Part shown: positions 1 to 64,000 of the stretch, in pieces | Layout: each line of letters begins with the position of its first letter | How positions within the stretch are numbered: position 1 is the stretch's first letter | From: Lactiplantibacillus mudanjiangensis | Lineage (GTDB): Bacteria > Bacillota > Bacilli > Lactobacillales > Lactobacillaceae | DNA length: 64,000 bases | Direction: 5' to 3' | Assembly: GCF_005405385.1 (NCBI RefSeq) | Contig: NZ_BJDY01000004.1 | Span: 62,001 to 126,000, forward strand | Position numbers and translations under genes: made by a program | Notes under the pieces: model-generated | The model's input: the letters and a program-made list of their open reading frames with translations, nothing else | Database searches by the model: none | Told to the model about the DNA's origin: nothing

Positions 1-1
1 C

Positions 2-1540
2 TATCCGTTTACGTTTTTCTTCATTAACCAAGCAAGTAGTATTGTTATGGCTTTCTTACTGATTGGGGTAGCGATGGGAACGGCGGGGCGCGTGAAAAAA
101 GCATTTTGGCCGACAGTGGTGGTGTTGTTAATCGCCATTTTAAATACGGTACGTTGGTTAGTTGTTTATGATGCCATCTCAATGAAGTTTATTATTTTCT
201 TAGTCCTTATTTTGGCTTTCGTTGCGTTATCACACCACGCTTATTATCGAGAACGGTTGGCCTTTTCGTGGGGGCAAACGTTATGGGTGGGGTGTGTCTA
301 TGTCATCACCTTCGTGTTATACACGATTGTCGGGATCTATAACGCCCCACAGATTCATCACCGACATACGGTGCCAGACGCGCTGTTCTTCCCGTCACAG
401 AAACTATGGCTCTTTGGAGTGATTGGATTAGTGATCGCGGCGATGATCTTAGTTGCCATGGAACGCTACTTTGCCAGTGGTCATAACGAACGGTTAGGAC
501 AAAAGCTTGAAGCAGCACGTGTCCAGCAATTGATTGCTCAATTTGGTGGTAATGAAATTTCACATTTAGCCTTTTTGAATGATAAGCTGGTCTACTACTA
601 TCAAGTGGATGGCGTCGATCAAATCGCCTTCCTGTATCAAATTAAGGCCGATAAGCTGGTTTTAATGGGTGAACCGTTTGGTAACCAGGACCAGCTGCAG
701 CCGGCCTTAGAACAGCTGATGGACGATGCTGACAGTGATGGTTATTCACTAGTCTTTTATGAAATCAACGAAACCTTGACGATGCGGTTGCACGAAATGG
801 GCTTTGATTTTATTAAGACTGGTGAAGAAGGGCATGTTGATCTAGAAAAATTCACTTTAGCCGGTAAACGACTAAGGGCTGAACGGGCGTTAATGAATAA
901 ATTTAGCCGTGATCAATATGAATTTGCGATCTTACAACCACCATTTAGCGCTGAAACGATGGCCGAGTTAAAAGCGGTCTCAGATAGCTGGTTGGCTGGT
1001 GAAACGGAAAAAGGGTTCTCATTAGGCTTTTTTGATGAGACTTATTTGAATGCAGCACCAGTCGCAGTCGTTTACAGTCCAGCACATGAGATTGTGGCGT
1101 TTGCCAATGTAATGCCACAGGGGAATGATCAAGTAACGTCAATTGATCTGATGCGTTCTAGCAAGGCGGCCCCATCAGGAATTATGGATACGGTTTTTGT
1201 TCATTTGTTTGAACAAGCTCGAACAGATGGCTATCGCTACTTTAATATGGGCATGGCGCCACTGGCCGGTGTTGGGGTGTCACGATACAGTTTTATCCAA
1301 GAAAAGATTGCCCATTTGATTTATGAATATGGGTATCAACTGTATGGTTTCCAGGGGTTACGCTCGTATAAGGAAAAATACGTGACTGATTGGGCACCGA
1401 AATACATTGCTTATCGGAAACGAAATTCGTTGATCTTCACTATTTTGCAATTGTTACAAGTGGTGAATACCCGGGTAAAGAAACCACATCAACGAACGAT
1501 ATTAATGCCGAAATGGCTTCAAAATGGTACCCGTCATTAA
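2..1540 (+). CDS. mprF: MprF C-terminal part: phosphatidylglycerol lysyltransferase, 5'-truncated by the window edge
   Basis: The frame is open to the first base of the window, so the start lies outside; about 512 codons remain. MprF adds lysine from Lys-tRNA to phosphatidylglycerol on the inner membrane face and flips the product, which lowers the negative surface charge and protects against cationic peptides. The visible part begins with several hydrophobic membrane segments (to about residue 140 of this piece), followed by the soluble synthase domain (DUF2156 type) with the family-like stretch YFNMGMAPLAGVG near the C-terminus. The full family is about 850 residues, so the N-terminal flippase half is missing here. 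The TAA stop lies inside the 8 bp target duplication of the mobile element that follows, so no native terminator separates the gene from that element. Confidence 0.88.
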   Translation, partial: YPFTFFFINQASSIVMAFLLIGVAMGTAGRVKKAFWPTVVVLLIAILNTVRWLVVYDAISMKFIIFLVLILAFVALSHHAYYRERLAFSWGQTLWVGCVYVITFVLYTIVGIYNAPQIHHRHTVPDALFFPSQKLWLFGVIGLVIAAMILVAMERYFASGHNERLGQKLEAARVQQLIAQFGGNEISHLAFLNDKLVYYYQVDGVDQIAFLYQIKADKLVLMGEPFGNQDQLQPALEQLMDDADSDGYSLVFYEINETLTMRLHEMGFDFIKTGEEGHVDLEKFTLAGKRLRAERALMNKFSRDQYEFAILQPPFSAETMAELKAVSDSWLAGETEKGFSLGFFDETYLNAAPVAVVYSPAHEIVAFANVMPQGNDQVTSIDLMRSSKAAPSGIMDTVFVHLFEQARTDGYRYFNMGMAPLAGVGVSRYSFIQEKIAHLIYEYGYQLYGFQGLRSYKEKYVTDWAPKYIAYRKRNSLIFTILQLLQVVNTRVKKPHQRTILMPKWLQNGTRH

Positions 1541-1541
1541 T

Positions 1542-2051
1542 CTAAAGCTTGAAAGCTAGGTTTTAGCAATATTCGTTGATATGATAAGCATTCATCGATC
1601 AAAACTAGTCATACTTTCCACCTACCGTTCGCCCACATTGAGCCGGAACGCTGTGGGCGGACCGGTTCAGCCAAAAAGCGGTCTGAACCGTCGTTTTGAA
1701 CCACTAACCCCGTGTTTCAAAAACGCCAGGATGAGCTCAATGTGGAGGCACTCTCGGTTATGATAGTGATTGCTAATTAACTAGCATCCGCATGATAACC
1801 GGAGTCAGCCAGTGATGGCGCCGGCCGTGAAAATATCGTAAGTCCGGGTGCTTTTCCCGGGCTTACGATATGGACGACTTTTGAGATTAGCGGTTTGGGC
1901 TAGGCTTAAAAGCGAGGTGGAAGCCCGTATTTTGGCTGGAGCCGGTCCCCGCAGCCGGCAGAATCGCTGGCTGGCGTAGGTGACAAATTTAATCCAACTT
2001 AAGTCAATGTTGCTAAAGTTTCGACTAATACATTTAACTTTCAACCTTTAG
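1542..2051 (+). mobile_element. MITE-like non-coding mobile element, copy 1 (510 bp)
   Basis: The element begins CTAAAGCTTGAAAG and ends with CTTTCAACCTTTAG, which are inverted repeats matching at 13 of 14 positions. It is flanked by a perfect 8 bp direct repeat, TCATTAAT, at 1534-1541 and 2052-2059, the signature of transposition. It has no transposase; the short open frames inside it are not shared with copy 2 at 45721-46269, which lies in reverse orientation and matches along its whole length despite clear divergence. The left duplication contains the mprF stop codon, so the insertion landed exactly at the end of mprF. Eight-bp duplications are known for several IS families, but these ends match none that I recognise. 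Confidence 0.88.
1621..1984 (+). ncRNA. Candidate structured RNA inside mobile element copy 1
   Basis: Seen helices: 1633-1643 with 1735-1745 (11 bp); 1663-1670 with 1683-1690 (8 bp); 1692-1700 with 1716-1725 (one bulge); 1804-1816 with 1963-1975 (13 bp, two G-U); 1820-1825 with 1954-1959 (6 bp); 1833-1848 with 1856-1871 (16 bp, one G-U); and a hairpin at about 1878-1910. In copy 2 several of these helices have different bases but still pair. The wobbles are G-U on the plus strand and would be A-C mismatches on the minus strand, which favours the plus strand as the RNA. Transcription is not shown; read-through from mprF would produce this strand. Confidence 0.55.
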
Positions 2052-2060
2052 TCATTAATT

Positions 2061-2104
2061 AAAAAAACAGGCCTGATACTCCAGCGTGAGTATCGGGCCT
2101 GTTT
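2061..2104 (-). terminator. Intrinsic terminator of the LOG-family gene
   Basis: The hairpin arms AACAGGCCTGATACTC and GAGTATCGGGCCTGTT pair, with a run of seven T on the minus strand (A at 2061-2067). It lies just downstream of the minus-strand gene ending at 2109. Confidence 0.85.
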
Positions 2105-2108
2105 GAGT

Positions 2109-2684
2109 TTAGTTAGTATATTTCATGGGTAAAACATGGTTGAACTGGTCGAAGCCAGTAAAGATTTCATCGAGGTCATGACCGTCAATAAATAAATCAA
2201 GATTTTCGACTGGCGCAAAGCCCATTTTGGTACTATTTTGAAGCATATCAATTAATGGATCATAAAAGCCATTGATATTATATAACGCAATTGGTTTTTG
2301 ATGAATATCCATCTGACTCCAAGAAAGCATTTGTAAGAATTCCTCGAAAGTGCCAAAACCACCAGGTAGCACAATAAAGGCATCGGCTAAATGTAACATT
2401 TTTTCTTTGCGTTCGGTCATGGTCTTGGTTTCCACGAAGGTCGTGACATCTTTAAGCGCTAAGCCCCGTTCGACTAAGAAGTGGGGAATAATTCCAATGA
2501 CGCGGCCTTGAGCGGCTAAAGTCGCCGTGGCAACTTTGCCCATTAGACCATGATCGCCACCGCCATAGATCAATTGGTAATCATTGTCGGCCAAATATTG
2601 ACCTAATTCAACAGTCTTAGTTGAAAATTCAGGATCGAGACCAGAGTTGGAACCACAAAAAACACAAATATTATGAATTGACAT
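2109..2684 (-). CDS. LOG-family protein (TIGR00730), probable nucleoside 5'-monophosphate phosphoribohydrolase
   Basis: This 191-residue protein has the Rossmann-like opening ICVFCGSN, the glycine stretch IYGGGDHGLMG near residues 40-50, and the diagnostic motif PGGFGTFEE (PGGxGTxxE) near residues 107-115. These belong to the Lonely Guy family, which releases the base from nucleoside monophosphates; in plants this activates cytokinins, while the bacterial role is unclear. It follows nrdF on the same strand but a terminator at 2722-2752 separates them, and an AAAGGTG ribosome site precedes the ATG. The family is secure; the physiological substrate is not. Confidence 0.88.
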   Translation of the reverse strand: MSIHNICVFCGSNSGLDPEFSTKTVELGQYLADNDYQLIYGGGDHGLMGKVATATLAAQGRVIGIIPHFLVERGLALKDVTTFVETKTMTERKEKMLHLADAFIVLPGGFGTFEEFLQMLSWSQMDIHQKPIALYNINGFYDPLIDMLQNSTKMGFAPVENLDLFIDGHDLDEIFTGFDQFNHVLPMKYTN

Positions 2685-2721
2685 GAGAATTGAAAGGCAC
2701 CTTTCTGTATAAAACTGTAAT

Positions 2722-2752
2722 AAAAAAGTTTGGGGATTAGCCCAAACTTTTT
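2722..2752 (-). terminator. Intrinsic terminator after nrdF
   Basis: AAGTTTGGG and CCCAAACTT arms surround a short loop, with a T run on the minus strand. It closes the nrdHEF operon just before the LOG gene. Confidence 0.8.
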
Positions 2753-2765
2753 AAGGTCATTAAGA

Positions 2766-3776
2766 TTAGTCGTCTGGGTCACCAATATCGTAATCGGTAT
2801 CTTGCATGGCTTCAACTTGGCCTAAGCGATAACCGTTCCCAACTTGTGAGAAGAAATCATGGTTAGAAGTCCCGGTTGAAATCCCGTTCATGACAACTGG
2901 ATTAACATCTTCCGCAGTATCTGGGAAGAGGGCGTCTTGACCTAAGTTCATTAAGGCTTTATTCGCGTTATAACGACTAAAGGTTAAGACTTCATCAGAC
3001 CAGCCAACTTGATCGTAAACCAAGTGGATGTAGTTTTCTTCGTTTTCGTACAACTTGTATAAGAAGTCGAACATCCAGTCCTTGAATTCAGCTTGTTGCT
3101 TTTCAGAACGTTCTTTGAAACCTAATTGGAATTTATACCCAATATAAGTCCCATGAACACTTTCATCCCGCAAGATCAATTTGATGATTTCAGCGACGTT
3201 AGGTAATTGGTTATGCCCCAAGTAATAGAGTGGCGTATAGAAACCAGAGTAGAATAAGAAAGTTTCCAAAAAGACATTGGCTACTTTTTGTTTCAATGGA
3301 TCTTCGTCTAAATTATCGTAAAGTTTGTAAATCCATTGCGCCTTATTTTGTAAATATTCTTCACTGTCACTCCAGTCGAAAATTTCATTAATTTCATCTG
3401 GAGTATTTAGTGTTTCAAAAATCGTCGAATAACTTTTGGCATGGACGGATTCCATGAATTGAATATTGTTTAAGACGGCCGTTTCATGTGGGGTAATGAC
3501 GTGACGCCGCAATGATTGAAGCCCATCTTGAGATTGTAACGTATCTAGTAACGTAAGCCCCCCAAAGACGTGACCAACCACCCAACGATGGTCGTCATCT
3601 AATTCGCGCCAGTCCGCCATATCATTAGAAACGGGGATCCGGGTATCTAACCAGAATTGTTCAGTTAATTTTTCCCAAGTACTTTTATCGATTGCATCTG
3701 AAACTCGGTCCCAGTTGATTGCTTTGTAGTTACCGTTGTCGAGCAATTTTTGGTAGTAAGCCAAATCTGTTGCCAT
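2766..3776 (-). CDS. nrdF: Class Ib ribonucleotide reductase, beta (radical) subunit
   Basis: NrdF (336 residues) is the small subunit that houses the dinuclear metal centre and tyrosyl radical needed by NrdE. Metal-ligand motifs are visible: an early acidic helix around TLLDTLQSQDG, the E/H pair in FMESVHAKSYS, and the second E/H pair in ILRDESVHGTYIG. The length fits the class Ib family. An AGGAGGA ribosome site lies just before the ATG. It follows nrdE by 29 nt, is last in nrdH-nrdE-nrdF and is followed by a terminator. The flavodoxin NrdI, often encoded beside class Ib genes to help assemble the cofactor, is not in this cluster. Confidence 0.96.
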   Translation of the reverse strand: MATDLAYYQKLLDNGNYKAINWDRVSDAIDKSTWEKLTEQFWLDTRIPVSNDMADWRELDDDHRWVVGHVFGGLTLLDTLQSQDGLQSLRRHVITPHETAVLNNIQFMESVHAKSYSTIFETLNTPDEINEIFDWSDSEEYLQNKAQWIYKLYDNLDEDPLKQKVANVFLETFLFYSGFYTPLYYLGHNQLPNVAEIIKLILRDESVHGTYIGYKFQLGFKERSEKQQAEFKDWMFDFLYKLYENEENYIHLVYDQVGWSDEVLTFSRYNANKALMNLGQDALFPDTAEDVNPVVMNGISTGTSNHDFFSQVGNGYRLGQVEAMQDTDYDIGDPDD

Positions 3777-3805
3777 AGTGAGTGTCCTCCTAAAAATCTA
3801 ATGTC

Positions 3806-5971
3806 CTAAATAACGCAACTTTCACATTCATTGACGCCGACTTCACTATCATCGTCAGTAAAGGTCCGGATGTAGTAGATCGACTTAATGCCTTTTTTAT
3901 AAGCATAATTTCGTAAAATATTTAAGTCCCGAGTCGTCATCTTGTCGGTGCGACCATCTTTCCATTCGTACAAACCAGCCGGAATCGTTGAACGCATAAA
4001 GAGTGTCAAACTCATTCCTTGATCGACATGTTGTTGTGCCGCCGCATAAACATCGATGACTTTACGCATATCGGTATCGTATGCTGACTTATAATAATCA
4101 ATTGTATCATTAGATAGGTATGGAGCGGGATAATAAATCTTACCAATTTTCTTTTCTTGCCGTTCTTCAACCCGGTTGATGATGGGGTGAAGGCTAGCGG
4201 TTGTGTCATTGATATAAGAAATTGAGCCATTCGGTGCCACGGCCATCCGATTTTGGTGATACAGCCCATCACGCATAACATCAGCTTTTAAGGCTTCCCA
4301 ATCAGCTTGAGTGGGGATGAAGATACCGTCAAATAAAGCGATAGTCTTGTCATATTTTGGTTGCCAGGTTTGTTCGGTGTACTTATCAAAGTATGACCCA
4401 TCAGCATATTTTGATTTTTCAAAGTTAACGAAAGTTTCTTGTCGTTCACGCGCAATGGCGTTAGAAGCTTTTAAGGTCCAATAATTTAAGAGTAAAAAGT
4501 AGATATTGGTAAAATCAACGGCTTCTTTACTTCCATAGACCATTTGGTTCTTAGCGAAGTAAGCATGTAAGCCCATCGCACCTAAACCAATGGTATGGGC
4601 TTGACGATTGCCTTTTTGAATTGAAGGGACGACATCAACATTGGAATGGTCGGTGACAAAGGTTAAGGCGCGAACCATCGCGTCAATTGAGTGACCAAAG
4701 TCAGGTGAAGCCATCAAGTTCACAATATTCGTTGACCCGAGGTTACAACTAATATCGGTCCCCATTTCTTCATATTCTTGTTGATCGTTAATGTGTGATG
4801 GCGTTTGAACTTGCATGACTTCAGAACACAAGTTACTCATCACAATTTTACCGTCAATTGGATTTTCGCGATTAGCTGTATCTACGTTAACCACGTATGG
4901 ATAGCCGGATTCTTGTTGTAACTTACTAATTTCATTTTCCAAGTCGCGGGCCTTTAACTTGGTTTTCTTAATATTCGGATTTTTGACCATGTTGTCGTAT
5001 TCTTTAGAAATATCAACATAAGAGAATGGCACGCCGTATTCACGTTCAACACCGTAAGGGCTGAAGAGATACATATCGTCATCGGCTTTGATCAAGTCAT
5101 AGAACTTATCAGGGACGGTGACCCCTAAAGATAGTGTCTTTAAGCGAATCTTTTCATCGGCATTTTCTTTCTTAGCGGATAGAAAAGCGATGATGTCTGG
5201 ATGGAAGACACTCAGATAAACCACCCCAGCGCCTTGGCGTTGACCTAATTGGTTAGAGTAAGAAAAACTATCTTCCAATAATTTCATGACCGGTACCACG
5301 CCACTAGCGGCACCGTCGATATGCTTAATCGGATCACCAGCCCCACGTAAGTTACTGAGGTTGATGCCGACGCCACCACCGATACGAGATAATTGCAAAG
5401 CTGAGTTAATGGTCCGACCGATTGAGTTCATGTCATCGGTTGATTGGATCAAGAAACAAGAAATTAGTTCACCACGACGTGACCGACCAGCGTTTAAAAA
5501 ACTAGGGGTTGCGGGTTGATAACGTTGATGAATAATTTCGTCAGCTAAATCGAGGGCTAACTGTTCGTTACCATCGGCAAAATACAAAGCGTTCATGGCA
5601 ACGCGGTCGATGTAGTTTTCCAAGTAATAGTCGCCGTCATTGGTCTTCAAAGCATATTGCGCGTAAAACTTGTAGGCGGCCATGAAGGTTTTAAAATGAA
5701 AGTCTTGTGATTTTAAATAGTCGTAGAGTTTTTCGATGAAAGCAAAGTCGTATTTAGCTAAGAAGCCAGTTTCTAAGTAGTCGTGAGTTTCTAAATAGTC
5801 AAATCGTGCTTTTAAACTATCAAATTGTTTGGTGTTAGGTTGCACGTTTTGCGCTAAGAAAGCGGCTAGTGCATCTTGATCTTTGTTCAATGGAATCTGA
5901 TTATTCACCGGAATATTGATTTCGTTGTTCAAATCATAGTACGTGACGTCGCTCAAATTTTTTAGGGTCAT
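3806..5971 (-). CDS. nrdE: Class Ib ribonucleotide reductase, alpha (catalytic) subunit
   Basis: NrdE (721 residues) reduces ribonucleoside diphosphates to deoxyribonucleotides in the cytoplasm, using a thiyl radical generated by NrdF. The active-site segment NLCSEV carries the N-C-E triad in the middle of the protein. An upstream cysteine, in GELISCFLIQ, and a later one, in DISCNLGSTNI, are in family positions. The C-terminus ends in ECESCVI, the mobile cysteine pair re-reduced by NrdH. It lies between nrdH and nrdF; a strong hairpin at 6011-6046 stands in the gap to nrdH. Confidence 0.97.
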   Translation of the reverse strand: MTLKNLSDVTYYDLNNEINIPVNNQIPLNKDQDALAAFLAQNVQPNTKQFDSLKARFDYLETHDYLETGFLAKYDFAFIEKLYDYLKSQDFHFKTFMAAYKFYAQYALKTNDGDYYLENYIDRVAMNALYFADGNEQLALDLADEIIHQRYQPATPSFLNAGRSRRGELISCFLIQSTDDMNSIGRTINSALQLSRIGGGVGINLSNLRGAGDPIKHIDGAASGVVPVMKLLEDSFSYSNQLGQRQGAGVVYLSVFHPDIIAFLSAKKENADEKIRLKTLSLGVTVPDKFYDLIKADDDMYLFSPYGVEREYGVPFSYVDISKEYDNMVKNPNIKKTKLKARDLENEISKLQQESGYPYVVNVDTANRENPIDGKIVMSNLCSEVMQVQTPSHINDQQEYEEMGTDISCNLGSTNIVNLMASPDFGHSIDAMVRALTFVTDHSNVDVVPSIQKGNRQAHTIGLGAMGLHAYFAKNQMVYGSKEAVDFTNIYFLLLNYWTLKASNAIARERQETFVNFEKSKYADGSYFDKYTEQTWQPKYDKTIALFDGIFIPTQADWEALKADVMRDGLYHQNRMAVAPNGSISYINDTTASLHPIINRVEERQEKKIGKIYYPAPYLSNDTIDYYKSAYDTDMRKVIDVYAAAQQHVDQGMSLTLFMRSTIPAGLYEWKDGRTDKMTTRDLNILRNYAYKKGIKSIYYIRTFTDDDSEVGVNECESCVI

Positions 5972-6010
5972 GGGAATTCCTCTTTCTACATAGACTTAGG
6001 CCAAATGGAC

Positions 6011-6046
6011 GACCCACAATCATTAGATGACTATTGATTGTGGGTC
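6011..6046 (-). other. Hairpin in the nrdH-nrdE intergenic gap
   Basis: GACCCACAATCA (6011-6022) and TGATTGTGGGTC (6035-6046) form a perfect 12 bp stem. No T run follows on either strand, so it is not a normal terminator. It could protect or mark a processed mRNA end that sets different nrdH and nrdEF levels; this is inference. Confidence 0.6.
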
Positions 6047-6090
6047 GGTTGAATCATTGATTATTGGGCAATACAAAAAAACATAGGTGT

Positions 6091-6321
6091 TTAAACCGCT
6101 AACTGCTTCAAAGCATCTGGACGGAAACCAGCGATACTGCTTTCGCCATTGATTTCAACGACTGGTACAGCATGGAAACCTTGATCCTTCAAGTAGTCCA
6201 CGTATTCAGGGTTAACGTTGATATTTTTTTCTTCAAACGCAATGTTGTGCGCCGTCAAAAATTTCTTGGTCATCTTGCATTGCATACAATTATTTTTAGT
6301 AAATACCGTAATCTTTTTCAT
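6091..6321 (-). CDS. nrdH: NrdH glutaredoxin-like thioredoxin, electron donor to NrdE
   Basis: This 76-residue protein has the redox motif CMQC at residues 12-15 and the family end pattern GFRPDAL. NrdH is a small thiol donor that re-reduces the C-terminal cysteines of NrdE and is itself reduced by thioredoxin reductase. A GTG four codons upstream (6333) could also start the frame, but AAAGGTGG is correctly spaced from the ATG at 6321, so that start is chosen. It is the first gene of nrdHEF, behind a TATACT -10 box (6360-6365) and two NrdR-like boxes. Confidence 0.93.
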   Translation of the reverse strand: MKKITVFTKNNCMQCKMTKKFLTAHNIAFEEKNINVNPEYVDYLKDQGFHAVPVVEINGESSIAGFRPDALKQLAV

Positions 6322-6395
6322 AATTAGTTCCACCTTTAATTCGTTTAATCGATAAATTTAGTATACAACAAGCTATCGAAAAAACAATCAAAAAA

Positions 6396-6443
6396 GCACA
6401 ACATCTGGTGGCCTAATTTTGATAAACCCACTAGATGTTGTGC
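6396..6443 (-). promoter_or_regulatory. Pair of NrdR boxes controlling nrdHEF
   Basis: Two sites, 6396-6411 (GCACAACATCTGGTGG) and 6428-6443 (CCACTAGATGTTGTGC), each fit the palindromic NrdR consensus (acaCwAtATaTwGtgt type). Their centres are 32 bp apart, close to three helical turns, which is the usual spacing of paired NrdR sites. They lie upstream of the TATACT box at 6360-6365. NrdR is an ATP/dATP-sensing repressor of ribonucleotide reductase genes. The pair also folds as a hairpin, but that follows from two opposed near-palindromes. Confidence 0.75.
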
Positions 6444-6549
6444 TATGACTGGACGAAGACGCCCAAATTAATTTTCGGTAAATTTATTGTCGTTTGTTCG
6501 GTGAATCAGTTATCATAGAACTAGCCTAAAAACTCGAGGAAACTAATTC

Positions 6550-7158
6550 ATGACTAATTACTATTATACACACAATCCAGATATTGTGCATGACGAAAAA
6601 CAGTGGCAATTTGAAATTTTTAATCACCAATTTACGTTTACGACCGATAATGGCGTCTTTTCTAAGCGGACGGTCGACTATGGCTCCCGAACTTTATTAT
6701 CGGCTTTTGAGCCAACCGACTTACCTGATGGCCCGCTCTTAGATCTAGGAACTGGCTATGGTCCAATTGGGTTAGCGTTGGCTTATCAATCACCAGAACG
6801 AACGGTGACGATGGTCGATGTTAACGAATTAGCGTTAAGCTTAGCCCGTAAAAATGCGGCGTTAAATCAACTCACGAATGTTGACATTTTGACGTCGGAC
6901 AGTTATGAACAATTGGCCGGTAAAACCTATGCAGGTATTGTGACCAATCCACCAGTCCGTGCCGGCAAAGCGGTGGTTGAAACGATGCTAACGGGGGCCT
7001 ATGATCATTTGATGACGCAAGGCACCTTAACCGTGGTTTTACAGAAAAAACAAGGCGCACCGTCAGCTAAAAAGCTAATGACGACGACGTTTGGCAATTG
7101 TACGATTATTAAGAAGGATAAAGGCTACTATATTTTGCAAAGTGTAAAGGAGGCCTGA
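6550..7158 (+). CDS. Class I SAM-dependent methyltransferase, RsmC/YbxB-like
   Basis: This 202-residue protein has the SAM-binding motif LLDLGTGYGPIGLAL (about residues 65-79), an acidic loop at VDVNELAL, and the catalytic-type motif TNPPVRAGK (NPP[FY]-like), typical of small ribosomal RNA methyltransferases that modify guanine N2 in 16S rRNA. The match is to the single-domain YbxB branch of the RsmC family. The stop is five bases before the tadA start, so the two are probably co-transcribed. The rRNA target is inferred from family membership. Confidence 0.85.
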   Translation: MTNYYYTHNPDIVHDEKQWQFEIFNHQFTFTTDNGVFSKRTVDYGSRTLLSAFEPTDLPDGPLLDLGTGYGPIGLALAYQSPERTVTMVDVNELALSLARKNAALNQLTNVDILTSDSYEQLAGKTYAGIVTNPPVRAGKAVVETMLTGAYDHLMTQGTLTVVLQKKQGAPSAKKLMTTTFGNCTIIKKDKGYYILQSVKEA

Positions 7159-7163
7159 TCGCG

Positions 7164-7667
7164 ATGACAACAACACCAGAAGATTGGATGCGTGAAGCCT
7201 TACAAGAAGCCAAATTGGCTTATTTGATCGGTGAAGTCCCGATTGGGGCCGTGATTGTCCATGACGGCGAGATTATTGGTCGTGGTCATAATTTACGGGA
7301 GCATGGTCAAGATGCGACACTCCATGCCGAAGTTTTGGCGATCCAAGAAGCTTGTGAGTACTTGCATAGTTGGCGGTTGGAAGACTGTCAGATATATGTG
7401 ACACTAGAACCTTGCATTATGTGTAGTGGCGCCATTATTAATGCACGAATTCCGGTGGTTTATTACGGGGCACGTGATCCTAAAGCTGGGGCCGTCCATA
7501 GTTTGTATCAATTACTTGATGATGAGCGTTTAAACCACCAAGTGGAGGTTCATGAACGGGTGTTAGCGCGACCGGCTGGCGAACTTCTACAAACGTTTTT
7601 TCGGAAGATTCGTGATCGGCAAAAGGCTGCTAAAAAAGCACGTCGCGAAGCTACCGAAAAAAATTAA
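7164..7667 (+). CDS. tadA: tRNA-specific adenosine-34 deaminase
   Basis: TadA (167 residues) converts adenosine to inosine at the wobble position of tRNA-Arg(ACG). The zinc and catalytic residues are visible: H54 and E56 in TLHAEVLAI, and C84 and C87 in PCIMCSGA. The C-terminal tail is rich in lysine and arginine (about residues 147-167), as expected for tRNA contact. AAGGAGG in the end of the upstream gene serves as ribosome site. It is followed directly by the SRP RNA gene, an order common in Firmicutes. Confidence 0.96.
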   Translation: MTTTPEDWMREALQEAKLAYLIGEVPIGAVIVHDGEIIGRGHNLREHGQDATLHAEVLAIQEACEYLHSWRLEDCQIYVTLEPCIMCSGAIINARIPVVYYGARDPKAGAVHSLYQLLDDERLNHQVEVHERVLARPAGELLQTFFRKIRDRQKAAKKARREATEKN

Positions 7668-7715
7668 GCGGATGGCTAGCATTATTCACTTAAATCATGT
7701 ATTATAGTATTTGCC

Positions 7716-7810
7716 GTAAGGCCTTAAGGCAAGGGTGGATTTACGAATCGTGTCAGGTCCGGAAGGAAGCAGCACTAAGTTTGCTTCATCTTGTGCCTTA
7801 AGTTTTTATG
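7716..7810 (+). ncRNA. ffs: Signal recognition particle RNA (small bacterial type)
   Basis: The universally conserved SRP apical sequence GTCAGGTCCGGAAGGAAGCA is present at about 7751-7770. The flanks pair into a long rod: CTTAAGGCAAG (about 7723-7733) with CTTGTGCCTTAAG (about 7790-7802). A TATAGT -10 box lies at 7703-7708, giving a start near 7715. The size is about 95 nt, without an Alu domain. The RNA binds Ffh to target membrane proteins. It sits between tadA and dnaX, as in related genomes. The ends are estimated to within a few bases. Confidence 0.93.
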
Positions 7811-7819
7811 AAATGTAAC

Positions 7820-7852
7820 AGCTCTTAGCCATCTGGTTGAGAGCTTTTTATT
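7820..7852 (+). terminator. Terminator after the SRP RNA
   Basis: AGCTCT and AGAGCT arms with an inner GCC/GGT pairing are followed by TTTTTATTT. It lies just before the dnaX ribosome site. Confidence 0.75.
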
Positions 7853-7899
7853 TAAAAAAATCTGTAAATTGAACATGTTAGTAAGAAAGGAAGATGCGC

Positions 7900-9600
7900 G
7901 TGTACCGGGCACTTTATCGGGTTTGGCGGCCACAGCGATTTGATGATTTAGTTGGCCAACAAATGATTACGCAAACCTTAAAAAATGCGATCATGACCCA
8001 TCAGACGAGTCATGCGTATTTATTCACCGGTCCGCGGGGAACGGGGAAAACGTCGGCGGCCAAAATTTTTGCTAAAGCGATTAACTGTCATCATTTGGTT
8101 GATGGCGAACCGTGTAATGAATGCGAAACGTGCAAAGCCATTACGACGGGTCAACTCAATGATGTAATTGAAATTGATGCGGCGTCTAACAATGGGGTCG
8201 AAGAAATTCGTGATATTCGCGACAAGGCCAAATATGCGCCAACCGAAGCGGATTACAAAATTTATATCATTGATGAAGTCCACATGTTATCTACGGGCGC
8301 GTTCAACGCTTTATTGAAAACTCTGGAAGAACCGCCAGCTAACGTGATCTTTATTTTAGCAACAACGGAGCCACATAAAATTCCACTGACGATTATTTCA
8401 CGGACGCAACGGTTTGATTTTCGCCGGATTACCGCTAAAGACAGTTATGGGCGAATGGTCTACATTTTAGATCAAAAAAAAGTGACGTATGATGAAAAAG
8501 CGTTACGGGTGATTGCTCAAGCGGCTGAAGGTGGGATGCGAGATGCGTTAAGTATCTTGGACCAAGTGATTTCATTTGGTGATAATACCGTGACGTTGGA
8601 AGACGCCCTAATGGTGACGGGCAGTGTGACAAAGAAACTGCTTGCTGATTACTTAGAAGAAGTCACCCAACACGTGACGAAACCGGCCCTTGAAACGATG
8701 CGCCAAATCTTACAAGAAGGTAAAGATGCGAACCGTTTTATTGAAGATCTGATTAGTTATACCCGCGATGTGTTATTGTATCAACAGGCCCCAGAAATGG
8801 TCGATAATGTGGCCATGGGAGAAAATGATCAGCGCTTTGCCGATTTTGCCAAAGGCATCGATCCCGAAGTGTTGTATCAGATGATCAAAACGCTAAATGA
8901 CGTGCAACAACAGATGCGTTTTACCACGCATCCCGATGTTTATTTGGAAGTCTTGACCGTCAAGTTGTCCCAATTAGAAGCGCCGGCTGGTGGTCAAAAG
9001 GCTGGTACAGCTGATGTGGCGGCAGATTCGGCGGCCGTTCAACAATTGACGAGTAAAGTCGATCAATTACAGTCAGAATTGCAAGCGTTGAAAGCTAATG
9101 GCGTCAAGGCGGCAGCGACTAAACCAGCCCGGGTTAAGAGTAGTAACAATGGTCCAGTTGTGAAAAAAGTTAATGTGAGTCAGGTTTACCCAATTTTGGG
9201 GGCAGCAACTAAGGATGATTTAGTGCAAGTTCGTGAGGTTTGGTCAGATCTGATGAACATTTTAAGTATTACGCAACGGGCACTCATGCATGTGGCTAAA
9301 CCGGTTGCTGCTAGTGATGAAGGCGTCGTGGTCGCCTTTGATTATCCATTCTTGTATCAAAAAGCAATTGATGATCAAGCGTTAATGGATGCTTTAGGTA
9401 ATGGCTTAGACCGATTAATGGGTCATAGCCCCAAACTGGTTTGTGTGCCGAAAGAACAATGGCCACAGATCCGAAAAGACTATTTAGCCACTCATCAACC
9501 TGAAATGAGTGAAGCAGCCAGTCAGGCACCGGAAAAACCGGCTGTTGTAGATCAAGCGCAACAACTCTTTGGTGACTTAGTAGAAGTAAAATCAGACTAA
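7900..9600 (+). CDS. dnaX: DNA polymerase III subunit gamma/tau
   Basis: DnaX is the clamp-loader ATPase that loads the sliding clamp and ties the polymerases together. Visible are Walker A GPRGTGKTS (about residues 43-51), the zinc module with C in AINC and CNECETC, the DEVHML Walker B box, and the SRT...FDFRR sensor region. A coiled, polar tail after about residue 360 is the tau part. The ATG at 7894 leaves almost no gap to AAAGGAAG; the GTG at 7900 is better spaced and gives the conserved opening YRALYRVWRP, so it is preferred. The start could still be 7894. Confidence 0.95.
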   Translation: MYRALYRVWRPQRFDDLVGQQMITQTLKNAIMTHQTSHAYLFTGPRGTGKTSAAKIFAKAINCHHLVDGEPCNECETCKAITTGQLNDVIEIDAASNNGVEEIRDIRDKAKYAPTEADYKIYIIDEVHMLSTGAFNALLKTLEEPPANVIFILATTEPHKIPLTIISRTQRFDFRRITAKDSYGRMVYILDQKKVTYDEKALRVIAQAAEGGMRDALSILDQVISFGDNTVTLEDALMVTGSVTKKLLADYLEEVTQHVTKPALETMRQILQEGKDANRFIEDLISYTRDVLLYQQAPEMVDNVAMGENDQRFADFAKGIDPEVLYQMIKTLNDVQQQMRFTTHPDVYLEVLTVKLSQLEAPAGGQKAGTADVAADSAAVQQLTSKVDQLQSELQALKANGVKAAATKPARVKSSNNGPVVKKVNVSQVYPILGAATKDDLVQVREVWSDLMNILSITQRALMHVAKPVAASDEGVVVAFDYPFLYQKAIDDQALMDALGNGLDRLMGHSPKLVCVPKEQWPQIRKDYLATHQPEMSEAASQAPEKPAVVDQAQQLFGDLVEVKSD

Positions 9601-9624
9601 CAATTGAAAGGATTTGATTGATTT

Positions 9625-9933
9625 ATGATGCGTGGAATGGGAAATATGCAAAACATGATGAAACAAATGAAAAAGATGCAACAACAAATGACGACTGAAC
9701 AAGCCGCCTTAAACGAAAAGACGTTTACGGGTAAGGCCCCAGATGACATGGTTACCGTAACGTTTACTGGTGACAAAAAGATGCAAGATGTCACCATTAA
9801 TCCAGCCGCCGTTGATCCTGACGATGTGGATATGTTACAAGATTTAATTGTTGCTGCAGTTAATGACGCAATCAAGCAAATTGATGATCAAACGCAAAGT
9901 ACGATGGGTAAATATACTCAAGGCTTGCAATAA
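9625..9933 (+). CDS. YbaB/EbfC family nucleoid-associated protein
   Basis: This 102-residue protein has a methionine- and glutamine-rich N-terminus and the family segments [11 protein letters not shown] and [25 protein letters not shown]. YbaB proteins form tweezer-like dimers that bind DNA non-specifically. It lies between dnaX and recR, the standard order across bacteria, and is almost certainly co-transcribed with both. GAAAGGA lies 12-13 nt before the ATG, a slightly long spacing. Confidence 0.95.
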
Positions 9934-9962
9934 AACCGTAGAACCAGTAGTGAGGTAAAAGC

Positions 9963-10562
9963 ATGCAGTATCCAGAACCAATTGCCAAATTAATTGATAG
10001 TTATATGAAGTTACCCGGAATTGGTGGCAAAACGGCGACCCGTTTGGCGTTTTACACGATTGATATGGATGGTGACGATGTGACCGAGTTCGCCAAGTCT
10101 TTGGTCGCTGCCAAACGTGACCTGCATTTCTGTAGCATTTGTGGCAATATCACTGAAGATGATCCGTGTGTGATCTGTAAAGATAAGTCCCGTGATCAAA
10201 GTACCGTATTAGTGGTTGAAGAAGCTAAAGATGTGATGGCCATGGAAAAAATCAAGGAATATCAAGGATTGTACCATGTGCTACATGGCGTCTTGTCACC
10301 GGTTGATGGCAAAGGACCAGAAGACATTAATATTGCAAGTTTGTTAAAACGACTTCAACAAAATGATGGGATTAATGAACTGATTATTGCGACCAATGCG
10401 ACACCAGAAGGGGAAGCCACGGCGATGTATATTTCGCGGTTAGTGAAACCAGCTGGGATAAAGGTCACGCGATTGGCGCACGGGTTATCGGTTGGTAGTG
10501 ATATTCAATATGCTGATGAAATGACGTTATTTAAAGCGGTCGAAGGCCGTCAGGAAATGTAA
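9963..10562 (+). CDS. recR: Recombination mediator RecR
   Basis: RecR (199 residues) works with RecF and RecO to load RecA at gaps. Domain order is clear: an N-terminal helix-hairpin-helix ([14 protein letters not shown]), the four-cysteine zinc motif CSIC...CVIC (about residues 57-72), and a Toprim domain beginning at [20 protein letters not shown] precedes the ATG. The yaaL-type gene begins a few bases after its stop. Confidence 0.96.
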
Positions 10563-10578
10563 TAGGTGGCGAAGGATA

Positions 10579-10830
10579 ATTTTTAAGCGACGCAAGCAAA
10601 TCAAGCAAGCTAAGGCTGTCTATGATCAACAATTATTAACGTTGCTCGATGCAGCGAAGATTGATTGGGATCGGGCCAAGCAAAATGAACAAGCAATCTA
10701 TGACAATAACACCAACGAATTGGTCACGCAAACGGCATTGGCACGCGCCAAATACTTATATTTGTATCGTGAAGCACGGCGTCGGCAAGTGCATGGCCAA
10801 CAAATTCAACAATCGGTTATTGATAAATAA
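10579..10830 (+). CDS. YaaL-like protein (DUF2508), probable ATT start
   Basis: In Firmicutes a small YaaL-family protein follows recR. Here the frame runs without a stop from before 10579 to 10830, and the conserved basic opening (FKRRKQIKQAK) lies before any ATG, GTG or TTG. The first such codon in frame is TTG at 10642, which would remove 21 residues of that conserved part and has no ribosome site. AGGTGG at 10564-10569 is 9 nt before ATT at 10579, giving an 83-residue protein. The body is highly charged and probably helical. Its function is unknown; the order recR-yaaL-tmk is syntenic with Bacillus. Confidence 0.75.
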   Translation: MFKRRKQIKQAKAVYDQQLLTLLDAAKIDWDRAKQNEQAIYDNNTNELVTQTALARAKYLYLYREARRRQVHGQQIQQSVIDK

Positions 10831-10832
10831 CC

Positions 10833-10870
10833 AAAGCGATCGCAACTTAACGTTGTTGATCGCTTTTTTT
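10833..10870 (+). terminator. Terminator after yaaL
   Basis: AAAGCGATC and GATCGCTTT arms flank a loop of about 15 nt and run into seven T. It ends the dnaX-ybaB-recR-yaaL unit; tmk has its own promoter. Confidence 0.85.
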
Positions 10871-10945
10871 GTCGAAAAACACAACCACTAGTAGGGTGAT
10901 CGCTTAATTATGAACTAAAACTACCTTCCCTAGTAGGACGTCCAT

Positions 10946-10974
10946 TAGACATGGGTCGCTTAATCAAGTACAAT
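10946..10974 (+). promoter_or_regulatory. Promoter of the tmk operon
   Basis: TAGACA (10946-10951) and TACAAT (10969-10974) are separated by 17 bp, a good sigma-A arrangement, about 35 nt before tmk. Confidence 0.65.
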
Positions 10975-11002
10975 TGTCACATATACGAATTTTTAGATTG
11001 GA

Positions 11003-11674
11003 TTGGGAATTTTGACTGGAAAATTAATCACGTTTGAAGGACCGGATGGCGCGGGGAAGACATCCGCGTTAAATGCAATTGTGGCACAAATTCAACCACA
11101 ATTGGGAGATCGTTTAGTTGTTACTCGCGAACCAGGTGGTAACCAGATCTCAGAATCAATTCGCCAGATTATTTTAGATCGGCATAATACGGCGATGGAT
11201 AAGCGCACCGAAGCGTTGTTGTACGCGGCGGCTCGGCGCCAACATATTGTTCAAAAAATTTTACCGGCACTAAAGGGAGATCAATTAGTGTTATGTGATC
11301 GGTTTATTGATAGCTCAATTGCGTATCAAGGTGCTGGTCGCGGGATCGGCGAAGACGCCGTGGCAACGATGAATGAATTTGCAACGGAGGGCTTGACGCC
11401 TGACTTGACGCTTTATTTTGATGTTGATGCGGCAGTTGGCTTGAAGCGGATTCAAACTCATCGTCAAGATGAGATTAATCGTTTGGATGTGGAAGCCTTG
11501 AGTTTTCATCATCGGGTTCAAGCGGCTTACTTGAGATTGTTGGCTGCAAATCCAGACCGAATCAAACGGGTGGATGCGAGTCAATCATTAGATCAAGTTG
11601 TGGCCCAAGGCTTAGCAATCATCCAAACTAAATTACCCCAGTATTTCACAACCGAAGGGAAGTCGAAATTATGA
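11003..11674 (+). CDS. tmk: Thymidylate kinase
   Basis: This protein phosphorylates dTMP to dTDP. It shows the P-loop FEGPDGAGKTSA near the N-terminus, the DR(Y/F) motif in LCDRFIDSSIAYQGAGRG, and the lid region following it, at the normal length of about 220 residues. The start is TTG: either 11003 or, three codons later, 11012 (giving MTGKLITFEG), which better matches the usual compact N-terminus. The 3' end overlaps yaaQ by 4 nt. It is first in tmk-yaaQ-holB-yabA-rsmI. Confidence 0.95.
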   Translation: MGILTGKLITFEGPDGAGKTSALNAIVAQIQPQLGDRLVVTREPGGNQISESIRQIILDRHNTAMDKRTEALLYAAARRQHIVQKILPALKGDQLVLCDRFIDSSIAYQGAGRGIGEDAVATMNEFATEGLTPDLTLYFDVDAAVGLKRIQTHRQDEINRLDVEALSFHHRVQAAYLRLLAANPDRIKRVDASQSLDQVVAQGLAIIQTKLPQYFTTEGKSKL

Positions 11675-12000
11675 AATTAATTATTGCGATTGTCCAAGAT
11701 AAAGATAGTAATCGGTTAAGCAATCAATTTATTGAAGCCAATATTCGGGCGACTAAGTTACCAACGACTGGCGGCTTTTTACGATCAGGAAACACGACTT
11801 TTATGATTGGAATTGAAGATGAACGGGTCGATGAATTATTAGCGATGATCAAAGAAACGAGTCATGCGCGCGATCAATTTATGACGCCACCGGTTAACTT
11901 AGATGTCACGATGGATGGGGCCTCGGCCTACCCCGTTGAGGTTCAAGTCGGTGGCGCGACGGTTTTTGTCTTACCGGTTGACCAGTTCCATCAATTTTAA
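11671..12000 (+). CDS. darA: Cyclic di-AMP receptor DarA/PstA (YaaQ)
   Basis: This 109-residue PII-like protein has the family pattern KLIIAIVQDKDSNRLSNQF at the start and the ligand-loop segment LPTTGGFLRSGNTTFMIG. DarA trimers bind c-di-AMP; the downstream target is not known. The name PstA in the literature is unrelated to the phosphate permease pstA at 48202. It overlaps tmk by 4 nt. The KimA-type potassium importer at 30692 belongs to another c-di-AMP-linked family. Confidence 0.95.
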   Translation: MKLIIAIVQDKDSNRLSNQFIEANIRATKLPTTGGFLRSGNTTFMIGIEDERVDELLAMIKETSHARDQFMTPPVNLDVTMDGASAYPVEVQVGGATVFVLPVDQFHQF

Positions 12001-12007
12001 AAGTTAG

Positions 12008-13030
12008 GTGACAAACATGACAACAACCACTACGTCGATTGCGACTAAACAACCGCGTTTGCTTGATGCTTTTAAACAGATTATTGCGCAGCAACATCTG
12101 GCCCATGCCTACTTATTTGCTGGGATGGAAGGTGCTGGTCAACTTGATTTGGCGACTTGGATTGCTCAGCGGTTGTTTTGCCTCAACGTGGTTGATGGTG
12201 AACCCGATGGGACTTGTGAAGAGTGTGTTCGAATTGCCAGCGGTCAGCATCCAGATATTGTGATGGTGGCACCGACTGGTCAAAGCATCCACGTTGAGCA
12301 AGTGCGTTATTTAAAGGCGGAATTCTCAAAGAGTGCCGTGGAAGGTAATCGTAAGCTATTTATCATTAACGATGCTGAAAAAATGACGGCGAGCGCTGCC
12401 AACAGCTTATTGAAGTTCATTGAAGAACCAAGCGGCAATGTGACGGCATTCTTATTGACGACGAATAAGCAACTGATGCTACCAACCATTATTTCGCGAA
12501 CACAAGTGATTGAGTTTCCACCATTACCAGCGGCGGTATTACAACAAACGTTTGAAGCGGCTGGAATTTCTGCCAAGGATGCCCAAACGTTGCGGCATTT
12601 GACCAATAGTTTGACGCAGGCCCAAGCCTTACTCGTCGATGATTGGTTACCGAATGCTGTTGATCAATTGTGGCAATGGTTTCAACAAACCGTCAAAGGT
12701 GAACCACGTAGTTTTGTCGCTGTTCAGACGCGATTAGTTGGCTTAGCCAAGGAACGAGAACAACAATTAGTTTTATTAGATCTCATTGCGGCACTTTTTC
12801 AAGATTTATTGCAGTTGCATTTTGACGTTGACGATGAAAGTGAGCTAAGTTTTGGGCAGTATCAAAGTGAGCTGACCACGCTGACGACGAACCTGAATAC
12901 GACGCAATTGGTCGCAGCTACTGAACTGGGCCTGAGTGCCAAACGACAATTAGCTAGCAATATTAGTTTACAGAATGTCTTAGAAGGCTTGACCTTGCAA
13001 CTCTGGCCGATTTTTAAAACGAACGCTTAA
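12008..13030 (+). CDS. holB: DNA polymerase III subunit delta'
   Basis: The delta' subunit (340 residues) is the structural partner of DnaX in the clamp loader. The AAA+ fold is visible (HAYLFAGMEGAGQ with a degenerate P-loop, as expected for an ATP-inactive subunit), with the zinc cysteines CEECVR, LLKFIEEPS, and the SRT sensor in IISRTQVIEF. It stands between yaaQ and yabA, as in Bacillus. Confidence 0.93.
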   Translation: MTNMTTTTTSIATKQPRLLDAFKQIIAQQHLAHAYLFAGMEGAGQLDLATWIAQRLFCLNVVDGEPDGTCEECVRIASGQHPDIVMVAPTGQSIHVEQVRYLKAEFSKSAVEGNRKLFIINDAEKMTASAANSLLKFIEEPSGNVTAFLLTTNKQLMLPTIISRTQVIEFPPLPAAVLQQTFEAAGISAKDAQTLRHLTNSLTQAQALLVDDWLPNAVDQLWQWFQQTVKGEPRSFVAVQTRLVGLAKEREQQLVLLDLIAALFQDLLQLHFDVDDESELSFGQYQSELTTLTTNLNTTQLVAATELGLSAKRQLASNISLQNVLEGLTLQLWPIFKTNA

Positions 13031-13055
13031 AATATAGGAAGATGAGGGTGAGCGT

Positions 13056-13397
13056 GTGGATAAGCGTGATTTATATGATAGTTTTGGCGACATGGAACAA
13101 CAAATGCAGCAAATGCTCGACAAAATGGCGCAGTTACGGGCTGATATGACGACTGTACTTGAAAAAAATGCCGAGTTGGTCATCGAAAACGAACATTTAC
13201 GTGAACGTATGGTTGAAATTGAAAACGAAATCCCAAAGAAAGCCTCGAGTACGACCACGCTATCCAAATCGCGCCAGAACTTGGAAAAGCTGTATGATGA
13301 AGGGTTCCACGTTTGTAATCAATTTTATGGCAAACGTCGCGATGATGACGAATCATGCGTCTTTTGTTTAGAAGTGATTTACGGGGAACGGGCGTAG
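13056..13397 (+). CDS. yabA: Replication initiation control protein YabA
   Basis: YabA (113 residues) links DnaA and DnaN and limits replication initiation. The N-terminal half is a coiled coil (about residues 5-65, with regular leucine/methionine spacing); the C-terminal zinc part carries HVCNQFYG and CVFCLEVI. GTG start with GAGGGTGAG upstream. It lies between holB and rsmI. Confidence 0.94.
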   Translation: MDKRDLYDSFGDMEQQMQQMLDKMAQLRADMTTVLEKNAELVIENEHLRERMVEIENEIPKKASSTTTLSKSRQNLEKLYDEGFHVCNQFYGKRRDDDESCVFCLEVIYGERA

Positions 13398-13412
13398 GTA
13401 GGAGGAGAAAAT

Positions 13413-14300
13413 TTGCAAACGCAACAAAGTTTTGCTGACCATGCGGGCGTTGGGACGTTATATTTAGTGCCAACGCCGATCGGTAATTTGCAAGATATGA
13501 CATTTCGGGCAGTTGATACGCTAAAAGCAGTTGATTTGATCGCTGCTGAAGACACGCGCAATACCCAAAAGTTATTGAATCATTTTGAAATTACGACAAA
13601 GCAGATTAGTTTTCATGAACATAACACCCAAGAACGGATACCACAATTTATTGAAAAGCTGCAACAAGGACTGGATATTGCACAAGTCAGTGATGCGGGG
13701 ATGCCATCGATTAGTGATCCCGGAACCGAGTTAGTGGCTGCTTGTGTGGCGCGAGGCTTAACAGTGGTCCCATTACCGGGTGCTAATGCTGGTTTAACTG
13801 CTTTAATTGCCTCTGGTTTAGTGCCCCAGCCGTTTTATTTCTATGGCTTTTTATCACGTAAAAAGCAGGAACAAAAAGCTGAATTGACTGCTTTAACTCA
13901 GCGTCAAGAGACCGTGATTATTTATGAATCACCCTTTCGAGTTGCGAAAACGTTGGCTAATTTGGCCACGGTTTGTGAACCTAGTCGGCAGATTGTAGCT
14001 TGTCGGGAATTAACGAAGCGTTACGAAGAATTTGCACGGGGAACCTTAGCTGAAATGATTGACTGGTCGCAAAATCACCAGTTAAAAGGAGAATTTGTCT
14101 TGCTGATAAGTGGCAATCCGAATGAGCCAGTGGCAGCAACAACCGATGAATTGGCTGAATTACCACTCAAAGCACAAGTTGAAGCGTTGATTACTGCTGG
14201 TGATAAACCGAATGCAGCCATTAAGGCGATTGCTAAACGGCGTCAATTGCAACGCCAAGTGGTTTATAATGCCTTTCATGAGCTTAACAATGAGGAGTGA
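13413..14300 (+). CDS. rsmI: 16S rRNA 2'-O-methyltransferase (C1402)
   Basis: RsmI (295 residues) belongs to the tetrapyrrole-methylase fold. Its signatures are YLVPTPIGNLQDMTFRA, AAEDTRNTQKLL, VSDAGMPSISDPG and VVPLPGANA. It methylates the ribose of C1402 in the decoding centre. The start is TTG at 13413 with AGGAGGAG eight bases upstream. The thioesterase gene begins four bases after the stop. Confidence 0.95.
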   Translation: MQTQQSFADHAGVGTLYLVPTPIGNLQDMTFRAVDTLKAVDLIAAEDTRNTQKLLNHFEITTKQISFHEHNTQERIPQFIEKLQQGLDIAQVSDAGMPSISDPGTELVAACVARGLTVVPLPGANAGLTALIASGLVPQPFYFYGFLSRKKQEQKAELTALTQRQETVIIYESPFRVAKTLANLATVCEPSRQIVACRELTKRYEEFARGTLAEMIDWSQNHQLKGEFVLLISGNPNEPVAATTDELAELPLKAQVEALITAGDKPNAAIKAIAKRRQLQRQVVYNAFHELNNEE

Positions 14301-14304
14301 TCAG

Positions 14305-15084
14305 ATGGCAACAATTGGTGAACAAGCCAGTATTTACACAGAACAACACCGGATGACGTATTACGAATGTGATCGGACCGGTCGAGCGACCTTGGCGACC
14401 TTAATTAACATTGCCATTTTGGCCTCTCAAGATCAAAGTGATGCATTGGGATTGACTACCGAATTTGTGCAGAGTCATGGTGTTGGTTGGGTGGTTACCC
14501 AATATTCAATGGCGATTACGCGCATGCCACGGTTGAATGAAACGGTAACGTTGGCAGTCCGCGGGTCGGCTTATAATCCATACTTTGCGTTTCGAGAGTT
14601 CTGGATTCGTGATGCAGAAGGACAAGAGTTGGCCTACATTACCAGTATTTGGGTGACGATGAGTCAAACCACTCGAAAAATTATGAAGATTGATCCGGCA
14701 TTAGTGACGCCATATCACTCTGAAGCGGTTAAACGGATTCCAAGGTTGCCACGACCGTTAAGTTTTGAAACCACCGATGAGACGCTGAGTAAACCATATC
14801 AAGTGCGGTTCTTCGATATTGATCCTAATCGGCATGTTAACAATGCCCACTATTTTGATTGGTTGCTGGATACATTGCCAGCTGATTTTTTATTGGCGCA
14901 TGACTTACAACAAGTCGATGTTCGTTATGAAAATGAGGTTAAATATGGTCATACCGTCACGGCAGCGGCGAATATTTTACCAACAGCTGAGGATGGCAGT
15001 GTGACGACTAGTCATCAGATTCGCGTTGGTGATGAAAAGTGTTGTGACGTGACGATTAAGTGGCAGTCCACAACGATTGACTAA
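14305..15084 (+). CDS. Acyl-ACP thioesterase (FatA/TesE type)
   Basis: This 259-residue double-hotdog protein hydrolyses acyl-ACP to free fatty acid. Both hotdog repeats are visible: the first begins YECDRTGRATLATLINIA with GVGWVVTQY, the second begins VRFFDIDPNRHVNNAHYFDWLLD, which carries the catalytic-type DxNxHxNN pattern. ATG at 14305 with GAGGAG upstream is chosen over the longer frame from 14200, which would lie inside rsmI. It is followed by a terminator at 15095-15125. Confidence 0.9.
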   Translation: MATIGEQASIYTEQHRMTYYECDRTGRATLATLINIAILASQDQSDALGLTTEFVQSHGVGWVVTQYSMAITRMPRLNETVTLAVRGSAYNPYFAFREFWIRDAEGQELAYITSIWVTMSQTTRKIMKIDPALVTPYHSEAVKRIPRLPRPLSFETTDETLSKPYQVRFFDIDPNRHVNNAHYFDWLLDTLPADFLLAHDLQQVDVRYENEVKYGHTVTAAANILPTAEDGSVTTSHQIRVGDEKCCDVTIKWQSTTID

Positions 15085-15094
15085 AGATTAATGC

Positions 15095-15125
15095 AAGCTG
15101 ATGAGATAACTTGTCAGCTTTTTTT
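15095..15125 (+). terminator. Terminator after the thioesterase gene
   Basis: AAGCTGA and TCAGCTT arms are followed by seven T. Confidence 0.8.
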
Positions 15126-15152
15126 GACTCAATTTTTAGGCTTAAGTATGCT
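15124..15152 (+). promoter_or_regulatory. Promoter of galE
   Basis: TTGACT (15124-15129) and TATGCT (15147-15152) lie 17 bp apart, about 30 nt before the galE start; AGAGGAGG is the ribosome site. Confidence 0.6.
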
Positions 15153-15184
15153 ATGATAAGGCTAATCTTTAGAGGAGGTACACT

Positions 15185-16180
15185 ATGTCAATTCTTGTTT
15201 TAGGTGGGGCTGGGTATATTGGTTCTCACATGGTTGATCGATTGGTTGAAAACGGCACTAATACAGTCGTCGTGGATAATCTGGTGACTGGGCATCACGC
15301 AGCAATCAATCCCAAAGCCAAGTTTTATCAAGGGGATGTACGGGACAAAGCTTTCTTGAATCAGGTTTTTGATCAAGAAAATATTGAAGCGGTCGTGCAC
15401 TTCGCAGCGTTTTCAGTTGTTCCCGAATCAATGGCCAAACCGTTGAAGTATTTTGATAACAATACGGGTGGCATGATTACATTGCTCGAAGTGATGCAGG
15501 CGCATGATGTGAAGCAAATTGTCTTCTCATCGACGGCTGCTACTTATGGCACTCCTAAACAAATTCCAATTAAAGAAACTGATCCACAATTACCAATTAA
15601 CCCTTATGGGGCTAGCAAGTTAATGATGGAACAAATTATGCATTGGGCTGATGTGGCCTATGGTGTGAAATTTGTCGCCTTACGTTATTTTAATGTTGCG
15701 GGGGCAAAACCCGACGGCAGTATCGGTGAGGATCATGGCCCTGAAACGCACTTAGTTCCAATTATTTTACAAGTTGCGCAAGGTAAGCGTGACGAATTGA
15801 AGATTTTTGGGAATGACTATCAAACACCAGATGGGACCAATGTCCGTGATTATGTGCATGTGGTTGATTTGGCCGATGCTCATATCTTGGCTTTGAAGTA
15901 TCTTGCAGCTGGTCATGAAAGCAATGCCTTTAATTTGGGCTCATCAACAGGTTTCTCTAACCAGCAAATGTTAACAGCTGCTCGCGAAGTGACTGGAGAA
16001 CCAATCCCAGCAACGTTAACAGCTCGTCGACCAGGTGACCCTGATTCATTAGTTGCTGCTAGTGACAAGGCACGTGATATCTTAGGCTGGCATCCACAGT
16101 ACGACGACGTCAAAGAAATTATTAAGACTGCTTGGACTTGGACCCAAAAGCATCCAAATGGTTATGATGATCGTGACTAA
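15185..16180 (+). CDS. galE: UDP-glucose 4-epimerase
   Basis: This short-chain dehydrogenase-type epimerase interconverts UDP-glucose and UDP-galactose. Evidence is the NAD motif GGAGYIGSH at the N-terminus, the S/T-YxxxK catalytic set (SSTAATYG and [11 protein letters not shown]), and the nucleotide-sugar segments [10 protein letters not shown] and [13 protein letters not shown]. At 331 residues it is full length. It stands alone, with its own promoter, and converges on the phn operon through a shared terminator. Confidence 0.93.
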
Positions 16181-16194
16181 GATTTAGTGATAGC

Positions 16195-16239
16195 AAAAGG
16201 CAGCGAACTTGCAAATGATTGCGAGCTCGCTGCCTTTTT
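16195..16239. terminator. Bidirectional terminator between galE and phnW
   Basis: AAAAGGCAGCGA and TCGCTGCCTTTTT form a long stem with A and T runs on the two sides, serving both converging units. Confidence 0.8.
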
Positions 16240-16250
16240 GAATCTGATGA

Positions 16251-17351
16251 TTATTGATGAATTTGTTGATAGTCGCTAATAACGGCTAATAACCGGTTAA
16301 TATCAGTAGTATTAACGTCGCCAATTGTGCCAATTCGGAAACTTGGAATGGCAGAGACTTTACCAGGGTAGATGACGAAGCCCCGGGTTTTGATGAATTG
16401 GTAGAAATCATCAAAGTTAAAGTCGGTATGTGGATATTTGAAAGAAGTAATGATGGGGCCCTGAACGGCAGGATCAATGACTAAGTCGAAACCTAATGCT
16501 TGCATACCAACACTTAAAGCTTGTTGGCTCGCAGTATAACGTTGGTAACGTGGCATAACACCACCTTCAGTGGCCAGTTCTGTTAACGCTTGTGCAAAGG
16601 CATGAACCACATGAGTTGGTGACGTAAAGCGCCATTTACCAGGTTGCTGGGTCATTGTTTGCCATTGTGCGAAGAGGTCTAAACTCAATGAACGGGCGTT
16701 GCCGGCCGTTTTAGCTAATTCAGTTTGTTTAGCAATCACAAAGGCAAAACCGGGGACACCTTGAACGCATTTATTAGCACTACTAATCAAATAATCGCAA
16801 TCGAGATCATCGACGCTAATTGGAACGCCACCTAAGCTAGACATAGCATCAATAATGCTAATAATGCCACGGGCTTTGAGTAGCGGCATTAATTCAGCGA
16901 TTGGGTTGAGAATACCAGTTGTGGTTTCACTGTGCACGGTTGCAAAATGAGTGACCTCTGGATGATCAGTTAATGCTTGTGCGATCCGTTGTGGCTCAAC
17001 CGCCTGGTCTTCTGGAAATTCAACATCTACATGCGTGATGTTGTAATAGTCAGCGATTTCGCCAATACGGCGACCGTAAGCGCCATTCATGGCAATCATT
17101 AAGACGGCATCTGTTCGAGGAATTGCTGAACCGATTGTGGCCTCGACGCCGTAACTCCCGCTACCTTGAAGTAATACAGTTGTATAGGTGTTGGCATCAG
17201 CATGGGCCAAGTTTAGAATTTCTTGACGAATGGTTTCCGTTACTTGGCGGTAATCATTGTCCCAAGTACAATAATCAATTTGCATGGCATCTTTAACCGT
17301 GGCCGTGGTACTAAGCGGCCCCGGAGTTAAGAGTAAATAAGGTTGTTTCAT
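16251..17351 (-). CDS. phnW: 2-aminoethylphosphonate--pyruvate transaminase
   Basis: PhnW (366 residues) moves the amino group of 2-aminoethylphosphonate (AEP) to pyruvate, giving phosphonoacetaldehyde and alanine. It is a class V aminotransferase: TPGPLSTTATVK opening, GSGSYGVEATIGS substrate loop, and the PLP lysine in SSANKCVQGVPGF. It is the last gene of the minus-strand operon, directly after phnX, which uses its product. Confidence 0.93.
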   Translation of the reverse strand: MKQPYLLLTPGPLSTTATVKDAMQIDYCTWDNDYRQVTETIRQEILNLAHADANTYTTVLLQGSGSYGVEATIGSAIPRTDAVLMIAMNGAYGRRIGEIADYYNITHVDVEFPEDQAVEPQRIAQALTDHPEVTHFATVHSETTTGILNPIAELMPLLKARGIISIIDAMSSLGGVPISVDDLDCDYLISSANKCVQGVPGFAFVIAKQTELAKTAGNARSLSLDLFAQWQTMTQQPGKWRFTSPTHVVHAFAQALTELATEGGVMPRYQRYTASQQALSVGMQALGFDLVIDPAVQGPIITSFKYPHTDFNFDDFYQFIKTRGFVIYPGKVSAIPSFRIGTIGDVNTTDINRLLAVISDYQQIHQ

Positions 17352-17381
17352 GAGTTAACAAAGTCTCCTTTATGACGAAAC

Positions 17382-18176
17382 TTACAGATCAGCTACTGGG
17401 GCATTGATGGCATCAATTAAAGCTGGTAATTCAGACATTGATAACAAGATGTGATCAGCACCGGCAGCTTCATATTGCGAGGCGACCTTAGCTCGCAACA
17501 AGGCCTGTTGTGGAATTGACAGGGCTGCAAAGTCATCTTCTGATAAGCCCATTAGATTGCTACCTTCAACGATACCGACTGTAATAGTGTCTGCATTTTG
17601 ACCTTCTAAAATGTCATTGATTGAATCGCCGACTTTTAGGACTTGCGTCAAATCAGTGACTTCCAATTGATCACAGGCTAGTTCCAACATAGCAGGGGCT
17701 GGTCGTCCGATCCCGTTAGTTTGAGCAGAAGTGATGTTTACCACAGGTTGATAACCTTGGTTAGCGGCAATTGGTGCCACGATTGACAGCATTTCTTCGT
17801 CGTAACCAGTTGTTGTCCCGTAAGGAATTTGTTGGCTATTTAGGTAGTCGATCACGGCTGGCATGCCAGGCTTTAATTGAGCAAAGTTTGTCAGTGAAGC
17901 CAATAAGATTGCCTTAAAATCGACATAAATGCGATCACAATCGTCACTCGTTGGTAAGACCTGAAAACGGGCTTGCCAATCATTTTGAACGGCAGGCAAG
18001 TTAATGATTTTGTGAATATGTGTGTATTTATCTAAGCCCATGTCCTTACGAATTTCGGCTTCAGTAATCTCAATACCAACGTTGGCAAAGGCTTGTTGAA
18101 AAGCTACGATTGGTGCGCGACTACCGTAATCTACGGTTGTTCCGGCCCAATCAAAAATAACTGCTTGAATCGTCAT
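17382..18176 (-). CDS. phnX: Phosphonoacetaldehyde hydrolase
   Basis: PhnX (264 residues) splits phosphonoacetaldehyde into acetaldehyde and phosphate. The HAD nucleophile is the aspartate in IFDWAGTTVDYG (residue 9), with the family tryptophan next to it. The cap helix MGLDKYTHIHKI carries the probable Schiff-base lysine. TTTGYDEEM and VGDSINDI form the other HAD motifs. With phnW it releases phosphate from AEP without C-P lyase. Confidence 0.94.
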   Translation of the reverse strand: MTIQAVIFDWAGTTVDYGSRAPIVAFQQAFANVGIEITEAEIRKDMGLDKYTHIHKIINLPAVQNDWQARFQVLPTSDDCDRIYVDFKAILLASLTNFAQLKPGMPAVIDYLNSQQIPYGTTTGYDEEMLSIVAPIAANQGYQPVVNITSAQTNGIGRPAPAMLELACDQLEVTDLTQVLKVGDSINDILEGQNADTITVGIVEGSNLMGLSEDDFAALSIPQQALLRAKVASQYEAAGADHILLSMSELPALIDAINAPVADL

Positions 18177-18201
18177 GTGTAAACTCCTTTAAATCTTGCG
18201 A

Positions 18202-19053
18202 TTAGTTCTTTTGCAAATAGTGTCCCCGTAATTTCATTGAAACGATTTCTAAAACAATTGCGACTCCGAGCAGGAGATACACAATTAGGCCAACTTCGTG
18301 GAAATTAAAGTAGAAGCCACTGGCCATAAACAAGTAATAACCAATATCATCAGCCCCAGCTGCGGCTCCAACGGCAATCGCATTGGCAAAGTTGATTTCA
18401 AAACGAATGAATGTCCAACTAAGCAGTGCTGGGATAATTGATGGTAAGATGGCCTGGAAAATAATAGGCCAAAAGCCCACGCCACTAGCCTTTAAAGCTT
18501 CGATCGTATCAGTTGACGTTTCTTCAATACTTTCAGAATAAGCTTTAACCAAGTAGGCGATACTGTGGAACGTTAACCCAACAACGGCAGCATTGGCGCC
18601 TAAGCCCATGACTACCGAGTAAATGAGTACCCATAGAATTGTTGGGATTGATCGAATGAACGCCATGACCGCTTTAATACTGGTGGCTAACCACCCAGGA
18701 ACCAAATTACGTGCTGAGAAAACCGCAATGAAGAAGGCAAAGAGTGCGCCTAGTAAAGTGGTTAACATGGCAAGTCCGACACTGGTGGCCAGGGCACGTA
18801 GTAATAAGGCCCAAGTGTCTTGACCAACGGTTGGTTGCAAAAACATGGCTTTTAAGTTGACGCCTAAGCTTTGAAAGGCTTCACCAAACTTTAGGCCGGC
18901 TCGATCAAGGGTAATGAGTGAGTAGATCGTAATCAATGCTAAGGCCAGCAAGACACCGCGTAAAATCAATCTTGGTTTGGTCAGTAAGGTCACTCGTTTG
19001 GTTGCGGGTAAAGTTGGTAGTGATTTGGTGTTAGATGAAGAATTTTCAATCAT
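18202..19053 (-). CDS. phnE: Phosphonate ABC transporter permease, second copy
   Basis: This 283-residue membrane protein has about six hydrophobic segments and the binding-protein-dependent permease loop (EALKASGVGFWPIIFQAILP), where it contacts PhnC. Its start overlaps the end of the first permease gene by 4 nt, so translation is probably coupled. The two permeases are related but clearly different and probably form a heterodimer. Confidence 0.92.
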   Translation of the reverse strand: MIENSSSNTKSLPTLPATKRVTLLTKPRLILRGVLLALALITIYSLITLDRAGLKFGEAFQSLGVNLKAMFLQPTVGQDTWALLLRALATSVGLAMLTTLLGALFAFFIAVFSARNLVPGWLATSIKAVMAFIRSIPTILWVLIYSVVMGLGANAAVVGLTFHSIAYLVKAYSESIEETSTDTIEALKASGVGFWPIIFQAILPSIIPALLSWTFIRFEINFANAIAVGAAAGADDIGYYLFMASGFYFNFHEVGLIVYLLLGVAIVLEIVSMKLRGHYLQKN

Positions 19054-19853
19054 GCGATGGCCCTCCGAATCTGAGTTGAGGTGAGTTCCAATAGAATGAC
19101 TAAAACGGCAATTAATAACACAATTAAACCGGCTGCATCATAACGAAATTGTTTAAAGTAGTGGTTGAATAAGAATCCAACCCCAGTCCCAGTTAAGATC
19201 CCGACCAAAGTCGCATCACGTAAGTTATTTTCAATCATATAGAGTACCCAGCTGGTTAGCGTGCTGGCAACCTCGGGTAAGACGCCACAAAAAACACATT
19301 GGAAATAATTGGCACCAACAGCTTGTAGCGCTTGGAGTTTCTCACGGTCTAAGTCTTCAATGGTCTCAGTGAAGGCTCGGGTGAGATAACCTAAAGTCAT
19401 GAAGAATAAGGCTAAGAAGCCAGTAAAATCACTTTGCTTAAAAGAAAATAGTAAGATCATCGCCCAGGCAACCACTGGAATATTTCGTAATAAAGAGGCA
19501 CTAAAACGAATGATCCAACGTAATGCTGGCGTAGGGCTGGTGGTTTTAGCACCTAAAATTGCCAGGATTAACCCAATTAAACTGGCACAAATTGTTGAAG
19601 AAACTGCCACAATCAAGGTTCGCCAGAGCTGATACAAGATTGGTCCCAAATAAGAGATTGATTGTTGTGTGGGCACAAAGTTTTTGAACAACCAAACTAA
19701 TCCAGCTGGAACTTGTGCGAGTGACGTTAATGTTTGAAAATTAACGACGATCACTGAGACTAAATAAATAATCAGCAGGGCGGCGAAGACTAGTCCTAAA
19801 CGGAGTCGACGTTGACGAAAGAATTGTTGTGGCGACTTAAATTTAGTGTTCAT
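19050..19853 (-). CDS. phnE: Phosphonate ABC transporter permease, first copy
   Basis: The protein of about 267 residues has several membrane segments and the EAA-type loop LQALQAVGANYFQCVFCGVLP. The open frame runs further upstream, inside phnC, but the ATG at 19853 overlaps the phnC end by 11 nt and is the natural start. It pairs with the second permease and PhnC as a phosphonate importer. Confidence 0.92.
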   Translation of the reverse strand: MNTKFKSPQQFFRQRRLRLGLVFAALLIIYLVSVIVVNFQTLTSLAQVPAGLVWLFKNFVPTQQSISYLGPILYQLWRTLIVAVSSTICASLIGLILAILGAKTTSPTPALRWIIRFSASLLRNIPVVAWAMILLFSFKQSDFTGFLALFFMTLGYLTRAFTETIEDLDREKLQALQAVGANYFQCVFCGVLPEVASTLTSWVLYMIENNLRDATLVGILTGTGVGFLFNHYFKQFRYDAAGLIVLLIAVLVILLELTSTQIRRAIA

Positions 19854-20616
19854 TGGCCGTAACCGCCTGTTCTGGTTGTTCAGCTTGCCGATAAATCTGT
19901 TGCAAAACTTGATCATTAACGTCTGTACTTGGGCCTTCAAAGACAATTTCACCGCTATTGATACCGACAATATGGTCAGCGTAATCAAGTGCGATATCGA
20001 TTTGATGGAGATTAATCAAGATGATGAGTTGCTTTTCTTGTGCCAATTGACGCAAAATATCCATCACAATTTTTGTTGATTTAGGATCTAGTGAGGCAAT
20101 CGGTTCATCACACAAAATCATTTTAGGGTGTTGCATCAATGCCCGGGCAATACCGACCCGTTGTTGTTGTCCACCACTGAGTTGATCACAGCGTTGGTAA
20201 GCATAGTCACCTAATCCGACCTCTTGCAGCAAACGTAAAGCTTCCGATTTTTCGGCAGCGCTATACATACCAAAGACACCGGCTAACGTTGATTTAGCGC
20301 CTAAGCGGCCATGTAACACATTTTCCAGAGCAGTTAGCGGACTGATTAAATTATAATTTTGGAAAATCATGCCAATATGGTGCCGAATTTTGCGTAAACC
20401 AGCTTTATTAGATTGACGGATATCTTGATCGTCGAGAAGAATTTGACCACTATCATCGCGGATTAATTGGTTAATACTCCGTAGAATTGTCGTTTTACCA
20501 GCGCCTGATGGGCCAATGATGGCGGTAACTTCGCCAGGTTGAGCCGTAAAGTTAACGTCTTTTAATGAACGTTTAGTTTGACCATAAGTTTTGTTAAGAT
20601 GAATGACCTTGAGCAT
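19843..20616 (-). CDS. phnC: Phosphonate ABC transporter ATP-binding protein
   Basis: This ABC ATPase has Walker A GPSGAGKTT, the Q-loop FQNYNLI, signature [10 protein letters not shown], and Walker B ILCDEPIASLD. An upstream ATG at 20631 is in frame, but AAAGGAA sits correctly before the ATG at 20616, so that start is used (257 residues). It energises the two PhnE permeases, fed by PhnD. Confidence 0.94.
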   Translation of the reverse strand: MLKVIHLNKTYGQTKRSLKDVNFTAQPGEVTAIIGPSGAGKTTILRSINQLIRDDSGQILLDDQDIRQSNKAGLRKIRHHIGMIFQNYNLISPLTALENVLHGRLGAKSTLAGVFGMYSAAEKSEALRLLQEVGLGDYAYQRCDQLSGGQQQRVGIARALMQHPKMILCDEPIASLDPKSTKIVMDILRQLAQEKQLIILINLHQIDIALDYADHIVGINSGEIVFEGPSTDVNDQVLQQIYRQAEQPEQAVTANEH

Positions 20617-20652
20617 AGCAGTTCCTTTCATGAAGCTAGGGTTAACAGCGGT

Positions 20653-21693
20653 TTAGTAACCGACCAACTTGTGGGTTGGGGCATACCATTTATCGTTGAC
20701 TTTAACTAACTGACTCTTAGCAGAAGTCTTAGGGAAGAGCTTAGGTGTTTTAGCATTTGGTGCCGAGAAGATTTCTTTGTTATCTGCAAATGATTTTGAG
20801 GTGAATTCTTTGGTGATTTTAGCTTGATCGTCCTTGCTTAAAGCTTTCGTGTTGTAAACCCATGGGCCTTGTTGAACTGGCATCATGGCGATATTAACTA
20901 CTTTTTTACCTTTTAAATTACCAAAAGGTGCTTCGGCGTTTGATTTAACTTCAAAGGTTGAACCAAGCTTAGTCCAAGAACCTTTGCTAACTTTCAAGTA
21001 AGGCATTAAGTCGGTGTCATCAAAGGCAGCAACATCGACATCACCCTTTAATAAGTTAACGGCTGAGCCTTGATGTGACCCACCATAGAGCACTTTGCTA
21101 AAAAATTTACCATTTTGAGTTAACGTATCAGTATCTTTAACCTTGAATTCACGTGTTATTTCAGCGGTAGGAACTAAGAAACCAGAAGTTGAGCTGTTAG
21201 AAACGTAGGATATCTTCTTGCCTTTGATATTCTTAATGCCATATTTACCATTGGATTGGTACTTGTTAGCATCTTTTTGTTGTACCATGAGGTAAGAGTT
21301 GTAAGAGGCATTCTTTAAGCCGCCATCAGCATCTGATTGGGCTGCGAATGGTTGAACGTCTTTGCTAATATGGTTGGCCTGGATATAACCGTTGGCACCC
21401 ATGTAAGCAATCTGGGCTTTTCCTGAAGCAATTGCTTGAATTGCGACATTATAATCGGTAGTCGTTTGTAGCTTGACCGTCTTACCGGTAACTTTCTCAA
21501 TGGATTTCTTTAAAGCCGTTCGTGAACCATCGAAGCTTTTAGCGGATTCGTTTGGATAAAAGACCACCGTAATCGGTTTGCTTTTATCCGTGCTTGCTGT
21601 AGACTTGTTGCTAGTTCCCAGGCTTGTACAACCTGCTAAACCTAAGACCGAAATGAGTGAGACCCCTAAGAGTGATTTGCTGAGCTTTGACAT
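20653..21693 (-). CDS. phnD: Phosphonate-binding lipoprotein
   Basis: This 346-residue protein has a lipoprotein signal peptide with lipobox LAGC (Cys at about residue 22), a Ser/Thr/Lys linker, then the PhnD/periplasmic-binding fold (VVFYPNESAKSF, ALKKSIEKVTGK, YMGANGYI). It captures AEP or other phosphonates outside the cell. It is first in phnD-C-E-E-X-W and lies behind a Pho-type promoter. GGAGGTAATGG precedes the ATG. Confidence 0.94.
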   Translation of the reverse strand: MSKLSKSLLGVSLISVLGLAGCTSLGTSNKSTASTDKSKPITVVFYPNESAKSFDGSRTALKKSIEKVTGKTVKLQTTTDYNVAIQAIASGKAQIAYMGANGYIQANHISKDVQPFAAQSDADGGLKNASYNSYLMVQQKDANKYQSNGKYGIKNIKGKKISYVSNSSTSGFLVPTAEITREFKVKDTDTLTQNGKFFSKVLYGGSHQGSAVNLLKGDVDVAAFDDTDLMPYLKVSKGSWTKLGSTFEVKSNAEAPFGNLKGKKVVNIAMMPVQQGPWVYNTKALSKDDQAKITKEFTSKSFADNKEIFSAPNAKTPKLFPKTSAKSQLVKVNDKWYAPTHKLVGY

Positions 21694-21731
21694 AATTTTC
21701 CATTACCTCCAAGTAATTTATTTACTAGCGT

Positions 21732-21796
21732 AGCATATCAAGTGAATGTAAATGTGCTTACAATTATGCGTGAATAATGAGTATAAATTTTGTAAA
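21732..21796 (-). promoter_or_regulatory. PhoP-type promoter of the phn operon
   Basis: On the minus strand, half-sites TTTACA, TATACT, TTCACG, TTGTAA and TTTACA start every 11 bp (first at plus 21791-21796, last at 21747-21752). The last ends exactly 9 nt before a TATGCT -10 box (21732-21737). The same layout precedes both pstS genes, where PhoP control is expected, so phosphonate use is probably phosphate-starvation induced. Confidence 0.75.
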
Positions 21797-21983
21797 GGAA
21801 ATTTACGTACGAGTTAAAATGTAACGATTTATCAAATGGATTTAGGATCAAAAGACTGATCTGGTTATAAAAGGGGCCCAAATTCTTTGGTTAAGCGATT
21901 GTAAACGGTCTGAGTGCTTTCAAAGCGGGCAAATTATGATAAGATATGTGAAGTAATTCAAAATGAGGAGTTTTTATATAATT

Positions 21984-22709
21984 ATGAAGTTGTTGGCAAT
22001 TGATACGTCTAATCGACCGTTAAGTGTGGCGGTATTAGATGACACAAATATTCTCGCCACGACCACCACAACGGTTGGTCGCAATTCAAGTGTGACCTTG
22101 TTACCTTTGATTGAACAGTCCTTAAAGCAAGCTGGGATTGCACCAAACGATTTGGATCGGATCGTTGTGGCGGCAGGACCAGGATCGTATACGGGATTGC
22201 GTATTGGGGTGACAACGGCTAAAACTTTGGCTTTTACTTTGGATAAAACATTAGTTGGTATTTCTAGTCTAGCGGCTTTAGCAGGTAATATTGTTGCGGA
22301 AGGTCAATTAGTGGCACCATTGTTTGATGCACGCCGGGATAACTTGTTTGCCGGATTGTACCGGATTGAGAATCATCAACCCGTTAGTGTTCTACCTGAT
22401 CAGCATGTCAGCGTGACGGATTGGGCACAACAATTGGTGGCTTATCAAGAACCCATTACGTTTGTCGGTCAAGCGGTTGATCAATATGCAGCGCCATTAT
22501 CAGCAGTCTTAAAAACCAATTTTGTTCGCGGGTTGCCCCAATTTGATTTGCCCCAAGCAGCGGTTTTAGGATTAATGGGCCGGACAGCTGCGCCGGTTGA
22601 ACAGTTGCACGCCTTTGTGCCAAATTACTTACGGCTTACGCAAGCTGAAAGTGAATGGCTAGCCAAGCACCCGAAAGAGGACCACGCGCCATATGTTGAG
22701 AAGATTTAA
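21984..22709 (+). CDS. tsaB: t6A tRNA modification protein TsaB
   Basis: TsaB (about 241 residues) is the inactive ASKHA-fold partner of TsaD in making threonylcarbamoyl-adenosine at tRNA position 37. Evidence is LLAIDTSNRPLSVAVL and the signature AGPGSYTGLRIGVTTAKTLA. The in-frame ATG at 21963 precedes the GAGGAG site, so the ATG at 21984 is chosen, with a longish 13 nt gap. The 3' end overlaps rimI by 17 nt. Confidence 0.94.
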   Translation: MKLLAIDTSNRPLSVAVLDDTNILATTTTTVGRNSSVTLLPLIEQSLKQAGIAPNDLDRIVVAAGPGSYTGLRIGVTTAKTLAFTLDKTLVGISSLAALAGNIVAEGQLVAPLFDARRDNLFAGLYRIENHQPVSVLPDQHVSVTDWAQQLVAYQEPITFVGQAVDQYAAPLSAVLKTNFVRGLPQFDLPQAAVLGLMGRTAAPVEQLHAFVPNYLRLTQAESEWLAKHPKEDHAPYVEKI

Positions 22710-23274
22710 GCAATACTTTCATAAATTAAATAAAACCCATAAACATCGGCGCCAAAAAGTGATGACGATTGAAAATCACATCGTGCCAATTGGGCAACAA
22801 AGCTACTACGTGTCACGGGCTTTGATTACTGATGTGCCCGAAATGTTAGCCATCGAACGGGCCGTTTATGCTGGTAAAACGCCATGGGACGAAAATGCCT
22901 TTAAGACCGAATTGCGGCGTCAAAGTGGTCGCTTTTATATTGTGATGCGTCATGAAGATCGGTTGTGTGCCTTTTGTGGGTGTGCGTTTGATGATCGCCG
23001 GCAAGATGCGCATATTACGAATATCGCCGTGCATCCAGATTTTCAAAAACAAGGCTTAGGCCATTTCTTGATGAAAACGATGATTGAACGGGCGACTTAT
23101 TTGAAGTATCGGACTGTAACGTTAGAAGTTCGTTACAGTAATGTGGCGGCTCAGCGATTATATTTAGCGCTAGGTTTTGAAAAGACGGGCATTAAAAAGC
23201 GTTATTATTTTGGTGATCATGAAGATGCGATTGATATGACGTATCGTTTGCCAGAAGCGACACCAGATGTCTGA
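22693..23274 (+). CDS. rimI: GNAT acetyltransferase, RimI (ribosomal protein bS18 N-alanine) type
   Basis: This 193-residue protein has a basic N-terminal extension (about 25 residues) and a GNAT fold with the acetyl-CoA loop FQKQGLGHFLM. The end pattern LEVRYSNVAAQRLYLALGF is typical of RimI. It lies between tsaB and tsaD, the usual place in Firmicutes. A second, related GNAT gene follows and overlaps it by 8 nt. Confidence 0.88.
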   Translation: MLRRFKQYFHKLNKTHKHRRQKVMTIENHIVPIGQQSYYVSRALITDVPEMLAIERAVYAGKTPWDENAFKTELRRQSGRFYIVMRHEDRLCAFCGCAFDDRRQDAHITNIAVHPDFQKQGLGHFLMKTMIERATYLKYRTVTLEVRYSNVAAQRLYLALGFEKTGIKKRYYFGDHEDAIDMTYRLPEATPDV

Positions 23275-23725
23275 GGTAAACTTAGTTGCGGCAGATCATT
23301 GGTCGATTGGTGAAGCGGCACAAGTGTGTTATGATCTGACGACGTTGGCTTATCCAACGGGGGCGCCGTGGCAATTAGCGACTTTTCAAACGGATTTAGC
23401 TTCAGCGCATACTAACTATGTTTTTGCAGTGATTGCGGATAACGTCGTGGGATTTGTGAGTTATACGACGTTATTCGATGAGGCCGAGGTGACGAATGTA
23501 GCCGTGCATCCAGATTTTCAACGTCGTGGCATTGCAACGCAGTTGTTACAACATGTTTTTCAAACGCTAACGGTACCGGCTAAGGTTTTTTTAGAAGTCC
23601 GACAAAGTAATCTGGCGGCTCAACAGTTGTATCAGCGTTGTGGGTTTACGACAATGACGGTGCGTAAGGGGTATTATCAGGCAACGGGTGAAGATGCCTT
23701 AATTATGCGGAAGATGATAGAGTGA
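23267..23725 (+). CDS. Second RimI-like GNAT acetyltransferase
   Basis: This 152-residue protein shares the pattern of its upstream neighbour: VAVHPDFQRRGIATQLL for acetyl-CoA binding and LEVRQSNLAAQQLYQRCGF near the end. The two are clear paralogues next to each other; which one modifies bS18 cannot be told from sequence. The start overlaps the end of the first gene, and tsaD follows after 13 nt. Confidence 0.88.
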   Translation: MSEVNLVAADHWSIGEAAQVCYDLTTLAYPTGAPWQLATFQTDLASAHTNYVFAVIADNVVGFVSYTTLFDEAEVTNVAVHPDFQRRGIATQLLQHVFQTLTVPAKVFLEVRQSNLAAQQLYQRCGFTTMTVRKGYYQATGEDALIMRKMIE

Positions 23726-23738
23726 AGGATGGTAACTC

Positions 23739-24776
23739 GTGGAGAAACAAACTTTAATTTTAGCTTTTGAATCTAGTTGTGATGAAACTAGTGTGGCAGT
23801 TGTGGCTGATGGCCATGAAATCTTGTCAAATGTCGTGGCAACCCAAATTAACAGCCATAAACGATTTGGTGGTGTCGTGCCAGAAGTGGCCAGTCGTCAT
23901 CATATTGAACAGATTACCATTTGTATCGAAGAAGCGTTACAAGAAGCCCAAGTCAATTATGATGATTTGGATGCCGTAGCTGTGACTTATGGTCCTGGAC
24001 TAGTTGGCGCGCTGTTGGTTGGAGTTAGCGCGGCCAAGACAGTCGCTTATGCCCACAACTTACCATTGATTCCAGTTAATCATATGGCGGGACATATTTA
24101 TGCGGCTCGGTTTGTCAAACCTTTCGAATTTCCACTGATGGCATTACTAGTCTCGGGTGGTCATACGGAATTGGTTTATATGCAAGCAGATGGTCAATTT
24201 GAGATTATCGGTGAAACACGCGATGATGCGGCTGGGGAAGCTTACGATAAGATTGGTCGGGTTTTAGGTGTGCCCTATCCGGCTGGAAAAGTGATTGATG
24301 AAATGGCTCATATTGGTCATGATACATTTAACTTTCCACGGGCAATGATTGATGAAGATAACTTTGACTTTAGTTTTAGTGGATTGAAGAGTGCTTTCAT
24401 TAATACCGTTCATCACGCTGATCAGATTGGTGAAACCTTAGATAAGAATGATTTAGCAGCTAGTTTTCAGGCGAGTGTGGTCGATGTGCTGGTCAGTAAA
24501 ACGATGCGCGTGTTGGCTGACTATCCAGTGAAGCAATTAGTTTTAGCGGGTGGCGTGGCCGCTAACAAAGGACTACGTGAGCGATTAACGGCTGAATTGC
24601 CTGAGAAATTCCCACAAACGGAATTAATCTTGGCACCGATGAAATTATGTGGTGATAATGGCGCGATGATCGGCGCTGCCGGTTATGTTCAATATCAACA
24701 TCAACAATTTGGCGATGCTGCGTTAAACGCTGAACCTAGTTTGGAATTTGATTGGATGCCTAATATGGTCCATTAA
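23739..24776 (+). CDS. tsaD: t6A tRNA modification threonylcarbamoyltransferase TsaD
   Basis: TsaD (345 residues) transfers threonylcarbamoyl to A37 of ANN-decoding tRNAs. Evidence is [13 protein letters not shown], the metal-binding HxxxH in [12 protein letters not shown], the nucleotide loop [11 protein letters not shown], and [16 protein letters not shown] start with GGATGG upstream. It ends the tsaB-rimI-GNAT-tsaD unit at a bidirectional terminator. Confidence 0.96.
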
Positions 24777-24781
24777 TGAAT

Positions 24782-24816
24782 AAAAGATCCTTGCCAATGA
24801 CGGTAAGGATCTTTTT
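24782..24816. terminator. Bidirectional terminator between tsaD and the ABC-F gene
   Basis: AAAAGATCCTTGCC and GGTAAGGATCTTTTT arms form a near-perfect stem serving the two converging genes. Confidence 0.85.
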
Positions 24817-24817
24817 G

Positions 24818-26797
24818 TTAATCAAGACTTTCGAGCGCTTCGGCTTGTTCAGTCCAATCGTTTTCAGCCTGTTCATGTTCGGCGTTAATGGCATCTAACT
24901 GTTTTTGGAAGTCTTGTAACTTACCAGAATCCGCAAAGACATCTGGTTGTGACATTTGTTCTTGAATCGTCGTGGCTTCCGTTTCTAGTTGACTCATTTT
25001 TTCTTCAAGCGCAGCTACTGAACGTTCGAGCTTACGCTTGTCACGTTGCTGTTGTTTGCTAGCTTGATAGTCCTGTTGTCCTTTGGAACGGGTATCAACT
25101 GGTGCCGCCGCTGATACCGCTGGGTTAGCACTTGCCATGGCCGCACTTTCAGCGGCTTCACTAGCAGCCGCAATATCGGCTTGTTCTTGTTTCTTTTCCA
25201 AGTAGTAGTCATAGTCGCCAAGAAACAGTTCAGTCCCGCTGGGTGAAACCTCAACGACGCTAGTGGCAACTTGGTTAATGAAATACCGGTCATGGGAAAC
25301 AAAGAGTAGTGTGCCGTCGAAGTCATTTAACGCGACTTCAAGTACTTCGCGACTATCAATGTCTAAATGGTTAGTCGGTTCATCCAAAATTAAGAAGTTA
25401 TCGTTTTGCATCGCTAACTTGGTTAAAAGTAGTCGAGCACGTTCGCCACCAGATAAAGCATTGATCGGTTTATCGACATCGGCACCGGTAAATAGGAAAC
25501 TGCCCAAAATCGTCCGAATATCTTTTTCAGGAGTAGTTGGATGTTCATCCCACAATTCACTTAAAACGGTCTTCTTATCATGTAAATTCTTTTGTTCCTG
25601 ATCATAGTATCCCGTAACGACATTGGTTCCAAACGTTGCTTGACCTTTGATAAATGGAATCTGACCGAGAATACTTTTAAGTAGGGTTGATTTACCAATC
25701 CCATTGGGACCGACAATGGCGATAGCCTCATGCTTTTTGATATTAAGGTTATCCGGTGTTGATAAGATTTGATCATCATAACCAACGGCGGCATCCTTGA
25801 CGGTTAACACAATATTGCCACTTTGTTTGGCAGCATGAAAACCAAAATGAGCGGTTTTTTCATCGCCTTCTGGTCGTTCTAATCGATCCATCCGCGTCAG
25901 TTGTTTCCGCCGTGCTTGGGCACGCTTTGTCGTTGAAGCCCGGACGATATTTCGATTAACAAAGTCTTCTAATTTACTAATCTCGGCTTGTTGTTTTTCG
26001 TAGTGTTTCCATTCCGCTTGAATACGAGCGGCTTTTTGTTGAACGTATTGATCATAGTTCCCATTGTAATGAATCATCTCGTGATGCGAAAGATCATAGA
26101 CCTCGTTAACCACCCGATCTAAGAAATACCGGTCATGGCTGACAATCAGTAGGGAGCCACGGTAAGATTGTAGATAACCTTCCAACCAAGTTAAGGTTTC
26201 AACGTCCAAATGGTTGGTCGGTTCATCAAGAATTAAGAGATCGCGTTTTTCCAAGAGTAACTTCGCTAAAGCGAGCTGTGTTTTTTGTCCCCCAGAGAGT
26301 TCAGTAACCGACTTATCATAGACATCGGCTTCGAATTGAAACCCATGTAAAACGCCGCGGATTTCCGCTTGATAACCATAGCCATTTTTTTGTTGGAAAA
26401 CGGTTTGAACTTGATCATAAGTTTTCAAGGTTTGTTGATAGGTATCTTCATCAGCCATAACAGCGGGATCACTGAGCTGGTTTTCTAGTTGGTGCATCTG
26501 AGCTTCTAGCGTATGTAGTTCGGCAAAGACGCTACTCATTTCTTCCCAAATCGTATTTTGACTGTTTAACCCTTGGTCTTGAGCCAAGTAGCCAATCGTG
26601 AGTCCTTTACGCATTGAAATTTGACCTTCATCAGGAACCGTTTCACCGGCAATCATTTTTAACAGGGTGGATTTACCGGCACCGTTACGGCCAACTAAGG
26701 CGACCCGTGAATGATCCTGAATATCCATTTGTACGTTATCGAACAAGACATCGGCGCCAAAACGCCGCATGACTTGCTGTACTTGTAGTAAAATCAC
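24818..26797 (-). CDS. ABC-F family ATPase, YdiF type
   Basis: This 659-residue soluble protein has two ABC domains: GRNGAGKST with LSGGQKTQ and LLILDEPTNHLD, then GPNGIGKST with LSGGERARL and a second DEPTNHLD. The linker between them is charged and helical (about residues 240-310). A C-terminal coiled coil of about 90 residues follows an Ala/Ser-rich hinge. ABC-F proteins act on the ribosome. Position next to tsaD and rex matches ydiF of Bacillus subtilis. The exact role is unknown; antibiotic resistance is not implied. Confidence 0.9.
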   Translation of the reverse strand: MILLQVQQVMRRFGADVLFDNVQMDIQDHSRVALVGRNGAGKSTLLKMIAGETVPDEGQISMRKGLTIGYLAQDQGLNSQNTIWEEMSSVFAELHTLEAQMHQLENQLSDPAVMADEDTYQQTLKTYDQVQTVFQQKNGYGYQAEIRGVLHGFQFEADVYDKSVTELSGGQKTQLALAKLLLEKRDLLILDEPTNHLDVETLTWLEGYLQSYRGSLLIVSHDRYFLDRVVNEVYDLSHHEMIHYNGNYDQYVQQKAARIQAEWKHYEKQQAEISKLEDFVNRNIVRASTTKRAQARRKQLTRMDRLERPEGDEKTAHFGFHAAKQSGNIVLTVKDAAVGYDDQILSTPDNLNIKKHEAIAIVGPNGIGKSTLLKSILGQIPFIKGQATFGTNVVTGYYDQEQKNLHDKKTVLSELWDEHPTTPEKDIRTILGSFLFTGADVDKPINALSGGERARLLLTKLAMQNDNFLILDEPTNHLDIDSREVLEVALNDFDGTLLFVSHDRYFINQVATSVVEVSPSGTELFLGDYDYYLEKKQEQADIAAASEAAESAAMASANPAVSAAAPVDTRSKGQQDYQASKQQQRDKRKLERSVAALEEKMSQLETEATTIQEQMSQPDVFADSGKLQDFQKQLDAINAEHEQAENDWTEQAEALESLD

Positions 26798-26890
26798 GTT
26801 TTTTAAGCTCCTTTCACGCTTGATTCGTCAAGTAATTGTAGCATATTGTCGCGATTCTCCCTAGTGAAACGGAATAATGAGCAATTATTA

Positions 26891-26919
26891 TTTCACAAAG
26901 TCACCTATTATGCTAGAAT
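26891..26919 (+). promoter_or_regulatory. Promoter of rex
   Basis: TTTCAC (26891-26896) and TAGAAT (26914-26919) are 17 bp apart. TTCACAA, the half-site of the Rex operator, occurs over the -35 (26892-26898) and again at 26932-26938, but no full palindrome is seen, so autoregulation is only a possibility. Confidence 0.55.
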
Positions 26920-26964
26920 AGTGACAGCAAATTCACAAACTTTTTTATTAAGGAGGGTCGTCAA

Positions 26965-27639
26965 ATGGCAGAAACAAAAATTCCACGAGCAACGGCCAAA
27001 CGGCTACCAATCTATTACCGGTATTTAAATATTCTTTTAGATGCTGATAAGAAACGTGTGTCATCAACGGAGCTTTCCGAAGCGGTTAAAGTTGATTCGG
27101 CCACGATTCGACGTGACTTTTCGTATTTTGGTGCGTTAGGCAAACGTGGTTATGGTTATGATGTTGAAAAGCTATTGGCATTTTTTAAGAAGATCTTAAA
27201 TCAAGATACGCTAACTAACGTGGCGTTAATCGGGGTTGGGAACTTAGGTCATGCGTTGTTGAATTTCAACTTTCATAAGAACAGCAATGTCCGGATTTCA
27301 GCAGCATTTGATGTCAATGAATCCATTGCGAATACCGTGCAAAGTGGTGTGCCAGTTTATCCGATGACGGAGTTGAAGAAGCAATTAATCGAACAACAAA
27401 TCGAGATTGCGATTCTAACGGTGCCAACATCAGTTGTTCAATCGGTAACCGATGAACTTGTTGATGCCGATGTTAAGGGGATCATGAACTTTACCCCATT
27501 ACGGATTTCGGTCCCAGATACGATTCGGGTTCAAAACGTTGATTTAACCAACGAGTTACAAACGTTGATCTACTTTATCGAACATTATGGTGAACAATTG
27601 GGCGATAATCAGCTCGATTCAAATGATAATCATGCTTAA
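26965..27639 (+). CDS. rex: Redox-sensing transcriptional repressor Rex
   Basis: Rex (224 residues) represses fermentation and NADH-reoxidation genes until NADH rises. It shows the N-terminal winged helix ([35 protein letters not shown]) and the Rossmann motif [22 protein letters not shown] precedes the ATG. Synteny with Bacillus (ydiF-rex-ydiL-groES) supports the call. Confidence 0.96.
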
Positions 27640-27688
27640 AAAGTAAAAGTCATCTTCAATTTTTATTGAAGATGACTTTTACTTTTTT
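27638..27688. terminator. Bidirectional terminator between rex and the CPBP gene
   Basis: A perfect inverted repeat of about 23 bp (from AAAAAGTAAAAGTC to GACTTTTACTTTTT) with a short T loop spans the ends of the converging genes. Confidence 0.88.
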
Positions 27689-28322
27689 AATGTAAGAAAA
27701 CTTGCACGACAATGAGCGCATTCATTAAAATGTGGGCGAACATTGACGTTTGAATGCGACCGGTATGCCGATATAGCCAACAGAACCAAAGACCTAAGCA
27801 AGCGTAAAGCACGATATGACCGTCAGCATGGGCGAAACTAAATAAGAGGCTAGCAATTAAAGCCGCACCGACAGTCCCCAACATCGGGGTAAAGTTGCCA
27901 AATAGGACTTTACGAAAGACAATTTCTTCCATGATTGGTGCCCCAACAAAGATCGCCAAAAAGAAAAACGGATATTTTTGGCCAACGGTTAGTAGGGTTG
28001 TCGTATTGGTTGATGCTGTGGAGTAGCCGAGCCATTGGGTGATTTGTAAAATAACCAATTGACCAACAATCGCGACAACTAACCCTGCGATACTCCAAAA
28101 TAGCACTTTGAGCCAAGACTGAGGTTGGCTTTCTATTTGATTGGATTTAGGTGAGCGTGTCGCCAACCAGAGGAGTACGACAGCCCCAATTAAATAATCC
28201 AATGTTTGGATTAAAAACACTTGGCTACCAAGGTTTTGGAAAGCTGCGGTTAGCACGCTTGGTAGTGCATAAATGATAAAGTAAACAATTAAAATCAGCA
28301 GTGATTGCCGACGATTTGACAT
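27687..28322 (-). CDS. CPBP family intramembrane metalloprotease
   Basis: This 211-residue protein has about six hydrophobic segments and the CPBP/Abi motifs: EEIVFR (EExxxR, about residue 130) and FSFAHAD (FxxxH, about residue 166). These residues hold the zinc of a membrane-embedded protease. It sits at the place of ydiL next to groES, read in the opposite direction. The substrate is unknown. Confidence 0.88.
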   Translation of the reverse strand: MSNRRQSLLILIVYFIIYALPSVLTAAFQNLGSQVFLIQTLDYLIGAVVLLWLATRSPKSNQIESQPQSWLKVLFWSIAGLVVAIVGQLVILQITQWLGYSTASTNTTTLLTVGQKYPFFFLAIFVGAPIMEEIVFRKVLFGNFTPMLGTVGAALIASLLFSFAHADGHIVLYACLGLWFCWLYRHTGRIQTSMFAHILMNALIVVQVFLH

Positions 28323-28401
28323 GAACTCACATCCTCAAAAGGGTTTTGATAGCCTCATTATAGTCGATTTGACATTCTTTGACTAATTATTGACAAAATC
28401 C

Positions 28402-28468
28402 TTGCATTCTCCAATGAAAATGATATAGTTGACTTTGTGATTAGCACTTAGCTATTAAGAGTGCTAAA
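28402..28468 (+). promoter_or_regulatory. groESL promoter with CIRCE operator
   Basis: TTGCAT (28402-28407) and TATAGT (28424-28429) are 16 bp apart. Just downstream, TTAGCACTT (28442-28450), nine bases, and GAGTGCTAA (28460-28468) form the CIRCE element, with one mismatch from the perfect inverted repeat. HrcA binds it to repress the chaperonin genes. Confidence 0.92.
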
Positions 28469-28492
28469 AAAGAAATAAATGGAGGGATTCAC

Positions 28493-28777
28493 GTGTTAAA
28501 ACCATTAGGAGATCGTGTTATCTTGCAACAACAAGCAGAAGAAGAACAAATGGTTGGTGGAATTGTCATCGCCAACAACGCTAAGGAAAAACCACAAAGC
28601 GGTAAAGTTGTTGCCGTAGCCGATGGTCGGATTTTAGACAACGGTACTAAGGTAGCGCCAAGCGTGAAAGTCGGCGATCAAGTATTGTTCGACAAGTACG
28701 CCGGTACTGAAGTTAAGTACGAAGGGTCAACCTATTTAGTCTTACACGAAAAAGATATCGTTGCGATTGAAGACTAA
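28493..28777 (+). CDS. groES: Co-chaperonin GroES
   Basis: GroES (94 residues) caps the GroEL chamber. It shows [11 protein letters not shown] at the start, the mobile-loop region [13 protein letters not shown], and [19 protein letters not shown] at the end. It is first of groES-groEL behind CIRCE, with GGAGGG before the start, which is GTG or the TTA-adjacent codon; the frame used begins at 28493. Confidence 0.97.
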
Positions 28778-28823
28778 TTCCATTTAAAGATAGAACGATT
28801 TAAAAAATAAATTTATGAGGTGA

Positions 28824-30458
<1,635 letters not shown>

Positions 30459-30469
30459 GCTTTAACTGG

Positions 30470-30504
30470 AAAAAACACCTACTCACTTGAGTAGGTGTTT
30501 TTTT
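30470..30504 (+). terminator. Terminator after groEL
   Basis: AAAAACACCTACTCA and TGAGTAGGTGTTTTTTT arms form a strong stem-loop. Confidence 0.9.
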
Positions 30505-30691
30505 GTGAGGATTTGAAAAGAATGTTTGCGGGGGGAAAGTCCTGAATTGTTAGGCTTAAGCAGGTACGGTCAACAAAAAAATCAGAACTTCCGATTAAAC
30601 GTGTAGTATTTACGAATTTAAAGTAGTAAAATCATCTTTGACTTAGCACTTACTTGGGAATAATTATTTTGAGAATAAAGGAGTTATTAAC

Positions 30692-32527
30692 ATGTGGCGT
30701 TATTTAAAACGGTTGATTATCGGGAAACCGTTAAAGACCATGGACGAAGGTGGGCAATCCCTCACTAAGTTCAAGGCGTTGGCGCTGCTCTCTTCAGACG
30801 CACTGTCTTCAGTAGCTTATGGGACTGAGCAAATTACAACGGTGTTAATTACACTATCAGCTGCCGCGTTAATGTATCAGCTATATGCTGCCGCGTTAGT
30901 TTTAGTACTATTGTTTGCAATTACGATGTCTTATCGTCAAATCATTCGGGCTTATCCCTCTGGTGGGGGCGCCTATGTGGTGGCTAGTACCAACTGGGGA
31001 CGACCAGCCGGATTAGTTGCTGGGGGGTCCTTGTTAGTTGATTATATGCTAACGGTGGCAGTTTCGGTAACTTCAGGGACTGAAGCCATTACATCGGCCA
31101 TACCGGCGTTAGGGTCTTATCAGGTGCTAATTGCGGTGTTAATCGTACTTGCGATTATGGCACTGAATTTACGAGGAATGCGCGAATCGGCATCCTTTTT
31201 AACGTTCCCAGTTTATTTCTTTATCATCATGATTGTCGGGATGATTCTGTGGGGCGTTGTGAATATTGCGAGTGGTAACTTAACTTACCATGCGGCTGCA
31301 CCGGTTGGTGGGGCTGTCAAAGGAATGACGTTGGTGCTGTTTTTACGGGCGTTCTCATCGGGTTCTTCTTCATTAACTGGGGTTGAAGCGATTAGTAATG
31401 CGGTACCGAACTTTAAACGGCCCAAACGCAAGAATGCGGCCAATACTTTAGCGATCATGTCGTTAGTTTTGGCAGCTTTCTTTGGTGGAATCACGTATTT
31501 AAGCTATTATTTAGGAATCAGACCAGAATCTGGTAATACTGTCTTGTCACAAATTGCGACCGCTGTTTTTGGTCACGGTTTGTTCTATTACTTGTTACAA
31601 TTAGCAACCGCGTTAATTTTAGCCGTTGCTGCCAATACTGGGTTCTCAGCCTTTCCAATTTTGGCTTACAACTTAGCAAAAGATAAATTTTTACCACATG
31701 CTTACATGGATCGTGGTGATCGTTTAGGTTATTCCAATGGGATTATTTCATTAGCAGTCGGTGCTATTGTGTTGATCTTTATTTTCCATGGTCAAACGGC
31801 ATTGTTAATTCCATTGTATGCGGTCGGTGTTTTCGTGCCATTTGTATTGTCTCAATCAGGGATGATTATCCATTGGTTGCGTGAACGTGGGCAATGGTGG
31901 TGGTTAAAAGCATCAGTTAACTTGCTTGGTGCCTTAATTTCATTGGGACTAGTGGTTTTCTTGTTTGCTTTACATTTCGGCAATGTTTGGCCTTACTTGA
32001 TTGTGATGCCAGCCTTGCTCTATATGTTTTATCGGATTCACATGCATTACAAACGAGTGGCTGCGCAATTACGTGTGGTGGCGAAAGAAAAGGCCGAGTT
32101 GCACGATTACGATGGTGCGACGGTCATTGTTTTAGTTTCTAATGTGACGCGGGTAACGGCAGCGGCCGTCAACTATGCGCGATCGATTGGGGATTATGTG
32201 ATTGCGATGCATGTGTCGTTTGATGAAAATCCTGAAAAGGAACATAAAACGGCGGCTGAATTTAAATCAACCTTCCCGGATGTTCGGTTCGTGGATATTC
32301 ATTCATCTTATCGGTCAATTGCAACACCAACCCTGCGTTTCTGTGATGTGATTGCTAAGCGAGCTGCTGAGCGTAACTTCTCGACCACGGTCTTAGTGCC
32401 ACAATTCGTACCTAAGAAACCTTGGCAAAATATTTTGCATAACCAAACGAGTTTACGGCTACGAGCGGTGTTAAATTCACGTGAAAATATTATTGTCTCG
32501 ACTTACAATTATCATTTAAAAGAATAG
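30692..32527 (+). CDS. kimA: KimA-type potassium importer (APC superfamily)
   Basis: This 611-residue protein closely resembles KimA (YdaO) of Bacillus subtilis: the opening IGKPLKTMDEGGQSLTKFKAL, LSSDALSSVAYGTEQ, SYRQIIRAYPSGGGAYVV and LTGVEAISNAVPNF. It has about 12 membrane segments and a soluble C-terminal domain of about 150 residues. KimA imports potassium, and c-di-AMP restrains it. No c-di-AMP riboswitch is apparent upstream. Many annotations call it an amino acid permease; the KimA call rests on sequence resemblance I recognise. Confidence 0.82.
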   Translation: MWRYLKRLIIGKPLKTMDEGGQSLTKFKALALLSSDALSSVAYGTEQITTVLITLSAAALMYQLYAAALVLVLLFAITMSYRQIIRAYPSGGGAYVVASTNWGRPAGLVAGGSLLVDYMLTVAVSVTSGTEAITSAIPALGSYQVLIAVLIVLAIMALNLRGMRESASFLTFPVYFFIIMIVGMILWGVVNIASGNLTYHAAAPVGGAVKGMTLVLFLRAFSSGSSSLTGVEAISNAVPNFKRPKRKNAANTLAIMSLVLAAFFGGITYLSYYLGIRPESGNTVLSQIATAVFGHGLFYYLLQLATALILAVAANTGFSAFPILAYNLAKDKFLPHAYMDRGDRLGYSNGIISLAVGAIVLIFIFHGQTALLIPLYAVGVFVPFVLSQSGMIIHWLRERGQWWWLKASVNLLGALISLGLVVFLFALHFGNVWPYLIVMPALLYMFYRIHMHYKRVAAQLRVVAKEKAELHDYDGATVIVLVSNVTRVTAAAVNYARSIGDYVIAMHVSFDENPEKEHKTAAEFKSTFPDVRFVDIHSSYRSIATPTLRFCDVIAKRAAERNFSTTVLVPQFVPKKPWQNILHNQTSLRLRAVLNSRENIIVSTYNYHLKE

Positions 32528-32534
32528 TTATCCA

Positions 32535-32574
32535 GACGTGGTTAGCCTAATTAGGGGCTAATCGCGTCTTTTTT
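32535..32574 (+). terminator. Terminator after kimA
   Basis: GACG-GGTTAGCC and GGCTAATC-CGTC arms are followed by six T. Confidence 0.8.
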
Positions 32575-32679
32575 ATGATGAAATGGCCTGTAATTCGGAA
32601 GTTTCTGTGAATCAAGTTGTCAAGGACGGCTTTGATTTGTATAATTATCAGTAATTAACGAAAGAGGGGTTACGCGCAA

Positions 32680-33777
32680 ATGATTAGATTTGAAATCTTA
32701 GTCTGCTTAATGGCGACCATGATGATCTCCGCAATCTTAACGCCGTTTGTGCGAAAACTTGCGTTTAAAATCGGTGCGGTTGATAAACCGAATCAACGGC
32801 GAGTCAATAAAGTGCCCATGCCAACCATGGGGGGCTTGGCAATCTTTTTATCGTATACGATTGGTTCAACCTTACTGTATTTTATGCATCAGTTTCCGAC
32901 GCGGTTATTTATCGCGTTACTCGGTGCCGAGCTGATTATTTTGGCAACTGGGATTATTGACGATATTTATGAATTGAAACCCCGGCAAAAAATGTTGGGC
33001 ATTACGTTAGCGGCGCTGGAAGTTTACTTTATTGGGGGCGTCCGGATGACGACATTTACGTTCCCATTTATTGGCCTAATTCACTTCCATTGGCTGAGTT
33101 TACCGATTACGCTGCTATGGATTCTAGCGATTACGAATGCGATTAACTTGATTGATGGTCTCGATGGTTTAGCTACCGGGGTCTCGATTATCGCTTTGAG
33201 TACATCTGGGATCATTGGTCTATTCTTTTTGAATGCCAATACGTTTGTTTCATTGATGATCTTTACATTAGTTGCGGCGATGTTAGGCTTTTTACCATAT
33301 AATTTTTTCCCGGCTCGAATTTATTTAGGGGACACTGGTTCCTTGTTCATTGGGTTTATGACCGCGGTATTCTCGTTATTCGGTCTGAAAAACGTGACCT
33401 TAATTTCGGTCGGAATTCCGGTCATGATTTTGGGTGTGCCAATCACCGACACGGTTTACGCGATGATTCGGCGGATTTTAAATAAAAAGCCAATCTCACA
33501 AGCTGATAAGCACCATCTACATCATCGGTTGATGCAGTTGGGGTTAACACATCGGCAAACGGTGATGGTTATTTATGGTATTGCGCTGATCTTTTCGTTC
33601 ATTTCACTGCTTTATCCCATTTCATCTATCGGCGGGTCCATTCTGTTAACGATTGGGTTGTTGTTTGGATTGGAATTGTTTGTGGAAGCGATCGGTTTGG
33701 CCGGTGACAACCGACAGCCACTATTGAATTGGATTAAACGAACCGTGGCACGTTTTACATCTAAAAGTAGCCATTAA
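32680..33777 (+). CDS. tagO: Undecaprenyl-phosphate GlcNAc-1-phosphate transferase (TagO/TarO)
   Basis: This 365-residue protein of the MraY/WecA family has 10-11 membrane segments and the signatures KVPMPTMGGLAIF, GIIDDIYELKPRQKM (DD motif), NAINLIDGLDGLATG, YLGDTGSLFIGF and the HHLHHRLMQLG loop. It starts wall teichoic acid or other surface polymer synthesis by moving GlcNAc-1-phosphate onto the lipid carrier. AGAGGGG lies upstream. It is flanked by terminators, so it is transcribed alone. Confidence 0.92.
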   Translation: MIRFEILVCLMATMMISAILTPFVRKLAFKIGAVDKPNQRRVNKVPMPTMGGLAIFLSYTIGSTLLYFMHQFPTRLFIALLGAELIILATGIIDDIYELKPRQKMLGITLAALEVYFIGGVRMTTFTFPFIGLIHFHWLSLPITLLWILAITNAINLIDGLDGLATGVSIIALSTSGIIGLFFLNANTFVSLMIFTLVAAMLGFLPYNFFPARIYLGDTGSLFIGFMTAVFSLFGLKNVTLISVGIPVMILGVPITDTVYAMIRRILNKKPISQADKHHLHHRLMQLGLTHRQTVMVIYGIALIFSFISLLYPISSIGGSILLTIGLLFGLELFVEAIGLAGDNRQPLLNWIKRTVARFTSKSSH

Positions 33778-33786
33778 GTACTGAAT

Positions 33787-33821
33787 GTCTGTGGACCAAT
33801 GAAGGTTCACAGGCTTTTTTT
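33787..33821 (+). terminator. Terminator after tagO
   Basis: GTCTGTGGACC (33787-33797) pairs with GGTTCACAGGC (33804-33814) and runs into seven T. Confidence 0.82.
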
Positions 33822-33852
33822 GTTGACCGATGTTTGGTCAATTTAACTAACC

Positions 33853-33917
33853 TTTACGTAAACTATACAAGGGTTTTACATAAACCTTATTTTGTATTTA
33901 CAAACGACTCGTAATAT
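33853..33917 (+). promoter_or_regulatory. PhoP-type promoter of the stand-alone pstS
   Basis: Half-sites start at 33853 (TTTACG), 33864 (TATACA), 33875 (TTTACA), 33886 (weak) and 33897 (TTTACA), a strict 11 bp period. The last is exactly 9 nt before TAATAT (33912-33917). This matches tandem TTTACA-type PhoP boxes and is identical in layout to the promoters at 46310 and 21732. Confidence 0.82.
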
Positions 33918-33933
33918 TAAGATTGTTCCAATG

Positions 33934-34035
33934 GCAATCAAGATTGTTTAAATCATCAAACGGTGATCATGCTCGTATCACAACAAGGCACTTCCTACCC
34001 AGAATTGCTGGTTTTGATGACGCAATCTTGATTGC
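33934..34035 (+). other. Long-stem structure in the pstS leader RNA
   Basis: 33934-33946 pairs perfectly with 34023-34035 (13 bp), and 33953-33960 with 34013-34020 (8 bp), with a small GTGAT/ATCAC hairpin inside. It fills almost all of the roughly 145 nt leader between the Pho promoter and the ribosome site. No T run follows, so it is not a terminator. It could stabilise the mRNA or regulate translation. Confidence 0.6.
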
Positions 34036-34068
34036 ACTAATTTTGATAAATCGAGAAGGGGAGTTTCT

Positions 34069-34968
34069 ATGATGAAAAAAGCAGTGACATTTGGGGCGCT
34101 GGCCGTGACGATGACGGTCTTGTTAGCTGGTTGCGGGAGTAGCTCAGCAACAAGTACTAAGAGTAGCAGTAGTAGTAAAGCAAAAACAACTAAGATTGTT
34201 GCCACCGGTTCGACTGCGTTACAACCGTTAGTTGAACAAGCTGGTCAAGAATTTCAAAATGAACATGCCAATGTGACAATTAACGTGCAAGGTGGCGGTT
34301 CAGGTGCAGGATTAAGCCAAGTTGCCAAAGGCTCTGTGAACATTGGTAACTCCGACTTATTTGCTCAAGAACAATCTGGCTTGGATAGTAAAGGTTTGGT
34401 TGATCATAAAGTTGCCGTTGTTGGGATGGCACCAGTTGTCAACAAAGACGCCGGTGTGACCAATATCTCTAAGGCACAGTTAGTTAAAATCTTCCAAGGT
34501 AAGATTAAAAATTGGAAGGCCGTTGGTGGTAAAAATGAAAAGATTACCGTTGTTAACCGGGCTCAAGGAAGTGGGACACGGGCTACTTTTGAAAAGTGGG
34601 GATTAAATAACGCTAAAGTGGCCACAAGCCAAGAACAAGATTCTAATGGGACGGTTCAAAAGATCGTTTCAACGACCCCTGGTGCGATTAGTTACTTAGC
34701 GTTCTCTTACGTTAAGAGTGGATTGCAACCATTATCGATTGATAACGTTAAGCCAACCGAAGCCAACGTTGCGACTAACAAGTGGAAGATTTGGGCTTAT
34801 GAACATATGTATACGAAGGGCAAACCAACCGGTGAACTCGCTAGCTTCTTAACTTATATGACGTCGAAGGGCGTTCAAGGCTCACTTGTTAAAAAGCTTG
34901 GCTACATTCCGTTAACTTCTATGAAGGTTGATCGTGGCATGTCTGGCAAAATTACACAATTAAATTAA
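34069..34968 (+). CDS. pstS: Phosphate-binding lipoprotein PstS, stand-alone copy
   Basis: This 299-residue protein has a signal peptide with lipobox LLAGC, then a Ser/Thr/Lys linker and the PstS fold: TGSTALQPLVEQAG, NVQGGGSGAGLSQV, GNSDLFAQEQ and NRAQGSGTRATFEKWG. It binds phosphate outside the cell for the PstCAB transporter encoded 12 kb away. The ATG at 34069 or the next codon (34072) may be used; GAAGGGGAG lies upstream. It is a single-gene unit between a Pho promoter and a terminator. Confidence 0.94.
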   Translation: MMKKAVTFGALAVTMTVLLAGCGSSSATSTKSSSSSKAKTTKIVATGSTALQPLVEQAGQEFQNEHANVTINVQGGGSGAGLSQVAKGSVNIGNSDLFAQEQSGLDSKGLVDHKVAVVGMAPVVNKDAGVTNISKAQLVKIFQGKIKNWKAVGGKNEKITVVNRAQGSGTRATFEKWGLNNAKVATSQEQDSNGTVQKIVSTTPGAISYLAFSYVKSGLQPLSIDNVKPTEANVATNKWKIWAYEHMYTKGKPTGELASFLTYMTSKGVQGSLVKKLGYIPLTSMKVDRGMSGKITQLN

Positions 34969-34986
34969 AACTAGACTTTAGATAGC

Positions 34987-35025
34987 CAAAAAGGAGTTAC
35001 CCATTGCGGGTAGCTCCTTTTTTTT
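34987..35025. terminator. Bidirectional terminator between pstS and yigZ-type gene
   Basis: AAAAAGGAGTTACCC and GGGTAGCTCCTTTTTTT arms serve both converging genes. Confidence 0.85.
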
Positions 35026-35668
35026 AGGCGTTTTTTTCAATTGGAACTTCAACAAATTGTTGTCCTTGATCGGCAAAAGTAGCCTGACCACTGAGCAAGT
35101 TGTTAATTTCAATTTTTGTGTCAGGCACCGCTGGAACTGCCACAGCGATAACCATGGTAACCGCGACACCGTAGTCGGTTTGAAGTGTTGCTAACTGATG
35201 TTGAGTTAAATAATAATTCAGTGCATCAACATGGCGATAGTCAATGGTTATTGCTAGCTTGGTTTCTAACAGGCGCTGAACTTTACCAATTTGTTGAATT
35301 GCTTGAACTGGGGTATTGTTGTAAGCCCGAATGAGACCGCCGGCACCGAGTTTAATGCCACCAAAATAACGGGTGACTACTGCGAGGACATCATGGACCT
35401 CGTTTAATTTAAGGGCTTCTAAAATAGGGACTCCGGCTGTGCCTGACGGTTCGCCATCGTCACTCATGCGTTGAATATGATCATCATCGCCGAGGACGTA
35501 GGCAAAACAGTGATGGTTGGCTTTGGATTCAGCCGCTCGAACTGCCGCAATTTTTTGTTGGGCATCAGCCTCGTCACTAATTCGAAAAAGTTGAGCGATA
35601 AAACGTGACTTTTTAATGGTTTGTTCAAAAGTTGTATCGGTAGTAATTGTATAGTATGGGGTGGTCAA
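35024..35668 (-). CDS. YigZ/IMPACT family protein
   Basis: This protein of about 214 residues has the UPF0029 N-terminal domain with KSRFIAQLF, NHHCFAYVLG, DDGEPSGTAGVPIL and RYFGGIKLGAGGLIRAY, then a C-terminal ferredoxin-like domain. Related proteins occur next to competence genes in Firmicutes (yvyE beside comF). The TTG at 35668 stands 9 nt after AAGGAGG and is chosen over the codon at 35677, which lies inside the ribosome site spacing. The molecular function is not settled. Confidence 0.88.
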   Translation of the reverse strand: MTTPYYTITTDTTFEQTIKKSRFIAQLFRISDEADAQQKIAAVRAAESKANHHCFAYVLGDDDHIQRMSDDGEPSGTAGVPILEALKLNEVHDVLAVVTRYFGGIKLGAGGLIRAYNNTPVQAIQQIGKVQRLLETKLAITIDYRHVDALNYYLTQHQLATLQTDYGVAVTMVIAVAVPAVPDTKIEINNLLSGQATFADQGQQFVEVPIEKNA

Positions 35669-35731
35669 AATTACCAACCTCCTTGAATAAGAATAGGTCT
35701 TAGCTGCGTAATTACCGTTAGGAGGTTAAGT

Positions 35732-37084
35732 ATGCAAGCTAAAGAATTATATGGACGTCAATTATTATTAACGCCGGTTGAAGCCCAGCAACTGCCAGCG
35801 GGTACCCAAAAATTGCCAGCTTTAAAGGTGACGGGGCAGCAGGTACAATGTTTACGATGTGGCAGTCAATTGCAACGTCGATGGGCGCAACTGCCAGATC
35901 ATCACTATTATTGTTATCAATGTTTGACCTTAGGACGGGTAAGTACCCTAACTTCATTGTATCATCTCCCGGAACCGAATGCGTTTACTGATTTACCAAG
36001 CTTAACCTGGGATGGGCAATTAACGGGGCCACAAACAGATTGCGCAAATCGGGTCAAGGCTGCCTTTCAAGCACGGCAGCGACACCTATTATGGGCCGTG
36101 ACGGGGGCTGGTAAAACAGAAATGTTATTTCCCGGGTTAGCGTGGGCTTTGCAGCAAGGATTGCGTGTCGCGGTGGCGTCACCACGAGTGGATGTTTGTC
36201 TAGAACTAGCCCCGCGTTTACAAGCGGCCTTTGCCACGACGACAGTCGCCGTTTTACATGGTCGACAACCGGCACCTTACGTTTATCGACAACTGACCGT
36301 GTGCACGACACATCAGTTATTGCGATTTCGCGAAGCTTTTGATGTTTTGGTGATTGATGAAGTTGACGCGTTTCCGTTTGCGGCTAATCCAAGGTTAACT
36401 TATGCCGTTGAACACGCGGTCAAGCCCACTGGTGCGGTACTGTATTTAACGGCTACGCCTAGTCGGGAGCTATTACAGCAAGTAAAACGTGGTCAATTGA
36501 CGATTAGTTACTTACCATTGCGATTTCATCGTCACTTATTGCCAAAGATTCAAGTGACTTTAGCACCAAAATGGTGGTCGCACCTGCAACATGGAAAATT
36601 AATCAAACCGGTTCAACGTTGGCTGACACAGTATGCAACATCGGGACGCCGCTTTTTAATCTTTGTGCCGCGGATTAGTCAATTAGCTATTGTGCAGGCG
36701 GCTATTCAACGGATGTTTCCAAAAATGATGGGACTAACGGTTTATTCCGCTGATCCTGAACGGTTGGATAAGGTCCAACAGATGCGTGATCAACAGGTTC
36801 AATATCTAGTGACGACAACCATTCTAGAACGTGGGGTAACTTTACCTGGTATTGATGTGATCGTGTTGGGTGCTGATGATGCCGTATTTTCAACTGCCGC
36901 TTTGGTTCAAATTGCAGGGCGTGTTGGCCGTAGTCGTGATCGGCCTACTGGTGCGGTTCATATGGTTTGTGCCAGTCATGCGCGTCACGTGAAACAAGCC
37001 CAACGCCAGATTAATCTTGTTAATCGGAAAGGACAACGCTTATTAAATGAATTGTCTACTTTGTCAACGACCGCTAACCACTAA
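35732..37084 (+). CDS. comFA: Competence helicase ComFA
   Basis: ComFA (450 residues) is a DEAD-box-like ATPase that helps pull single-stranded DNA into competent cells. It has an N-terminal zinc finger (CLRC...CYQC), Walker A AVTGAGKTEM, DEVDAFPF as Walker B, TATPS, and the C-terminal helicase motif QIAGRVGRSRD. GTTAGGAGG precedes the ATG. The 3' end overlaps comFC by 38 nt. It is divergent from the yigZ-type gene. Confidence 0.93.
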   Translation: MQAKELYGRQLLLTPVEAQQLPAGTQKLPALKVTGQQVQCLRCGSQLQRRWAQLPDHHYYCYQCLTLGRVSTLTSLYHLPEPNAFTDLPSLTWDGQLTGPQTDCANRVKAAFQARQRHLLWAVTGAGKTEMLFPGLAWALQQGLRVAVASPRVDVCLELAPRLQAAFATTTVAVLHGRQPAPYVYRQLTVCTTHQLLRFREAFDVLVIDEVDAFPFAANPRLTYAVEHAVKPTGAVLYLTATPSRELLQQVKRGQLTISYLPLRFHRHLLPKIQVTLAPKWWSHLQHGKLIKPVQRWLTQYATSGRRFLIFVPRISQLAIVQAAIQRMFPKMMGLTVYSADPERLDKVQQMRDQQVQYLVTTTILERGVTLPGIDVIVLGADDAVFSTAALVQIAGRVGRSRDRPTGAVHMVCASHARHVKQAQRQINLVNRKGQRLLNELSTLSTTANH

Positions 37085-37724
37085 ACTAACTTTAAAATGG
37101 GTATTGAGTTGGCAGCCAATCGTGCGGCCAGTTGTTTGTTCGTTGTGCTGGCAAGGATTCCGTCCGATCGATCGTCAGACGGCTTGTCCTGATTGCGGCC
37201 GGGCCCAATTACAGCCACAGGTTTGTCGGGATTGTCGCCGCTGGCCAACGCAAACTCAGTTTTATAATCAGGCTTTATTTGAGTATAATTCAGCAATGCA
37301 AGCTTATTTTAAAGCTTACAAATTTCAAGGTGATTTTCGACTACGGGCTGTTTTTCAAGCACGGCTTAAGCAAACATTGTCGACGATTAAGGCTGATGTT
37401 GTTGTGGCAATTCCGGTTAATCCAGCAACCATGCAGACGCGTGGCTTTAACCAAGTGACGGGATGGTTGGCAGCGGGCGAAAATGATGGTTGGTTAGTGA
37501 CACTAGCGACAACAAAAGCGATTAAACAAGCCACGAAGAATCGCCAAGACCGTCTATTAACGACGCAGCCATTTCAGTTGGCGGCTGAACACCCGGATTT
37601 GACCGGGAAAACGGTCGTGATTGTCGATGATGTTTATACGACTGGTCGAACAATTCGATATGCAGCGATGGTCATGCTAGAAAACGGTGCCAAGTCGGTA
37701 ATAGGGCTAACGGTAGCACGTTAA
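37047..37724 (+). CDS. comFC: Competence phosphoribosyltransferase-like protein ComFC
   Basis: ComFC (225 residues) has an N-terminal zinc module (CLLC, CSLC, CPDC, CRDC) and a type I phosphoribosyltransferase domain with the PRPP motif VVIVDDVYTTGRTI near residues 190-203. It works with ComFA in DNA uptake. Its start lies inside comFA, indicating coupled translation. Confidence 0.93.
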   Translation: MNCLLCQRPLTTKLTLKWVLSWQPIVRPVVCSLCWQGFRPIDRQTACPDCGRAQLQPQVCRDCRRWPTQTQFYNQALFEYNSAMQAYFKAYKFQGDFRLRAVFQARLKQTLSTIKADVVVAIPVNPATMQTRGFNQVTGWLAAGENDGWLVTLATTKAIKQATKNRQDRLLTTQPFQLAAEHPDLTGKTVVIVDDVYTTGRTIRYAAMVMLENGAKSVIGLTVAR

Positions 37725-37858
37725 ATATTGCGAAAATTGGCATTTGGATTGTTTATTGTAGCGCTTTCTATTATAATGAATTTAAGCAAAGTAATGAAAG
37801 AGTGGTCCTTTGATTACTTTGGGTGCACAGTTAATGTGTGTGAAGGGAGAGATAATCT

Positions 37859-38422
37859 ATGCTAGATTTTAATATTCGCGGTGAAAATATCGAAGTGACA
37901 CAAGCTATTCGTGACTACGTTCAAAAACGGGTGGGTAAGTTACAAAAATTCTTTGACAACAACGTTGACTCAATTGCCCACGTAAACTTGAAGATTCACC
38001 CAGACAAAACGGCTAAAGTCGAAGTAACGATTCCACTTCCATATTTAGTTCTCCGGGCAGAAGAAACTTCTCCTGATATGTATGCCAGTGTTGATTTGGT
38101 TACCGATAAACTCGAACGCCAAATCCGTAAGTATAAGACAAAGGTTAACCGTAAGTCTCGTGAAAAGGGCTTTAAAGCGATTGACTTTGCAGCTACTGAT
38201 GAAACGGTTGCTGCTGATAACGATCAGGACGATAAGTTAGATGTTGTACGTACGAAGCGTGTGGCGTTGAAGCCAATGGATAATGAAGAAGCCATCCTAC
38301 AAATGGATATGTTAGGCCATGATTTCTTTATCTATGAAGACGCGGAAACCGATGCAATCAACATCGTTTATCGTCGTAATGATGGTCGTTATGGCTTGAT
38401 CGAAACTGGCGACAATCAATAA
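37859..38422 (+). CDS. hpf: Long-form ribosome hibernation promoting factor
   Basis: This 187-residue protein has the N-terminal RaiA-like ribosome-binding domain (FNIRGENIEVTQAIRDYV, with KLQKFFDN and VEVTIPLPYLVLRAEE) and the C-terminal dimerisation domain (MDNEEAILQMDMLGHDFFIYEDAET...NIVYRRNDGRYGLI). The long form alone pairs 70S ribosomes into 100S dimers. TATAAT about 85 nt upstream (TTCTATTATAATG) is a likely -10 box. It lies between comFC and secA, as in Bacillus. Confidence 0.96.
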   Translation: MLDFNIRGENIEVTQAIRDYVQKRVGKLQKFFDNNVDSIAHVNLKIHPDKTAKVEVTIPLPYLVLRAEETSPDMYASVDLVTDKLERQIRKYKTKVNRKSREKGFKAIDFAATDETVAADNDQDDKLDVVRTKRVALKPMDNEEAILQMDMLGHDFFIYEDAETDAINIVYRRNDGRYGLIETGDNQ

Positions 38423-38442
38423 TATCAACGAGTAATCAAGAG

Positions 38443-38469
38443 GACTGGTCTGGGACCAGTCTTTTTTTT
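38443..38469 (+). terminator. Terminator after hpf
   Basis: GACTGGTC and GACCAGTC arms with a two-base gap are followed by eight T. Confidence 0.85.
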
Positions 38470-38621
38470 GCGGATAATTTACGATGAGATATCGGTTTCA
38501 TTCGGATCGTGCGGTTTTCATTAGCGCTAAAAAATGGTAAAATGACAGTTGATATTTTATTTCAAAAATATGCTATTGAATCGGTACTTAAAAGAATTAC
38601 TATTTGGAGAGGATTAAGTAA

Positions 38622-40985
38622 ATGGCCAACATTTTAAAACGCTGGGTTGAAAGCGACAAACGTGTCATTCGGCGGCTGGACAAAACTGCAAATAAAGTTG
38701 AAGCTTACGCGGATGAATATGCCAAGTTAAGCGACGCTGACTTACAAGCGAAAACCCCAGAATTTCGTGAACGATACAAAGAAGGCGAATCTTTAGATGA
38801 TTTGCTTCCTGAAGCCTTTGCGACTGCCCGAGAAGGGGCCAAACGGGTCTTGGGACTATATCCCTTCCACGTTCAAATTTTAGGTGGAATTGTCTTACAT
38901 CAAGGCGATATCGCTGAAATGAAAACTGGTGAAGGTAAAACCTTAACGGCGACGATGCCTGTTTATTTAAATGCGATTGCAGGTAAAGGGGTTCATGTTG
39001 TCACGGTTAACGAATACTTATCAGCGCGTGACGCGACTGAAATGGGTGAACTCTATAACTGGTTAGGTATGAGTGTCGGTATTAATGGTGCCAATAAGTC
39101 ACCTGAAGAAAAACGGGAAGCTTATAACGCTGATATTACTTACTCAACTAACGGTGAAATTGGGTTTGATTACTTACGGGACAACATGGTCGTTTATCGT
39201 GAAGATATGGTTCAACGGCCATTGAACTTTGCGATTATCGATGAAGTTGACTCGATTTTAATTGATGAAGCGCGGACACCGTTGATCATTTCTGGTCAAT
39301 CTGAAGGAACGACTGGGATGTACAAACGGGCGGACCGCTTTGCCAAAACGTTAACTAAAGACGAAGATTACAAAGTTGATTTGGAATCGAAGACGGTGGC
39401 TTTGCTTGATGAAGGGATTCGAAAAGCTGAAAAGTACTTTGGTTTAGATAACTTATATGATACGGATAATACTGCTTTGAATCATTACTTAGATGAAGCA
39501 TTGCGTGCTAACTATATCATGTTAAAAGATAAAGACTATGTGATTCAAGATGGTCAAGCCTTGATCGTCGATTCCTTTACGGGACGGATCATGGATGGTC
39601 GGCGTTTCTCTGACGGTTTGCATCAAGCGATTGAAGCTAAGGAACATGTTGAAATCCAAGAAGAAACCAAGACCATGGCCAATATCACGTACCAAAACTT
39701 ATTCCGGATGTATCAAAAATTATCTGGGATGACTGGGACGGCTAAAACGGAACAAGAAGAATTCCGTGAAATCTACAATATGGAAGTTATCACGGTGCCA
39801 ACCAATCGGCCAATGATTCGTGACGACCGTGCTGATTTGCTCTATCCAACATTGCGGAGCAAGTTTAACGCCGTGGTTAAAGAAATTACGCAATTACATG
39901 AAAAAGGCCAACCGATGTTAATCGGGACGGTTGCTGTTGAAACGTCTGAATATTTGTCACAACGACTTGAAGAAGCCGGTGTACCTCACGTGGTCTTGAA
40001 TGCCAAGAACCATGCCAAAGAAGCCGATATCGTTGCTAACGCGGGTCAACGTGGCGCGGTTACGATTGCGACCAACATGGCTGGGCGGGGGACCGATATT
40101 AAATTGGGACCTGGTGTCAGAGAACTTGGTGGTTTAGCCGTTATTGGGACTGAACGTCATGAATCACGCCGGATTGATAATCAGTTGCGTGGCCGGGCCG
40201 GTCGTCAAGGTGATCCTGGTATGTCACAATTTTACTTGTCACTTGAAGATGACTTGATGTTACGATTCGGTTCTGAACGAATCAAGAACTTCTTGAGTCG
40301 GATGCAAGTTGATGATGATGATGCCGTGATCCAATCACGAATGATTACACGTCAAGTGGAAGGCGCTCAAAAGCGGGTCGAAGGGAATAACTACGATTCA
40401 CGGAAGAACGTCTTACAATATGATGATGTTATGCGGGCCCAACGGGAAGTCATCTATGGTGAACGGCAACAAGTCATCATGGAAGAAACGTCCTTAAAGC
40501 CAGTCATTATGCCGATGATCAAGCGGACTGTTGAACGGACTGTCCAATTGCATACGCAAGGCGATCAAAAAGATTGGGACTTGGAAGCCATTGTTGACTT
40601 TGCGCAAGCTGCCATGGTTAATGAAGATTCAATCGCGATTAAAGATTTACAAGGTAAGTCTCAAAGCGAGATTGAAGCTGATTTGATGAAACGTGTTGAT
40701 GACGTCTACGCGGCTAAAGCCAAGCAATTATACGATGACAATCAAATGCTTGAATTTGAAAAAGTCGTTGTCTTGCGCGTGGTGGACTCGCATTGGACCG
40801 ATCATATCGATGCGATGGATCAATTACGACAATCAATTGGTTTACGGGGCTATGGTCAGTTGAACCCGTTAGTTGAATACCAACGTGATGGTTACCGGAT
40901 GTTTGAGGAAATGGTGGCTGATATCGATTACGATACCACCCGTTTATTCATGAAGTCGGAAATCCGTCAAAATATCCAACGTTAA
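38622..40985 (+). CDS. secA: Protein translocase ATPase SecA
   Basis: SecA (787 residues) drives export through SecYEG. Visible are the Walker A region [14 protein letters not shown], the DEVDS Walker B box, the preprotein-binding segment, and the helicase motifs [12 protein letters not shown] and [13 protein letters not shown]. The C-terminal zinc/SecB tail is absent, as is common in lactobacilli. GGAGAGG precedes the ATG. prfB follows after a terminator-like hairpin. Confidence 0.97.
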
Positions 40986-40997
40986 TAATGAACGCTA

Positions 40998-41039
40998 GAA
41001 AACGTAGTTGGGCTCAGTTGGAGGCCGACTACGTTTTTT
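40998..41039 (+). terminator. Terminator-like hairpin between secA and prfB
   Basis: AAAACGTAGT and ACTACGTTTT with a paired inner part are followed by six T. Only about 40 nt remain to the prfB start, with no clear promoter, so prfB may depend on read-through. Confidence 0.75.
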
Positions 41040-41080
41040 GTAAAAATAAATTTAATAATAAGTGGAAAGAAGGTTTCTTT

Positions 41081-42197
41081 GTGGAATTAAGTGAATATAA
41101 ACATTTAATCGAAGAAATGCAAAGTGCCGTCGTCGACTTTAGGGGGTCGCTTTGACTTAGATGCCTTGAACGAAAGCATCCAAGAAAATGAAGCCCGCAT
41201 GGCCGAACCCGGTTTTTGGGATGATCAAGCTGCCGCGCAAACGGTAATTGATGATAATAACGCGTTAAAAGCCAAGTATGACGCTTATCATACCTTGGCA
41301 AGTGAGGTCGATGATTTAGCTGTGGCCTATGAATTACTCAATGAGGAGCCAGACGCTGAGATGCAGACTGACTTTGAACGCGATTTTGAAACAGCCCAAC
41401 ATGACTTGCAACAATATCGGTTGAACTTGCTCTTAGATGGGCCTTATGATCGAAATAACGCGATCTTGGAAATTCATCCGGGTGCCGGTGGGACGGAATC
41501 ACAAGATTGGGGCGCGATGTTGTTACGAATGTACACGCGCTGGGCAGCTAGTCATAACTTTAAAGTGGAAACGGCTGACTATCAGGCGGGTGATGAGGCC
41601 GGCATTAAGAGTGTCACGTTATTAATTAGTGGTCATAATGCGTACGGCTATTTACGTTCTGAAAAAGGGGTTCATCGGCTTGTTCGAATTTCGCCATTTG
41701 ATGCGGCTGGTCGCCGACATACCTCGTTTGCTAGCGTAGATGTCATGCCGGAATTAGCGGATAATGTCGATATTGATATTCGACCTGATGAGTTAAAAGT
41801 CGATGTTTACCGGGCTAGTGGCGCCGGTGGTCAGCACGTTAACAAGACGTCTTCAGCGGTGCGGATTACGCATTTGCCAACGGGAATTGTCGTGGCAAGT
41901 CAAGCCCAACGGTCACAATTGCAAAACCGGCAAACCGCGTTAAATATGTTGCGGGCTAAATTGTATGAATTAGCAGAAACGGAAAAGGCTAAAGAACGTG
42001 CAGCAATTCAAGGCGAACAACTGGAAATCGGTTGGGGATCGCAAATTCGGTCATATGTCTTTCATCCTTATACGATGGTCAAGGACCATCGGACAAACTA
42101 TGAAACTCATGATGGTCAGGCCGTCATGGATGGTGCGTTGGACCCATTTATTGATGCTTATCTACAATGGCGTTTGGCACAAAAAAATCCACAATAA
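41081..42197 (+). CDS. prfB: Peptide chain release factor 2, with programmed +1 frameshift
   Basis: RF2 ends translation at UGA and UAA. The first frame runs from GTG 41081 for 24 codons to TGA at 41153-41155. The site AGGGGG-TCG-CTT-TGA-C is the classic autoregulatory frameshift signal: an internal Shine-Dalgarno-like stretch followed by CTT TGA C. Skipping T41153 joins the second frame (41154-42197), giving about 371 residues, the normal RF2 length. The GGQ motif ([15 protein letters not shown]) is present, and the stop-recognition loop lies before it. It is not a pseudogene. Confidence 0.97.
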
Positions 42198-42202
42198 AAA
42201 AG

Positions 42203-42251
42203 AAAATACTAAGTTGACTGTGCAATCGATGAGTCTGCTTAGTATTTTTTT
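42203..42251 (+). terminator. Terminator after prfB
   Basis: AAAATACTAAG and CTTAGTATTTTTTT arms close a loop of about 25 nt. Confidence 0.75.
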
Positions 42252-42379
42252 GTCTATCAGCATTATAATGATGTTGTATTAAAGCATTAATATCAAGGGT
42301 TAGTTGCTAGAATCAGCATTGGTCTGAACCAGTAAAAATGCTATACTAACTTCAGAGTTTAACGTTAGGAGTAACGCGC

Positions 42380-43555
42380 ATGCAGGTATTGAAAGTATTG
42401 GAATTGTTCTTGTTACAACCATTGGTCTGGCTGGGGTTAATTCGGAGTTGGTTAACGGCCCGCCAACGCGTGACTTATGAACGGCATCACTATCGTAGTG
42501 CGATTGAAGCACGTTATGTAGAAAGCCGCAATTTCTTTAAAGATGGTCTTGGACTGGGGATCATCGCCACTATCATCGGCTTATTACTAGGCTTAGTGGT
42601 GTCGCCAGTTTGGGTCGTTATTTATGAATTATTGGCCGTTTTAAGCTTATTAGTTAGTCCTTGGGGCTATTTACCAATAACCGTCTTTGGGTTGAGCTGG
42701 TTAATTTATTGGGGCTTTAATCCACATTTGAATCGGGTGGCTTGGCAACTGCAAATGCATGGTGTCACGACGGTTAGTTTGAGCAGTGGCCTGGTGATCA
42801 ATGGGCTGGTAATCTTAGCGGTAATCTTGGCGGGTATGGCGTGGTTATTAACGCGTCGTAATACGCAACTTAATTCGCCACAAATTCGACCAGATCAGCG
42901 TGGTAAGCGGATTGTTCGTTATCGCTGGCAACAACTATTAGTTGTTCCAATGGGCGTCTTAGTCCCCGGTGATTGGTTTCATGCAACGATGAGTTGGTGG
43001 CCGGTCTTTCAAATTGGCTCACACAGCTATAGTGTGCTACTCTTGCCGTTGTTAGTCGGTGCTAGTGTTCAAGTGTACAAGCAGTTACCAAAATTGGCTT
43101 GGCGGCGACTAGCAGGGGGCTACTTGTTATTAGCTGGTGCGACTTTGGTGTTAGCGATTATCGCGCGGTTTACCGTTTTAGGACCGCAGTGGCTGCTTGG
43201 ACTAATGGGGCTAATGATGGTGGCAACTTGGTTGCTATTAGGGCAACATCGTTACCATGATAGTCATCAACAATTTTGGTATTCTGATACGGATCAAGGG
43301 GTCCGGGTTATCGGGTTGCGTCCCAAAACACCAGCTGATAAACTCAATTTGAGTATTGGTGACGTGATTTTAGAATGTAACCGCCAGCCTGTGCATACCG
43401 AGGCGCAATTTTACGCCGCGTTGTTGCAGAGTCCGACCTATGTTCATTTAAAAGTCCGAAATCGGCAACAAGAATTAATTATTACCGAAACCGCGATTTA
43501 TAGTGGTGCACCACATGAGTTAGGGATTGTATTATTCACTGATCAGGAGGATTAA
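42380..43555 (+). CDS. Membrane protein with C-terminal PDZ domain, MinJ-like
   Basis: This 391-residue protein has about seven or eight hydrophobic segments (residues about 10-300) and a C-terminal PDZ domain (GVRVIGLRPKTPADKLNLSIGDVILECN). Size, layout and position a short way after secA-prfB resemble MinJ (YvjD) of Bacillus, which links DivIVA to MinD in placing the division site. The resemblance is in architecture, so the name is not assigned. Its stop overlaps the phoP start (TAATG), so it is probably co-transcribed with phoPR. Confidence 0.7.
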   Translation: MQVLKVLELFLLQPLVWLGLIRSWLTARQRVTYERHHYRSAIEARYVESRNFFKDGLGLGIIATIIGLLLGLVVSPVWVVIYELLAVLSLLVSPWGYLPITVFGLSWLIYWGFNPHLNRVAWQLQMHGVTTVSLSSGLVINGLVILAVILAGMAWLLTRRNTQLNSPQIRPDQRGKRIVRYRWQQLLVVPMGVLVPGDWFHATMSWWPVFQIGSHSYSVLLLPLLVGASVQVYKQLPKLAWRRLAGGYLLLAGATLVLAIIARFTVLGPQWLLGLMGLMMVATWLLLGQHRYHDSHQQFWYSDTDQGVRVIGLRPKTPADKLNLSIGDVILECNRQPVHTEAQFYAALLQSPTYVHLKVRNRQQELIITETAIYSGAPHELGIVLFTDQED

Positions 43556-44283
43556 TGACCATGGATAAGATTTTAGTGGTAGATGATGAACCAGCAATTG
43601 TGACGTTATTGTCATATAATCTGAAACAGGCTGGTTATGAAGTAGTGACAGCAACTAACGGAAAAGATGCGCTAGAATTGGGGTTAGCGCAATCATTTAC
43701 TTGTATTTTGTTAGATTTAATGTTGCCACAACTTGATGGGATGGAAGTCACAAAGCGGCTCCGACAAGAAAAGGTTCGGACCCCGATTATTATCGTGACG
43801 GCTAAAAACGATGAATTTGATAAGGTCTTTGGGCTAGAGCTAGGTGCCGATGACTATATCACTAAACCATTTTCACCAAGAGAGGTGTTAGCACGGATTA
43901 AAGCGGTGATTCGCCGCGCAGTACCTGAGACTGTCGAATCGCCACAACCAGTGAGTCAACCAGTCAATCGGGCCATTACGGTAATTGGCGATTTGCGCAT
44001 TGATCAAGATAAATTCCAGGTGACACGCAATGGTGAAAAAATTAGTTTGACACCGAAAGAATTCGAACTATTGGTATATTTTATTGAACGTGAAGGTCGG
44101 GTATTAAGTCGTGATGCGATTTTAAATCATGTTTGGGGTTACGACTATGCTAGTGAAACGCGCATTGTTGATATCCACATTTCCCATTTGCGAGAAAAAA
44201 TTGAGTTAGATCCTAAAAAGCCACGTTTAATTCGAACAGTCCGCGGATTTGGGTATGAATTCGTGGGTGAAGATTATGGGTAA
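43555..44283 (+). CDS. phoP: Phosphate response regulator PhoP (PnpR)
   Basis: This OmpR-type regulator (242 residues) has a receiver domain with the acidic pocket in VVDDEP, the phosphoacceptor aspartate in LLDLMLPQLDG, and the conserved lysine in DDYITKPF. It has a winged-helix DNA-binding domain (LTPKEFELLVYF, HISHLREKIE, RTVRGFGYEF). It should bind the 11 bp-phased TTTACA boxes in this window. ATG 43555 or, better spaced from AGGAGG, ATG 43561 is the start. It overlaps phoR. Confidence 0.94.
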   Translation: MTMDKILVVDDEPAIVTLLSYNLKQAGYEVVTATNGKDALELGLAQSFTCILLDLMLPQLDGMEVTKRLRQEKVRTPIIIVTAKNDEFDKVFGLELGADDYITKPFSPREVLARIKAVIRRAVPETVESPQPVSQPVNRAITVIGDLRIDQDKFQVTRNGEKISLTPKEFELLVYFIEREGRVLSRDAILNHVWGYDYASETRIVDIHISHLREKIELDPKKPRLIRTVRGFGYEFVGEDYG

Positions 44284-45682
44284 TCATTGGCAACGAACGG
44301 TTCGACTACTGACGTTAGAAAATGTATTAATGTTATGTTTAGTGATCGTCGTGATGCAACATTACGCTAAAATTCATTGGTCTTGGGTAGTCGTTGGTTG
44401 GCTCGTTCTAGTTATTGTCGGACTATCCATGTTGGAACTTGGGTTCGTTTGGTTTCAACAACATGAACGGCAAAAGACCATTGATCGCATGGAAGCCAAG
44501 TTGCGACAAATGAGTAGTCGACAATTTCCACCACATATTCTTTTACCACAGAGTGATCCGTTATACAGTTTGTCGCAGGCCGTCAATCAATTGGAGTCAT
44601 TTCAGCGTAGTCAAACGCAACGGGCACAACTGCAAGAAAAAGAATTGATGATGATCATGCGTTATTTACCGGTCGGCGTCATGGTGATTGATCATCATCG
44701 ACAAGTGCAATTATCAAATCCAGCACTGGCTGAATTATTGCAACAAGCCATTAATACTGTGGCGCATGTGTATACGAAAGATATTCAGTTGTATGCATTG
44801 ACAAAGTTGATTGAAGATACGATCGCGACACAACAAAACCAGCGCGCAACGATAACCCTAAAACCGGCTCCTAATACGCAAGTTGTGGAAGCCACGACGG
44901 TTTACATTCAAAGTAGTCGAGCTCGTTTTCAAATTGTGTTGATGCTGTATGATATCACGGAAGTTTACATGATTGAGCAGATGCAAGATGATTTTGTTAG
45001 TAATGCCAGCCATGAGTTGAAGACCCCGATTACAGCTATAGCTGGGTTTACAGAAACGTTGTTAAGTGGTGCTAAAGATGATCCGGAAACGTTAACACAA
45101 TTCTTACACATTATTGCCGATGAGAGTCAGCGTTTAATCGATCTGATTCAAGATGTGTTGTCGTTATCACGAATTCGCGCACAAGTGCCAAGTAAGGGGA
45201 CACAACAACCGGTGAAGTTGGCAACGGTTGTCGGTCAGGAATTAACACTATTGCAACAATCAATTGATCAACATCAACTGACGATCGATAATCAAATCTC
45301 GTCAACGTTAACTGTACCGGGAGATTTACAAAAGTTAACGCCGGTCATTAAAAACTTATTATCGAATGCGATTAAGTACAATCGACCACGAGGACGAGTA
45401 ACCATCACGGCAGTCACTGAGACTGATCAGTGGTTGTTACGCGTGCAAGATACAGGTATTGGGATCAGTGCAGAAGATCAACAGCGAATTTTTGAACGAT
45501 TTTATCGGGCAAGTGCTTCCCGTTCACAACAAGAAGTTAGTGGGACTGGGTTAGGTCTGTCTATTGTCAAAGAATTAGTGAGTGCGATGCACGGCCATAT
45601 TCAAGTTACCAGTCAACGGGGTGTTGGTACCACGATGACGGTGAGTTTACCAGTACAATCAAAGAAAACGGCTAAAGATTGA
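44276..45682 (+). CDS. phoR: Phosphate sensor histidine kinase PhoR (PnpS)
   Basis: The kinase (about 468 residues from ATG 44276) has two closely spaced membrane segments (residues about 12-60) and almost no extracellular part, then a linker and PAS-like domain. HisKA follows with the phosphoacceptor histidine in SNASHELKTPITA. The ATPase domain has N, G1 and G2 boxes (NLLSNAIKYN, DTGIGISAEDQ, GTGLGLSIVKELV). The lack of a sensor domain fits signalling through the Pst transporter and PhoU. The start lies 8 nt inside phoP. Confidence 0.93.
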   Translation: MGNHWQRTVRLLTLENVLMLCLVIVVMQHYAKIHWSWVVVGWLVLVIVGLSMLELGFVWFQQHERQKTIDRMEAKLRQMSSRQFPPHILLPQSDPLYSLSQAVNQLESFQRSQTQRAQLQEKELMMIMRYLPVGVMVIDHHRQVQLSNPALAELLQQAINTVAHVYTKDIQLYALTKLIEDTIATQQNQRATITLKPAPNTQVVEATTVYIQSSRARFQIVLMLYDITEVYMIEQMQDDFVSNASHELKTPITAIAGFTETLLSGAKDDPETLTQFLHIIADESQRLIDLIQDVLSLSRIRAQVPSKGTQQPVKLATVVGQELTLLQQSIDQHQLTIDNQISSTLTVPGDLQKLTPVIKNLLSNAIKYNRPRGRVTITAVTETDQWLLRVQDTGIGISAEDQQRIFERFYRASASRSQQEVSGTGLGLSIVKELVSAMHGHIQVTSQRGVGTTMTVSLPVQSKKTAKD

Positions 45683-45711
45683 AGCTAGGCTTCAGTTTTT
45701 AGCCGTTTTTT
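45665..45711 (+). terminator. Terminator at the end of phoR
   Basis: AAAACGGCTAAA and TTTAGCCGTTTTTT arms with an inner TGAAGC/GGCTTCA stem; it overlaps the phoR stop and ends nine bases before the mobile element. Confidence 0.82.
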
Positions 45712-45720
45712 GTTGATCAG

Positions 45721-46269
45721 CTAAAGGTTGAAACTTACTCATCGTTAGTAGGACCTTGATAGAGCTGACTTGAATACCCTTAAATTAGTCACCTCCGGCT
45801 GTCAGTGATTCTGCCAGCTGTGGGGACCGATTTCAGCCAAAAGGCGGGCTTCAATCTCGCTTGAAAGTCTAGCAAACACCACTAGTCTTTCAAGACGTCC
45901 GCGTCGTAAGTCCGACAAAAACACCCGGACAACGACGTTTTCACGGCTGGCGCCATCACTGACAGCCAGCGATTAAGCGACGATCATTGTTTAAAACAAT
46001 GATTTGGTCACAAATCTAGCCGAGAGTGAGTCTAATCTGGGCCCAGTCGTGGGTGTTTCTTAGCGGTTTTTGCTTAGAAACTGGCGCTTTTGAAACGCCG
46101 ACCTTTGCGGTTCAAAACGAAATCCAAGACCGAACTTTGGCTTGGATTGTCCATCCACAGCGTTTCGGCCCGGATTGGGCGAGCAGTAGGTGGCAAGTTT
46201 CACTATTTTTGACCGTTAAATGACTGTCCTATCAATGGTTAAGTCTAAAATTCAGCTTTCAAACTTTAG
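45721..46269 (-). mobile_element. MITE-like non-coding mobile element, copy 2 (549 bp, inverted)
   Basis: Read on the minus strand it begins CTAAAGTTTGAAAGCT and ends AGTTTCAACCTTTAG, matching the ends of copy 1. A perfect 8 bp direct repeat, TTGATCAG, flanks it at 45713-45720 and 46270-46277, different from the duplication of copy 1, so the two are independent insertions. The interior aligns with copy 1 throughout, with an extra hairpin (AATCATTGTTT/AAACAATGAT) and other differences that make it 39 bp longer. It lies between the phoR terminator and the PhoP boxes of the pst operon without touching either. Confidence 0.88.
45788..46191 (-). ncRNA. Candidate structured RNA inside mobile element copy 2
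   Basis: The helices of copy 1 recur with different bases. AATCCAAG (rc of 46141-46148) pairs with CTTGGATT (rc of 46121-46128). GGCTGTCAGTGAT (rc of 45955-45967) pairs perfectly with the rc of 45797-45809. CTTGAAAG pairs with CTTTCAAG in the second hairpin of the core. Unpaired stretches such as GTGATGGCGCC, GAAGCCCG, TTTTGGCTG and CGGTCCCC are conserved in sequence. The candidate strand is minus, opposite to the neighbouring genes, so it would need its own promoter. Confidence 0.55.
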
Positions 46270-46309
46270 TTGATCAGTTTTACGCCGTATCAGTCAAAAA
46301 ATTATGACC

Positions 46310-46363
46310 TTTACATAATCTTTACACAACGCATATTAAGCATTTACACAAACTTAGTAATAT
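46310..46363 (+). promoter_or_regulatory. PhoP-type promoter of the pst operon
   Basis: Half-sites start at 46310 (TTTACA), 46321 (TTTACA), 46332 (weak) and 46343 (TTTACA), an 11 bp period. The last ends 9 nt before TAATAT (46358-46363). The layout equals that of the stand-alone pstS promoter. Confidence 0.82.
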
Positions 46364-46396
46364 ATATTTTGAGCAATGGGTAGGAGGTATTTTGTT

Positions 46397-47272
46397 ATGA
46401 AAAAAAGTCGGGTCATCCAATTACTAGGACTGATCTTGATTGGCGTTGCGTTAGGCTTCGGTTACACCCACCGATCACAAACGAACGCTGGCGAGTCAAT
46501 CACCGCAGTTGGTTCCACCGCTTTGCAACCGTTAGTGGAGGCGGCGGGTGAACAGTATAGTGCTAATCACACGGGCATCTTCATCAATGTGCAAGGAGGC
46601 GGGTCTGGGACCGGCCTTAGTCAGATTCAATCGGGCGCTGTTGCGATTGGTAATTCGGATATTTTTGCAGAAGAGCAAGCCGGTATTCAGGCAAGCAAAC
46701 TCAAAGATCATCGCGTTGCTGTCGTCGGCATTGCGCCGATCGTTAACGCCAAAGCGGGCGTCACTAACTTAACACAACAACAACTCATTAAAATCTTCAC
46801 GGGTAAAATCACCAATTGGCGTGAAGTTGGCGGCAAAAATGTGCCAATTGTCTTAATTAATCGCGCACAAGGGTCTGGAACGCGTAAAACGTTTGAAAGC
46901 TATGCGCTGAATGGTCACAAGAGTGCGGAGTCTCAAGAACAAGATTCTTCTGGGCTAGCGCGGTCAATTGTTTCAAGCACACCTGGTGCAATTAGTTATG
47001 TGGCTTTCTCGTATTTAGATAAATCAGTGACGACCGTGACGATGAATGGCGTTCGACCAACGGAAGCCAATGTTCGCAATAATCGGTGGAAAATTTGGTC
47101 ATATGAACATCTTTATACGAGTAAAAATCCAAATCAATTAACAAAAAACTTTATTAATTATGTTTTATCGACGGCTGTGCAAAAGAAGCTAGTGACACAG
47201 TTGGGCTACATTTCGGTACATGCAATGCAAGTTGAGCGGAGTGCGACCGGGAAAATCACGACAGTGAAATGA
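46397..47272 (+). CDS. pstS: Phosphate-binding protein PstS, operon copy, without lipobox
   Basis: This 291-residue protein has the PstS fold (VGSTALQPLVEAAG, NVQGGGSGTGLSQI, GNSDIFAEEQ, NRAQGSGTRKTFES), closely related to the copy at 34069. The hydrophobic N-terminus (about residues 8-24) has no lipobox cysteine, so it is either anchored by an uncleaved signal or released, unlike its lipoprotein paralogue. AGGAGG precedes the ATG at 46397; the longer frame from 46376 would contain that site. It is first in pstS-C-A-B-B-phoU. Confidence 0.93.
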   Translation: MKKSRVIQLLGLILIGVALGFGYTHRSQTNAGESITAVGSTALQPLVEAAGEQYSANHTGIFINVQGGGSGTGLSQIQSGAVAIGNSDIFAEEQAGIQASKLKDHRVAVVGIAPIVNAKAGVTNLTQQQLIKIFTGKITNWREVGGKNVPIVLINRAQGSGTRKTFESYALNGHKSAESQEQDSSGLARSIVSSTPGAISYVAFSYLDKSVTTVTMNGVRPTEANVRNNRWKIWSYEHLYTSKNPNQLTKNFINYVLSTAVQKKLVTQLGYISVHAMQVERSATGKITTVK

Positions 47273-47282
47273 GGGGTAATGG

Positions 47283-48212
47283 ATGGATAAAATTCGAGCG
47301 AGTCTATTAAAAAAATCGGTCGCCAGTAAAATTGAGCGCCGGGGAAAAATTATTAGTTTATCATGCTTGGCGTTAATTATTTTGGTTGTCTTCTTGATCT
47401 TTTACTTTGTGGCATCGCGCGGATTAGCCACATTCTTCCAAAACCATATTAATTTATGGTCATTCTTAAGTGGGATTCAATGGAATCCAGGGACGCTTGG
47501 GACTAATGGTCAACCAGCTGTTGGGGCACTGCCGATGATTGTCGGATCATTCTTGATTACCATTTGTTCGGCATTATTAGCCACTCCGTTTGCCATTGGT
47601 ACGGCGGTCTTCATGACTGAAATCTCGCCACGTCGGGGGGCCCGGATTTTACGTCCGGTCACCGAATTATTAGTTGGGATTCCATCAGTGGTCTATGGGT
47701 TTATTGGGCTACAAGTGGTCGTACCATTTGTCCGTAATACGTTTGGCGGCAGTGGTTATGGGATCTTGTCAGGGACCTTTGTTCTGTTCGTTATGATTTT
47801 ACCAACGGTCACGTCAATGAGTGCCGATGCCTTAAATGCGGTACCTCGGTATTATCGCGAAGCGTCGTTGGCTTTAGGTGCCACGCGTTGGCAAACAATT
47901 TATAAAGTGGTGCTACGTGCCGCAATTCCTGGAATGCTAACCGCGGTAGTCTTTGGGATGGCCCGTGCCTTTGGGGAAGCCTTGGCTGTGCAAATGGTTA
48001 TCGGGAATGCCACCTTGTTACCACATAATTTAGTTTCACCAGCTTCGACATTAACCAGTATTTTAACGATGGGCATTGGGAACACGGTAATGGGTTCACT
48101 ACAAAACAATGCGTTGTGGTCATTAGCCATGATTTTACTCTTAATGTCACTCTTCTTTAACTTGGTGATCCGCTATATTGGTCGAAAGGGGAAATTAAAT
48201 AATGAACGCTAA
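47283..48212 (+). CDS. pstC: Phosphate ABC transporter permease PstC
   Basis: PstC (309 residues) has six membrane segments after a basic N-terminus, and the permease loop REASLALGATRWQTIYKVVLRAAIPG that contacts PstB. It forms the membrane channel with PstA. Its 3' end overlaps pstA by 11 nt. Confidence 0.95.
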   Translation: MDKIRASLLKKSVASKIERRGKIISLSCLALIILVVFLIFYFVASRGLATFFQNHINLWSFLSGIQWNPGTLGTNGQPAVGALPMIVGSFLITICSALLATPFAIGTAVFMTEISPRRGARILRPVTELLVGIPSVVYGFIGLQVVVPFVRNTFGGSGYGILSGTFVLFVMILPTVTSMSADALNAVPRYYREASLALGATRWQTIYKVVLRAAIPGMLTAVVFGMARAFGEALAVQMVIGNATLLPHNLVSPASTLTSILTMGIGNTVMGSLQNNALWSLAMILLLMSLFFNLVIRYIGRKGKLNNER

Positions 48213-49086
48213 ACGAGCAGATAAATTAGCAACCGGTATTTTATACGCCGTGGCCGCGTTGGTGGTCATTATCTTAGTTGCCTTACTTGGTTATATTTTG
48301 GTACAAGGGGTGCCTGAGATTTCGTGGCACTTTTTAACATCACCAGCGTTGGCTTTTGAAGCTGGCGGTGGGATTGGCATTCAATTGTTTAACTCTTTTT
48401 ACCTATTGATTTTGGCGTTAGTGATTTCATTGCCGATTTCGTTAGGTGCAGGGATCTACTTGAATGAATATGCTAGTAAAAACACGATTACGGGATTAAT
48501 TCGGACGACCATCGAAATTTTAAGCTCATTACCATCAGTGGTTGTTGGGTTATTCGGTTACTTATTCTTCGTAGTCCAATTTAAACTCGGGTTCTCGATT
48601 CTTTCAGGGGCTTTTGCGTTAACGGTTTTCAACTTACCAATCTTAACGCGAAGTATTGAAGAAGCTTTGGCTAATATTCCTGATAGTCAACGTGAAGCTG
48701 GCTATGCTTTAGGCCTCTCTCGTTGGGAGACCGTGACTAAGATTGTTGTGCCGGCAGCGCTACCAAGTATTATTACTGGGGTAGTTTTGAGTGCCGGACG
48801 AATCTTTGGGGAAGCCGCTGCGTTAATTTACACGGCCGGTCAAAGTGCACCAGCCTTAGACTTCAGTAACTGGAATCCATTTGATATTAGTAGTCCATTA
48901 AGTCCATTACGACCGGCCGAAACACTTGCCGTACACATTTGGAAGATTAATTCAGAAGGAATTATGCCCGATGCTAAAGCCGTTTCGGCAGGGGCATCCG
49001 CAGTTTTAATCATCGCGGTCTTACTCTTTAACTTCTTGGCTCGGTGGCTCGGTAAACGCTTGTATAAACATTTAACGGCAGAATAG
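48202..49086 (+). CDS. pstA: Phosphate ABC transporter permease PstA
   Basis: PstA (294 residues) has about six membrane segments and the loop REAGYALGLSRWETVTKIVVPAALP. The long stretch between the last two segments (DFSNWNPFDISSPLSPLRPAETLAVHIW) is typical of PstA. It starts inside pstC. Confidence 0.95.
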   Translation: MNAKRADKLATGILYAVAALVVIILVALLGYILVQGVPEISWHFLTSPALAFEAGGGIGIQLFNSFYLLILALVISLPISLGAGIYLNEYASKNTITGLIRTTIEILSSLPSVVVGLFGYLFFVVQFKLGFSILSGAFALTVFNLPILTRSIEEALANIPDSQREAGYALGLSRWETVTKIVVPAALPSIITGVVLSAGRIFGEAAALIYTAGQSAPALDFSNWNPFDISSPLSPLRPAETLAVHIWKINSEGIMPDAKAVSAGASAVLIIAVLLFNFLARWLGKRLYKHLTAE

Positions 49087-49099
49087 GAGGGCCAACTAG

Positions 49100-49909
49100 A
49101 TGCAAAATGAAAATATGGAAACCACGCAACGTAATATCATGCATTTTGATCCAAAAGCGCATGAAATTGCATTATCGACAGAAGATTTACGTGTCTTTTA
49201 CGGGCAGTCAGAAGCGATTTCTGAAGGTGATCTACAATTTGAACGGTATAAGATTAGCTCATTAATTGGCCCTTCTGGTTCGGGTAAATCAACCTTTCTA
49301 CGGTCCTTAAATCGGATGAATGACCGTATTGCGACTGTTAAAGGGAAGATTATGTATCGCGGTCTAGACATCAATAGTGACGAAGTAGATGTGTATGAAA
49401 TGCGTCGTCATATTGGAATGGTCTTTCAACGACCTAATCCATTTGCAAAGTCGATTTATGAAAATATCGCATTCGCTTTACGACAACGTGGGTTAAATGA
49501 TAAACACAAATTGGATGAAATTGTCGAGACTTCGCTACGACAAGCCGCCATGTGGGATCAGGTCAAGGATGACTTGAATAAAAGTGCATTGGCCTTATCT
49601 GGTGGGCAACAGCAGCGATTATGCATTGCACGTGCGATTGCGGTTAAACCAGATATCTTGTTATTAGATGAACCAGCCAGTGCGTTGGACCCGGTCTCAA
49701 CGAGTCAAGTTGAAGATACGCTGCTGGAATTAAAACAAAATTACACCATCATTATTGTGACACATAACATGCAACAAGCCTCACGGATTAGTGACTATAC
49801 GGCCTTCTTTAACTTAGGTAAGGTCTTGGAATATGCAGAAACTGGCGATATTTTCACCAATCCAAAGGTAGATTTAACCAATGATTACATTTCTGGGAAT
49901 TTTGGCTAG
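49100..49909 (+). CDS. pstB: Phosphate ABC transporter ATP-binding protein, first copy
   Basis: This ABC ATPase of 269 residues has [41 protein letters not shown] and [11 protein letters not shown]. The N-terminus is about 18 residues longer than that of the second copy. GGAGGG lies upstream. Two consecutive, clearly different pstB genes are usual in lactic acid bacteria and may form a heterodimer. Confidence 0.95.
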
Positions 49910-49920
49910 GAGGTCTGTTA

Positions 49921-50676
49921 ATGAGCCCAATTTTAACTACTGAAAACTTATCCTTATTTTATGGTAAGAAAGAAGCCTTAAAAGGCATTAACATGAGTTT
50001 TGAAAAGACTGGAATTACGGCATTAATTGGTCCTTCTGGTTGTGGTAAATCAACGTTCTTACGCTGTTTGAACCGGATGAATGACTTAATCCCAGGAGTC
50101 ACCATCACAGGTGATGTTAATTTTAACGGTCACAATATTTATGCGCCCACGACAGATACCGTGCAATTACGTAAAGAAATCGGCATGGTTTTTCAACAAC
50201 CTAATCCTTTTCCATTCTCGATCTATGAAAATGTGGTTTATGGGTTACGATTGGCTGGTGTTCGTGATAAAGAACAATTAGACGCGGCCGTTGAAAAAAG
50301 TTTAAAGCAGGCAGCTATCTGGGATGAAGTTAAAGATCGCTTGCATGCCAATGCATTATCTTTATCTGGTGGACAACAGCAGCGGGTTTGTATCGCGCGT
50401 GTTTTAGCGGTTGAACCTGATATTATCTTATTAGATGAAGCGACGAGTGCGCTTGATCCGGTTTCGAGTCATATGATTGAAATGACCCTATTGAATTTAC
50501 GTCATGATTACACTATCATTACTGTTACGCATAACATGCAACAGGCTTCACGAATTTCTGATCGAACAGCCTTTTTCTTGAATGGAGAGTTAATCGAGGC
50601 TAACGATACCAAGCAGATTTTCATGAATCCGGTAAGACAAGAAACCAATGACTACATTTCAGGACGATTTGGTTAG
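49921..50676 (+). CDS. pstB: Phosphate ABC transporter ATP-binding protein, second copy
   Basis: This 251-residue ABC ATPase has [41 protein letters not shown] and [10 protein letters not shown]. Note DEATSALD where the first copy has DEPASALD; both keep the catalytic glutamate. TAGGAGG precedes the ATG. It lies 11 nt after the first pstB. Confidence 0.95.
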
Positions 50677-50687
50677 GAGGACGAAAC

Positions 50688-51362
50688 ATGCGACGACTAT
50701 TTGATGATGAGTTAAATGATATTGATGCTAATTTCACTGAAATGGGGATGATGGTCAGTGAGACGATCGAAAAATCCGTTAAGGCATTTATTGACCATGA
50801 TCGAGAATTAGCTCAAGAAATCATTGATAATGATGCTAAAATCAATGAACGTGAAGTTGAATTAGAAAAGAAATCATTTGAGATGATTGCCCTTTACCAA
50901 CCAGTGACTTCTGACTTACGGGAGATTGTCACGATTCTAAAAGCCGTTTCTGAATTAGAACGAATGGCGGACTACGCGCGTAATATTGCCCATGCCACGA
51001 TTCGCGTTAAGGGACATGTACGCGTACCTGAAATTGAAGCTGAATTATCCGAAATGGGTAACCGGGTTCGAAAAATGGTTGAAGAAATGTTATCCGCTTA
51101 TGTGAAGAGTGATGATTTAGCGGCTCGAAAAGTTGCGGCCAAGGATGCTAAAGTTGGTGAAATGTACGACAAGATTAACGAAAAAGGCATTTCTAAAATG
51201 GAACGTCATCCAGAAACCGTGATTGGCTCGACAGATTATCTTAACGTTGCCGGCTATTTAATGCGGATCGGTGCGCTAGTGACCAATGTTGGTGAATGGA
51301 TCGTTTACTTAAACACCGGAAAAATTGTTGAATTGAATCCCGAAAGTTCCAATTTAGTTTAG
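50688..51362 (+). CDS. phoU: Phosphate signalling regulator PhoU
   Basis: PhoU (224 residues) is an all-helical protein made of two related three-helix bundles, each with the family E/DxxxD metal-type pattern (ERMADYARNIAHATI; the second repeat near LMRIGALVTNVGEWIVYL). It transmits the state of the Pst transporter to PhoR. TTAGGAGG precedes the ATG, and it closes the operon. Confidence 0.95.
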   Translation: MRRLFDDELNDIDANFTEMGMMVSETIEKSVKAFIDHDRELAQEIIDNDAKINEREVELEKKSFEMIALYQPVTSDLREIVTILKAVSELERMADYARNIAHATIRVKGHVRVPEIEAELSEMGNRVRKMVEEMLSAYVKSDDLAARKVAAKDAKVGEMYDKINEKGISKMERHPETVIGSTDYLNVAGYLMRIGALVTNVGEWIVYLNTGKIVELNPESSNLV

Positions 51363-51463
51363 AAAAAGTATAAATATCTCTAAAGGCGATTCCTCAAATT
51401 TGCAAGTCTAATTCTTAATCGATAAGATATAATTAGACTAAACTTATTTGAGGAGTCGATTTT

Positions 51464-51784
51464 ATGAAAACTAAATCTAATCGAAAATTAACTAAATCTA
51501 ACAATCGTGTTTTTGCAGGGGTTCTTGGCGGTATTGCTGAATATTTACAATGGAATGCTAACGTGTTGCGAGTGCTATTCGTCTTGTTAACGATCGCCTC
51601 ACATGGTGCCGGAATCTTAGTTTACTTGCTATTGATGACCATCATTCCAAGTAAACCCGAAAATACAGGGTTCTTTGAACAGATGCGCCATGCTAGCAGT
51701 CAAGCCAATTCACCACAGCAACCTCAAGGGCGAAAATCAATTCACAATGTCCGTGAAGAAGACGAACCTCGGCATCAAGATTAA
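51464..51784 (+). CDS. PspC-domain membrane protein
   Basis: This 106-residue protein has the PspC pattern KSNNRVFAGVLGGIAEYLQWNANVLRVLFVLLT with one or two membrane segments, followed by a polar tail. In other bacteria such proteins take part in the envelope stress response, together with LiaF or PspA relatives. TGAGGAG precedes the ATG. yvlD follows after 15 nt. Confidence 0.88.
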   Translation: MKTKSNRKLTKSNNRVFAGVLGGIAEYLQWNANVLRVLFVLLTIASHGAGILVYLLLMTIIPSKPENTGFFEQMRHASSQANSPQQPQGRKSIHNVREEDEPRHQD

Positions 51785-51799
51785 TGGAGTGAACGAATA

Positions 51800-52153
51800 G
51801 TGGGTTTTTGGAAACGAATTTTAATTAATACAGTTCTTTTTGTGGCAATTGCGGGGTTTTTCCAGAGTAGTTTTCATGTGGCTAATATTTGGGTAGCCTT
51901 GATCGCAAGTTTTGTGTTGGCGATCCTAAATGCGGCGGTTAAACCATTTTTGATGTTATTGTCTTTGCCAATTACGTTACTGACACTTGGCTTGTTTAGT
52001 ATTGTGATTAATGGCTTAATGTTACAATTAACCTCATTCTTTATGGGGGCGGCTAACTTTGGCTTTTCCAGTTTTGGGATGGCCATGTTAGTCTCAATAT
52101 TAATGTCCTTAGCTAATGTGATTGTTTCTAATTTTTTCTCACGAAGTGCGTAA
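51800..52153 (+). CDS. Phage holin family 4 / YvlD-type membrane protein
   Basis: This 117-residue protein consists almost entirely of four hydrophobic segments. The pattern AILNAAVKPFLMLLSLPITLLTLGLF is the YvlD signature. It is not a phage gene; the name comes from a distant family. It is paired with pspC, as yvlC-yvlD are in Bacillus, where they respond to envelope stress. Start is GTG. Confidence 0.88.
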   Translation: MGFWKRILINTVLFVAIAGFFQSSFHVANIWVALIASFVLAILNAAVKPFLMLLSLPITLLTLGLFSIVINGLMLQLTSFFMGAANFGFSSFGMAMLVSILMSLANVIVSNFFSRSA

Positions 52154-52218
52154 CAATGGTGAATAAAGCGCTTTAAAGTGATAAAATTAGATGATAGAAA
52201 GATTCTGTTGCAATCAAG

Positions 52219-52283
52219 AAAGTACGGTCAGCTTGAATGTTGGTAGCGATAGCAACCAGAAACAGGCTGACCGTACTTTTTTT
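52219..52283 (+). terminator. Strong intrinsic terminator 30 nt before hprK (possible attenuator)
   Basis: 52219-52232 pairs with 52266-52279 (14 bp, AAAGTACGGTCAGC with its complement), followed by seven T. The large loop contains a further small inverted repeat. It can end the pspC-yvlD unit, but only about 30 nt remain to the hprK start, too short for a separate promoter. Confidence 0.8.
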
Positions 52284-52313
52284 AGTTAACGGAACGATTT
52301 GGGAGGGATTGAC

Positions 52314-53264
52314 TTGGCAGGAAGTGTAACCGTTGCCGATTTGGTGAAAAATACGCGTTTGGATGTGTATCATGGCGCCAAGCTATTAGACGATAAGGCA
52401 ATTACAACTAGTGATATTTCACGTCCAGGATTAGCATTAACGGGATATTTTAATTATTATCCTCGTGAACGGGTTCAGTTGTTGGGTAAAACTGAAACCG
52501 CTTATTCGAAAAATATGAGTCATGACGAACGGTTAATGATTTTTCGCAAGATGTGTCAATTAACGACACCAGCATTTGTCATTTCCACAGGATTACCTGT
52601 GCCGGACGAATTGGTTCAAGCTGGGGAAGAAAATGGTGTACCAATTCTAGGGACGAAGATGACTTCTTCACGAGTTTTAAGTAACATGACAAACTATCTA
52701 GAAGGTAAGCTTGCTGAACGTCAGTCTGTACATGGCGTGTTAGTTGATATCTACGGTCTAGGTGTTTTGATTACCGGTGATTCTGGTGTTGGTAAGAGCG
52801 AAACTGCCTTAGAATTAGTTAAGCGTGGGCATCGTTTAATTGCCGACGACCGGGTGGATGTTTATCAACAAGACGAACAAACCCTAGTTGGTGAAGCACC
52901 TAAAATTTTAAATCATCTCTTAGAGATTCGTGGTATTGGGATCATTGATGTCATGAACTTGTTTGGGGCCGGTGCAGTTCGTCAAGATACGGATATTGAT
53001 CTCATCGTTCACTTAGAGAATTGGACGCCTGATAAGCAATTTGATAGACTAGGGAATGGAGAACAATCCCGTAAGTTCTTTGATGTGGAAGTACCAGAGA
53101 TTTCGATTCCAGTTAAGACTGGGCGGAACTTGGCAATTATTATTGAAGCGGCGGCGATGAACTTCCGGGCCGAGAGTATGGGCTACGACGCTACTAAAGT
53201 CTTCGATGATAATTTAAATTCACTCATCAAAGAAAATTCGAGTCATGATTCTCACAAGCTTTAA
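52314..53264 (+). CDS. hprK: HPr kinase/phosphorylase
   Basis: HPrK (about 316 residues) phosphorylates HPr at Ser46 and removes the phosphate again, controlling carbon catabolite repression. Walker A GDSGVGKSETALEL and the K/P signature LLEIRGIGIIDVMNLFGAGAV are clear, with the N-terminal domain beginning SVTVADLVKNTRLDVYHG. The TTG at 52314 stands six bases after GGAGGG. The alternative TTG at 52299 would place that ribosome site inside the gene. It is first in hprK-lgt-gpsA-galU. Confidence 0.96.
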   Translation: MAGSVTVADLVKNTRLDVYHGAKLLDDKAITTSDISRPGLALTGYFNYYPRERVQLLGKTETAYSKNMSHDERLMIFRKMCQLTTPAFVISTGLPVPDELVQAGEENGVPILGTKMTSSRVLSNMTNYLEGKLAERQSVHGVLVDIYGLGVLITGDSGVGKSETALELVKRGHRLIADDRVDVYQQDEQTLVGEAPKILNHLLEIRGIGIIDVMNLFGAGAVRQDTDIDLIVHLENWTPDKQFDRLGNGEQSRKFFDVEVPEISIPVKTGRNLAIIIEAAAMNFRAESMGYDATKVFDDNLNSLIKENSSHDSHKL

Positions 53265-53279
53265 GGAGATGGCAACAGC

Positions 53280-54116
53280 GTGAAAACCGTCTTGGGGGCG
53301 TTAAACCCGATTGCACTACGTCTGGGTCCGATTGAGGTCCATTGGTACGGTGTCTTTATTGCCACCGCAGTTTTGATCGCGGTCGCATTAGCCGTTCGAG
53401 AAGGCGCCAAACGAGGGATTCGTTCAGACGATATTTATGACATGATTTTGTGGGCGCTACCGTTTACATTAATTGCGGCGCGTACTTATTATGTGGTGTT
53501 TCAGTGGTCCTATTATAGTCAACATCCTGGTGAGATTATCCGAATTTGGGATGGCGGGATCGCGATTTACGGTGGCCTAATTGGCGCTGCTATCGTCGTG
53601 GTCTTGTTCTGTCGGTCACGGTTAATTCCAGTCTGGTTGATGTTAGATGTTGCGGCACCTACCGTCATCATGGGCCAAGGAATTGGTCGCTGGGGTAACT
53701 TTATGAATCAAGAAGCTTTCGGCCGGGTAACTAGCTTGAGTTTCTTACAGGGGTTACATTTGCCTGATTGGCTGATTTCACAGATGTATATTAATGGCGC
53801 TTATCGTCAACCCACTTTTTTGTATGAATCGGTTTGGGATTTGTTAGGATTTGTGTTGTTGATGGTGACACGGCATCGATCAGGGTTATACAAGCAAGGG
53901 GAAGTTTTCCTTGCCTATGTGGCTTGGTATTCCTTTGGCCGCTTCTTTACAGAAGGGATGCGGACGGATTCCTTAATGTTGTTTAATGTCATTCGGGTTT
54001 CACAAGTCTTATCGGTTATTTTATTTGTCGGTAGTCTTGGAATTTTGATTTGGCGGCGGCGACATTTAACAGAAAACCGCTGGTATTTGGCTGGTTCTGG
54101 TCAAAAGATGGCGTAG
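53280..54116 (+). CDS. lgt: Prolipoprotein diacylglyceryl transferase
   Basis: Lgt (278 residues) attaches diacylglycerol to the lipobox cysteine of prolipoproteins, such as PhnD and PstS in this window. It has about seven membrane segments and the signature [20 protein letters not shown] start, with AAGGAG upstream. hprK-lgt linkage is typical of Firmicutes. Confidence 0.96.
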
Positions 54117-54143
54117 AAAAAAATAGATTAGAGGGTTATTAGT

Positions 54144-55160
54144 ATGGCAGAAAAAATTGCCGTTTTAGGCGCTGGCTCATGGGGTAGCGTGCTTGCAAAC
54201 TTATTAGATGAAAATGGAAACGATGTGCGACTTTGGTCGAATAATCCCGATCAAGTGGCTGAATTAAATGAAAAGCACACCAATGAACATTATGTGCATG
54301 ATTTTAAATATTCCGAATCGCTTAAAGCGTATACGGATTTAACGGCTGCATTAGACGGTGTGGCAGCGATTTTATTCGTTGTGCCAACTGGTGCAATCCG
54401 GATTGTGGCGCAACAAGTTAAAGCCGTGTTACAATCAACGGACAATCAACCAATCATTATCCATGCTAGTAAAGGTTTGGAACTTAATACACACAAGCGG
54501 TTGTCAGAAGTCTTGTCGGAAGAAATTCCAGCTGACTCACGACAAGCCGTGGTGGTCTTATCAGGTCCAAGTCATGCGGAAGAAGTGGCTAAGCGTGATA
54601 TCACGTTAATTACGGCAGCAAGTGCCGATAATGCGGCAGCTAAGTTTGTCCAACAATTATTTATGAATGATTACTTCCGGATTTACACCAACAATGATGT
54701 TATCGGGGTCGAATTAGGCGCCGCTTTGAAAAATATCATTGCGTTAGGTGCGGGAGCATTACATGGCTTAGGCTACGGGGATGACGCTAAGGCGGCGTTA
54801 ATGACACGTGGTTTGGCCGAAATCAGTCGGTTAGGGGTTGCGTTAGGCGCACAACCACTGACGTTTATTGGACTCTCTGGGGTTGGTGATTTAATCGTCA
54901 CGGCTACCAGTGTTCATTCACGTAACTGGCGGGCTGGTAATGAATTAGGTCAAGGTCAAAGTTTGAAGTCAGTGATTGACACGATGGGCATGGTGATTGA
55001 AGGAATTCCGTCAACTAAAGCCGCGTATGAACTGGCTCAACAACAAGGCATCGAAATGCCAATTACCGAAGCTATTTACGATGTGTTATACAATGAAGCG
55101 GATATTAAGAAAGTTATTCCGCAATTGATGCAACGTGAAGGTAAACCAGAAATTCAGTAG
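54144..55160 (+). CDS. gpsA: NAD(P)+-dependent glycerol-3-phosphate dehydrogenase
   Basis: GpsA (338 residues) makes sn-glycerol-3-phosphate from dihydroxyacetone phosphate for membrane lipids and teichoic acids. Evidence is the Rossmann motif [14 protein letters not shown], the conserved [28 protein letters not shown] region with the catalytic lysine, and [14 protein letters not shown]. It lies between lgt and galU. Confidence 0.96.
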
Positions 55161-55200
55161 GCAATTAGTTAGGATTTTTCATTCTTAGGAGGTTCAGCAC

Positions 55201-56115
55201 ATGTCAAAAGTTAGAAAAGCGGTTATTCCAGCTGCCGGATTAGGGACACGTTTTTTACCAGCTACTAAAGCAATGCCCAAAGAAATGTTACCAATTGTTG
55301 ATAAACCCACGATTCAATTTATTGTGGATGAAGCCCGTAAATCAGGGATTGAAGACATTGTCATTGTCACTGGGAAAAGTAAACGTAGTATTGAAGATTA
55401 CTATGATTCCAATCCCGAACTAGAAGATAATTTACGCGCTAAGCACAAGGAAGAAATGTTGAAGTTAGTGCAAGAAACCACTGACATCAATTTGTACTTC
55501 ATTCGTCAATCTCATCCCCGTGGCTTAGGTGACGCCGTTTTAACGGCCAAAGCCTTTGTTGGTGATGAACCATTCGTCGTCATGCTAGGTGATGACTTGA
55601 TGGAAGATAAGGTGCCATTAACGAAACAGTTAATGAATAGCTACGATAAAACCCACGCTTCAACTTTAGCCGTGATGAAGGTGCCACACGAGGAAGTATC
55701 TAAGTATGGCGTCATTAATCCTGAGAGTGAAAAAGAACCCGGCTTATACAATGTGAATAACTTTGTTGAAAAGCCAACGCCTGAAGATGCACCAAGCGAC
55801 TTGGCGATTATTGGTCGGTACTTGCTAACCCCTGAAATTTTCGATGTGCTCGAAAAGCAAAAACCAGGGAAGGGCGACGAAATCCAATTAACCGATGCCA
55901 TTGATACGTTGAATAAAACCCAACGCGTCTTTGCCCATGAATTTAAAGGTACTCGGCATGATGTCGGCTATAAATTTGGTTATTTGAAGACAACGATTGA
56001 ATATGGGTTGACTCATCCAGATGTAAAGGATGATTTACGGACTTACCTTAAAGATCTTGGTCAACAACTAACCAAAGAAGATCAAGCGGCGACTAAGAAG
56101 CCGACTAAAAAATAG
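55201..56115 (+). CDS. galU: UTP--glucose-1-phosphate uridylyltransferase
   Basis: GalU (304 residues) makes UDP-glucose for glycolipids, teichoic acid decoration and exopolysaccharide. It shows [28 protein letters not shown] (nucleotide-binding G-G-T-R and the conserved K), [12 protein letters not shown] and [33 protein letters not shown] precedes the ATG. The product feeds GalE and the sugar-transfer genes to the right. Confidence 0.96.
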
Positions 56116-56119
56116 TACT

Positions 56120-56158
56120 AAAAAACCACTTGAATTTTAAAATTCAAGTGGTTTTTTT
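56120..56158. terminator. Bidirectional terminator between galU and the EAL gene
   Basis: AAAAACCACTTGAATTTT and AAAATTCAAGTGGTTTTTTT arms form a near-perfect palindrome serving both converging genes. Confidence 0.88.
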
Positions 56159-56837
56159 AATGGTCAGATTTCAATTGAAATAGATGCGGTTTGCCGTAGT
56201 AATAACCTTGGCGAAGCGGAATTTCAAGATCGTCAGCAAGCTGATCTTCTTCATCGTTTTCGACCCCTTCAAGAATTAAGCGCATATCATGTTCGACTGC
56301 CACTTCACGCCAAAATTTAAGTTGAGCGGGAATTTCATCAGTTCGTTCTTCGTTACGGAAGTTTTGCATGGCGAACTTAATCTCTTCAGCATAACCCAAT
56401 AAGGGCTTGATATGATCATAGACATTAATCCCAGTGCCCACATCATCCAAGCTGAATTGTAGCCCGTGCGACTTGATCAATTCAATTTGTTTTTGCATAT
56501 CTTCCAAGGCATAATTATCTTCACCTGGTTCTTCAGTGACTTCGACAATCACTTTTACGGGGAATAATTTTGCTTGAGCCTCAATCACAGCTGCGGCAAT
56601 ATCGGGATTTAAAAATTGTTTCCGATTAAAGTTAATCGAAACGGAACCGATCTTTAAAGACAGCTCACTAGCCGTCGCCTTTAATAAGTCAATTTGAACA
56701 TCAATCGGAATGGCTTCAAAGTTAGCCGGTAACGTCCAACGGTCGTCGGCTGTAGCCCGATAGCGAATGAGCATTTCATAACCGATTAATGAGTTATTGA
56801 ATTTATCTAATTGTGGCTGAATAAAATAGCGATACAT
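56157..56837 (-). CDS. EAL-domain protein, probable c-di-GMP phosphodiesterase or receptor
   Basis: This 226-residue protein is a single EAL domain. The motif E-x-L-x-R is EMLIR (about residue 22); the metal-binding N (SINFN), E (EVTE), DD (LDDVGTG), K (EIKFA), E (LEGVE) and Q (RQGYYYGKP) are in place. The usual KxD motif reads KFA, so its aspartate is missing, which may weaken catalysis. No GGDEF partner is in the window. It is divergent from a group of putative polysaccharide genes, suggesting c-di-GMP control of a surface polymer. Confidence 0.85.
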   Translation of the reverse strand: MYRYFIQPQLDKFNNSLIGYEMLIRYRATADDRWTLPANFEAIPIDVQIDLLKATASELSLKIGSVSINFNRKQFLNPDIAAAVIEAQAKLFPVKVIVEVTEEPGEDNYALEDMQKQIELIKSHGLQFSLDDVGTGINVYDHIKPLLGYAEEIKFAMQNFRNEERTDEIPAQLKFWREVAVEHDMRLILEGVENDEEDQLADDLEIPLRQGYYYGKPHLFQLKSDH

Positions 56838-57229
56838 AGATTTGCCCCTTGTATTTTTTAAGTGTGTATTTAAAGTCCTTTACAAGTTATCATAACCCAA
56901 ATACCATGTTAACGGAATAATTAACCCTCGTAATTTTTAACGTGTTCATGGAATTTGTGGGCTTAAATGACTATTGGATAGTCGTCAGTTATCCTATTAT
57001 TCTTTTAAGTATAATATTTATTTATATTGATTGCCAATTTTTTGCCTACAATTAAAGGATTGTTACTAAAATATTATAATTAAAAGTAATACACTGGCTT
57101 ATTAAGGTGGTGATTAATTAATGAGATTTGCAAGTTTTTTGTTAAAAACAGGTTTCCCCTGTAAAAAATTAAAGTATAATTGATGTGTCATAAACTTTAT
57201 TATATCTAAGGGGAATTGGGGGCGTTAAA
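56838..57229. other. 392 bp AT-rich gap between the EAL gene and the glycosyltransferase
   Basis: The stretch is very AT-rich and must hold the divergent promoters. Possible -10 boxes are TACAAT (about 57048) and TATAAT (57175-57180). A short inverted repeat ACAGG-CCTGT lies near 57149-57163. A 20-codon frame with a ribosome site is listed separately. I see no riboswitch, repeat or mobile element here. Confidence 0.5.
57121..57183 (+). CDS. Possible 20-residue leader peptide
   Basis: AAGGTGGTG is followed after about 10 nt by ATG 57121 and 20 codons to TGA. The peptide is basic and hydrophobic (MRFASFLLKTGFP at its start). It ends 46 nt before the glycosyltransferase gene, and its last codons contain TATAAT, which may simply be a promoter. 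Support is the ribosome site only. Confidence 0.25.
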   Translation: MRFASFLLKTGFPCKKLKYN

Positions 57230-58213
57230 ATGGCGGCTTTACAGCAATTAACGATTATTGTACCGTGTTATAACGAGCAAGAAGTCTTACCTGAAAGCTC
57301 GAAAGAACTATTGGCGGTGGTCAGGCAGTTAATTGATGCTCATTTAATTGCAGCGACTAGTCGATTGCTATTTGTCGATGATGGGAGTCATGATCGAACT
57401 TGGTCTATTATTCAGGATTTAGAAGCAACCGACCCTATTTATACCGGAATCAAGTTTAGTCGTAACTGTGGCCATCAGAATGCTTTAATGGCTGGCATGA
57501 CAATTGCTTATCCAGTATCAGATATGATCATTACGATTGATGCGGATTTACAGGATGATGTGCAGGCGATTCCTAAAATGGTGCAACAACACTTAGCTGG
57601 TTTTGATGTTGTCTATGGCGTGCGCAGCAGCCGTGATACGGATACGTTTTTTAAACGGGATACCGCGCTAGCCTTTTATAACTTAATGCGGCATTTAGGT
57701 GTTGATATGGTGCCCAATCATGCTGATTATCGGTTATTGAGTAAGCGTGCATTAGGTGCATTATTGAGCTTTAGAGAGCGAAATATGTTTTTGCGTGGAA
57801 TCGTGCCTTTAGTCGGGTATCCAGCGACTAAAGTTTATTATGCCCGTAAACCACGGTATGCAGGGACATCGAAATATCCGCTTAAAAAGATGTTGGCATT
57901 TGCGTTGGATGGCATTACGTCCTTTTCGATTATCCCAATTCGAATGATTTTAAACTTAGGTATACTATCAGTTGTTGGGGCGATTATTGTGATTGTGTAT
58001 TCGTTAATTCAAAATTTTCGTGGTAACGTTATTCCAGGCTGGACGTCATTAATGACGTCAATTTGGTTTATCTCGGGTGTTCAGTTGATTGCGATTAGTA
58101 TTATCGGGGAATATATTGGTAAGATTTTTACCGAAGTTAAGCATCGCCCACGTTACATTATTCAAGAAGATGATTTCACTTCCAAAGTGGGTCAGTCGAA
58201 ATCATTAGATTAA
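57230..58213 (+). CDS. GT2 glycosyltransferase, GtrB/DPM1-like
   Basis: This 327-residue protein has a GT2 domain (IIVPCYNEQEVLPES, LFVDDGSHDRTW, IDADLQDD with the metal-binding D-x-D, GVRSSRDTDTFFKR) and two C-terminal membrane segments (about residues 235-295). Such enzymes transfer a sugar from a nucleotide onto undecaprenyl phosphate, for use outside the cell. The acceptor and sugar cannot be told. It is the first gene to the right of the divergent EAL gene. Confidence 0.9.
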   Translation: MAALQQLTIIVPCYNEQEVLPESSKELLAVVRQLIDAHLIAATSRLLFVDDGSHDRTWSIIQDLEATDPIYTGIKFSRNCGHQNALMAGMTIAYPVSDMIITIDADLQDDVQAIPKMVQQHLAGFDVVYGVRSSRDTDTFFKRDTALAFYNLMRHLGVDMVPNHADYRLLSKRALGALLSFRERNMFLRGIVPLVGYPATKVYYARKPRYAGTSKYPLKKMLAFALDGITSFSIIPIRMILNLGILSVVGAIIVIVYSLIQNFRGNVIPGWTSLMTSIWFISGVQLIAISIIGEYIGKIFTEVKHRPRYIIQEDDFTSKVGQSKSLD

Positions 58214-58260
58214 AAAAGTTGGTTAGCACAGACTAAATAAAGTTAAATGGAGGGTTATTC

Positions 58261-59664
58261 ATGAAAATTGTTATTGTTGGTTGTACCCATGCTGGAACTG
58301 CAGCCGCAGCACAGATTTTACAAAATCATCCCGAAGCAGAACTAACGATTTATGAACGGAATGATAATATTTCGTTCTTATCTTGTGGGATTTATTTATA
58401 CTTAGGTGGCAAAGTTAATCGTTTGGAAGATATGTTTTATTCGTCACCAGAAGCACTCACTAAACTAGGTGCAACGGTTAAAACGAAACATAATGTGTTA
58501 AAGATTGATGCTGAAAATAAGACATTACAAGTTGCTGATATGGAAACTGGGGATGTCTTTGACGATACGTATGACAAACTCATTATGACAACAGGATCGT
58601 CAGTTAAGGTCCCACCGATCTTTGGGATTGATGAATCAAAAGTTTTACTTTGTAAGAACTACGATCAAGCTCGTGAAATCTATAAAACGGCTAAAGATAA
58701 TCAACGGATTGCGATTGTTGGTGCTGGGTATATTGGGACTGAGTTATCAGAAAGTTATGCCAACACGAACCATGAAGTGACGTTATTCCAGTCACATGAT
58801 CAAATCTTAAATCACTATATTAGTAAAGATATGTCAGATCGGGCGGTCACTTTATTGAAGGAACACGGGGTTAATGTGAAACTAAACCATCGTGTTAGTG
58901 CCTTTACTGGGAACGATAAAGGTGAACTTGTCATTGAAACCAATCAAGGGGATTTTATCGCTGACTTAGCTATCGTGGGGACTGGGTTTGTACCCGTAAC
59001 TGAATTATTACGAGGCCAAGTTGAGATGGATAAACATGGTGCCATCGTTATCAACGATTATGTTCAAACTTCTGATCCTGATATTTATGCTGCGGGGGAT
59101 TCATGTGTTCAAAACTTTAACCCAACTGGTGAAGCGGCCTACACACCATTAGCCACTAATGCAGTGCGGCAAGGGGCTTTAGCCGGGATTAATATTTTTG
59201 GTAATCTCCAACGATACATGGGCACTCAAGCAACATCGGCCATGCAATTGTTTGACCATACGTTAGCCACAACTGGATTGACGTATGACATTGCCAAGTT
59301 AAGTCATGTTCCGGTTGAACGCGTGGTCTTTGAAGGCAACTGGCGGCCAGCCTATATGGAAACAACGGACCCATTGACGATTGAACTGACTTATAATCCC
59401 GAAAATCGTAAAATTTTAGGGGCTCAATTATGGAGCCCTCATGAAATCGCACAGTCAGCCAATGCCTTATCAATTGCCATTCAAAATGGAAATACGATTG
59501 ATGATTTGGCGTTTGTCGACATGCTCTTCTCACCAAATTTTGACGATCCATTTAATTATTTGAATGTTGTTGGTCAGATGGCCGTGGCCCAAGAACGTGA
59601 AAATGGTCGTGATAATCCACGGATTACGGCGATCGGTAATTGGGAAGAACAACATCAAGATTAA
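58261..59664 (+). CDS. nox: NADH oxidase / CoA-disulfide reductase family flavoprotein
   Basis: This 467-residue protein is a pyridine nucleotide-disulfide oxidoreductase with the redox cysteine at residue 42 in SFLSCGIYLYLGG. That single-cysteine active site marks water-forming NADH oxidases and CoA-disulfide reductases. Two dinucleotide folds are visible (VIVGCTHAGTAAAA and IAIVGAGYIGTELSESYA), plus the FAD-binding YAAGDSC. In lactic acid bacteria the NADH oxidase role is more likely. TGGAGGG precedes the ATG. It may be controlled by Rex, though no operator was found. Confidence 0.9.
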   Translation: MKIVIVGCTHAGTAAAAQILQNHPEAELTIYERNDNISFLSCGIYLYLGGKVNRLEDMFYSSPEALTKLGATVKTKHNVLKIDAENKTLQVADMETGDVFDDTYDKLIMTTGSSVKVPPIFGIDESKVLLCKNYDQAREIYKTAKDNQRIAIVGAGYIGTELSESYANTNHEVTLFQSHDQILNHYISKDMSDRAVTLLKEHGVNVKLNHRVSAFTGNDKGELVIETNQGDFIADLAIVGTGFVPVTELLRGQVEMDKHGAIVINDYVQTSDPDIYAAGDSCVQNFNPTGEAAYTPLATNAVRQGALAGINIFGNLQRYMGTQATSAMQLFDHTLATTGLTYDIAKLSHVPVERVVFEGNWRPAYMETTDPLTIELTYNPENRKILGAQLWSPHEIAQSANALSIAIQNGNTIDDLAFVDMLFSPNFDDPFNYLNVVGQMAVAQERENGRDNPRITAIGNWEEQHQD

Positions 59665-59678
59665 GCTGGAGGGGTAAT

Positions 59679-60809
59679 ATGCGTTGGAAATGGGGCTATG
59701 TTTTGTTGTTGCCGTTATTGGTGATGTTAAGCGGATGTCAAAAAAAGGTGACAGTTAAAACGCCAACCCAGGCACCAACCGCTTTTGCGACATCAAGTCA
59801 GTATGCGACGCAAACTGATCAAAGGCATCGGCAACAACTTATCGCTTTTATAAAAAAAGGGTTGTTGACTAAGCAGGGTATTTACACTAACTATCGTGAT
59901 ACAAAGAAACGGACAACAGGTGCTGCGACTGGTCATGAACTGTTAAGCGAATCATCGGGCATGTGGTTGCAGTATCTAGCGACAACAAAACAATGGAAAA
60001 AATTTCAAAGGTTTTATCGAGTCACAAAGAAGACGTTCGATGATCATGGTCAATTTAGCTATCGCTACGATCCACGTACTAAGAAGCGGCATACCGTTAA
60101 TGCCACGTTAGATGATTTACGGATTATTCGGGCGTTACTCGCGTATGATCAGATGCATCAGACCAAAACGTACCGTCGTGAAGCGACTCAACGGTATCAA
60201 ACATTAGTGAACACAAGTATTAAAGATGGTCATCTTGTTAATTATTATGATACACATACGAAAAAGGCAACGACGACTGGTAGTCTGGCGTATTTTGATT
60301 TAAAGACGTTAGCTTACTTTGAAAAAGGAACCAAAAAAGGTCGTGCTAACTATCGTAAACAGTTAACAGTTGTGCAAGGTGGTTATTTAGGTGATGTCTT
60401 TCCACTGTATGCTGCAAGTTATCAATGGACGACTAGTAAGTATAGCAGTGCTAGCTTGAATACGTCAGAAGCCCTGACGACGCTGCTGCATTTAGCAGAA
60501 GTTGGTAAATTAAAAGCGACTAGTCGGCGTTGGTTAGTTCAACGATTACAGCAACATAACTTGGAAAATGGCTATACCACGACTGGGACCGTTAGTGTAG
60601 GTGGTGAGTCAGCTGCTAATTATGCATTAGCCGCCATGATCTTTGCGGCGATTAAAGATCAGGCCCACTATCAATTGGCGATGAAGGATGTCTGGCGTTT
60701 GCAAGTCACCAAATCATCAGCAGCAATTGTTGGTGGCATTGGCGATGCTAAGACTGACCAGGCCTATTCGTATAATAACTTGACGGCCTTAAATGCCGCA
60801 TTGAAATAA
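59679..60809 (+). CDS. Lipoprotein related to glycoside hydrolase family 8
   Basis: This 376-residue protein has a lipobox (MLSGC, Cys at about residue 20) and an alpha/alpha-barrel pattern like GH8, with GHELLSESSGMWLQYL carrying the candidate catalytic glutamate and NATLDDLRIIRALL the next acidic motif. GH8 relatives (BcsZ, PssZ) accompany c-di-GMP-controlled exopolysaccharide systems and trim the polymer. GGAGGGG precedes ATG 59679; the longer frame from 59640 lies inside nox. It begins a tight gene run with the next three genes. Confidence 0.75.
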   Translation: MRWKWGYVLLLPLLVMLSGCQKKVTVKTPTQAPTAFATSSQYATQTDQRHRQQLIAFIKKGLLTKQGIYTNYRDTKKRTTGAATGHELLSESSGMWLQYLATTKQWKKFQRFYRVTKKTFDDHGQFSYRYDPRTKKRHTVNATLDDLRIIRALLAYDQMHQTKTYRREATQRYQTLVNTSIKDGHLVNYYDTHTKKATTTGSLAYFDLKTLAYFEKGTKKGRANYRKQLTVVQGGYLGDVFPLYAASYQWTTSKYSSASLNTSEALTTLLHLAEVGKLKATSRRWLVQRLQQHNLENGYTTTGTVSVGGESAANYALAAMIFAAIKDQAHYQLAMKDVWRLQVTKSSAAIVGGIGDAKTDQAYSYNNLTALNAALK

Positions 60810-60827
60810 GATTAAGGTGGGATAGAG

Positions 60828-62324
60828 TTGCCAAAGCTAAAACAAGCATATTTTCGTGCGATTAAGGTTTTTAAAAGAATCTTGCCGCCGCCATTACTAG
60901 CCATGTTAATATGTGCGGGATTAGCGGGTTATTTAATCTTTATTCCGCCCATTAATGGTTTGGCGGATAATGGGGATTTTTACCGAGCCATGTACAGTAA
61001 CGGCATTTATAAATTACTTGGGACGCATTATAGCTATTTTAGTTATGTTACGCAGCATTTTGGCTTAATGCAGTACTACAATGAAAATCAGTCAGTAATC
61101 TTTTCATCACAACCATGGTTTGTACATTTAGCCGTTTTTTTTAATAAAATTTTTTATAGTAAAACGGTTTTTGATTTACGGTTTATGGGATTGGTTAATT
61201 ATGTCCTCTATTTAGGCGCGATTTATCTTTTAACGGATGCGTTAACCTTTCCGTCAAAACGGCTACGTAACTATTTAATTGCGGCGTTGGTGGTCTTTGT
61301 ATTTGGGGACTCATCGTTCACCTTGTATTTCAATTCTTTTTTTGCGGAGCCGCAGATGTTGAGTTTAACGATGTATTCATTTGCCTCATTTATCCTTTTG
61401 GCAAGGCAACGTTACCAGCATCGGTGGCCACTGTTACTCTTGTTTGCGATCAGTACATTAGTTTTGATTGCTAGCAAATCGCAGAATGCACCGTTAGCGT
61501 TGAGCTTTACGGTGGTCGCGTTAGGGTTATTATTTTTACCGCACTTTCAGGCACAACGACTCTATATTTTTGCCGGAATTGGTGTGTTATTAGTTACTGG
61601 TGTTTTAACATATAAGTTAATTGGAAAAGATTTTGCTTACGTTAATCAGTATCAAGCCTTTTCACATGGGGTTTTAACCCAAACTGGTGATCCTAGTAAA
61701 GCCTTGGCTAAGAATGGGATTGATGAACAATATGCTTTGATGAAAGACCAGGATTATTATGCCAAACAATTCGCGACGATTCAACCGTCACAAAGTTATG
61801 TGGAAAAGAACTTACTTTCTAAATACGGCTTTGGTTGGATTGTGAAGTATTATTTGCAGCATCCAAAGCAGTTTGGCAAGTTAATGGATTTAGCCGCAGC
61901 TGATGTCATGATCACGCAAACAAAGGCGGTCGGGGATTATACCAAAGCCTCGGGGGCTTCACCTGGCAAACAGCTCACCTTCTTTACGGGTTACAGTTCG
62001 ATCGCTGGCGCATTCTTTCCACAAAAGTTTGCCTTTAATTGTTTGTTAGCAGTGGCGCTGGTCATGGTTTATGCGGTTGGCTTTTATAATGATTTAAAAC
62101 ATGGTGAAATTGAGGGTGTTTTAAAGTTTTTCCAAGTAACGGGGTTATTAACCATTTTCATTTTTGTACCGATTATTGCGATTGTCGGTGATGGGGATGC
62201 CGATTTAGCTAAGCATATTTTTATGGCCCCCGTTAGCCTCGATTTGATCTTTGTCCTGTTTGTCTCGGATATCTTAAATCATCGCCTCTGGCATGCTTAT
62301 CATGAAGGGGGGCCAACCACGTGA
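60828..62324 (+). CDS. Polytopic membrane protein of a putative polysaccharide cluster
   Basis: This 498-residue protein has about ten hydrophobic segments and a soluble loop (about residues 270-380) between the later ones. The stretch IPPINGLADNGDFYRAMY and the acidic residues in it resemble the first extracellular loop of lipid-linked sugar transferases (GT-C fold), but I do not recognise a specific family. TTG start at 60828. Its stop overlaps the next start by 4 nt. Confidence 0.6.
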   Translation: MPKLKQAYFRAIKVFKRILPPPLLAMLICAGLAGYLIFIPPINGLADNGDFYRAMYSNGIYKLLGTHYSYFSYVTQHFGLMQYYNENQSVIFSSQPWFVHLAVFFNKIFYSKTVFDLRFMGLVNYVLYLGAIYLLTDALTFPSKRLRNYLIAALVVFVFGDSSFTLYFNSFFAEPQMLSLTMYSFASFILLARQRYQHRWPLLLLFAISTLVLIASKSQNAPLALSFTVVALGLLFLPHFQAQRLYIFAGIGVLLVTGVLTYKLIGKDFAYVNQYQAFSHGVLTQTGDPSKALAKNGIDEQYALMKDQDYYAKQFATIQPSQSYVEKNLLSKYGFGWIVKYYLQHPKQFGKLMDLAAADVMITQTKAVGDYTKASGASPGKQLTFFTGYSSIAGAFFPQKFAFNCLLAVALVMVYAVGFYNDLKHGEIEGVLKFFQVTGLLTIFIFVPIIAIVGDGDADLAKHIFMAPVSLDLIFVLFVSDILNHRLWHAYHEGGPTT

Positions 62325-63898
62325 AGTTAAAAACATTGTGGCGTTGGGGACTGCTGATCGTGGCCTTGTTTAGTTTTTGGTATTGGGGTCAGCCATCGTC
62401 AGTTGAAGCAGCGACAAGCAAAGTTTTATTAGTCTATGATTCTCAAAATGTGGCCCAAAATGATCAAACTAAAATTGCTGCTGTTCAGCGCTTGTTAACG
62501 AGCGTGGGTGTACGAGTGACAACCAAAGCGGCAGCTGATTATCGGGCCGGTACGTTAAAACATTATCAAGGTGTCATTACGATGATTAACTGGCCCCAGA
62601 CGGACCTAAATAATGCGGATTTTGTACGTGATCGTCAGCGATTCAAGGGTATTCGGTTGCATATTGGTCAAAATTTAACGGCGGCAGAAGCGCAAGGCCT
62701 ACAGGCAAAGCGACAAAAGTTATATCATCAACAATTTACCTTGCAGAATAAAAGTGGATCACGTCATCAGTTATTGGCTTTTAGTGAGACAATGACGACG
62801 TTAACGCAATTACCAGCCAAGGCGCAAACGATTGGTTGGTTGAAAAGTCAATCGGTGACCAAAAAGACGTATCCGTATGGCACGATTGTTGGTAATCAAG
62901 GCTATTTGCCTTACTTTTCAGCTGGTGGCTATAGTTTTGTATTAGCGGCACAAACGATTGCACAATTATTTGGTAAAGTCGGGCATTATCAACCGTTATT
63001 GACGATTACGAAAGTGACACCATATTCAAATATGGCGGTTCTAGATCGATTGAGTCGTTATTTATATCAGCAAAGTATACCATTTGCCATTAGTACGACG
63101 ACCGTTGGATCCAATGTACACTTTAAGGCTTATCAACGTTTTGCACGGGTCTTACGTAATATTGAGAATCGTGGTGGCGTCGTTTTTCTAAAGACACCAG
63201 CGGTTGGTGGGGTAACGGCCAGTAGTGGCAAAGAATTAGCAACATTAATGGATAACTATTTGATTCAATTTGCGCAAAACCAAGTTTTTCCAGTCGGTAT
63301 TAGTACATCTGGTTATTGGAATCAAGATCAAGTTTATCGTCAGTACGCGTTAACCAAAGCCGATCATATTCTACTGTTGCCTAATCCAGCTAGTCCGGTA
63401 TATGCCAAGCAAGATAATCAGGCAACGACTTTTAAGCAGGCCATTTATGGATTGAATGCCACTTCGTTAGAAACCGTAAGGCAAGGGTCAGCATTAGGGA
63501 AATTAGCGGATGATTTCCCAGTGCCAACAGCAGTGACGTTCACGATGCCAAACAGTCAACGTAGTTTGAACAATTTGAAGCGACGACTTAGTCAATTGAA
63601 TTATCAGTGGTTTAATCCGGCTACTGAAGGCACGGCAACTAAAATTGTGAGTGGCACGGCAACTTTTCAGTATCGAAATGGCACTTATTTTCTTAACGGT
63701 CAAGCCACTACGATAACAGCGACACAGCCACATACTAAAACGTTGGCGGCGGTGAAACCAGAAGAACTTTGGGTTAATCGCTTCTTTAAAATGCAAGGAA
63801 CAGTCTTACTAATCTTTTTTGCCATTACTTTTGGTGTCTTTGTCCTGTTTATCTTCTTAGGACGACGTGTCTACGTGAATATGTTTAAGCGAAAATGA
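62321..63898 (+). CDS. Secreted, membrane-anchored protein, DUF2334-like (deacetylase-related)
   Basis: This 525-residue protein has an N-terminal signal/membrane segment, a large outside domain and one C-terminal membrane segment followed by basic residues. The middle (TKVTPYSNMAVLDRLSRYLYQ, IPFAIS, RGGVVFLKTP) follows the layout of DUF2334, a relative of polysaccharide deacetylases, but metal-binding residues are not clear. GTG start overlaps the previous stop. With the GH8-like lipoprotein and the next gene, it suggests synthesis and outside editing of a polysaccharide. Confidence 0.55.
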   Translation: MKLKTLWRWGLLIVALFSFWYWGQPSSVEAATSKVLLVYDSQNVAQNDQTKIAAVQRLLTSVGVRVTTKAAADYRAGTLKHYQGVITMINWPQTDLNNADFVRDRQRFKGIRLHIGQNLTAAEAQGLQAKRQKLYHQQFTLQNKSGSRHQLLAFSETMTTLTQLPAKAQTIGWLKSQSVTKKTYPYGTIVGNQGYLPYFSAGGYSFVLAAQTIAQLFGKVGHYQPLLTITKVTPYSNMAVLDRLSRYLYQQSIPFAISTTTVGSNVHFKAYQRFARVLRNIENRGGVVFLKTPAVGGVTASSGKELATLMDNYLIQFAQNQVFPVGISTSGYWNQDQVYRQYALTKADHILLLPNPASPVYAKQDNQATTFKQAIYGLNATSLETVRQGSALGKLADDFPVPTAVTFTMPNSQRSLNNLKRRLSQLNYQWFNPATEGTATKIVSGTATFQYRNGTYFLNGQATTITATQPHTKTLAAVKPEELWVNRFFKMQGTVLLIFFAITFGVFVLFIFLGRRVYVNMFKRK

Positions 63899-63915
63899 GT
63901 TAGGAGGGTCTAGCT

Positions 63916-64000
63916 ATCACTATTTTAGATGGGTTCTTGTTTGTGGCTATTTTGGCAATTTGGGGGATTTTGGTTGTCAATGTGGTCCTAACAATTGCGG
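63916..64000 (+). CDS. N-terminus of a membrane protein, cut by the window end; probable ATC start
   Basis: After AGGAGGG (63902-63908) the frame ATC ACT ATT TTA GAT runs open to the window end and encodes one long hydrophobic segment (LDGFLFVAILAIWGILVVNVV). An in-frame TAG lies just upstream, and no ATG, GTG or TTG occurs at the right distance; ATC at 63916 is 7 nt after the ribosome site. A processive GT2 synthase with N-terminal membrane segment is expected at this place, but too little is visible to say. Confidence 0.5.
   Translation, partial: MTILDGFLFVAILAIWGILVVNVVLTIA

Follow-up and report, generated by a model that had tools for sequence, protein, structure and literature searches.

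A small mobile DNA of lactic acid bacteria with two outward-facing structured-RNA units

Positions 1542 to 2051 of the window (the whole 64,000-nucleotide [nt] stretch of Lactiplantibacillus mudanjiangensis contig NZ_BJDY01000004.1 that was analyzed) are one copy of a non-autonomous DNA transposon of 510 bp. The element is a small mobile DNA of lactic acid bacteria containing two structured-RNA units that face outward, and both its anatomy and the structural constraint upon it are well supported. Judging from the sequence comparisons below, we read the transposon as carrying a new class of structured RNA, whose role would most likely be in cis, at the 3' ends of genes and between genes. An elaborate fold, compensatory changes at nearly every pair and more than 100 copies in one genome are normally the mark of a functional RNA. 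No paper describing the element was found in the searches made of open-access PMC.

RESULTS

Anatomy of the element and its target sites

Two covariance models were used: R1, of the element's right half (173 positions), was built from 40 copies in the source genome, and R2, a second model, used 58 diverse arms taken from 43 chosen loci. The copy of the element at the start of the window consists of the following parts.

1534-1541, unstranded: left target-site duplication TCATTAAT, identical to the 8 bp at 2052-2059
1542-1555, plus strand: left terminal inverted repeat CTAAAGCTTGAAAG (consensus CTAAAGGTTGAAAG), from the end alignment of copies
1619-1753 (approximate limits), minus strand: left unit, from an R2 match to the minus strand at 1659-1727 (43 bits) and the 40-copy alignment
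1755-1801, unstranded: spacer hairpin CGGTTAT..ATAACCG between both units, from the consensus fold of copies
1804-1975, plus strand: right (main) unit, the 172-nt structured RNA domain (R2, 163.7 bits; covariation; fold z = -6.8)
2038-2051, minus strand: right terminal inverted repeat, whose minus strand matches CTAAAGGTTGAAAG exactly
2052-2059, unstranded: right target-site duplication TCATTAAT, the same 8 bp as at 1534-1541

A search of the source genome with window positions 1500 to 2200 returned at least 42 matches (40 of the 229 candidates were scored), and 40 copies were taken with their flanks for the analysis of ends, folding and neighboring genes. The 14-mer CTAAAGGTTGAAAG, allowing one mismatch, occurs at 132 sites in this genome, as opposed to none for a reversed control pattern. 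Both ends are present with at most 2 mismatches in 13 positions in 28 of the 40 copies, which thus possess the terminal inverted repeats of MITEs, and these two-ended copies range from 460 to 556 bp in length. Target-site duplications of 7 to 9 bp with at most one mismatch flank 24 of the 28, again as in MITEs, compared with 10 of 756 when ends were paired across different copies; the duplications are 7 bp long in 10 copies, 8 bp in 12 and 9 bp in 2, and they vary in sequence from copy to copy. In 20 of the 28 (a raw count), five consecutive T on the left, or five consecutive A on the right, occur within 30 nt, as beside terminators.

The longest open reading frame (ORF) touching any copy is about 92 amino acids (aa), so that the element, as in MITEs, is short and contains no transposase ORF. 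A coding role was considered and rejected, since only 16 of 40 copies have an open minus-strand ORF of 60 to 92 aa at their right end. Elements with the same ends occur in other Lactiplantibacillus genomes (in a search seeded with the ends), and duplications matching at 7 or more of 8 positions flank 7 copies in genome G020 and 1 in G011, with weaker ones elsewhere in the genus. Genome G000 also contains shorter elements of about 190 to 380 bp (e.g., at C2:496414-496706 and C3:33117-33435) with the same terminal repeats and large internal deletions.

A second copy lies on the opposite strand of the window, immediately after a hairpin that, with its T run, resembles a terminator; a gene at 46376 lies beyond the copy.

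45713-45720, unstranded: target-site duplication TTGATCAG, from the flanking sequence
45721-46269, minus strand: copy 2 of the element, from model matches and terminal repeats
45797-45967, minus strand: main RNA domain of copy 2 (R2, 154.7 bits)
46030-46180, plus strand: secondary, inverted unit of copy 2 (R2, 74.7 bits), containing the AATCCAAG/CTTGGATT stem of the earlier note at 46121-46148
46270-46277, unstranded: target-site duplication TTGATCAG, from the flanking sequence

Copy 2 is absent from the R1 matches listed for the source genome. Beyond it, positions 49710-49809 and 50477-50576 form a direct repeat (72%) in two adjoining ORFs.

Two inverted units of one domain

The earlier note on this sequence had proposed selection on a structured RNA within a mobile element, and that much of its reading is supported. 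Those of its stems that were examined lie where it placed them, with CGGTTCAG at 1663-1670 pairing with CTGAACCG at 1683-1690, 1804-1816 pairing with 1963-1975 and a hairpin at 1833-1871, and the perfect 13-bp stem that it described in copy 2 is likewise present (GGCTGTCAGTGAT/ATCACTGACAGCC). The stem at 1663-1690, however, belongs to the inverted left unit, and it is on the minus strand that the motif at its apex is conserved.

The left unit of the window copy is related to the 172-nt domain but is inverted and has diverged from it, and it is without an internal stretch that is present in most copies. At many loci, a second and usually weaker match occurs on the opposite strand beside the first, and the left units of many other species keep conserved loops of their own on that strand. 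Among the 106 loci with a match, and after the removal of repeated loci, 50 of 54 arm pairs are in the "-+" orientation and lie within 600 nt of each other (53 of 57 before removal), and two more of the 54 are "-+" but further apart. The proposal of a single RNA of roughly 360 to 400 nt is therefore not supported: because arm pairs are inverted and the left half is such a unit, the apparent 360-nt RNA is two head-to-head units of one domain.

Fold and covariation

The right unit (1804-1975, plus strand) has a predicted folding energy of -92.7 kcal/mol (z = -6.8), which none of 200 shuffled sequences equaled; the minus strand of this region also folds well, if less so (-73.6 kcal/mol, z = -5.9). 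The fold comprises a variable stem of considerable length, one internal loop and a junction from which three hairpins extend. Among the 40 copies of the source genome, 98.2% of cells are paired, against a shuffled mean of 96.9, and two-sided changes occur at 10 of 62 pairs (shuffled mean, 6.0), amounting to 46 such cells (shuffled mean, 16.1). Further pair types in these copies were no more numerous than in shuffles (38 versus 37.4).

Covariation is also present across genera. Alignment A5 brings together 58 arms drawn from many genera; two-sided changes are seen at 61 of its 65 pairs, 93.6% of its cells are paired, and its covariation score of 0.668 exceeds both that of shuffled alignments (0.185) and those of structures slid by 1 to 3 columns (0.067 to 0.106). 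A5 was fitted to R1 and is hence biased towards the R1 structure, yet three P6 pairs that lie outside R1 covary nonetheless. Conservation extends to positions that do not form standard pairs: there is an A.G mismatch in P5 in 53 of 58 arms, an A.G in P6 in 41 of the 54 arms with letters there and a U.U in P3 in 49 of 58, and the unpaired bases G132 and A133 are retained in 56 and 52 of 58 arms, respectively. The domain is thus conserved as a structure, through compensatory changes, non-canonical A.G mismatches and junction bases. Genome G019 (L190-L209) contains a shorter version without the P6 hairpin, at 77 matching places.

The Rfam search that the earlier note had suggested yielded no match to Rfam 15 at the gathering level over the element, the sole such match in the window being the bacterial small SRP RNA elsewhere, at 7715-7812 (59 bits). 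Permissive scans produced sub-threshold matches only, three around the window element and one in 12 loci of relatives.

RNA or DNA: strand evidence

G-U wobbles, which had been offered as evidence for RNA, exceed A-C cells in the right arms of the source genome (137 versus 25, 38 copies), so that this part of the argument holds there. It hardly extends to the left arms of the same 38 copies, which when read on the same strand contain 68 G-U and 44 A-C cells, with about 36 of the 68 contributed by one constant pair; the lack of a clear plus-strand excess in the left arms counts against the best explanation. When counted as distinct pair types, the right-arm bias in the source genome is not significant (28 versus 18, P = 0.18). 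Over many genomes, 105 main arms contain 326 G-U and 68 A-C cells (4.8:1), and 53 secondary arms, each taken in its own orientation, contain 136 and 56, in each case within a model-based alignment that somewhat favors G-U. This asymmetry favors an RNA that would be read outward from each unit. Watson-Crick pairs nevertheless dominate (3193, versus 187 G-U, of 3380 standard pairs), and because G-U pairs are so few, a constraint on pairing at the DNA level is still conceivable, which counts against the best explanation.

Copy number and host range

All 133 candidates scored with R1 in the source genome match, placing the domain at no fewer than 133 sites. R1 matches 18 of 21 Lactiplantibacillus genomes, 13 of them with at least 59 matches and five with 4 to 24, and three genomes have no match. 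That three genomes of the genus are empty and five have only 4 to 24 matches indicates that the host has no general need for the domain. At E <= 1e-4, the family sample yields matches in 66 of 301 Lactobacillaceae genomes, which represent 11 of its 40 genera. R2 matches 32 of 395 genomes of the order, and among 398 genomes drawn from the phylum, the source genome alone matches. These matches count arms, not elements, and the copy numbers are lower bounds, with up to 133 candidates scored per genome in the genus, 9 in the family and 7 in the order and phylum. The window element, queried in the version of its own species, had no match in either the plasmid or the phage collection.

Genomic setting, mobility and retention

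Among the 39 of 40 copies in the source genome with both neighbors called, the flanking genes are convergent for 20, tandem for 16 and divergent for 3. By eye, 6 of 54 gene pairs in the window are convergent (ORFs of at least 120 aa), and the copies differ from this baseline at P = 7e-10. At 71 loci of other genomes, the numbers are 39 convergent, 28 tandem and 4 divergent, a count that leaves out source-genome and streptococcal loci and drops 45 whose flanking ORF was not within 400 nt. In tandem gaps, the main arm shows no sense preference in either the source genome (6 sense versus 10 antisense) or other genomes (13 versus 15), and this counts against the best explanation. A role as a cis-regulator of downstream genes is not favored, given the rarity of divergent gaps (3 of 39 and 4 of 71) and the lack of an orientation preference.

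The window element has on its left a protein with a phosphatidylglycerol lysyltransferase C-terminal domain and on its right a LOG-type "lysine decarboxylase" family protein. A neighbor-gene search yielded 14 relatives, 13 of them from Lactiplantibacillus and one from an uncultured Lactobacillus. Inspection by eye of the gap that follows the LOG-family gene showed that 8 of the 14 (L160, L161, L163, L164, L165, L167, L169 and L171) retain the convergent neighbor and have no element, that L162 and L170 have an element at a different insertion point and that L159, L166, L168 and L172 have other neighbors. Insertion therefore differs between species. A search for an autonomous transposon or transposase with the same ends found none: no exact terminal-repeat pair in G020 is 0.7 to 4 kb apart or further apart than about 550 bp, and the close end pairs in 17 G000 stretches delimit single elements of about 190 to 550 bp, none of which encloses a long ORF.

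The domain remains complete in copies with decayed transposon ends. Six copies (L057, L071, L072, L074, L075 and L077) have three or more mismatches at both ends yet contain the full domain, with R1 scores of 181 to 210 bits, and one of them, L072, is the best R1 match of the source genome; all six were among the 40 copies behind R1. Copies within G018, G004/G016 and G019 resemble one another far more closely in the core than outside it. For the best-scoring 20 of the 77 matching copies in G019, mean pairwise identity over twenty columns is 0.89 to 1.0 in the core, 0.80 to 0.85 at its edges and 0.50 to 0.75 elsewhere in the repeat; hairpin loops account for much of the variation within the core. 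Either purifying selection or gene conversion would produce such homogeneity, and the possibility of gene conversion, like the choice of the best-scoring copies, counts against the best explanation.

Streptococcal relatives

Outside Lactobacillaceae, R2 has one match in each of 6 genomes of genus g8 (apparent Streptococcus) and in one genome of each of two other families. One lone match in another family of the order (L249 3082-3230, genome G571; 44.9 bits) aligns with its P5 region enlarged and its P3 hairpin missing. A sample of 40 genomes from g8 contains 8 that match, one of them seen before. The g8 members are single units in sense, situated between what we take, from similarity, to be purD and purE (11 loci) and rmlC and rmlB (2 loci), and the pur and rml settings may each represent a single ancestral event. 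In one streptococcal pur copy (L269, near 1560-1600), the P5 hairpin is the inversion of that of its relatives (GAAGCCCAAGGTCTTC versus GAAGACCTTGGGCTTC), as if flipped.

The Rfam family RF02616 (SSRC8_2) matches part of the g8 pur members at 35 to 39 bits, below its gathering cut-off of 72, and the element was accordingly not assigned to it. The likeness is confined to a 58-position core (model positions 152 to 209) common to the streptococcal single-copy relatives, including a GAGAC..GGCUC-type hairpin. Unlike these relatives, RF02616 loci are not found by R2 (0 of 30), so that the link to SSRC8 is distant and runs through the pur members. RF02616 has no match in the source genome (0 of 1), but 14 control genomes were equally silent; the family does match in genus g8, in 244 of 284 genomes at E <= 0.001 (31 above the cut-off) and often at several places, with at most 6 candidates scored per genome. 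Although described as a single small RNA (sRNA), RF02616 looks like a dispersed repeat family (L271-L300). SSRC8 is transcribed in Streptococcus pyogenes, as detected by Northern blotting and circular RACE according to an excerpt of PMC3675131.

DISCUSSION

The transposon carries two outward 172-nt domains of a structured-RNA class spread across Lactobacillaceae; the reading that adds to this a cis role at 3' ends is one to which we assign about an even chance. Action in cis, in 3' or intercistronic RNA, is favored by the bias in position, by the occurrence in sense within operons and by the presence of the domain without intact ends. A DDE-type transposase, supplied in trans and working on the terminal repeats, would have spread the element, which would settle at, or survive best at, the 3' ends of transcription units. 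The domain could then work in cis within read-through RNA, where two outward copies would provide one unit in sense for either insertion orientation. Its effect would be to shape mRNA 3' ends or intercistronic RNA through protection, processing or the blocking of antisense read-through, in a REP/BIME-like manner, and the single copies in streptococcal operons could be domesticated examples. A broader version is more tentative, and we hold it to be possible rather than probable: the class would extend across Lactobacillales with SSRC8 as a fragment of it, and the transposon would have amplified it to more than 100 copies per genome as a standard cis module, under selection at many loci and independent of orientation through the outward double copy.

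The structural evidence can also be read at the level of DNA, with the units folding as cruciforms or single-stranded hairpins into transposon end complexes that a transposase or host protein reads, without any RNA function. The inversion of the units, like transposon ends, in 50 of 54 arm pairs, the dominance of Watson-Crick pairs (3193 versus 187 G-U) and a reverse strand that also folds far beyond shuffles (z = -5.9) all agree with this, but the excess of G-U over A-C in main arms (4.8:1, and 137:25 in the right arms of the source genome), the conserved A.G and junction bases, the domain's retention in copies without recognizable ends and the single units found by R2 in apparent Streptococcus operons do not, and we consider it unlikely. 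Structural constraint of any kind would be absent if the element were simply a MITE like others, folded only because its sequence is palindromic. MITEs often form stem-loops (excerpt of PMC10969869) and the element sits mainly at harmless places, but the two-sided changes found across genera at 61 of 65 pairs, measured against slid and shuffled controls, and the conserved mismatches contradict this view and leave it scarcely credible.

If the domain does act as RNA, it could instead be the gene of a trans-acting sRNA spread by the transposon, each copy yielding a discrete sRNA. The resemblance of the streptococcal relatives to part of SSRC8, which in the excerpt of PMC3675131 was detected by Northern blotting and mapped by circular RACE in S. 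pyogenes, is in keeping with such a gene, whereas the position of the pur and rml members inside operons and the low similarity outside the core in G018, G004/G016 and G019 are not, making it quite unlikely. It could also belong to the transposition machinery, as a guide, scaffold or cis-acting RNA of a missing autonomous element, given that the domain and the element ends co-occur in several Lactiplantibacillus genomes. We regard this as very unlikely, since the target duplications and terminal repeats fit ordinary DDE transposition, exact end pairs 0.7 to 4 kb apart are lacking in G020 and no long ORF is enclosed in the G000 stretches.

Returning to the proposed action in cis, activity of the domain at mRNA ends would mean that mobile elements install the same RNA module at many operons. 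The repeats of Lactobacillaceae may moreover be joined with a streptococcal sRNA described as a single regulator, and the very many natural variants render structure and function directly testable.

Comparison with known repeat systems

REP/BIME sequences are paired inverted units that are intergenic, occupy 3' ends and intercistronic sites and are not known to have terminal repeats with target duplications. The present element shares with them the paired inverted units, the intergenic location and the 3'-end and intercistronic sites. REP units, however, are palindromic, and their length is 20 to 40 bp (abstract of PMC3733652), whereas the unit here is 172 nt with an internal junction, and the element was therefore not placed among REP/BIME sequences.

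The Correia, RUP and ERIC MITEs are, like this element, non-coding repeats, and copies of Correia and ERIC can affect how mRNA is processed or degraded (PMC10969869, in excerpt). None of the three is described in that excerpt as having a covarying, junction-containing RNA domain in inverted duplicate.

The bcr1-bcr18 repeats of the Bacillus cereus group are interspersed and high in copy number, with up to 130 copies of bcr1; bcr1-3 are MITE-like, bcr10 and bcr18 have a conserved RNA structure, and about half of bcr copies are transcribed, many of them in untranslated regions (excerpts of PMC6542083 and PMC3446304). The present element resembles them, so far as those excerpts describe them, in being an interspersed, high-copy, MITE-like repeat, some members of the bcr series likewise being structured RNAs. 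It is not a bcr1-type repeat: matches occur in 66 of 301 Lactobacillaceae genomes and the duplications vary in sequence. The same excerpts restrict bcr1 to the B. cereus group and connect the mobility of bcr repeats with TTTAT motifs, whereas this element has varied duplications of 7 to 9 bp, a double-unit architecture and a range of 11 Lactobacillaceae genera.
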